From positions 1-27,670 of IMG/VR virus record IMGVR_UViG_3300021499_000009: a stretch of 27,670 nt of DNA; one strand, given 5' to 3'. Below the pieces are notes generated by a model. It ran no database searches. It saw nothing but the letters and a program-made list of their open reading frames with translations, and was not told the origin of the DNA. A program made the translations under genes and the position numbers. Within the stretch, counting starts at the first letter, position 1, and each line of letters starts with the position of its first letter. This DNA is from a virus. Positions 1 through 27,670 of the stretch are shown one piece after another.

Positions 1-121
1 AAGAATTACACAGTGTGATAAGTGGCGTTAAATCATCAATTTGTTGTATTTTGCGAATGTATTCTTTTGATAATTTTTCTTTTTCTTTTTCTTTTAGTAC
101 TTCTACAGCTTTATTTTTCAA
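1..121 (-). CDS. Partial small gene, TTG start, unknown function
   Basis: An open frame runs off the left edge of the window; 40 codons are visible. The best start is a TTG at 121, because GGAGG lies 7 bases upstream and the TTG overlaps the TGA stop of the preceding gene (TTGA), the coupling style used throughout this phage. The visible N-terminus is lysine- and glutamate-rich (KEKEKEKLSKEY) and probably forms a charged helix. I do not recognise a family. It is the last visible member of the minus-strand accessory operon headed by the helix-turn-helix gene at 2078..2338. Confidence 0.6.
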   Translation of the reverse strand, partial: MKNKAVEVLKEKEKEKLSKEYIRKIQQIDDLTPLITLCNS

Positions 122-345
122 AATGAGTCCTCCTGTTTAGTCTTCACGGCTTCCCAAATATCTTCGTCTATAGTTGATTTTTCGCCGTAAATTTCATTGT
201 TAACAGCTTCAATAACCTGCTTATCATCAAAGTCAATGTCTTCAATGCTTGCCGGATATTCTGGCTGGTTCCAGTTACCTTTTTGTCCGGGGTCAATACT
301 GAATGTTACTTTTACTGGAATTTCTATGTATAATATCGTTTCCAT
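118..345 (-). CDS. Small phage protein with PGQxGxWxQPEY motif, copy 2
   Basis: Encodes 75 aa with the segment DPGQKGNWNQPEYPASIED near residues 18-36. The upstream neighbour carries the same motif (PGQSGTWDQPEY), so the two are probably tandem paralogues. Short phage proteins with a proline/tryptophan PGQ..W..PE segment are familiar to me from accessory regions, but I know of no assigned function. The start is an ATG behind AAGGGGGTAAGTC; that initiation region is duplicated almost exactly before the gene at 487..834. Its 5' end overlaps the upstream gene by 53 bases, an unusually long overlap. The acidic C-terminus has no recognisable domain. Confidence 0.65.
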   Translation of the reverse strand: METILYIEIPVKVTFSIDPGQKGNWNQPEYPASIEDIDFDDKQVIEAVNNEIYGEKSTIDEDIWEAVKTKQEDSF

Positions 346-484
346 GACTTACCCCCTTAATTTCAATATCTCCAAACTCTATTTCCGGAGCGTATTCTGG
401 TTGGTCCCATGTACCTGATTGACCGGGGATGATTTCGTAATAAACCTCGCTGTCAGGTATTTGTTTTGGGTAATGGCAATACAT
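293..484 (-). CDS. Small phage protein with PGQxGxWxQPEY motif, copy 1
   Basis: Encodes 63 aa. PGQSGTWDQPEYAPEIEFGD at about residues 20-39 matches the downstream gene's PGQKGNWNQPEYPASIED, so this is a diverged tandem duplicate. GGGGGTAAAA precedes the ATG. The last part (residues 47-63) overlaps the start of the next gene in another frame and looks less constrained, so the ancestral protein may have ended earlier. The function is unknown. Context places it in the minus-strand accessory operon, read after the zinc-ribbon gene. Confidence 0.6.
   Translation of the reverse strand: MYCHYPKQIPDSEVYYEIIPGQSGTWDQPEYAPEIEFGDIEIKGVSHGNDIIHRNSSKSNIQY
342..361 (-). repeat. Duplicated translation-initiation region, copy 2
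   Basis: On the minus strand this reads ATTAAGGGGGTAAGTCATGG, covering the ribosome binding site and the start codon of the 75-aa gene at 118..345. It differs from 831..851 by a single G in the G-run. It lies inside the 3' end of the overlapping 63-aa gene. Confidence 0.75.
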
Positions 485-486
485 TT

Positions 487-834
487 TTACCCCCTGATTT
501 CAACCATGTTACATTTGGTTTTTTCCTCGTCTGATAATCGTTCGGGCTGATCTGTTGCCCAAAGCCCTATTGTGGTATCTTGATGATGTTGTAAGGTCCT
601 TAAGAGATTTTTATTATTTACAACACTGACTATTTCTTCAATACAATCACCACACAGTAACAACGGTTTCCGCATCCGTGGCGACCAGGCCACCCCGTGC
701 ATATCAAAACCTGCGTTTTGGTCTATTTTTAATGTTCCCCAATTATTGCCCACTGAGGTCGGGTAATTTTCCCCGATATGTTTTTTTTTACACCTATCAC
801 ATGTCCATATTGGTTTTTGTTCTTTTTTAGCCAT
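487..834 (-). CDS. Zinc-ribbon protein, unknown function
   Basis: Encodes 115 aa with two Cys pairs, C12xxC15 and C61xxC64, spaced as in a zinc ribbon that binds one Zn ion; the loop between them contains a GFDMHGVAW segment. The C-terminal third is acidic (ERLSDEEKTK). The start follows a strong purine tract (GGGGGG, 6-base spacing) that belongs to the repeated leader shared with the gene at 118..345. Zinc-ribbon phage accessory proteins often bind nucleic acid or host protein, but nothing here shows the target. The next gene downstream starts just after its stop, so the genes are very likely co-transcribed. Confidence 0.75.
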   Translation of the reverse strand: MAKKEQKPIWTCDRCKKKHIGENYPTSVGNNWGTLKIDQNAGFDMHGVAWSPRMRKPLLLCGDCIEEIVSVVNNKNLLRTLQHHQDTTIGLWATDQPERLSDEEKTKCNMVEIRG

Positions 835-851
835 GACTTACCCCCCTTAAT
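831..851 (-). repeat. Duplicated translation-initiation region, copy 1
   Basis: On the minus strand this reads ATTAAGGGGGGTAAGTCATGG. It contains the stop of the upstream gene, the ribosome binding site and the start codon of the 115-aa gene. The same string with one G fewer is found at 342..361 before the 75-aa gene. The two genes are unrelated in protein sequence, so the repeat concerns translation start and not coding content. Confidence 0.75.
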
Positions 852-1035
852 AATTTGTTGTGTAAACATCAAACCGGCTGACAAATTTATGGATTTCCCG
901 GTTCTTAAAATCCATAATGTAGTGATAAACTGGACTGATAATCTCTTTCCCATCTTCTTTAAAAAACCCTTTCAGGATTTCTTTTAGGTGATACCCTTTA
1001 TCTGTGTGGGTTTTATGGGAATCTGGTTTTCTCAT
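847..1035 (-). CDS. Small phage protein, unknown function
   Basis: Encodes 62 aa starting MRKPDSHKTHTDKGYHLKEI. I chose the ATG at 1035 over one at 1080 because AGGGGG stands just upstream and because the upstream gene ends at 1037, leaving one base between them. The protein is rich in charged and aromatic residues (Lys, His, Phe, Tyr), with no membrane segment or Cys pair. No family is recognised. It sits within the minus-strand accessory operon. Confidence 0.6.
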   Translation of the reverse strand: MRKPDSHKTHTDKGYHLKEILKGFFKEDGKEIISPVYHYIMDFKNREIHKFVSRFDVYTTNY

Positions 1036-1036
1036 G

Positions 1037-1201
1037 CTACCCCCTGTGAATAGTCGTAATACCCCACATGGCAGCACCAAAAATAGATACGCCGATTGTG
1101 GATAATACGAACTGGTGAAAGATTGACTGAACGTCGCTACCAGCCATGACTAAACCGCTGATCGCAAACATCGAAAGTAAAATTGTGCTGATTCTCTTCA
1201 T
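1037..1201 (-). CDS. Small membrane protein, two hydrophobic segments
   Basis: Encodes 54 aa, starting MKRISTILLSMFAISGLVMA. Residues 5-20 form a hydrophobic helix that could also be a signal peptide (the end reads VMAGS). A second hydrophobic stretch covers about residues 33-49 (LSTIGVSIFGAAMWGIT). The start ATG overlaps the TGA of the pentapeptide-repeat gene (ATGA), so translation is probably coupled. A two-helix inner-membrane topology like that of small holins or superinfection-exclusion peptides is possible, but a dedicated holin candidate already exists in the lysis module, so the role is open. Confidence 0.6.
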   Translation of the reverse strand: MKRISTILLSMFAISGLVMAGSDVQSIFHQFVLSTIGVSIFGAAMWGITTIHRG

Positions 1202-1731
1202 TTGCTATCCTTTCCTTCCCCCCGTCCGTTAGCTTCACAAAAGGTCATTATTGCCGATTTGTTTTGCTTCCAAAATTCAAGAGCATTTGACCCCATATAG
1301 TTAATGCTATCATTATTAAATTCATCCCATCTCTTGATGCTGTGGAACTCGCAACCAATTTTCATATGAAAATCGAAAATAATAACGGGCCACTGGAGTC
1401 CTAATATTTGCAATGGTGTTTTTTTAATTTTTATTCTTTTACCATTGGAACAGCTCAAAATAGAACCGCTCAAATCGGAACCTCTCAAATTGGAATAGCT
1501 CAAATCGGAACAGCTTAAATCGGAACCTCTTAAATTGGAATAGCTCAAATTGGAATAGCTCAAATCGGAACAGCTTAAATCGGAACCTCTTAAATCGGAA
1601 CAGCTTAAATCGGAACCTCTTAAATTGGAACCAGCTTTAATAGCTGCCTTGACACAATCCTTGAATGACTCACATTCAAAACTAAAAAGAATTTTCCTGG
1701 AAAATCTGTGCTTGATTTCAAAAAGCTTCAT
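1198..1731 (-). CDS. Pentapeptide-repeat protein with conserved C-terminal phage domain
   Basis: Encodes 177 aa. Residues 1-33 are a short alpha/beta lead-in. Residues about 34-96 hold 12-13 pentapeptide repeats of the type S(D/N)L(S/R)(C/G/Y), with Leu always central, which in this superfamily build a right-handed quadrilateral beta-helix. The usual Ala at position i-2 is replaced throughout by Ser. The C-terminal roughly 75 aa (containing FDFHMKIGCEFHS and ALEFWKQ) form a separate domain that I associate with phage pentapeptide proteins. The start at 1731 has AAAGGAGG upstream; an ATG at 1770 is rejected for lack of a binding site. Some pentapeptide proteins mimic DNA or protect gyrase, but nothing here proves that role. 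Confidence 0.85.
   Translation of the reverse strand: MKLFEIKHRFSRKILFSFECESFKDCVKAAIKAGSNLRGSDLSCSDLRGSDLSCSDLSYSNLSYSNLRGSDLSCSDLSYSNLRGSDLSGSILSCSNGKRIKIKKTPLQILGLQWPVIIFDFHMKIGCEFHSIKRWDEFNNDSINYMGSNALEFWKQNKSAIMTFCEANGRGEGKDSK
1446..1632 (-). repeat. 15-bp tandem repeats inside the pentapeptide gene
   Basis: About twelve 15-base units in direct succession encode the pentapeptides. Three unit types alternate on the plus strand: gaacctcttaaat(c/t)g, gaacagcttaaatcg and gaatagctcaaat(c/t)g. Units of one type are almost identical at DNA level, and 1501-1535 equals 1561-1595 exactly. This is more similarity than protein selection alone needs, and points to recent expansion or gene conversion by slippage. 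Confidence 0.85.
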
Positions 1732-1743
1732 GATGCCTCCTTT

Positions 1744-1776
1744 GGGGTGTGAGATCCACCAAGACTCCACGACCCC
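1744..1776 (-). promoter_or_regulatory. Imperfect hairpin upstream of the pentapeptide gene
   Basis: GGGGT (1744-1748) pairs with ACCCC (1772-1776), and GTGAG (1749-1753) pairs with CTCCAC (1765-1770) with bulges, around an 11-base loop. It ends about 12 bases before the start codon of the pentapeptide gene, next to its ribosome binding site. There is no T-run, so it is unlikely to be a terminator. The loop and right arm belong to the repeat shared with 4801-4824. Confidence 0.35.
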
Positions 1777-1777
1777 T
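1753..1777. repeat. Dispersed 25-bp repeat, copy 1
   Basis: Starts GATCCACCAAGACT and ends ACCCCT. It matches 4801-4824 with one substitution and one 1-base gap. Copy 1 lies between genes of the minus-strand operon, copy 2 between genes of the plus-strand operon, both in the same DNA orientation. Confidence 0.65.
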
Positions 1778-1788
1778 TAGATTATTGT

Positions 1789-2049
1789 TTAGAATCTCTT
1801 AAATCTTTTGTTTCGTGAAATTTTACGTTGCTTTCTTTGGTTCATCTTGAAAGTTTTTGACTTACCTCCAGAATAATTACCGGGAGAATATGCAACTTGA
1901 TTGTTTGCCATCATTTGCTTTCCAGATTCAAACAATTCGTCGAAAAACTTTTTAAAAGCACCTAAATAAGCTGGTTCCATCATCATCTGCTTATCAACTT
2001 TACCGAGTAAGTCTGTCGGGATTTGATCTTCCGTTGTTTTTAGTTGCAC
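1789..2049 (-). CDS. Hypothetical protein with basic C-terminal tail
   Basis: Encodes 86 aa. The first 45 residues look helical (KQMMMEPAYLGAFKKFFDEL). The last 25 are strongly basic (MNQRKQRKISRNKRFKRF), suggesting contact with nucleic acid. The start ATG is preceded by AGGGAGAA. It is the second gene of the minus-strand accessory operon, between the helix-turn-helix gene and the pentapeptide gene. No family is recognised, and the bipartite helical and basic layout is the only functional clue. Confidence 0.6.
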   Translation of the reverse strand: MQLKTTEDQIPTDLLGKVDKQMMMEPAYLGAFKKFFDELFESGKQMMANNQVAYSPGNYSGGKSKTFKMNQRKQRKISRNKRFKRF

Positions 2050-2077
2050 TTTGATTCTCCCTTATTTAGATTATTGT

Positions 2078-2338
2078 TTACCTGCTATTTAAACCCGTTG
2101 CCTTGTTGCCCTGCGTATTGGCAAAATTTATATATTCCCGGCTTTTGGTTCTCATCTGTAATAATGCTTCTTTTAATTCTTCAGGGTTGGCATCCATCCA
2201 AAAAGATATTTCTATCCTTGTGATTTTGTTGAGTCTTTTTGCCAGCTTATAAGTAATGTTGCGATCACCATTTTTTATCATGCAAAATAATTGTTCGCTG
2301 ATACCGATTTCTTTGGATAATTGTCTGTTTGATTTCAT
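2078..2338 (-). CDS. Helix-turn-helix regulator, Cro/cI-like
   Basis: Encodes 86 aa. Residues about 4-40 (RQLSKEIGISEQLFCMIKNG, then YKLAKRLNKIT) fit the lambda-repressor-like fold, with the turn after IGIS and a recognition helix at SEQLFCMIKNG. A short helical C-terminus follows (NPEELKEALLQM). It is the first gene of the minus-strand operon and faces the plus-strand operon across about 145 bases, the classic arrangement for a regulator acting on divergent promoters. I infer that it binds in 2339-2474 and sets the balance of the two arms; no operator is proven. There is no cleavage domain, so it resembles Cro more than full-length cI. Confidence 0.75.
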   Translation of the reverse strand: MKSNRQLSKEIGISEQLFCMIKNGDRNITYKLAKRLNKITRIEISFWMDANPEELKEALLQMRTKSREYINFANTQGNKATGLNSR

Positions 2339-2474
2339 GGGAACAGCTTATATCAATGGTTTGAGAAAAGCAAGGATTATTTCACAAAAAGTTTAAATAG
2401 CTTGCATTAGTTAATATAATATAGTACGGTTACATGGAATGGGGATATTAATTGATACACTAAACGAAGGGAGA
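2339..2474. promoter_or_regulatory. Divergent control region between two early operons
   Basis: The interval lies between the start of the helix-turn-helix gene (leftward) and the first rightward gene. For the rightward direction, TATAAT at 2415-2420 has a weak -35 (TTTAAA, 2392-2397) at 17 bases, and TATAGT overlaps it at 2420-2425. The repeated leader element follows at 2428-2463. I could not define a leftward promoter or a clear operator dyad by eye. Confidence 0.5.
2428..2463 (+). repeat. Repeated leader element with micro-ORF, copy 1
   Basis: The 36-base element has a core AATGGGGATA and matches 3813-3848 with six differences, all transitions. Both copies follow a TATAGT hexamer and precede a GGGAG ribosome binding site. 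In the frame ATGGGGATA... the copies read MGILIDTL and MGILINTL, with both Leu codon changes synonymous. It could be a leader peptide, an operator or a 5' UTR element. Confidence 0.7.
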
Positions 2475-2483
2475 ATGTTAAAA

Positions 2484-2699
2484 ATGGTCTTTATAGATTT
2501 TGAATGGCTTGAGTTTGAGGCAAGGAAAATTAATACCATCAACGGAAGGTATGAATATTTTGCACCTGACATTTGGTGGTCAAAAAAACAAGGATGTTAC
2601 CATACGGCTATTCTTGATTTCCATGCATCCTATGAAGATGGTGAGATTATAAATGTGACGATTATCCCAAAGCGAGAAGTTAAATTTATGTGGGAATAG
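2484..2699 (+). CDS. Hypothetical protein, first gene of the rightward operon
   Basis: Encodes 71 aa from the ATG at 2484 (MVFIDFEWLEFEARKINTIN). In-frame ATGs also exist at 2475 and 2439. I prefer 2484 because AAGGGAG ends 10 bases before it, whereas 2475 is only one base away and 2439 has no binding site; however, the codon-conserved leader means that initiation at 2439 cannot be excluded. The protein is aromatic-rich (PDIWWSKKQGCYH) and ends in a beta-type segment. No family is recognised. The radical SAM gene follows after 31 bases, probably on the same transcript. Confidence 0.6.
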   Translation: MVFIDFEWLEFEARKINTINGRYEYFAPDIWWSKKQGCYHTAILDFHASYEDGEIINVTIIPKREVKFMWE

Positions 2700-2730
2700 C
2701 CCCACCAAACAGTGAAATAGGAGGGAAACA

Positions 2731-3747
2731 ATGAGAAGTATAAAAAGAAAGCTAAAAGTTCCGACTGGTGATATTTGTATAATGCAGGGAGAAAAAAATA
2801 AAGATTTGGAATTTGTTTCTTTGGGTGACTATGGGAAGGAGAAAAACATAAAAGCATCATTTTTAGGGCTACATGAAGAAATTAACGGTGTCCCACATGG
2901 AGACTTGATGCCGTTGGAAGAAAAATGGGTAATCACCATCAGCACACAATATGGATGCTCAATGGGTTGCCTTTTTTGCGATGTACCAAAAGTCGGTATT
3001 GGGATTAATGTGACTAAAAATGATTTAACAAATCAAGTCATAGAAGCAATAAAACTTCATCCTGAAATATTGGCAACAAAAAGATTAAATATTCATTATG
3101 CAAGAATGGGTGAGCCAACTTGGAATGCCGCTGTTTTAGAGCATGTACGAGTTGTTAGGAAAGAAATATATCCTTTTCTTAATAGGTCACTTATTCATCC
3201 TGTTGTTTCAACGATGCTACCGAAAAAAAACAAGTATCTAATGAAATTTTTACAAGATTGGTGTGAAGTTAAAAACTATAATTTTAAAGGGGATGCAGGG
3301 TTGCAGTTTAGTATAAATTCAACATCAGATAGTCAAAGAGAAAAAATGTTTTCCGGGAGTTCTTTATCTTTAAAAGAGATATCAACAATAGGCGAATATT
3401 TACCCGACCCTGTTGGCAGGAAATATACTTTAAACTTTGCGCTTGCAGATGATTATAAAATTGATGCAAGTACGCTTTTGAGCTTTTTTGATCCTAAAAA
3501 ATTTATAGTGAAGGTGACTCCATTACATGATACAAAAGCATGCAGCGATAACCATATAACAACAACAGACGGGTATAATACCTTTTCTCCGTACAAAGAT
3601 GTAGAAGAAAATCTTAAATCTGTTGGGTTCGATGTTCTTGTCTTTATACCTTCACATGAAGAAGATTTGGGCAGAATAACTTGCGGCAATGCTATTCTTT
3701 CCGGCTCAATACCAGCAGTTGCCTATCAAGAAATAAGTTACCCGTGA
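2731..3747 (+). CDS. Radical SAM protein, RlmN/Cfr-like
   Basis: Encodes 338 aa. C76xxxC80xxC83 (CSMGCLFC) is the radical SAM cluster motif, preceded by ISTQYG as in RlmN (VSSQVG). MGEPTWN at 126-132 matches the SAM-binding GEPxxN of RlmN/Cfr, FSINSTSD (193-200) fits the SLHAPND strand, and C318 in ITCG fits the methylated Cys355 of E. coli RlmN (AACG). RlmN and Cfr methylate an adenine of 23S rRNA or tRNA through a protein-bound methyl group. The residue equal to RlmN's resolving Cys118 is Thr69 here, so standard chemistry is in doubt. The N-terminal domain is shorter than in RlmN. AGGAGG precedes the start by 6 bases. The substrate is unknown. Confidence 0.8.
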   Translation: MRSIKRKLKVPTGDICIMQGEKNKDLEFVSLGDYGKEKNIKASFLGLHEEINGVPHGDLMPLEEKWVITISTQYGCSMGCLFCDVPKVGIGINVTKNDLTNQVIEAIKLHPEILATKRLNIHYARMGEPTWNAAVLEHVRVVRKEIYPFLNRSLIHPVVSTMLPKKNKYLMKFLQDWCEVKNYNFKGDAGLQFSINSTSDSQREKMFSGSSLSLKEISTIGEYLPDPVGRKYTLNFALADDYKIDASTLLSFFDPKKFIVKVTPLHDTKACSDNHITTTDGYNTFSPYKDVEENLKSVGFDVLVFIPSHEEDLGRITCGNAILSGSIPAVAYQEISYP

Positions 3748-3768
3748 AACATGAACTACTATCCGCTA

Positions 3769-3793
3769 AACTTACCAATATAACAACCACCCC
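3769..3793. repeat. Exact 25-bp direct repeat, copy 1
   Basis: Begins AACTTACCAATATAACAACC and ends ACCCC. It is identical to 4249-4273, exactly 480 bases downstream. This copy is non-coding, between the radical SAM gene and the Lar-like gene; the other copy contains the 3' end and stop codon of a gene. Confidence 0.85.
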
Positions 3794-3818
3794 GTTAATT
3801 ATAGTGTGGTATGGTTGT
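3783..3818 (+). promoter_or_regulatory. Possible promoter with stem-loop before the Lar-like gene
   Basis: ACAACCA (3783-3789) is the exact reverse complement of TGGTTGT (3812-3818). The loop contains TATAGT (3800-3805), the same -10-like hexamer as in the control region at 2420 and the promoter at 6565. No good -35 was found at 17 bases. It could be an operator flanking a promoter or an RNA stem in the leader. Confidence 0.35.
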
Positions 3819-3848
3819 ATGAAATGGGGATACTAATTAATACATTAA
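3813..3848 (+). repeat. Repeated leader element with micro-ORF, copy 2
   Basis: Second copy of the 36-base leader at 2428-2463. Here the frame from ATGGGGATA gives a closed 9-codon micro-ORF, MGILINTLR, that ends at a TGA just before the GGGAG ribosome binding site of the Lar-like gene. Another frame gives MKWGY-stop (MEWGY-stop in copy 1). Confidence 0.7.
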
Positions 3849-3865
3849 GATGAATGGGAGAAACG

Positions 3866-4048
3866 ATGGAAAAACTAAAAGCATGTCCGTTTTGTGGGAA
3901 TATGCCATGGGTAGACAGGCTTAGAGATGGGTGGTCTATAGCTTGTGATTCAAAAAAATGTCCAATGGAAGTTTATGCTGATAGCTTTACCTCAAAAAAT
4001 GAAGCTATAAAAGCATGGAACACAAGAACCCCACCAGATAAGGAGTGA
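3866..4048 (+). CDS. Lar-like restriction alleviation zinc protein
   Basis: Encodes 60 aa. C7PFC10 with a following Gly, a second Cys pair C27/C32, and EAIKAWNTR at 46-54 reproduce the Lar family layout (KLKPCPFCG ... C..C ... EAIxAWNxR). Lar of the Rac prophage relieves type I restriction by stimulating host methylation; many phage members are called Lar by similarity only. The start at 3866 has GGGAG 5 bases upstream; an in-frame ATG at 3854 is rejected because that binding site lies downstream of it. The stop overlaps the next start region. It follows the repeated leader, which suggests control shared with the operon's first gene. Confidence 0.85.
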   Translation: MEKLKACPFCGNMPWVDRLRDGWSIACDSKKCPMEVYADSFTSKNEAIKAWNTRTPPDKE

Positions 4049-4050
4049 TG

Positions 4051-4263
4051 ATGATTGCAGGACTATGTTTTACATGCAGGGCATGTTTAATGACAAACGG
4101 TCAATGTCCTAATGGATGCAGTCAACCTGGGGATTATTCTTGGCGGTCTGACGGTACAGATAAAAAACAGAAAGACAATTGCCATGAATGCGAGTTTTAC
4201 AGGCAACAGTATAAACCGTTCTGTGCAAATTGTGGCTCGAAAATAGTCAACTTACCAATATAA
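4051..4263 (+). CDS. Cys-rich zinc-binding small protein
   Basis: Encodes 70 aa with four CxxC-like pairs: CFTCRAC near the N-terminus, CPNGC, CHEC in the middle and CANCG near the C-terminus. This suggests two zinc-ribbon units. AAGGAG ends 5 bases before the ATG at 4051; another ATG at 4048 overlaps the stop of the Lar-like gene, so coupling is likely with either start. The last codons and the TAA lie inside the exact 25-bp repeat at 4249-4273. The role is unknown; the position next to the Lar-like gene hints at an anti-restriction or nucleic-acid-binding accessory role. Confidence 0.65.
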   Translation: MIAGLCFTCRACLMTNGQCPNGCSQPGDYSWRSDGTDKKQKDNCHECEFYRQQYKPFCANCGSKIVNLPI

Positions 4264-4273
4264 CAACCACCCC
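4249..4273. repeat. Exact 25-bp direct repeat, copy 2
   Basis: Identical to 3769-3793. It spans the C-terminal codons (NLPI) and stop of the Cys-rich protein and the following bases. The two copies bracket the Lar-like and Cys-rich genes, as expected for a cassette inserted or duplicated by recombination between short repeats. Confidence 0.85.
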
Positions 4274-4326
4274 AAAGAAAGGTTGCCTGATTGCAGATTA
4301 AAACATTTATATAAAGGAGAACCAAA

Positions 4327-4551
4327 ATGAAGGGTAAAGACTTGTTAAAAAAAATGGATGAATGTAACTTTTTTGTCCATGCTATTGCTCCGGGCGAACT
4401 TTTACCGGGGATACCTATCGCACATCAAAATATTAGCACTCACTATCTGATGCACGATTCTGAAATTATTTTTGTTGGTACAGCGCAGGGGGCTATTAAC
4501 TTTGTCAATAAATACAAACCTGACAGTGAGGCTATCAATGAGCATAATTAA
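4327..4551 (+). CDS. Hypothetical protein
   Basis: Encodes 74 aa: a helical lead-in (KGKDLLKKMDECNFFVHAI) followed by mixed alpha/beta sequence (HDSEIIFVGTAQGAINFVNK) that looks like a compact soluble domain. AAAGGAG precedes the ATG with good spacing. There are no Cys pairs, membrane segments or recognised motifs. It is followed after 19 bases by the small secreted protein and is probably translated from the same transcript. Confidence 0.65.
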   Translation: MKGKDLLKKMDECNFFVHAIAPGELLPGIPIAHQNISTHYLMHDSEIIFVGTAQGAINFVNKYKPDSEAINEHN

Positions 4552-4570
4552 ATAATAAAGGAGAACAACC

Positions 4571-4765
4571 ATGAAGAAACTTATCGCAGCATTAATCTTT
4601 TTAGGCTTAGGTTATTTTGTATTAACGGCGTATGCCAGCACATGTTTTTTATCCGGGTCCAGGGTATCAGGCATCAACCGTATCTGTTACTACGAGTGCG
4701 TTTCTGGTACGGCTGCTATTACAATTTCATCTGTTGAACTTTGCCCTCTTTCAATTTCTGATTGA
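4571..4765 (+). CDS. Small secreted Cys-rich phage protein
   Basis: Encodes 64 aa. Residues 1-22 form a typical Sec signal peptide: MKK, a hydrophobic core, and AYA before the likely cleavage site. The mature part of about 42 aa has four Cys (STCFLSG, ICYYEC, ELCPLSI), which could make two disulfides in the periplasm. I recall similar short proteins with ICYYxC and AAITxxxxxLCPL in proteobacterial phages, without a known function. AAGGAG lies before the start. A periplasmic place of action fits roles such as exclusion or lysis control, but this is only inference. Confidence 0.75.
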   Translation: MKKLIAALIFLGLGYFVLTAYASTCFLSGSRVSGINRICYYECVSGTAAITISSVELCPLSISD

Positions 4766-4800
4766 CAATCCACTCACAATCCTGTAATGTATATCTTGAA

Positions 4801-4824
4801 GATCCACCAAGACTTCACACCCCT
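4801..4824. repeat. Dispersed 25-bp repeat, copy 2
   Basis: GATCCACCAAGACTTCACACCCCT matches 1753-1777 except for one substitution and one missing base. It lies in the 75-base gap between the small secreted protein and the gene at 4841, directly upstream of (and sharing its last bases with) the hairpin over that gene's ribosome binding site. Confidence 0.65.
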
Positions 4825-4836
4825 CAACAGGAGGGG
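4820..4836 (+). promoter_or_regulatory. Hairpin covering the ribosome binding site of the 4841 gene
   Basis: CCCCTC (4820-4825) and GAGGGG (4831-4836) form a perfect 6-bp GC-rich stem with loop AACAG. The Shine-Dalgarno sequence AGGAGG (4829-4834) is largely inside the stem, 6 bases before the ATG. Translation of the next gene could thus be held back until the hairpin is opened. Confidence 0.5.
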
Positions 4837-4840
4837 CATT

Positions 4841-4993
4841 ATGAAAGAATCAAAACCAGAACCGGACAGGACCCGAAAGGAACCTTTGCCGGTTTTGCAT
4901 TTCCAGAAGTTTATCAATCCAGAATCCAAATTAGTTCAGCTTCAGCAACGGGTACGTTGTGCTGGGTGGTTGGCTGTTAAGGTTGTGACATGA
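4841..4993 (+). CDS. Small basic protein, unknown function
   Basis: Encodes 50 aa beginning MKESKPEPDRTRKEPLPVLH and ending in a short hydrophobic part (CAGWLAVKVV). The ATG at 4841 is chosen for AGGAGG 6 bases upstream, partly hidden in a 6-bp hairpin. An overlapping frame (4762..4980) without a binding site is judged spurious. The TGA overlaps the ATG of the next gene (ATGA), which supports both. Many phages carry a short protein of this kind, with a basic N-terminus and a hydrophobic end, but I do not know its role. Confidence 0.55.
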   Translation: MKESKPEPDRTRKEPLPVLHFQKFINPESKLVQLQQRVRCAGWLAVKVVT

Positions 4994-5160
4994 AACCCTA
5001 TTATGTAGAATACCGCAAATTCACCCCCTTAATTAGCAATTTGGCTGGTATTGTATACTTCCATACCATCCGAGAACGAAACCGCTTTATACGGCTTTGC
5101 AGTGAGATACCAGGACGGTATAAAGTAGTTGGGTTTGGTGTTAAATGGCGCTGCTATTAA
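4990..5160 (+). CDS. Small basic protein, unknown function
   Basis: Encodes 56 aa starting MKPYYVEYRKFTPLISNLAG. It is rich in Arg, Tyr and Phe (HTIRERNRFIRLCSEIPGRY) and strongly basic. It has no clear ribosome binding site of its own but starts inside the stop of the previous gene (ATGA), so it is probably translated by coupling. No family is recognised. Support comes from the overlap, the uninterrupted frame and protein-like composition. Confidence 0.5.
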   Translation: MKPYYVEYRKFTPLISNLAGIVYFHTIRERNRFIRLCSEIPGRYKVVGFGVKWRCY

Positions 5161-5216
5161 TATTCATATTTTTTATAGGGTTTTCTGCCGGGGTTTGCGT
5201 CGGATGGAATGGATGA
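5145..5216 (+). CDS. Possible 23-aa membrane peptide
   Basis: A 23-codon frame overlaps the end of the gene at 4990..5160 in another frame. It is almost entirely hydrophobic (MALLLIFIFFIGFSAGV), a single membrane span ending CVGWNG. Single-span phage peptides can be lysis or spanin components, but no good ribosome binding site is seen (only GGTG upstream), so it may be chance. Confidence 0.25.
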   Translation: MALLLIFIFFIGFSAGVCVGWNG

Positions 5217-5261
5217 ATATGCAATTTAGTAAAAGAATAACTTTAATAGGAGGAGATAAAG

Positions 5262-5651
5262 ATGGAATGTTCTTGTTCAATAAATGGATGTGGCGATGAT
5301 ACTTATGAAGATGATGAACAGAAAAATCTCGTCTTTGAACCCGGTCATATAATTTTAACCTGTGGTGAGTGTGGGAGAGAGATAAAAAAGGGTGAAAAAT
5401 ACGAATGGTATAGAGGGAAATATGATGGAGTTGCCTATACTCACCATACTTGCCTTGATTGTGTTTCATTAAGAGATCACTTTTTTTACGACTGGACATT
5501 TGAACGTTTGTGGGATGATTTTTATTATCACATGGAGAATTGTGGTTGGCAAGTTCCTGAAGAATGTTTATCCAATTGCACACCTGCAATGAGAGAAAAA
5601 ATCTGTAAATATATTGAACGATCCTGGGAAGAAAACCATCCAACTAGCTGA
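5262..5651 (+). CDS. Zinc-ribbon phage protein
   Basis: Encodes 129 aa. A Cys-rich N-terminus (C3, C5, C10) is followed by a ribbon C34xxC37 (CGECGREI) paired with C64xxC67 (CLDC), with the segment KKGEKYEWYRGKYDGV between them. This layout (CxECGR-I-GE-Y---G--DG----H--C--C) is one I recognise from many phage accessory regions. The C-terminal half is helical with more Cys. It probably binds one or two zinc ions; the partner is unknown. TAGGAGGAG precedes the ATG, one of the strongest binding sites in the region. Confidence 0.75.
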   Translation: MECSCSINGCGDDTYEDDEQKNLVFEPGHIILTCGECGREIKKGEKYEWYRGKYDGVAYTHHTCLDCVSLRDHFFYDWTFERLWDDFYYHMENCGWQVPEECLSNCTPAMREKICKYIERSWEENHPTS

Positions 5652-5748
5652 TGTACCAATGAACTAAAAGAAAAAGTTTAACGGATGTAAAGAGATTATC
5701 ACCCCGGTTTACCACCATTGTGATAACCCCATGTATAGAGGATATAAA

Positions 5749-5802
5749 ATGAAAAATATACATTACACAAATAAATCAGTTGTGAAGATACTAATAAGAT
5801 GA
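5749..5802 (+). CDS. Possible 17-aa leader peptide
   Basis: MKNIHYTNKSVVKILIR, preceded by AGAGGATATAAA. Its TGA overlaps the ATG of the 80-aa gene (ATGA), which itself has no good ribosome binding site. A short coupled ORF that delivers ribosomes to the next start is the simplest reading. It is too short to judge by composition. Confidence 0.4.
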   Translation: MKNIHYTNKSVVKILIR

Positions 5803-6041
5803 TTATAGAAGCATACAAATTATTGAAAACAATTGAAGATAACACAGCATCAAATAATGTATCAATACATACAGAAGGAGATAATATCAATATACGAGTT
5901 GGGTTTAAAACAAAAAATGGGTATCAGTATATTTGTGGTGTGCTATCGCAAAACAATTCAGAGAGAATACAAATTATACGATTCCTAAACGAAGTCAACG
6001 GATTTATTAGGGACTCGAAAAGTAAAGGGTTGATTAAATGA
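5799..6041 (+). CDS. Hypothetical protein
   Basis: Encodes 80 aa: an N-terminal helix (MIIEAYKLLKTIEDN), a beta-rich middle (NVSIHTEGDNINIRVGF) and a C-terminal helix (IQIIRFLNEVNGFIRD), suggesting a small alpha/beta fold. The start is judged coupled to the 17-aa upstream ORF, since no separate binding site exists. The codon usage is AT-rich, like its neighbours. No motif or family is recognised. Confidence 0.6.
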   Translation: MIIEAYKLLKTIEDNTASNNVSIHTEGDNINIRVGFKTKNGYQYICGVLSQNNSERIQIIRFLNEVNGFIRDSKSKGLIK

Positions 6042-6085
6042 TATTGTCAACAAGACTCAACCAACTGATGTGAAGGAAGAATAAA

Positions 6086-6334
6086 ATGCACAGTTTTTAT
6101 CCAATAGTTTACAAAGGGGAAAACCGATATGGGAATAAAATAACATATTGTTTTATATCTAAAAGACTTGGGGGTTTTATTCAAAAACATAAAAACGATT
6201 GGTTATTTACTTATTTTGATATAAAGCCTTTTGCGATATTTGACAAAGAATATATGGCTATTCTTATTTCGTCAAATGGGTTGATACTACTTGTAAGGTA
6301 TGATCTTGACTTTAAATTTAAGGAGAAGAAATGA
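6086..6334 (+). CDS. Hypothetical protein
   Basis: Encodes 82 aa, rich in aromatic and hydrophobic residues (FYPIVYKGENRYGNKITYCF, then AILISSNGLILLVRYD). It is predicted beta-rich by eye, without a convincing membrane helix. GAAGGAAG precedes the start. The stop overlaps the ATG of the 43-aa gene (ATGA) and its 3' end supplies that gene's ribosome binding site (AAGGAGAAG). No family is recognised. Confidence 0.6.
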   Translation: MHSFYPIVYKGENRYGNKITYCFISKRLGGFIQKHKNDWLFTYFDIKPFAIFDKEYMAILISSNGLILLVRYDLDFKFKEKK

Positions 6335-6462
6335 AACAAAATAACAAAAAGAAAGTAGTTAAAAAATTTATGGCTTCAAATTCCTATCTTACAAGAGAAC
6401 ACTTCAGGAGATATATTCGACAGGCTTTAATGAAGGAACTTATTAAAAAGGAGAAGAAATAA
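6331..6462 (+). CDS. Small basic protein
   Basis: Encodes 43 aa, about one third Lys/Arg (MKQNNKKKVVKKF near the start, LIKKEKK at the end), with a helical core containing LTREHFRRYIRQALMKE. AAGGAGAAG before the ATG and the ATGA overlap with the previous gene support translation. The composition suggests nucleic-acid binding, but there is no recognised motif. Its TAA overlaps the ATG of a six-codon stub (TAATG). Confidence 0.55.
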   Translation: MKQNNKKKVVKKFMASNSYLTREHFRRYIRQALMKELIKKEKK

Positions 6463-6482
6463 TGAAAGCTTATAAATTATAG
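6462..6482 (+). other. Six-codon stub ORF behind a strong ribosome binding site
   Basis: MKAYKL and a TAG follow GGAGAAG with a TAATG overlap, exactly the start context of real genes here. After the TAG the same frame continues for 16 codons, and a one-base shift would also give a short frame. This may be the remains of a gene lost by a point change or indel. Confidence 0.3.
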
Positions 6483-6541
6483 ATGCCGTTAATGTTAGTG
6501 ATGTACTATCGTGAATATTATTTTACCCATTGAAAAAAGAC

Positions 6542-6570
6542 TTGACATATATCTAATAGTGTGTTATAGT
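6542..6570 (+). promoter_or_regulatory. Near-consensus sigma70 promoter
   Basis: TTGACA (6542-6547), a 17-base spacer and TATAGT (6565-6570) give a perfect -35 with optimal spacing and a 5/6 -10. Transcription would start near 6577, about 21 bases before the ATG of the 57-aa gene. It is the strongest host-type promoter I see in the window. Confidence 0.8.
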
Positions 6571-6597
6571 AAGAGAAACCATAAGAAAGGGGTTTCC

Positions 6598-6771
6598 ATG
6601 ACAAGAGGCGGCAAAAGAAAAGGAGCGGGACGTAAGCCCATGCCTGATAAAAAACAGACTTATGCCACCCGGTTAAGACCTGATCAGATAGCATGGCTGC
6701 GGAGTCAAAAGAATGCGGCAAAAGAAATTGAAACCGCTTTGGATAGGCATATTGAGGAAAATCATGGATGA
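6598..6771 (+). CDS. Basic GGKRKGAGRKP phage protein
   Basis: Encodes 57 aa. The N-terminus TRGGKRKGAGRKPMPDKKQT is the common phage RGGKRxGAGRKP signature, an AT-hook-like basic Gly-rich stretch that presumably touches DNA. Residues 22-57 resemble a small helical domain (ATRLRPDQIAWLR ... AKEIETALDRHI), as in ribbon-helix-helix-type regulators of this kind. The start at 6598 is preceded by AAAGGGG, 21 bases after the predicted transcription start; an upstream in-frame ATG at 6511 lies before the promoter and is rejected. It may regulate its own promoter, but that is inference. Confidence 0.75.
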   Translation: MTRGGKRKGAGRKPMPDKKQTYATRLRPDQIAWLRSQKNAAKEIETALDRHIEENHG

Positions 6772-6994
6772 TAAAATCAAAATTCAAAACGGAACAAAAG
6801 GACTGAAAGTTGTCAGAAAATTTGGCATTCTGACATACGAAGAAAAGATTTTAGGCGTTAAGTTCTGGTATGCAAGAAACGGCAACCGGTTTGAAATGAT
6901 TGAAGAGGGTCATATTTTTAGCACATTGAGTCAATGCAGAAAAAGGGCAAGGCAAATCATGCGGAACCGTGAAAAAGCAAGAACCAGGGATTAA
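6764..6994 (+). CDS. Hypothetical protein downstream of the basic regulator
   Basis: Encodes 76 aa starting MDDKIKIQNGTKGLKVVRKF; the second half is basic (CRKRARQIMRNREKARTRD). The ATG at 6764 overlaps the end of the 57-aa gene (8 bases), and GAGGAAAA in that gene serves as the binding site. A longer frame from 6713 is rejected because it would overlap most of the previous gene. Its TAA shares the palindrome TTAA with the stop of the convergent late gene, so no terminator fits between them. No family is recognised. Confidence 0.6.
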   Translation: MDDKIKIQNGTKGLKVVRKFGILTYEEKILGVKFWYARNGNRFEMIEEGHIFSTLSQCRKRARQIMRNREKARTRD

Positions 6995-7401
6995 CCCGGT
7001 GCTGTTATAATCTTTTTCCTTTGTTCCGGACTTGCTGCTGACCCTGCAAATGTACTGACTCCAAAGTGCCAATAATCTGCCCTGAATTCAGGCATCCCAT
7101 CTTCCATGCAAATTTCTTTCAGTAAGTCATCTGCGTATTCCCGGTATGATTCAGGAATTAATTCAAGCCTCATAAGCTGATACAGTACATCATGAACCAC
7201 ACTGCCCCTCATCGTGTCAGGAGTGTCTAAGGTGGGTCCGCTTGCGCCATCCCAGGCGTAGCCAGATATAATAGATAACAAGCCATCTTTGGTAAGGATT
7301 ATAAATTCTTCATAAATCTCATAATCAAGAATATCAATCTTAAGAGTATAGGTTTCGGCAAGCTGATATTTGAATCCTTCTCGATAGCTTATCTGTTTCA
7401 C
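6991..7401 (-). CDS. DUF1353 family phage protein
   Basis: Encodes 136 aa. GYAWDGASGPT at 48-58 and VVHDVLYQLMR at 68-78, followed by ADDLLKEICMEDGM, are the hallmark segments of DUF1353, common in late/lysis regions of tailed phages. The biochemical function is not established. The conserved Asp/His residues (D51, H70, D71) look like an active or metal site, but that is inference. It is the last gene of the long minus-strand late operon. Its ATG overlaps the TGA of the holin-like gene, and its own stop overlaps that of the convergent plus-strand gene. Confidence 0.85.
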   Translation of the reverse strand: MKQISYREGFKYQLAETYTLKIDILDYEIYEEFIILTKDGLLSIISGYAWDGASGPTLDTPDTMRGSVVHDVLYQLMRLELIPESYREYADDLLKEICMEDGMPEFRADYWHFGVSTFAGSAASPEQRKKIITAPG

Positions 7402-7562
7402 TTTGTAGCCCTTCCAACAGCGATCCCAAACAACCCCGTAAAAACGCCGGTCATAATTTTAGCTGTTTCCGGGTCCAGCTTGCCGGTGAATATAACGGAT
7501 AGACCCAAAACAACCACGGCTATGATCACCATGTTTTTATCATCTAAAAAAAACTCTTTCAT
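7398..7562 (-). CDS. Holin-like small membrane protein
   Basis: Encodes 54 aa with two hydrophobic segments, about residues 11-27 (MVIIAVVVLGLSVIFTG) and 36-50 (IMTGVFTGLFGIAVG), joined by a short polar loop (KLDPETAK) and ending in a basic tail (RATK). This is the size and topology of class II holins, which open the inner membrane for the endolysin. The start at 7562 is chosen for GGAGGGC upstream and the ATGA overlap with the peptidase gene. It lies directly after the peptidase in transcription order, which supports the holin call; experimental classification would be needed because small two-helix proteins vary. Confidence 0.65.
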   Translation of the reverse strand: MKEFFLDDKNMVIIAVVVLGLSVIFTGKLDPETAKIMTGVFTGLFGIAVGRATK

Positions 7563-7948
7563 ATTGCCCTCCTTCTTGTGTGCGGATGCACCTGAATGTG
7601 AAAATGGATTGCTCCAGTTCCTGCTCGGTGGATTATTGCACATTTTTTATCTGGCCTGTCTGGATCATACTCCCATTTCCGGTTTATCTCATGGTTGATT
7701 TCCTGTGCCTGACTATCGGTGTAGCACCAGGACCTTAAGTCAATAGCTCTGACGGGCTGTGTTCCATGCAGGTCTGTCCTGTGTAGTTTTTTGCGATAGG
7801 ATTCAGTCACTACAAGGCCGTATTTCCGGGCAACGCTTGATATAATTTGAACAAGTAATGGGGAGAATCTTCTTTCCATAAGGCCGATCAGAATCTCAGT
7901 ATCCTTGATTATAATATCCCCTGGTCCCATTATGGTTTTGCCCGACAT
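7559..7948 (-). CDS. M15-type peptidase, candidate endolysin
   Basis: Encodes 129 aa. The order S50-Y51-R52, H61, D70 (in VRAIDLR) and H115-F-H117 (IHFHIQVH) fits the M15/VanY-type zinc metallopeptidase fold, with ligands expected to be H61, D70 and H117. The spacing between the first His and Asp is slightly longer than in the usual HxxGxAxD. Such enzymes cut D-Ala-containing peptide cross-links of peptidoglycan and serve as endolysins in many phages. There is no signal peptide, so a holin is needed. The start could be 7948 or the ATG at 7930, which forms a TAATG with the previous gene. Confidence 0.75.
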   Translation of the reverse strand: MSGKTIMGPGDIIIKDTEILIGLMERRFSPLLVQIISSVARKYGLVVTESYRKKLHRTDLHGTQPVRAIDLRSWCYTDSQAQEINHEINRKWEYDPDRPDKKCAIIHRAGTGAIHFHIQVHPHTRRRAI

Positions 7949-8313
7949 TCTTTTGCATGTTCTTTGATGTCTTCCCCGATATTTTCAATATCTTTCCGGG
8001 TTTCCCGTGACATGCTACAAATCATCTTTTGGGTTTGAGCTATCGTATGACTCAATTTGACAAGCTCGGTTTGTGTCTCAACCATTGACGCTGGCATGTA
8101 CCATAATGGTTTTCCGTCTGCATCAACAACAGCATGGGCAGCAGCAAGACTCTTAACAAGTGTGTGGATTTCAGCACTTTCAACCACATGAGCATCAAAA
8201 GCACCTACAATGCCTTTTGTTAAATTCCGGGTAAATAAATGCAAGATAAATTGCATGATCAAAAACACAAGTGCAAAAATCATCATCAAAGTCCTGTCAT
8301 CAATTTGAGCCAT
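7930..8313 (-). CDS. Membrane-anchored coiled-coil protein of the lysis module
   Basis: Encodes 127 aa. One membrane helix lies at about 9-27 (LMMIFALVFLIMQFILHLF), followed by a mostly helical soluble part with a likely coiled coil (ETQTELVKLSHTIAQTQKMI and further). AAGGAG precedes the start by 8 bases. The single N-terminal anchor plus coiled coil resembles inner-membrane spanins or holin-associated proteins, and the position just before the peptidase supports a lysis or envelope role. There is no sequence signature that decides between these. Confidence 0.65.
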   Translation of the reverse strand: MAQIDDRTLMMIFALVFLIMQFILHLFTRNLTKGIVGAFDAHVVESAEIHTLVKSLAAAHAVVDADGKPLWYMPASMVETQTELVKLSHTIAQTQKMICSMSRETRKDIENIGEDIKEHAKECRAKP

Positions 8314-8318
8314 TTGGA

Positions 8319-8606
8319 TTACTCCTTTTTCAACTGTTCATTAAGAATTATCATTTGTTCAGTTAATTTCTGTATATTATGATTCAGCATCTTGCTATTT
8401 TCTTTCTGTTCTTTGATATCCCTATCCTGCATCTGTTGTGTGATTCTAACAACTTCGAGCATTTGAGCTACGGTTTCTTTATTCGCTTTTTTATCAATTT
8501 GTTTCTGAGTCTGTGCGAACAGCAGACCTCCGGCTGAGATTAAAGCTCCAACAAGAGCAATCTGACACCATGTAGGAAGTGCTATTTCTTTTATTTTCTT
8601 AATCAC
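8319..8606 (-). CDS. Membrane-anchored coiled-coil protein, GTG start
   Basis: Encodes 95 aa from a GTG at 8606, with GGTGA 6 bases upstream. A hydrophobic helix (about 13-31, WCQIALVGALISAGGLLFA) precedes a long charged heptad-like region (VAQMLEVVRITQQMQDRDIK ... MLNHNIQKLTEQMIIL). Together with the next gene it forms a pair of single-span coiled-coil proteins, possibly an i-spanin or holin/antiholin pair. The reading frame overlaps the end of the secreted appendage gene by 8 bases. The role is inferred from topology and position only. Confidence 0.65.
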   Translation of the reverse strand: MIKKIKEIALPTWCQIALVGALISAGGLLFAQTQKQIDKKANKETVAQMLEVVRITQQMQDRDIKEQKENSKMLNHNIQKLTEQMIILNEQLKKE

Positions 8607-9723
8607 TTATATTCACCGTCACCCCTACACCAACTGCCCCGGATACGCCGGTGCCTATGTTTGTGTTGCCTGATTGCCCACCAATTACATAGTCAGGGCC
8701 GACATACTCGGTACTGATTACAACATCATCTATATACATATAATGCTGCTCTGACCAATCCCAACTATCAGCATTATCGAAAAGGGTTATATAATTAATG
8801 CCCACACCTAATTTCGTTAATGGGAATACATTTGATGGATTTGTATCAGTAGGATTTGATTGTTCCTGTATCTCATCCATCGTACCTTGTTTTGTTCCAT
8901 CGAACCACAGTTCAATTACTCCGTCGTCAGATTCCCCGGTTGTTGATAATTTTACACGGGCTTCAAAGCAATGCCAGTCCTGCGTATCTTCAAACTCTCC
9001 GTTTGCATCAATATTCCCTGTCATATCCTCCATGAAGGTTTCATTCTCTGCATATGTGTAGTTATGCCAATAAATATACGTCCCACTTGACGAATTACCT
9101 TCGGTGTCAGCACAAACACCCGCATAAAAATAAGGGGAAAATTCAGCCCATTGGTCTTCGCCAAGTCCTATAATAACATAACCTGTATTTTCTTCTCTGC
9201 TCATATCTTGGTCTGGTTCATCACCCTCTGGTTCATCACCTTTTACTCTGTTTTCAGGTACATTTTGCCATACTCGGAGCCATTTGTGGTAGGCAAATGT
9301 CTGACCTGGAAATATCCAGTCAAAATCTTGTGAATATTTAAAATAAAATCGAATATAGACATCGGTATACCCTTCGTAATCATATACCCCTGACGTATTA
9401 GGTAGGTATATTGTCAAACCGACTTGATTCGTCACGCCATCATATTCCATACCCAAGCGACAACCATAACTGTTGCTTCGCCCATACCCAGTGTTTATTT
9501 CTAGACTATTATTAGCAGAATGGTTTATATACCCTGTAAACGGTGCAGGAATACCAAGACCAGGATCAGACTCGTTATGTGTTCCCGCCACATTATGACC
9601 AACCTGCCCCCCATCAGTCCATTCAGAGCTATGGTCATCGTCAAAGTTCGCCTCAAAAATAACATCTGCAAAACAAGTAGAGGTCAACAGGACTATAAAA
9701 ACAATTAAGCTATTCCGTATCAT
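8599..9723 (-). CDS. Secreted concanavalin-like (jelly-roll) protein
   Basis: Encodes 374 aa. Residues 1-19 are a Sec signal peptide (MIRNSLIVFIVLLTSTCFAD). The rest reads as a concanavalin A-like lectin/glucanase beta-sandwich: a starting FEANFDDD strand, aromatic strands (YIRFYFKYSQDF), WHCFEARVKLST and IELWFDGTKQG as in LamG and polysaccharide-lyase-like domains, and the closing strand MYIDDVVISTEYVGP. The C-terminal 30 aa are Gly-rich. I infer glycan binding or cleavage; catalytic residues cannot be assigned. It is the last of five consecutive signal-peptide genes. GAGG precedes the ATG, which overlaps the previous gene by 14 bases. Confidence 0.7.
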   Translation of the reverse strand: MIRNSLIVFIVLLTSTCFADVIFEANFDDDHSSEWTDGGQVGHNVAGTHNESDPGLGIPAPFTGYINHSANNSLEINTGYGRSNSYGCRLGMEYDGVTNQVGLTIYLPNTSGVYDYEGYTDVYIRFYFKYSQDFDWIFPGQTFAYHKWLRVWQNVPENRVKGDEPEGDEPDQDMSREENTGYVIIGLGEDQWAEFSPYFYAGVCADTEGNSSSGTYIYWHNYTYAENETFMEDMTGNIDANGEFEDTQDWHCFEARVKLSTTGESDDGVIELWFDGTKQGTMDEIQEQSNPTDTNPSNVFPLTKLGVGINYITLFDNADSWDWSEQHYMYIDDVVISTEYVGPDYVIGGQSGNTNIGTGVSGAVGVGVTVNISD

Positions 9724-10312
9724 ATGTCCTCACGGGTAACGAATAATCGGCATTAGTGTCATTCCCAAAAGTAGAAGCGAATTTCACCAGATTCATACTT
9801 GTCCCGGCATTGTATGTGAAATTCATTGTCATATAATTAGATGAGCTTGCTGTGCCTGGATCTGTCCTGCACATAACGATAGCCCTGCCGTTCAGTGCAT
9901 ATGCTTCTGAAAATTCAAACTTGACCCACCCTGTCGAAATGCTTGTTCCCGCAATTGATGATGATGTCGCAATTAGAGTATCAAGATCGCCACCGTCCAA
10001 GGTGTAGATTCTCGCCTCATAGCTGATACCAGTTTGTGTACCCACCGGGGAAATATAAAATTCAACAGCACACGCTGTGTTAGTAGATTGCCATTCCACA
10101 CCGCAAAAAGCGTTGGTGTATATATCAGATGCAAAATCCGTGTATGAATCGGTTGTTGTATAAGTAAAATCTGCCGTTGTGCTGCAACTACCGCCCCCAC
10201 TCTCAGCCGCCCCCGCCCCTGCAATATAACCGTTCATTCTCGCTGCTGCCGGTAATGTAATTAGAGCAATAAATGTAATGAGAATGGATAATATTTTAAT
10301 CAGTTTTTTCAT
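9710..10312 (-). CDS. Secreted beta-sandwich protein
   Basis: Encodes 200 aa. Residues 1-24 form a signal peptide (lysine start, ILSILITFIALITLPAAA). A short linker with SGGGS leads to a Thr/Ser/Tyr-rich beta domain of about 150 aa (ARIYTLDGGDLDTLIATSSS, WVKFEFSEAYALNGRAIVMC) that resembles a carbohydrate-binding-type or appendage beta-sandwich. GAGGT is upstream of the start. It lies between two other secreted proteins in the late operon and is probably expressed with them. Neither an enzyme nor an adhesin assignment is supported by specific residues. Confidence 0.65.
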   Translation of the reverse strand: MKKLIKILSILITFIALITLPAAARMNGYIAGAGAAESGGGSCSTTADFTYTTTDSYTDFASDIYTNAFCGVEWQSTNTACAVEFYISPVGTQTGISYEARIYTLDGGDLDTLIATSSSIAGTSISTGWVKFEFSEAYALNGRAIVMCRTDPGTASSSNYMTMNFTYNAGTSMNLVKFASTFGNDTNADYSLPVRTYDTE

Positions 10313-10314
10313 AA

Positions 10315-12210
10315 TTACCTCGCTGGATTCTGGACGTATCTGATTTGAATCATGAACACACCTACAACCTGGGCATAATCGTCTGCTGCGTCTGAAACAT
10401 CACGAATCAGGGCAAGTTCTGCCACCTCCCCTGCTGCAATATTTGTGACCGTCACATCCCCCGACCAACCAGTGATCAAAACATCATGCTGTGCTGCTGT
10501 GATTGTCGGATCAGTAATAACAACCACCGTTCCTTTTGCTCCATTGGTTGCATCATTATCGCCAAGACTAACGCCAGATAAACCGAAAGCGACGCCCTCG
10601 GATGATGGGCCGGTTGCATTTGTGACAAGATAATAAACCCTGAATTGAATAGTTGATCCTGACAAATCAGCTGGGACAATCCAAACAAAATTCAAATCCT
10701 CATCTGCATCATGAGCAAAGGTTCTGTAAGCGTATGGGCTTCTGGTGCTTGCATCGTCCAGGGCATCCGGTGCACTCGTTCCGTCTTGCATCCAACCCAC
10801 TGGAATTTCCTGGTAGGCGTACATATCAACTATCTTTGCAGCCGTAATTTGATTATCTCCCACATCTGCCGTATCAACAGAATTGGCAGGTAAGTCTATA
10901 TCAGCCGTTCCCTGAAATGTTAAATTCCCTGATTCATCCCAGCGCCAAGCATTTGTCTGGTTGTCACCCAAATAGCCATAAATGGTATCCCCGGCAACAA
11001 ACCGCATTAAACCTTCATACGCTGTACCGTCAACGTCATATGCCCCAAACTCAAAAAAATCGGCAGCACTGGTTCCAGTTCTTAGCCCAAGAATTTCATC
11101 ATCAAAGGTAAGCACCCCTAACGATACTGAACTTGCATTTGTTAAATCCACAGCACCGGTGGGATCAAAGTCAGTGCAAGCCATTGTCGTAAACGCCCCT
11201 GCTGCCGGGGTGGTACCACCGATCGCTCCGGGTGCTGCCATTTTATCAGTCAACCCATCAGGAGTTACGGCTCTTGTTGCATCTGTTCCGGTTACTGTTT
11301 CTGCCCCTGTTGCAAGTTCTACTGTACCAACAGCACTTGTTGATGCAGCAGCCATACTCAGCTCTTGTGTAGATAGCGACAGTCCTCTGGCTGTTCCGAG
11401 GGTGACGGCATCATGCCCCCCTGCGAGGGTTTCTATTTTATCGTAGATAGCATTCTTACTTGCTGCTGTAGTTGTATCACCGTTCCAATCTGACCCATAA
11501 ACTGTGTCTGAAACAGACCCACCACTCGCAGCTTCTCCTGCCCAAGTATTCGTACTCGCATTAAATGTTAATACATAATCCTCTGTTACATCACCAAGAT
11601 CAACAGTGTTAGATTCGACTGTTAAAGAATTACATGTAATTGTGCCGGAAGCTATTAAATACCCACCAATATTAACATTTGTTAAATCAACTTCATCGTC
11701 AGATTCGTCAAATGCCATAAATATCTTTTCTGCTCCATCTTGCATAGCAGAAAACATCATATCGCTGTTTTCATTGCCATCTACACCTGTGGTATAATTA
11801 GCGTATATAAGACCCATTCCAAGGTCAGCACCAGGCATACCTGAATCTTCAAAATATAAAGTAGGTACTGTCGCTGGTCCAGACTTTAAACCTGATGTAA
11901 AAGACCAGAGAGAAGAAATAGTTTCTGCCTCATCTGATTTCACAATTGCAGCGTCTGCTGTTTCCTTAGCATTCAACTGAGTCTGAATATCACTCGTAAC
12001 CCCATCAACATAGCCCATTTCAGTCTGAGTGACTGAGCTTCTCCATGTCTGTTCGGATGTTTCATATCCATACAACTCTGTATTCATCGCATGTTGTCGA
12101 TCCCAAGCGGTTTCAAATGTATCGCTCGATGTGTTCACGGTGGTCTGTGCCGCATAGACAATACCAGCAACAATGACTGCCCCTAAAATCCAACTTAAAA
12201 TTTTCTTCAT
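10315..12210 (-). CDS. Tail-fibre-like protein with signal peptide
   Basis: Encodes 631 aa from the ATG at 12210 (AGGAG 5 bases upstream; a GTG at 12216 overlaps that site and is rejected). Residues 1-21 (MKKILSWILGAVIVAGIVYA) form a signal peptide. Then come fibre-type segments: VDGVTSDIQTQLNAKE, and GTVELATGAETVTGTDATRA with VTPDGL, the Phage_fiber_2-like repeat, also found in the fibre gene at 16006..17388. The C-terminal ~150 aa (from YAYRTFAHDADED) look like a trimeric beta-rich tip. A fibre subunit that is exported through Sec is unexpected, because virions assemble in the cytoplasm. Confidence 0.75.
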   Translation of the reverse strand: MKKILSWILGAVIVAGIVYAAQTTVNTSSDTFETAWDRQHAMNTELYGYETSEQTWRSSVTQTEMGYVDGVTSDIQTQLNAKETADAAIVKSDEAETISSLWSFTSGLKSGPATVPTLYFEDSGMPGADLGMGLIYANYTTGVDGNENSDMMFSAMQDGAEKIFMAFDESDDEVDLTNVNIGGYLIASGTITCNSLTVESNTVDLGDVTEDYVLTFNASTNTWAGEAASGGSVSDTVYGSDWNGDTTTAASKNAIYDKIETLAGGHDAVTLGTARGLSLSTQELSMAAASTSAVGTVELATGAETVTGTDATRAVTPDGLTDKMAAPGAIGGTTPAAGAFTTMACTDFDPTGAVDLTNASSVSLGVLTFDDEILGLRTGTSAADFFEFGAYDVDGTAYEGLMRFVAGDTIYGYLGDNQTNAWRWDESGNLTFQGTADIDLPANSVDTADVGDNQITAAKIVDMYAYQEIPVGWMQDGTSAPDALDDASTRSPYAYRTFAHDADEDLNFVWIVPADLSGSTIQFRVYYLVTNATGPSSEGVAFGLSGVSLGDNDATNGAKGTVVVITDPTITAAQHDVLITGWSGDVTVTNIAAGEVAELALIRDVSDAADDYAQVVGVFMIQIRYVQNPAR

Positions 12211-12219
12211 CTTCACTCC

Positions 12220-13107
12220 TTAGTGAATTGTCACATTAAAGACTAAAAAAGTTAATGTTTGTGCTGATGTACTCTGTACCGCAAACCATATTCTGTCATC
12301 GGCTGAAAAAGACATAAGCCCATTCCCTCCGATCATACCGATATCAGAACTATTATCAACAAGTCGGGGAGCAACAGCTTTCGTGGATTGAGTTGCATTA
12401 ACGAACGGAGCAATTATAGAAGTTTGAGAATTGGTAGCACTTTGACTTATTCCCATATTCCATACCCCTCTATAAACACCAGCACTTGACACTGTAAGAT
12501 ATGATCCCATCTGCCATGTTGCAGCTTCATCTCCTACATAAGCAATATCAACAGTAAAGTTATCGGCATCAACTAAAGTAACAGTTCCAACGCCAGCATG
12601 ATTAGCTGACTGAACGGTTACAAAATCACCTGTAGTAAGACCGTGTGCAGTATCAGCAATATTAATCGCCGCTCCCGCTGCTGCTGTTGTTATATTCCCA
12701 CCACCATGACTTCCCACTGTGAATGTGAAGTTGTTATTTAGATGTGGTGCTGATCCAGTAATGTTTGTATGATATATTGCGTGCCATTCGTCAGTACTTT
12801 CTAAAGTCTCTGTGGCACTTGATCCATAAACATTTCCCATCTCGCCGTAATCAGAAACTCCTGTCTTTAATCTTTTTTCAGTTCCAGCACCATCCTGAAA
12901 ATACAATTCATTATCAGACTTTGTATAGATAGCACCTTTGCTGCCTTTCGCTGTTGGTGTGCTTGTCTCATTAAGATAAAGAGTTCCCGCCTCACCTGTA
13001 TCTATTACAATCTCATAATCAGTCTCAAGGACAGTTTCTAACGCTCTACCAGCCCATACATTTGTTGTCATTAAAACAATTGCTAAAACCAATAATAATT
13101 TTTTCAT
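12220..13107 (-). CDS. Secreted appendage-type protein with C-terminal jelly roll
   Basis: Encodes 295 aa. Residues 1-19 are a signal peptide (MKKLLLVLAIVLMTTNVWAG). Residues 50-85 (KGSKGAIYTKSDNELYFQDG) resemble the stalk part of phage fibres. A middle domain has HGLTTGDFVTVQSANHAGVG, a strand pattern of tail-associated beta domains. The C-terminal end (WFAVQSTSAQTLTFLVFNVT) is typical of a jelly-roll or TNF-like receptor-binding tip. GGAG lies 7 bases before the ATG. It is encoded between a beta-helix protein and a fibre, so a structural appendage is more likely than a free toxin, but the signal peptide leaves this open. Confidence 0.65.
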   Translation of the reverse strand: MKKLLLVLAIVLMTTNVWAGRALETVLETDYEIVIDTGEAGTLYLNETSTPTAKGSKGAIYTKSDNELYFQDGAGTEKRLKTGVSDYGEMGNVYGSSATETLESTDEWHAIYHTNITGSAPHLNNNFTFTVGSHGGGNITTAAAGAAINIADTAHGLTTGDFVTVQSANHAGVGTVTLVDADNFTVDIAYVGDEAATWQMGSYLTVSSAGVYRGVWNMGISQSATNSQTSIIAPFVNATQSTKAVAPRLVDNSSDIGMIGGNGLMSFSADDRIWFAVQSTSAQTLTFLVFNVTIH

Positions 13108-13119
13108 ATCTTTACTCCA

Positions 13120-15108
13120 TTAAGGTGTTGTATTTCTCGCTGTATCCCATAAACTTGTTCTTGCATTTGACCAGTAATCTGTCCTTGGTAACTCCCAATA
13201 GGAGCCAACGACGACAGCTTCTTCAACTACTATACACTCTCCGGCGTTATCATATATATTATCACCACTATCATCTACAAGCTGCTCGTAACCAGACGGT
13301 ATGCTGCAAACATACCCTGTACTTTGATAAGCCCCCATATTCGGAGTCCCATCCGTTGCATTCCCCCAAATATCAAGCTCTCCACCGTCATTAATACCTG
13401 TTATCACGTCACCTGCATTCAGTGCTGGTGAACCTGTTTCGAGTTTTCCGATAGCTGTTAGTTCTGGATCATCTGATATGTTAGAGTCTGCTTGAGCATC
13501 ACCATTAAATTGTGCTACAGTCTGCGTAGAAGCTTTGTTTTGAATTGAGTTATCAATGGCATTATTATTAAAAACATTGGTCAAAATACTCGCGTCGTCT
13601 TCAATAACAATACCACAATCAGGATAATCTGATGACGCTGCTCCACAATTCTCTATAATATTATTGCTAAAAACATTATTTTCTTTAGCCGTAGACCCAT
13701 CCCCGGCTCTTAAATTATAAGCGCTATGGTCAATATTTCTAAATAAATTATGAGCTATCGTATTTCCTGTAGGGTCTTTTTCAGCTGAACTACCCTCTAA
13801 AGCTAACCCTTGCCCTGATTCATACATGGTAACATCTCCGGCATAAAGATTTTCAATAATATTGTATGTAAATATATTATCTTTAGAATCTATCTGAATT
13901 CTCGTCCGAGTGTCATGAATGTGATTACGCATGAATATATTTTCTTTCATGTAATCACCAGTAGCACCCACGCCCCTTCCATAACTTATATCTTCAGCAG
14001 ATATATCATTTGATATTATTTGATTATTCTCAGAATCGTGAGCATGATTTGTAGTACTATTGGCGACTTTTATTCCAGTATGCCCAAAATTAGTCACTGT
14101 ATTATTTTGAACAAGATGGTTATAGCCACCAACTGTAATACCCTCATACGCAACCAGCGCCTTAGCATCATTGTAAGCCAAAGCATCCGAACCAATAATT
14201 GTGCAATTTGTTATTTTACAGTTATAAGATTCCGTATAGGGAGAAGACGATCTGGAACGAACTCGTATACCCATATAACTTTTTTTTATTGTTAAACTAT
14301 CAAAATAATTATAATGCCCGCCAAGCGTATCAATCGCTACATTTCCGCCATGTATTTCAATATTCTTTAATGTTATGTAGCTTGCATAATAAAGATAAAC
14401 GCTATACGGATTAGACGATGAACCTGTTGTGCCTGTTACAGATGTTAAAGTAGATGGATCTGAAGCGGAGTAAACCACAAGATATTTAGTACCACCTATA
14501 TCTCCCCAATACCAAGTCGGCAAATCATACGATCTCCCTGTATGTGAGTCAGAACCACCGATAACTCCACCTAACTCTGACACATCAGACCATCTTAACT
14601 TTTCATTTCCTTCAATCCAAACTCGATAAGGATTGACATCTGTAGCCTTTCTCCATGTACCAGTAACAGTCGCCCCATAATCAGACCATATTCCATCCAA
14701 TGTTCCAAGTGTTTCAATAATTGGTGTACTCCCTGTTCCGTAAGGTTGAATAGTGATTCTTGCAGAACTTGTACCATTTATTTGTATAACCAACGCATGA
14801 CTAAATGTACTCCCCCTCTTTAAATTAATATAAGGAGGCTTTTTCTCAGCAACCCAATCATATATAGAATTAGCGCCACCCGTTGTCCAGTTTATATCAC
14901 TGAATTCATCGTATGGGCTATCCCTTGAACCATCTCCACCAGGATCAGCACTTGAGGATATGTAGATGTGTTCGCCAGTGGGTCGTACTATTTGCAACCC
15001 ACTCTCATCAATATGCAACCCCGTACCAATACCTCTACTCCCTATATTCAACCCCCATGCTAAAGAGGCAATTATAAGAAAAATAATAGCTGTTAAAAAA
15101 GCTTTCAT
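13120..15108 (-). CDS. Secreted right-handed beta-helix protein (tailspike/lyase-like)
   Basis: Encodes 662 aa. Residues 1-19 form a signal peptide (MKAFLTAIIFLIIASLAWG). From about residue 47, IYISSSADPGGDGSRDSPYD and INLKRGSTF match the start of pectate-lyase-like beta-helix proteins. Residues about 230-520 carry many parallel beta-helix coils (ITLKNIEIHGGN, NNTVTNFGHTGIKVANS, NVFSNNIIENCG). A short C-terminal module (SYWELPRTDYWSNARTSLWD) may serve trimerisation or attachment. This fold is usual for tailspike depolymerases and secreted polysaccharide lyases, so degradation of host capsule or LPS is a reasonable inference. AGGAGCAAAAG precedes the start. Catalytic residues are not identified. 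Confidence 0.8.
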   Translation of the reverse strand: MKAFLTAIIFLIIASLAWGLNIGSRGIGTGLHIDESGLQIVRPTGEHIYISSSADPGGDGSRDSPYDEFSDINWTTGGANSIYDWVAEKKPPYINLKRGSTFSHALVIQINGTSSARITIQPYGTGSTPIIETLGTLDGIWSDYGATVTGTWRKATDVNPYRVWIEGNEKLRWSDVSELGGVIGGSDSHTGRSYDLPTWYWGDIGGTKYLVVYSASDPSTLTSVTGTTGSSSNPYSVYLYYASYITLKNIEIHGGNVAIDTLGGHYNYFDSLTIKKSYMGIRVRSRSSSPYTESYNCKITNCTIIGSDALAYNDAKALVAYEGITVGGYNHLVQNNTVTNFGHTGIKVANSTTNHAHDSENNQIISNDISAEDISYGRGVGATGDYMKENIFMRNHIHDTRTRIQIDSKDNIFTYNIIENLYAGDVTMYESGQGLALEGSSAEKDPTGNTIAHNLFRNIDHSAYNLRAGDGSTAKENNVFSNNIIENCGAASSDYPDCGIVIEDDASILTNVFNNNAIDNSIQNKASTQTVAQFNGDAQADSNISDDPELTAIGKLETGSPALNAGDVITGINDGGELDIWGNATDGTPNMGAYQSTGYVCSIPSGYEQLVDDSGDNIYDNAGECIVVEEAVVVGSYWELPRTDYWSNARTSLWDTARNTTP

Positions 15109-15117
15109 CTTTTGCTC

Positions 15118-15528
15118 CTATGAAAGGTATAAAATAGCCGATCCGGTTTTCGCATTTCCAGCGCTTGCTATTGTGATTGTTAATGCGCTGCTTATAGCAA
15201 ATGACCCGTAGACAGCGCCATCATAAGCGAACTCGGATTCAGTTAAGGTTGCTGACCTGCCCGACATACCGCCACCAAATAAATCCTGGGAGTTGGCATC
15301 CGTTACGGTTACATCGTATGTTTCATCTACTGTGCCGGGAACTGTCTGGCAGTAAAACAAACTTCTACCTTTGATAACATCTGTGATTTTCTGACCAATA
15401 AAATTGAAATCATCGGTTGATGCAGAAGCGTCACCACTGGCATCGCATAACCATGCCACTGTTAGTTTTAATGTGTCATCCCGTGTGCCTGTTTTGGGTA
15501 TTGGTTCTAATGTCATTGTTGTTGCCAT
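15118..15528 (-). CDS. Virion-associated hypothetical protein
   Basis: Encodes 136 aa with no signal peptide (MATTMTLEPIPKTGTRDDTL). The second half is a beta-rich, Ala/Ser/Thr-rich segment (SFAISSALTITIASAGNAKT), typical of phage decoration or tail-tip beta domains. AGGAGCAATAAC is upstream. It lies between the fibre-side genes and the secreted block and is the last gene (in transcription order) before the run of signal peptides. I recognise no family; placement in the structural operon is the main evidence for a virion role. Confidence 0.6.
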   Translation of the reverse strand: MATTMTLEPIPKTGTRDDTLKLTVAWLCDASGDASASTDDFNFIGQKITDVIKGRSLFYCQTVPGTVDETYDVTVTDANSQDLFGGGMSGRSATLTESEFAYDGAVYGSFAISSALTITIASAGNAKTGSAILYLS

Positions 15529-15544
15529 GTTATTGCTCCTTTAT

Positions 15545-15994
15545 TTATTCACCTAATTCTTCTAACCTTGTTAATTTTTGACCCCATTCAACATACTTTT
15601 GTTTTAATTCTGTACTCTCAATATCTGACGCACTCCAAATACCTTTTGAAACACCTGTTTCCCATATCGCTTGAATCATTCTGAACTGCCACACAACAGC
15701 ATCTTTTAGGTCCAATTTTAAATCAACTACCTCTTTTTTTAAATCATTTGCTGTATTATCTGCTGCTGATAAAGGAATAATTACACCAGAAATTATTTTA
15801 TGAGTAGTTGATTGTGGAAGAACTCCATTTTGTAGATAATTAACCTGGAGGCTTGTATCATTATTTAACACAGTTGCTATTCTTTCTGTCATTGTTGAAC
15901 CATCCAAATTATTAGAATCCCACTCTCTATCAATTCTACCTGAATTTTTAATAAAGCCTGTTTCTTTTTCTGATATAATAAATATTTCTTTCAT
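15545..15994 (-). CDS. Tail-associated hypothetical protein
   Basis: Encodes 149 aa from the ATG at 15994 (AAAAGGAG upstream); an in-frame ATG at 16030 overlaps the fibre gene and lacks a binding site. The N-terminal part is mixed alpha/beta. Residues about 86-149 form a helical segment with a coiled-coil look (NDLKKEVVDLKLDLKDAVVW ... QKLTRLEEL). A fibre-adjacent short protein with a C-terminal coiled coil may be a fibre-assembly factor or a small virion subunit; the sequence does not decide. Confidence 0.55.
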   Translation of the reverse strand: MKEIFIISEKETGFIKNSGRIDREWDSNNLDGSTMTERIATVLNNDTSLQVNYLQNGVLPQSTTHKIISGVIIPLSAADNTANDLKKEVVDLKLDLKDAVVWQFRMIQAIWETGVSKGIWSASDIESTELKQKYVEWGQKLTRLEELGE

Positions 15995-16005
15995 ATTTAC
16001 TCCTT

Positions 16006-17388
16006 TTACATCCCTGAGGGAAATTTCCATCCATATGTACGAACTGTTAATACATTTGAGCCTGCTGTGCCATAGTTAACCTCTATTGTCTGATTTGAAT
16101 CCGTTATAATTGTAGGAAAAGAAATGAGTCTTGTTGTATAACTATTAACCCTTCCAACAGTCATACCATTACCAGAACTTCCATTTGTTCTTACATATGC
16201 TGTGGATGAAACGCCCTCATTAAATTCAGGTTCTATTATGCACAAAGGGATTGTAACAAAGCCTGGTAAAGTAAGTATTACATCTGTCCAGACTGTGTCA
16301 ATATCCACATCAGCAAGATCAACTATTTCACTGGTATAAATAACAGTATCCACATCATGCCAAAACTCTAACAAATCATCATCACCGTCTGTCAGGACAG
16401 CAAAAATACATTTATCTTCACCATTGTACCAACCCTTTTTTGTATCAGACCATGAGGGTTCTGTAACTGAGTCTGCCAACTCAGAAGCAGAAATAACATT
16501 TGTATCTGCTGTTACAATCGCTGAATCATCCAAATATAAATACGACCAGTCTGATGTACCAAGATTAGCAAATGTATATGTTAATGTAGCATCCCAATAA
16601 ACCCGTTGAGTCGTTGTTCCTACATGGTGATATACTGCCGGGCCAATAGTGATATCAGTATCACTATTATAAACAAATAACGCTCGTTGTTGGGGCAAAG
16701 ATTTCAATGTATCAATATAAGCTTTTATACTTTGTTGGGTAGCAAGATGTTCGTCAGAATCAGACGCCATGTTATCTTCGTCTTTTGTTTTTGCTGTTAA
16801 ACTACTTGGAACAATAGCTCTACCAGTATCTGTGCCGGTCACAACTTCTGCATTAGTTGCCAACTCAACAATCCCTGATGTTGTAGTCGTAGAAGCAGCT
16901 ACTTGAGAAAACCAAGCCCTTTTATCAGTCGATACTGTCTGTGTTCCACTAACCACCGTGATTTGCCTTAGTGGTATTCTGCCTGACGTGAATCCTGTCG
17001 TATTGGTTGACACATTGCCTGAGGATGGGATAATCTCAACATAGCTTACATCATCATCTGCTACTGAAATAGTGCCAGCTGCAACAGTTGTAATAACACT
17101 ATCAAGCCTATAAAGACCACCTTTGTATCCCCACACTAATCCGGTTGTGGTAACAGGATTTTCATCGAAAGTTTCAGCAAGATTTTTTGTTGTGGCGTGA
17201 TCCGTGTAAACCTCTGCAATTGCATCCTCCACATTCGTTGCAGCCACGTTTCCTGCTGAATCCTCAATCCCTATCTGGCTCGCACCCTTGCCGTTAGATA
17301 CAGACAAAAGGTCGTCTATCAGCGTGTTAAACACTCCCCAGCCATCGTTAATAAGAGTTGTTGCTCTTGTTATTTTAGTGAATGCCAT
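16006..17388 (-). CDS. Tail fibre protein
   Basis: Encodes 460 aa without a signal peptide (MAFTKITRATTLINDGWGVF). Residues about 175-200, GIVELATNAEVVTGTDTGRA and VPSSLTAK, match the Phage_fiber_2-type repeat, and SDEHLATQQSIKAYID is a common fibre segment. The C-terminal part is beta-rich with a final domain of about 100 aa (ending VRTYGWKFPSGM). GAGG, formed by the stop region of the 41-aa gene, serves as the ribosome binding site. As the first fibre gene after the ejection proteins it is the main candidate for a tail-attached fibre that connects to other appendages. Confidence 0.75.
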   Translation of the reverse strand: MAFTKITRATTLINDGWGVFNTLIDDLLSVSNGKGASQIGIEDSAGNVAATNVEDAIAEVYTDHATTKNLAETFDENPVTTTGLVWGYKGGLYRLDSVITTVAAGTISVADDDVSYVEIIPSSGNVSTNTTGFTSGRIPLRQITVVSGTQTVSTDKRAWFSQVAASTTTTSGIVELATNAEVVTGTDTGRAIVPSSLTAKTKDEDNMASDSDEHLATQQSIKAYIDTLKSLPQQRALFVYNSDTDITIGPAVYHHVGTTTQRVYWDATLTYTFANLGTSDWSYLYLDDSAIVTADTNVISASELADSVTEPSWSDTKKGWYNGEDKCIFAVLTDGDDDLLEFWHDVDTVIYTSEIVDLADVDIDTVWTDVILTLPGFVTIPLCIIEPEFNEGVSSTAYVRTNGSSGNGMTVGRVNSYTTRLISFPTIITDSNQTIEVNYGTAGSNVLTVRTYGWKFPSGM

Positions 17389-17396
17389 TAATCCTC

Positions 17397-17522
17397 CTAT
17401 TCGGGTTCTACATCGTTGTAAGCAACAGAACCATCACAATAATATTCTTCGCTGTCACAATATATTTCTTCATTATCGCACTTTATTCCGCGGCCTGCTT
17501 CGCTATTGTTGTAGGTTGTCAT
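17397..17522 (-). CDS. Small acidic protein with CDxEEYY repeats
   Basis: Encodes 41 aa. Its core has three short tandem units: CDNEEIY, CDSEEYY and CDGSVAY. It is acidic and Cys-rich, which could bind metal. GGAG stands 5 bases before the ATG. The 5' end overlaps the preceding gene by 20 bases, and its stop region provides the ribosome binding site of the fibre gene. Support is the binding site, the tight packing and the repeat; no family is named. Confidence 0.6.
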   Translation of the reverse strand: MTTYNNSEAGRGIKCDNEEIYCDSEEYYCDGSVAYNDVEPE

Positions 17523-18879
17523 ATTCGCTCCAATCATCTTGCCTACCTGCTTGAAATAAAGCATTGCCGGTTGACGATGGTATTTGCCTTAACACTTTAC
17601 CAGTGGTTCTACCCGTTTGATTTAATAAGATGGCAAGTCGAGCCTGAACAGCAGGATCTTTAAGCGTTAAAAATGCAGTTAGCGCACCCACCGCAGCCGC
17701 AGCCGAGTTGGTTGCATACCCAACACTCCCACCGATTGTTAAATTAAAAGGATTGAAAACTCCTATTTTTTGGTTTGCTAACCTTGGAACAGCTTTTTCG
17801 ATAGCGTTATAAAGGTTTAGATATTCCCCTTCTTTTTTGTTCAATTTTTTAATTTCGGGGAAAAGCCTTTCTAATTCCTGCATCGCCCCTCTTGCAAAAG
17901 CCATTTTCCCTTCCGCTTTTACGACTTTAACAGGCTGGTTCTGGTCGTATGCTTTTTTGAGTTGTTTATATACTTTTTTTTTCATTACATGCGCACGTTC
18001 TACCGGGATTTCATCTGTGAATTGCTGAACATTTTTTTCTTTTAGTTTGTTAAGATATTTTATTTCTGTTGCGGAATCCGGCACATCTTCATAAAACTTT
18101 ATAACCTCATCTATATGACCATTCATTGTTTCAACCGTTGCTGTTTTATATTTTCCCGATGAAATAATATTAGATACTTTATCGTCAATTGCATTGATTT
18201 TTGTCCATAATTTATCAACACCTGTTTGACTTAATGGTATAGATTCCTTTAACCCAGTTTGCACAGCTTTTATTCTATCTTTAATAGACATATTTGCAGG
18301 CATCCCGGCAGCATGTGCATACATTGTTTCTGGGAGTTTGCCTGTAATTAGTTTACCAACCTCTTTCCCAACTTTCCCGACAGCAGTTAGTGGATCTGTT
18401 AGGGTTCCTGCCTTCGACAATATTTTTCCTGTTTTAGCTGCACCCTTAACCCCCGTTTTAGCTGCGCCTCTCGCAACGCCACCCAACCCTGTAAAAATAG
18501 AAGACATATCAAAAGCAACACCTACCGGATCTGTTTCTATTGTTTTTTGAAGATTATCCACACTCCCGTATCTTTCAACAGCATAGTCCCACATAGCATC
18601 AACATATTTTTCTTGCTCTTGTTTGCCTGGAATTGCTTTTGATATAATACCAGACATCAATCCCGTTAATGCGTTTTTGGTTTGTTGCGGGTGAGCAACT
18701 GCTTGATAAATATCTTTGCCTGCCTCAAATGCACTCGCAGGAATATTCTTAAGCATTTTGCCAAAAGAAAAATTACCCTCGCCTCCACCGGTTTTATTAT
18801 CAATTACAAATCCCGGTGGAGGCTTTGGTACTTCATTTAACACAAACCCCGGTGGGAGGTTAGGTATATTTTTATCCAT
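17503..18879 (-). CDS. Internal virion (ejection-type) protein C
   Basis: Encodes 458 aa from the ATG at 18879, which forms TAATG with the previous stop; an alternative ATG lies at 18894. The N-terminus contains the doubled motif LPPGFVLNEVPKPPPGFVID, often found at the start of phage internal or polyvalent proteins. Next comes a Gly/Ala-rich amphipathic region (GLGGVARGAAKTGVKGAAKT), a helical middle (YEDVPDSATEIKYLNKLKEK) and a Gly/Ala-rich hydrophobic stretch near the C-terminus (IGGSVGYATNSAAAAVGALT). In position it equals the last of the three ejection proteins of P22-like phages, which are sent into the host envelope with the DNA. Confidence 0.65.
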   Translation of the reverse strand: MDKNIPNLPPGFVLNEVPKPPPGFVIDNKTGGGEGNFSFGKMLKNIPASAFEAGKDIYQAVAHPQQTKNALTGLMSGIISKAIPGKQEQEKYVDAMWDYAVERYGSVDNLQKTIETDPVGVAFDMSSIFTGLGGVARGAAKTGVKGAAKTGKILSKAGTLTDPLTAVGKVGKEVGKLITGKLPETMYAHAAGMPANMSIKDRIKAVQTGLKESIPLSQTGVDKLWTKINAIDDKVSNIISSGKYKTATVETMNGHIDEVIKFYEDVPDSATEIKYLNKLKEKNVQQFTDEIPVERAHVMKKKVYKQLKKAYDQNQPVKVVKAEGKMAFARGAMQELERLFPEIKKLNKKEGEYLNLYNAIEKAVPRLANQKIGVFNPFNLTIGGSVGYATNSAAAAVGALTAFLTLKDPAVQARLAILLNQTGRTTGKVLRQIPSSTGNALFQAGRQDDWSEYDNLQQ

Positions 18880-20435
18880 TATTGTTTCACCCATTCCCCG
18901 TTTTTCAAAACAAGTGTTTCACCTGTTTGTGGATTAGTTGCTGTCGGTAGTTGCTCCTCTTGCTTTGCTGGTTGGTTACTTTTGTTCCCACTAAGAATGA
19001 CAGCACCGTCTTGAGATATTCTCCTAATCAAAGACTCATCTGTCATCGCCCTTAGTTGTTCTGATACCTTGCCTTCCCCAAAAGCTTCGTCAAGCACGAC
19101 AATTGCAGCAATATTGGATTGGATATCAGTTTTTTCGTCTGTAGCTGCTTGTAAATAAAATTCAAGTTCTTTCTCACTATCAAGACCTCTTGCGCCCATA
19201 TCTGTTGACTGTCTGATATCTTGTATGAGTAACGGTTTAAGTTTTTTAATTGCACTTCGTATGGATTGTTCGTTTGTTCCGGTTATTCTTCCAAAAGCTT
19301 GCCCTATAGATGAAGACCTAACAGCAGCAAAAACATTGTCAATTGTTTCGTTATCAACATTTAACATCGCTCCCGTACTATTAAGGGTTACATAATGATT
19401 GGCAAGTTTCGCCAAATTGCCACTCATCCTGCCTTTAGCACCAGTGATTTTAGCTTGCGGAGTCACTTCTCCTTTTGCGTCAAGTAAATCTGCGGCGGTT
19501 GCAATTTCAGCTAACGCAGATCCTATACCCTCATTGTATTTTATTGTTTCTGCTGTTGCTGCATCTGCATTTCTTGAAGCAAACCTATTTGCAGAAACTT
19601 CCTTTGCTTGCGCTCTTTTAAATTCTAAAGCAGCTTTGTTTTTTAATTTAGGGGGAGGGATTTCACCATTGTTGTCTAATTTATACTGTTCAACAAATCT
19701 TTCTACATAATCATCAATATCTGTTGGAGTTGGTATGTTATTACTATCACTCTTACCCGCAGTTTTCAGTTCTAAAGCGGCTTCTTTTGTTTGAGGTTTA
19801 TATCCTACTCGTTTATCTTGTGCATCTGATTTCTGTTGGTCCGTCATTGATCCAGGTGTTTGAATCTTAAATTTCTCAATTATACTATCGTGCGAATCCA
19901 TAATGCCCTGATTACTACCTTTCATACCCTTGTAGGTGCCAGCGAGTCCTATAAATTGTGCTTGTGCTTTTGTGTCTCCAGCTAACACTTTTTCTAGAAT
20001 GTCATCCATAACACCAAGGTGTGTGTTCATTGTTTGTTTTTCTACTTCTGATGGGTTCGGATTCGTTAATGTTAAGTTTTTATATTTTTCATTCCCTGTG
20101 GCTTTATACATCATGTCATTCATTGTTGAGTAAAGATGTGCAGCTGATTGATACTGCCCGGCCGCTAATAACTTTGTAACACCCGTCAGCTTTGTATTAT
20201 AATCCGTACCTATTTTTATTAAACGCATTTGCTGGTTGTGATTTTTCTGCTCTTGATTCGCCGTCTGCGTTTCTTCAAAATTCTTGGCCCAATTCTCTTG
20301 TGTCTGGTCACGCCCTGCCTGATTAAAATCCATAGTGTCATCAAATCGTTGTTTGCGTTCCCGTCTGTCCTGTGATTTATTCCACTGGTTTAATATTGTT
20401 GGAACTCCATAGCCGTGAACTGGTGGTAAATTCAT
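18879..20435 (-). CDS. Internal virion (ejection-type) protein B
   Basis: Encodes 518 aa, starting MNLPPVHGYGVPTILNQWNK. It is almost wholly helical and polar, with a Gln/Arg/Asp-rich N-terminal coiled coil (residues about 18-70) and long helices after it (AASRNAD-type Ala-rich segments, LAEIATAADLLDAKGEV). There are no signal peptide and no membrane helix. AGGAGAAATT precedes the start. The order after nozzle and protein A, and before protein C and the fibre, supports the role of an ejected core protein. The sequence alone would not identify it. Confidence 0.65.
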   Translation of the reverse strand: MNLPPVHGYGVPTILNQWNKSQDRRERKQRFDDTMDFNQAGRDQTQENWAKNFEETQTANQEQKNHNQQMRLIKIGTDYNTKLTGVTKLLAAGQYQSAAHLYSTMNDMMYKATGNEKYKNLTLTNPNPSEVEKQTMNTHLGVMDDILEKVLAGDTKAQAQFIGLAGTYKGMKGSNQGIMDSHDSIIEKFKIQTPGSMTDQQKSDAQDKRVGYKPQTKEAALELKTAGKSDSNNIPTPTDIDDYVERFVEQYKLDNNGEIPPPKLKNKAALEFKRAQAKEVSANRFASRNADAATAETIKYNEGIGSALAEIATAADLLDAKGEVTPQAKITGAKGRMSGNLAKLANHYVTLNSTGAMLNVDNETIDNVFAAVRSSSIGQAFGRITGTNEQSIRSAIKKLKPLLIQDIRQSTDMGARGLDSEKELEFYLQAATDEKTDIQSNIAAIVVLDEAFGEGKVSEQLRAMTDESLIRRISQDGAVILSGNKSNQPAKQEEQLPTATNPQTGETLVLKNGEWVKQ

Positions 20436-20445
20436 AATTTCTCCT

Positions 20446-22014
20446 TTAACTTGTTAACCAATCACCAAACCAGTCGGACCCGACAACACTTCCAGCCAAA
20501 CTACCTAACCCTGTCCATTTGTTAGACTCGTCCCAAGCCTCTATTTCTTGGTTGCCAATTCTTTCCTGCAAACTCCTGTCAAGGGCATTTTGATCCCACT
20601 GAAAATTTACCCCGGTATCAAATTTATATTTATCGTAATCCATGCCCCACAAGTCCATTTGGTGTTGTTTTTTTTCGGATAATCTCTGCTCTTTGGTCCC
20701 TAAATACATAGACTCGATATCAGCCAAACTGTCTGTTTTCATCTTTGCTTCTTTTTCCTGCCACTTTTTCATGAAGCTTTGACCGATTGTACCACCTAGC
20801 GCATTGCCACCAAGATTATACACCTGTTGTGCTATTAACTGCCCTGTTTGCTCACCGAACGTGTCTTCGATTTCGGCCATTGCTCTGTCAATCGCTATGT
20901 CTCTTTGTTCGTCAAGGTACTTGGTTTCGTCTTCGCTAAGTTTGATTCCTGACAGGTTAGCAAGTGTTTGCTGGTATTCAATGTCTTCCCCGACCTCTTT
21001 TAATTTTTTAAATCCTGTGCTGTTTGCCATGCTTCCACTCCCGTTAATAGCTGGACTAAATTCTTGTATTTCATAATTTGCATCACCTTGAAAGGTTGGT
21101 ATATCTGAATATATTGGTTCTAAATAGTTTGTAGCCACGTTCATTGCATCGGCTCTGTCTCGACCACTTACATTTTTGGTCGCATTAATAACTTGTTCCG
21201 CATCGGCTAAATCCCGGCCTTTAACGCTACCGGAATTATAAGTTTGCTCAAATTTCTCGTTCCCGGCATCATAAGTGTTTTGCTTTTTTGTACTTGATAT
21301 GTACTGACCATCTTTAGAATATAGGGGTGCGATAGCTTTCCCGGTTTGGATTCCTTCCTGAGTACTGTTTACAAGCTTAGTTGCCATTTCTAAAGGAGTT
21401 TCACCTTTTTTGAAATTTAAATCAGTATTAGCATATCGAATAACATCATTGATATTTACGCTTGTGTTCCCTTGGATTTCTGTAAATACTTCATCGAAAT
21501 AATCTCTTAGTTTAACAGCAGCTTCATGCGCTCCTTCAAAATCCTTTGCGCTTATTACAAAATCAAATCCTGCCCGACTTGGGTATCCACCGTGATTAGG
21601 TGTTATAGCCTTTGCGGTTTCATAACTGTTGCTACCGTCAGCACCGCCTATTGAACCTGGAAGGTATTTAGAATCACTACCAATAAATGAAAGATGAGGA
21701 TGGTCTTTTGTAAAGCCTTCATAAATTTTCCCTGCATTGAAAGCTGCTAACGCAAAAAATGCTGAACCAGCACCGAGCGCACCCCAACCGGGACCCGTCG
21801 CTGCACTCCCTGCAAAAGCTTCACCTGTGGCAGTCCCTGTGAATCCAGCAGGGGCGCCACCAGATACCGAAGCAGACGATAACCCGGCGTTAGCACCAGT
21901 CCCGCCCAAAATACTGGTTCCAGAAGTATACTTATTGTATAACTTATAACCAGTTTTACCCAACTTAGCTAAGTTTGTTGCGATATCCATTTTATTTGGT
22001 TTTTTATTTACCAT
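20446..22014 (-). CDS. Internal virion (ejection-type) protein A
   Basis: Encodes 522 aa from the ATG at 22014 (TGAGG upstream, inside the stop of the nozzle gene); the ATG at 22026 overlaps that gene and is less likely. The N-terminal third is Gly/Ala/Ser-rich with a hydrophobic, possibly membrane-active stretch (GWGALGAGSAFFALAAFNAG, about residues 75-94). The rest is helical and polar, ending in another Gly-rich turn (LGSLAGSVVGSDWFGDWLTS). Such composition is typical of podovirus internal proteins that form a channel during DNA delivery. The function is inferred from order and composition. Confidence 0.65.
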   Translation of the reverse strand: MVNKKPNKMDIATNLAKLGKTGYKLYNKYTSGTSILGGTGANAGLSSASVSGGAPAGFTGTATGEAFAGSAATGPGWGALGAGSAFFALAAFNAGKIYEGFTKDHPHLSFIGSDSKYLPGSIGGADGSNSYETAKAITPNHGGYPSRAGFDFVISAKDFEGAHEAAVKLRDYFDEVFTEIQGNTSVNINDVIRYANTDLNFKKGETPLEMATKLVNSTQEGIQTGKAIAPLYSKDGQYISSTKKQNTYDAGNEKFEQTYNSGSVKGRDLADAEQVINATKNVSGRDRADAMNVATNYLEPIYSDIPTFQGDANYEIQEFSPAINGSGSMANSTGFKKLKEVGEDIEYQQTLANLSGIKLSEDETKYLDEQRDIAIDRAMAEIEDTFGEQTGQLIAQQVYNLGGNALGGTIGQSFMKKWQEKEAKMKTDSLADIESMYLGTKEQRLSEKKQHQMDLWGMDYDKYKFDTGVNFQWDQNALDRSLQERIGNQEIEAWDESNKWTGLGSLAGSVVGSDWFGDWLTS

Positions 22015-22022
22015 TACAAACC

Positions 22023-23555
22023 TCACACAATTATGGCTTTAGATTTCCACCTAAAGCTCAACCCACTGGGGTAAAAAACAAAATTCTCGTTAATAGCTTC
22101 GTGCAACCATTTAATCGCAATACTATTCCCATTTACGCCAAACAGTGGTACTCTTTGATGTTTAACCCCTGTTCCAAACCAATCGGTTATGTCTTGTGTG
22201 TCAAGCGCTGTATAAGAAATATCCCTTGCTTGTATATCGTCAAACACATTAAGAGCATAATACGGCTTCATGGTAAGTGTGGATTCTTCCGGTCTGATAA
22301 ATGTTTCTGAATTATCAAATTGCTTTCTGCGTTCTTCATAACCTAAAGCACCTTGCTCTGGCATGTTCCCTGCAAAAATTTTTGTGAAATACCGCTCAAT
22401 AGCAGCACCGTCATCATTATTTCCAACATCTAATTGTCTGGCATAGCCCGTTTCATCACCGTAATATAAATTAGTGTTAACACCGTCCTCTACACCACCG
22501 AACACGTTAGCAACAATTTCACCCATCGGGAAAACAGCATATTCACCTGTTTTATGTTTAAATTTATAATCCAGAACAAACACATAATGAGTTGCTGCAC
22601 CTGTTGGCATTGATACCCAAATCTGTTGTTCTTTTTTATAATGAAAGAATTGACTGTTTTGCAGATAATCTTTCGCACAAATAGATTCTAAATATTCCCT
22701 GAACCCTGGAATAATACTGTTATGTTCAACATCACCAAACTCTTGAATACCTCTCAAACTACGAATATCAAACCCGTCAAGGAATATAACATCATTTCCA
22801 ACCTGTGTGATTGCCCACTTTGACGTAAACCCGACATTATCACTTTCTTTAGACCTTGAATAAAGTGGTTCTATATTAAGTGTTGCTGCATCTGTCGCTG
22901 GGTCCCCATAAACTTTGTAAATCGTGTTTTGTTTTCCGACAAGCAACCAATTAAAATATCCAAACAACCCGGTTATCGGTTCTTTTGAATCCCCAATCGG
23001 TTGTGATATAGCTCCGCTATTAGCGTTTGCTTCTGTCCAATCAGTAGGGTCATTTAACTTACAAGCAGATAAAGTAGCCACGTTTGTTGTATCGCCACCC
23101 AGCCATACCCTGTTTGACCAATTGGCTATCGTAACCCCAATAGGCGGAGTGTCAGCCAAGTCACCTCCACTTGAACCGTCCCAATATTGAGGTGCATCAG
23201 TTGCATTAACCCCGATAGCTTTTCCTGCGAAATTAATCCACTGGTACATTTTATCAGAAGTCAAACCCGTTATCTTATCCACGAACTCACTTGTCGCTGA
23301 ATCATATTCTGCAATCTTCGTACTGTAAGATACTAACTGCTTTCTTGTACTTCCGCTTCTTAATTCATGGAAAGACGTAATTCTTGATGCAAGGGACACA
23401 TTATTATATTTCACTTGCCCACCCCTGCCAGTCAGTAGCCCTTTTAGAGTAGGCACAACATTCTTAGCATCGGCCAGCGCATTTGCCGGTTGCTCATGTG
23501 GCGGTGTCGAATAATCAACACCTAATTCACAATGTCCGTATGGCGATTTAGGCAT
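22023..23555 (-). CDS. Tail nozzle protein (P22 gp10 / T7 gp12-like)
   Basis: Encodes 510 aa. The pattern of repeated short strands (YDSATSEFVDKITGLTSDKM, YWDGSSGGDL, NWLLVGKQNTIYKVYGD, VGNDVIFLDGFDIRSLRG) is that of the beta-propeller-like nozzle that closes the short tail of podoviruses. The N-terminus (VDYSTPPHEQPANALADAKN) matches such proteins, where a leading segment lists constants before the propeller. AAGGTAATG gives a coupled start with the adaptor stop (TAATG). The placement directly after the adaptor and before the ejection proteins supports the call. Confidence 0.7.
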   Translation of the reverse strand: MPKSPYGHCELGVDYSTPPHEQPANALADAKNVVPTLKGLLTGRGGQVKYNNVSLASRITSFHELRSGSTRKQLVSYSTKIAEYDSATSEFVDKITGLTSDKMYQWINFAGKAIGVNATDAPQYWDGSSGGDLADTPPIGVTIANWSNRVWLGGDTTNVATLSACKLNDPTDWTEANANSGAISQPIGDSKEPITGLFGYFNWLLVGKQNTIYKVYGDPATDAATLNIEPLYSRSKESDNVGFTSKWAITQVGNDVIFLDGFDIRSLRGIQEFGDVEHNSIIPGFREYLESICAKDYLQNSQFFHYKKEQQIWVSMPTGAATHYVFVLDYKFKHKTGEYAVFPMGEIVANVFGGVEDGVNTNLYYGDETGYARQLDVGNNDDGAAIERYFTKIFAGNMPEQGALGYEERRKQFDNSETFIRPEESTLTMKPYYALNVFDDIQARDISYTALDTQDITDWFGTGVKHQRVPLFGVNGNSIAIKWLHEAINENFVFYPSGLSFRWKSKAIIV

Positions 23556-24403
23556 TACCTTCCCCTGCTTGTGTAATCAGAATGCCGGGTAACTAAAGGT
23601 ATTCTGTTATGTTTTGGTACTAAATCCTGGTCAAGCCTCACAAAATCCGTAACAGCATCTTGATATATTCTTTTATATTCAGCCCGAAGTTGTGGAGATT
23701 CAACCAGTTCCAAACTTCCGTAATAAATGCCACCCGCCTCAATTGTTGTTTCCATTAATTCCCATATGGGATCAACAGAACCACTTAACGGTGTTGGTTT
23801 ATGTGGATATACAAGGCTGACAATAAAAGTATCATCTGGCACAGGGTCTAATTTAAAAACGTATTTTTTATTAGTCGTGTCATATTCAAAACAAAACTGA
23901 ACCGGATCGCCTGTATCCCAATAAAGATAATCAATATAATAAGCGGTTGCGTCTGCCATTGACCCGGTACTGAGAACAGTGATCGTCCCGTCAGCATATG
24001 ACATGGTGTAGTCAGTGTCTCTGGTATAAGTTGTGGCCCCGGCAACGGTTGTGACGGTTTCAGAATATTGCAGGATTGCTTTCTGGTCTAAGCCAACGGC
24101 CACATCGTAATCCGATGTTATGGATTCGTCTGAAACGTCTTGAGTTGAAACGTCCCTAGCAAATTCTTCCGGGGTTATTTGGTCTATAACGGTGTTGTTT
24201 GATTCGTCACGGAGGGTTAGAAATCCAATAAAATCGTCCGGTGCCTGGTATGTCTGCTGCCCATCAGAAGTCCTGAAAACAGATCGTTTGTGAAGATTCT
24301 TGAACTTATATCCAGACTTTGTATAAATCTCTTTATACGCCCTGGTTGCCCACCTAAGAGCATATGTCAGGTATGTCGCATTTGCTGCGTTGCTACCCTC
24401 CAT
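23555..24403 (-). CDS. Head-tail adaptor / tail tube protein (P22 gp4 / T7 gp11-like)
   Basis: Encodes 282 aa from the first ATG. The helical N-terminus (ATYLTYALRWATRAYKEIY) followed by a beta-rich insert (TTVAGATTYTRDTDYTMSYA) and a helical C-terminus (ELVESPQLRAEYKRIYQDAV) resembles podovirus adaptors that link portal and nozzle. The ATG at 24403 has no ribosome binding site. The frame is open 14 more codons upstream to an ATC at 24443-24445 that has GGGGTGA just before it, and the extra residues (ISTSTIQSNILYGL) look coding. The true start may therefore be non-AUG. It is followed by the nozzle gene with a TAATG overlap. Confidence 0.65.
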   Translation of the reverse strand: MEGSNAANATYLTYALRWATRAYKEIYTKSGYKFKNLHKRSVFRTSDGQQTYQAPDDFIGFLTLRDESNNTVIDQITPEEFARDVSTQDVSDESITSDYDVAVGLDQKAILQYSETVTTVAGATTYTRDTDYTMSYADGTITVLSTGSMADATAYYIDYLYWDTGDPVQFCFEYDTTNKKYVFKLDPVPDDTFIVSLVYPHKPTPLSGSVDPIWELMETTIEAGGIYYGSLELVESPQLRAEYKRIYQDAVTDFVRLDQDLVPKHNRIPLVTRHSDYTSRGR

Positions 24404-24457
24404 AAGCCCATAAAGGATATTACTTTGTATAGTTGAAGTGCTGATATAATCACCCCG

Positions 24458-24919
24458 CTACCTCCGAAAATTCTCTATACTCCTAATCGTCGGATCGTCT
24501 GGTTCAAGCCTCCCAGCCTTATTTTTAAATTCTGCAATTGCTTTCTGAATATTCGGATTTGACTGGAAGGCCATCTGCTGTTTAACGGTTTTCTCAAAAT
24601 CATTATCACAACTTCTGTTTTTGGGGTATCTCTTGTAATATGCGTTTGCCCTCGGCATATGACTTTGAATAAAAGATTTAAGTTCTTTCATTCTCTTTAC
24701 TGCCTTATCCTTGTTTTTACCCCTAAACGGTTTTGGTGTATGATTTGCGAGTAACTTTTTCTTTTTTGTTATTTCAGTAACAAACTCGGCTTCATCTTGA
24801 ATTTTGGGAGAGGATGACCTCTTATCCACTTCAAGCATTTTTTCTAAATAGTTAATCTCACCGCCTATCTCTTTTACTTGCTGAGGGGTAGCTAATGTTA
24901 AATCTATTTTTTTAACCAT
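24458..24919 (-). CDS. Hypothetical head-region protein
   Basis: Encodes 153 aa, strongly basic and helical, with a coiled-coil-like N-terminal half (QVKEIGGEINYLEKMLEVDK, EFVTEITKKKKLL) and a C-terminal part that ends RLEPDDPTIRSIENFRR. AAAGGATAAAC precedes the ATG. The position between the decoration-type gene and the adaptor gene suggests a head completion or assembly factor. I recognise no established family; a lysine-rich helical protein at this place might contact packaged DNA. Confidence 0.6.
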   Translation of the reverse strand: MVKKIDLTLATPQQVKEIGGEINYLEKMLEVDKRSSSPKIQDEAEFVTEITKKKKLLANHTPKPFRGKNKDKAVKRMKELKSFIQSHMPRANAYYKRYPKNRSCDNDFEKTVKQQMAFQSNPNIQKAIAEFKNKAGRLEPDDPTIRSIENFRR

Positions 24920-24929
24920 TGTTTATCCT

Positions 24930-25481
24930 TTATGAGACTGATGCTGTAAATGGTGTAGCTGATGTTCCGTTTTGTGTTAATTTGACATCACACAGGAAAA
25001 AACCAGATTTATAGTCCAAAACCTTTACACTGTCTCCGACTTGTCCACCAGTTGTTCCACCATTCATTGTTATGGTATCATCACCTGTTTCTGCCATCCA
25101 CTGAAACCCTGTGGCACCTTCTCCATCATCATCAACGCCTGTTGCTTTGCTGCCGTTCATTACATCTGTTGCGTTCGCTACCTGAACGACATGGCTTCCA
25201 CCAGAAAGCGCTACTCCAGTTAGTAAAGTACAATCAAAACCAGAACCTGTTGCCGCCGGTAAAGTTACTGTAACACCTGAAGCATGATTGAGAACAACCG
25301 TCTTGCCATCATGTTCATCCATTGTTAAAGTCGTGTCTTCTGTAATTGTTACGAGACTTGTTGATTTGTCAGCAACCCTGTTAATTTCTGCCGGTGTTGC
25401 TGTTATGTCAGACTCAGAACCTTTCTGCCCGATTGCCAAAACATCTGCACTTACTTTATTAAAATGTGTATATCCTGCCAT
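24930..25481 (-). CDS. Head decoration / fibre-like structural protein
   Basis: Encodes 183 aa. DITATPAEINRVAD at the N-terminus is a very common phage structural linker, followed by a beta-rich domain (TLTMDEHDGKTVVLNHASGV, VTLPAATGSG, HVVQVANATDVMNGSKA) as in phage decoration or small fibre proteins. There is no signal peptide. GGAGAAG lies before the start. It would normally follow the capsid gene directly; here an HNH endonuclease gene lies between them. A virion role is likely; whether it decorates the head or the tail cannot be decided. Confidence 0.65.
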   Translation of the reverse strand: MAGYTHFNKVSADVLAIGQKGSESDITATPAEINRVADKSTSLVTITEDTTLTMDEHDGKTVVLNHASGVTVTLPAATGSGFDCTLLTGVALSGGSHVVQVANATDVMNGSKATGVDDDGEGATGFQWMAETGDDTITMNGGTTGGQVGDSVKVLDYKSGFFLCDVKLTQNGTSATPFTASVS

Positions 25482-25530
25482 TTTTCTTCTCCTACCAGTT
25501 TGTTAAACCAGAGCTTATGCTCCAATAGGG

Positions 25531-26073
25531 TTAAAGTTTAAGTCTTTCTTTCATGTGAATTGAAGCATGGCATGAACGACAAAGAAGTTCCTGATATTCA
25601 TGTTCTTTGTTGTTAAATGTAATATGGTGCATAACGATATCGAATCTGTCATTTTTTTCCACACCACACTTTGAACAAACAAGACCAAATTTTTCAATCA
25701 TTGCTTCTCTCATTTCTCCATGCCTTGTTGCATCCTTGTAAAATTTATTTTGTTCTCTTGTGTGAGCAACATTCTTTTTATTCCATTCACGTTTTCTTTT
25801 ACGTTCTCGGTCAATGTTTTTCTTGTAATATGCGTTTCTAGTTTTTTGAGCTTTCTCTTTATTGTCGTGATACCACTTTTTTGCAGCAAGGTTCGCTCTC
25901 TCCTTATTGCGTCTGCACTCCGCCAACTTACCACATTTCCTCGAACAATATTTTGAATCCGTCCTTTTTGGTTCAAAATCATCTCCGCAATATTCGCATT
26001 CTTTGTTTTCAAGAATTTTGTGATACCTAATAGGTTTACCATTTACAACCTTTGTTCCATAAATAATTTTCAT
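25531..26073 (-). CDS. HNH homing-type endonuclease
   Basis: Encodes 180 aa. The N-terminal part has a treble-clef zinc motif CEYCGDDF ... KYCSRKC (residues about 27-49), and the middle is a long Lys/Arg-rich helical DNA-contact segment (CRRNKERANLAAKKWYHDNK). The C-terminal HNH domain is CSKC (about 133-136), VMHH (about 147-150) and CRSCHASIH (about 165-173), which holds the catalytic His and structural zinc. Free-standing HNH genes are selfish elements that cut phage alleles lacking them. The gene interrupts the structural block between capsid and decoration genes, and its ribosome binding site is sealed in a perfect 15-bp hairpin. Confidence 0.85.
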   Translation of the reverse strand: MKIIYGTKVVNGKPIRYHKILENKECEYCGDDFEPKRTDSKYCSRKCGKLAECRRNKERANLAAKKWYHDNKEKAQKTRNAYYKKNIDRERKRKREWNKKNVAHTREQNKFYKDATRHGEMREAMIEKFGLVCSKCGVEKNDRFDIVMHHITFNNKEHEYQELLCRSCHASIHMKERLKL

Positions 26074-26079
26074 TTTTCA

Positions 26080-26121
26080 ATCTCCTTTTACGGTTTATAC
26101 AGACATACCGTAAAAGGAGAT
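26080..26121 (-). promoter_or_regulatory. 15-bp perfect hairpin over the HNH ribosome binding site
   Basis: ATCTCCTTTTACGGT (26080-26094) and ACCGTAAAAGGAGAT (26107-26121) are exact reverse complements around a 12-base loop. On the minus strand the AAGGAG of the HNH gene lies inside the 3' arm, 8 bases before the ATG; the 5' arm is an anti-Shine-Dalgarno. No T-run follows, so it is not a terminator. The minus-strand loop sequence contains TATAA. Confidence 0.85.
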
Positions 26122-26148
26122 ATTAGTCAATGGTTATTATGTAACTTT

Positions 26149-27048
26149 TTAAACGGCGTGTCCGTAAATGGGGCGCCAATCTGCCCACGATGCACAATAC
26201 CGTTCGTAAACGTACCACATAGCAACAAGCGTATTGGAATCCTGATCCATTTTAATGCCGTCTTTAACACGGTCATACCAAAGGAGGAACTTCTTACAAA
26301 GCTGAGAATCAAGCATAAACCAATTACTTGAATCGGTCAGCCTGTCCCATGTTGCAAGGTTGTAGCGTCCTTTATGGAAGTTCTTGTTATTGTCTGCGGT
26401 GTCTACTTTACCGGATGAATTAATTACTTCATATCCGGTTTCCTCGTTGGCAACGGTACACAGGATCGTGTCATAATTAATAGAAAGAAGTTCTCCCCGA
26501 TCATTAAAAACACTTGTGTGGCCTAACCTACGAGTCGCTTCTATCGAAACAGCCGACATTGCAGTTGCTCCTGCATTGCTCTGGGTGGTTGCATCATCCG
26601 GTGAATACGGATGTGAAGCACTGCAAAGAGGCAAATCATCCGGACCGTCAGTCCCAATAAAAGCACCATTGAAAACTCCGGCTGCTGTTTTCTCTCTTGT
26701 TCTGTCTGCCGATACCGCCATACCCCACGGTCTGCGATCCATAACGCCAAACAGGTCATCATCATAAAGTTTACGCTCTACTTTAAAACCAAGTGCTTTC
26801 TCAGGGAAAGTAAAAGTTTTATCATAAAGCTGGCTCACGGTGTCATAACTGATGGTGCCGTCAAAATCTTGAAGATCACCCATTGCTCCCATGCCGGAAA
26901 CAATCTCGTAAGCTCTGGTTGAACTCTCCATGCCGAAAAGCATTGGAATCATTGACAACTTAATTCTCTCGTCAATTTCGTTAGTGTAAATTTTCTTTAT
27001 TCTGGCATCCAGAAGATCACCAAAATTTTCAGATACTTGAACACTCAT
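26149..27048 (-). CDS. Major capsid protein, Mu gpT / HK97-fold type
   Basis: Encodes 299 aa. The helical N-terminus (LLDARIKKIYTNEIDERI), a central RKLYDDDLFGVMDRRPWGM segment, LPLCSASHPYS and the C-terminal beta/alpha part (FHKGRYNLATWDRLTDSSNW) match gpT-like major head subunits, where the conserved LCSxxHP and DDLFG segments occur in the A/P-domains of the HK97 fold. AAGGAGG stands before the ATG with optimal spacing. The gene is followed by the HNH insertion and preceded by another structural gene. There is no N-terminal delta domain, and the length fits a capsid that uses a separate scaffold or none. Confidence 0.8.
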   Translation of the reverse strand: MSVQVSENFGDLLDARIKKIYTNEIDERIKLSMIPMLFGMESSTRAYEIVSGMGAMGDLQDFDGTISYDTVSQLYDKTFTFPEKALGFKVERKLYDDDLFGVMDRRPWGMAVSADRTREKTAAGVFNGAFIGTDGPDDLPLCSASHPYSPDDATTQSNAGATAMSAVSIEATRRLGHTSVFNDRGELLSINYDTILCTVANEETGYEVINSSGKVDTADNNKNFHKGRYNLATWDRLTDSSNWFMLDSQLCKKFLLWYDRVKDGIKMDQDSNTLVAMWYVYERYCASWADWRPIYGHAV

Positions 27049-27060
27049 TGGTTATCCTCC

Positions 27061-27670
27061 TTATGAAGATGCTATGCCAGCACTCCACACATTCTTTACT
27101 GGAATGGTGAAGTCATGGAAAAATTTAGCGTTGCCGATTACCAAGCCATCATGCTTGTTTCTGTCTAATTTTTGAAACGGAATACCAGGTGCCGAAATAA
27201 AATTCATAACACCAACGACTGCGTTGCCTTTTGCTCCACTATCGGTTTCACTTTTTAACCCGGTGAAGGTTGCATCAAAATCCAATAATCTACAAGCCGC
27301 TTTTTCAATGACCAAAAAAGTATCACCAGATGCAACAGCACCAACAAGTGCGGTAGCAAAAGTAAAGTCAGTAGCGTCATCATTCAAAATGTAATGTAAC
27401 TCTCCGGCAGCTGAACCATCAAGCATATAAATCCATGCCCCGTTCATAAAGTCCGCTGTAGTAGCGGCAGCCGGTGTAAATGTCGTAGATGCAGCACTAC
27501 CAGATGCACCCGTATCGGTATTGTTTGTCCCGGCTGCATCTTTTTGTGAATATTCCCCTCTAATAATAGTAGATGGGAAACAAGGTGTTATTTTCCTATT
27601 CTGCATACCGTATGCAGCATCATCCGGCAAATAATTACCTGATGCACCTTGTTCTTCCTCAAGAATACCA
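27061..27670 (-). CDS. Partial structural protein upstream of the capsid gene
   Basis: The frame enters from the right edge and ends at 27061; about 203 codons are visible and the true start lies outside the window (a TTG at 27630 is internal). The sequence is Ala/Thr/Gly-rich in the middle (SGSAASTTFTPAAATTADF), then beta-rich (YILNDDATDFTFATALVGAV), ending FHDFTIPVKNVWSAGIASS. Its place directly before the major capsid gene suggests a decoration, scaffold-associated or minor head protein. I cannot assign a family. Confidence 0.6.
   Translation of the reverse strand, partial: GILEEEQGASGNYLPDDAAYGMQNRKITPCFPSTIIRGEYSQKDAAGTNNTDTGASGSAASTTFTPAAATTADFMNGAWIYMLDGSAAGELHYILNDDATDFTFATALVGAVASGDTFLVIEKAACRLLDFDATFTGLKSETDSGAKGNAVVGVMNFISAPGIPFQKLDRNKHDGLVIGNAKFFHDFTIPVKNVWSAGIASS

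Follow-up and report, generated by a model that had tools for sequence, protein, structure and literature searches.

The HNH homing endonuclease-like gene behind the major capsid gene of this viral sequence has its Shine-Dalgarno (SD) sequence enclosed in one arm of a perfect 15-bp hairpin. It is likely that the gene was inserted there, that the hairpin locks its ribosome-binding site (RBS) on RNA reading through from the capsid gene, and that a promoter of its own escapes the lock. The features on which this explanation is built can be read in the sequences: the hairpin, its position, a compensatory change in one homologous locus (L005), its re-creation in another (L026), the -35 motif, and the insertion junction. 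RBS sequestration in particular is strongly supported by predicted thermodynamics, by homologues in which letters have changed while pairing is kept, and by a yardstick of phage T4 genes. The window denotes the whole stretch of DNA analyzed, 27,670 nucleotides in length. The genes and hairpin elements concerned are:

26149-27048, minus strand: major capsid protein gene (phrog_371, E 1.5e-8; PF25209, E 1.7e-6), proposed source of the read-through transcript into the HNH gene
25531-26073, minus strand: HNH-type free-standing homing endonuclease-like gene encoding P0001 (180 aa; phrog_1271)
26107-26121, minus strand: 5' arm of the hairpin, ATCTCCTTTTACGGT, the anti-Shine-Dalgarno, located by perfect arm-pair search and folding
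26095-26106, minus strand: loop of 12 nt, ATGTCTGTATAA
26080-26094, minus strand: 3' arm, ACCGTAAAAGGAGAT, holding the SD sequence AAGGAG at 26087-26082

On the minus strand, positions 26121-26107 pair with 26094-26080 without a single mismatch (15/15), as the arm-pair search confirmed for the originally predicted arms and 12-base loop. This is the sole perfect arm pair of at least 15 nt in the window. The chance expectation for such a hairpin in the window is about 0.003 (analytic, loops of 3-60), and none of 60 dinucleotide shuffles of the window contained a comparable one. AAGGAG, located 8 nt 5' of the ATG at 26073, falls entirely within the 3' arm, and the loop contains TATAA; both had been claimed from the sequence beforehand. 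Folding of the minus-strand RNA of 26060-26150, which had been proposed as a check, gives a stable structure (-24.6 kcal/mol, z = -5.9) that was equalled in none of 200 shuffles. A reading of the hairpin as a terminator was rejected: a U-run is missing on both strands, and terminator calling did not call it. An Rfam search of the window returned no families.

P0001 is classed as an HNH-type protein on the basis of its match to phrog_1271 (“HNH endonuclease”, E 7e-8) and the motif CxxC...HH...LLCRSCHAxxH, which is intact in the window protein and conserved in the homologues P0003 and L026. Matches to the Pfam HNH family are marginal (E 0.95 for the window protein, E 0.04 for P0003). The protein is laid out as a zinc-binding-like N-terminal domain, a helical linker, and the C-terminal HNH motif. 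Its AlphaFold model (pLDDT 81, pTM 0.39) retrieved nothing at E < 1 in a fold search of the PDB; because the model has no convincing match there, the nuclease assignment is a sequence-based one. Searches of cultured phages returned no matches to the protein at 1e-5, and those up to E 10 were weak, mostly to mycobacteriophages (WhiB, hypothetical proteins) and unrelated HNH proteins. An SU10-type adaptor gene was also detected and, as the sole pointer to affiliation, hints at a podovirus. Elsewhere in the window, a radical-SAM-like ORF (2731-3747, plus strand) matches phrog_24834 over its full length (E 7.5e-149), a family of unknown function.

Capsid searches yielded more than 80 related loci in viral contigs, nearly all of which lack an HNH gene. 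A homologue of the gene is present in four loci (the window, L005, L026, and L103), in each case directly behind the major capsid gene. Scans of viral contigs with four HNH alignments, and of genomes with one of them, recovered only these homologues and distant HNH proteins; likewise, searching 80 records with one alignment added no further clear homologues. Relative to the window protein, the homologues share 47% identity over residues 1-116 (L005), 58% over the best segment (L026), and 43% (L103), and the L026 capsid is only 30% identical to that of the window. In L005, the HNH domain has been replaced by a short HTH-like end. This gene (L005:4980-5411) retains the N-terminal DNA-binding-like part, the hairpin, and the best promoter of the set, and is possibly a regulator derived from a homing gene.

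The hairpin has been conserved as pairing rather than as sequence. L005 carries a 15-bp stem over AGGAGGT; in pairwise comparison with the window arms, six pairs are unchanged, two changed on one side, seven changed on both sides in a compensatory manner, and none are broken. When the L005 arm was shuffled 200,000 times, no shuffle kept all pairs. L026 has a 17-bp stem in a different register that covers GGAGG together with the start codon. The stems of L005 and L026 both include G-U pairs, which favors an RNA structure over a DNA palindrome. L103 is the weakest of the four cases: no stem covers its SD, which lies mostly in a loop, and its AUG is paired within a larger, differently built structure (-32.7 kcal/mol, z -3.7). 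The original prediction had looked to relatives that carry the gene for a complementary arm; two of the three homologues have one, and in L103 the AUG and its surroundings are masked by other, weaker means. These comparisons involve four loci, of which the window and L005 share an insertion junction and are not independent.

The masking is predicted to be strong by two measures. When the 664 genes with an SD in the window and related loci are ranked by the strength of the stem covering it, the top three places are taken by the window gene (-21.9 kcal/mol, 15 bp), L026 (-26.4 kcal/mol, 17 bp), and L005 (-19.4 kcal/mol, 15 bp). The cost of opening the SD was calculated in a 150-nt context and compared with 662 background genes, for which the median is 2.6 and the 95th percentile 8.4 kcal/mol. 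For the window, it falls from about 14.5 kcal/mol on read-through RNA (rank 2 of 662) to 1.8 on the predicted promoter-started RNA; the corresponding values are 13.8 and 2.2 for L026 (rank 4), 10.8 and 1.8 for L005 (rank 15), and 7.4 and 4.4 for L103 (rank 46), the last being a partial relaxation only. In the comparison with T4, the same code gave 14.9 kcal/mol for the window, 10.2 for I-TevI, 12.3 for I-TevII, 9.4 for segB, and 13.6 for gene e, while the remaining T4 homing genes examined have no SD by the criterion used and were left unscored. By this metric, the window hairpin matches or exceeds these four T4 hairpins.

Strong structure at the start site is not unique to homing genes, since non-homing genes also rank high in both lists (L118, L079, L096, and L104 by stem; L100 and L128 by opening cost). 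The broader idea that HNH genes in general may have masked RBSs was also considered: among the 25 HNH-like genes that have an SD, stems reaching at least -10 kcal/mol in strength are present at six (window, L026, L005, L044, L034, L127), but the non-HNH genes L118, L079, L096, and L104 are comparable. Three of the latter (L118:2427, L096:1844, L104:2495) are members of one family of non-homing genes (MVRAKKKILSVSE...) on capsid-related contigs; their SD-covering stems range from -13.7 to -17 kcal/mol, and they are perhaps another translationally locked gene.

The position of the gene is explained by comparison with relatives that lack it. A block resembling TTTAACCCTAYTGG-stem-CTGGTTTAA follows the capsid gene in HNH-less relatives such as L009 and L001. 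In the window and L005, a similar block instead follows the HNH gene, with the HNH stop codon TAA in its first bases:

25502-25535, minus strand: region of the capsid's ancestral 3' hairpin (TTTAACCCTATTGG...CTCTGGTTTAAC), which now follows the HNH gene; identified by alignment with HNH-less L001 and L009 and with the stretch of L005 behind its HNH-like gene

The ancestral junction TTTAACCC is kept in the window and L005, and the junction is empty of an HNH gene in L001, L002, L009, and others. As the capsid's own 3' hairpin survives downstream, the SD-masking hairpin is an extra element. The same capsid gene is directly followed by LAGLIDADG-type ORFs in three other loci: L084:2748-3164 (PF00961, E 3e-8), L107:3397-3966, and L127:3358-3981 (the latter two by their GFFDGEGC motif). 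The junction therefore appears to be a hotspot that receives homing genes from more than one family. No SD hairpin was found at these LAGLIDADG-like genes. A family of small ORFs (KCFYTKENMDLTG-type, HNH-like by eye) is also present behind capsid genes (L111:3477-3869, L112, L136:4023-4448); the two members tested have no Pfam match, and the SD of L111 lies within a tight CTCTCC-TTA-GGAGGG hairpin.

A candidate promoter begins upstream of the hairpin and extends into it. Its elements in the window are:

26125-26130, minus strand: TTGACT, putative -35, located 57 nt 5' of the start codon; TTGAC[A/T] is present in 4/4 homologues
26102-26107, minus strand: TATGTC, weak putative -10 assigned by position only, at a 17-nt spacer and overlapping the 5' arm end and the loop; the predicted +1 is near 26095

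TTGAC[A/T] is located 57 (window), 59 (L005), 60 (L026), and 48 nt (L103) before the start codon. It thus occurs 48-60 nt before the ATG in all four homologues, compared with 8 of 658 other genes (range 41-75 nt), in a test made after the motif had been noticed. At a 17-nt spacer, the -10 reads TATGTC in the window, TATATT in L005, TACCAT in L026, and TATGCT in L103, giving sigma-70 matches of 8/12, 11/12, 10/12, and 10/12, respectively. Scores of at least 10 are reached by three of the four homologues and by 7 of 658 background genes; the window score is unremarkable, since 220 of the 658 reach at least 8 somewhere in the range. The predicted +1 (the 36th base) is the last loop base in the window, inside the loop in L005, the first loop base in L026, and just before the SD in L103. 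In all four, it is beyond the 5' arm (in L103, the outer arm), so the gene's own transcript is predicted to have a more open RBS, and capsid read-through is not. Promoter activity and a difference in translation between the long and short RNAs are what we infer. Behind the capsid gene, the strict motif is found among the listed relatives only at homing-gene loci and L132. TTGACC stands at the equivalent position in L009, which lacks the HNH gene, and the -35 may thus predate the insertion.

The conserved signal supported by these comparisons is a putative sigma-70-like TTGAC[A/T]-17-(-10). A switch like that of I-TevI had originally been proposed with TATAA in the loop as its promoter. This proposal is largely supported: the homologues back RBS masking and a predicted start past the 5' arm, but the signal itself is sigma-70-like rather than the loop TATAA, and reaches only 8/12 in the window. 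The hairpin loop contains no T4 late promoter (TATAAATA); the window reads TATAAACC. Neither the loop of L026 nor L103 contains TATAA, and its reading as a T4 late promoter was rejected because it is not conserved in the homologues. A separate site at position 6542 of the window (plus strand), TTGACA-17-TATAGT, matches the sigma-70 pattern at 11/12; it lies towards the left end of the window, at a distance from the structural genes, and may be an early promoter.

It is conceivable, though unlikely, that the hairpin is purely a silencer, keeping the gene off on capsid read-through with no working promoter of its own in the window, so that expression is very low or the gene is decaying. The window's -10, TATGTC, with its 8/12 match is in line with this, as is the retention of hairpin and promoter in L005 after loss of the HNH domain, which means that their upkeep need not reflect homing. 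Set against a silencer are the good promoter matches at the same place in L005 (11/12), L026 (10/12), and L103 (10/12), and the intact window ORF with its HNH motif. It seems very unlikely that the hairpin is instead a 3' element of the capsid mRNA (for termination, stability, or processing) that overlaps the SD incidentally. In many HNH-less relatives the capsid gene is indeed followed immediately by a GC-rich hairpin, and in L100 the next gene's start is strongly structured without a homing gene; however, the ancestral hairpin is still found downstream of the inserted gene in the window and L005, the SD-masking hairpin has no U-run in either orientation and was passed over by terminator calling, and the L026 stem runs through the start codon.

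The probability that the inverted repeat acts as DNA, as an operator for the gene's own product or another repressor, is slight. The repeat overlaps the putative promoter, I-TevI is known to repress its own late promoter (PMC2988022), and L005 keeps only the DNA-binding-like part with a C-terminal HTH-like segment. Nevertheless, the G-U pairs of the L005 and L026 stems would be mismatches in a DNA palindrome, the arms share little sequence between homologues, and in each of the three hairpins the SD is among the paired bases. Least probable, and only marginally credible, is that processing by RNase III or RNase E frees the gene in place of a second promoter. Perfect stems of 15-17 bp are possible substrates of RNase III; against this, cleavage by that enzyme affects both arms, and the SD would be damaged. 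RNase E processing has been reported for the transcripts of segB, segG, and Aeh1 mobE (PMC2988022), but TTGACA-17-(-10) is present in the homologues.

The explanation we prefer remains a promoter-equipped lock. A free-standing HNH homing-type gene would have inserted behind the capsid stop codon but ahead of the 3' hairpin belonging to the capsid gene, and brought or acquired its own control region. On capsid read-through RNA, the 5' arm would pair with the SD and leave the HNH gene untranslated. The promoter (-35 TTGAC[A/T] and, after a spacer of 17 nt, a -10 located at or inside the 5' arm or the loop) would start RNA beyond the 5' arm, and only this short transcript would have a usable ribosome site. 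With a host-type promoter, expression is probably early or constitutive and muted on late capsid transcripts. In T4, the lock holds the endonuclease back until late in infection. The order would be the opposite here, because the read-through transcript is that of the capsid gene and presumably late, and the promoter nearer the HNH gene looks host-type.

The hairpins of I-TevI also protect intron splicing. Here, a similar arrangement is seen in an uncultured phage lineage unrelated to T4, at a free-standing gene that has a bacterial-type promoter signal and no intron in need of protection. This suggests a general benefit of the lock to the homing gene or its host operon, and more than one origin or remaking of it. 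We tentatively raise the possibility, which we hold to be less likely than the explanation of the window itself, of a non-T-even family of capsid-adjacent HNH homing genes equipped with a portable control cassette (a sigma-70-like promoter in an RBS-hiding hairpin), rebuilt with new sequence in each phage and with reversed timing; RBS-hiding hairpins would then be a general and convergent rule for homing genes within strong operons. The arrangement provides a search signature for such genes (TTGACA-17 plus an SD-covering stem). It also allows a test of whether a nuclease gene behind the capsid is tolerated only if capsid read-through is untranslatable.

The principle is already known; the phage lineage and the promoter type are new. 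For I-TevI, I-TevII, I-TevIII, segB, and Aeh1 mobE, it has been established or implied that a hairpin sequesters the RBS and that a promoter lies in or beside that hairpin (PMC2988022, PMC3014915). In the open literature, consulted mostly as titles and abstracts, no example of an RBS-hiding homing gene outside T4-type phages was found. The three intron endonucleases of T4, I-TevI, I-TevII, and I-TevIII, resemble the window gene in that a stable hairpin encloses the SD when RNA reads through from upstream; their promoters give transcripts without the 5' arm, as is predicted for the window, and the hairpins of I-TevI (12 bp) and I-TevII (8 bp) are comparable to that of the window in strength. 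They differ in their T4 late or middle promoters and their location in group I introns, whereas the window gene has putative sigma-70-like -35/-10 elements, is free-standing behind the capsid gene, and is probably reversed in timing. By description, mobE of Aeromonas phage Aeh1 is likewise a free-standing HNH gene with its RBS sequestered by an RNA hairpin (PMC2988022, PMC3014915), but it is inserted in nrdA of a T-even-like phage. The free-standing segB of T4 shares the masked SD and has its own predicted late promoter upstream; it differs in encoding a GIY-YIG nuclease, in its location in the tRNA region, and in the T4 late type of that promoter. The lysozyme gene e, a non-homing gene, follows the same RBS-hiding logic with an 11-bp stem, but is a lysis gene with a late promoter. 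In contrast to the T4 group as a whole, the window hairpin is without a T4 late promoter and stands behind a capsid gene of the PF25209/phrog_371 type.
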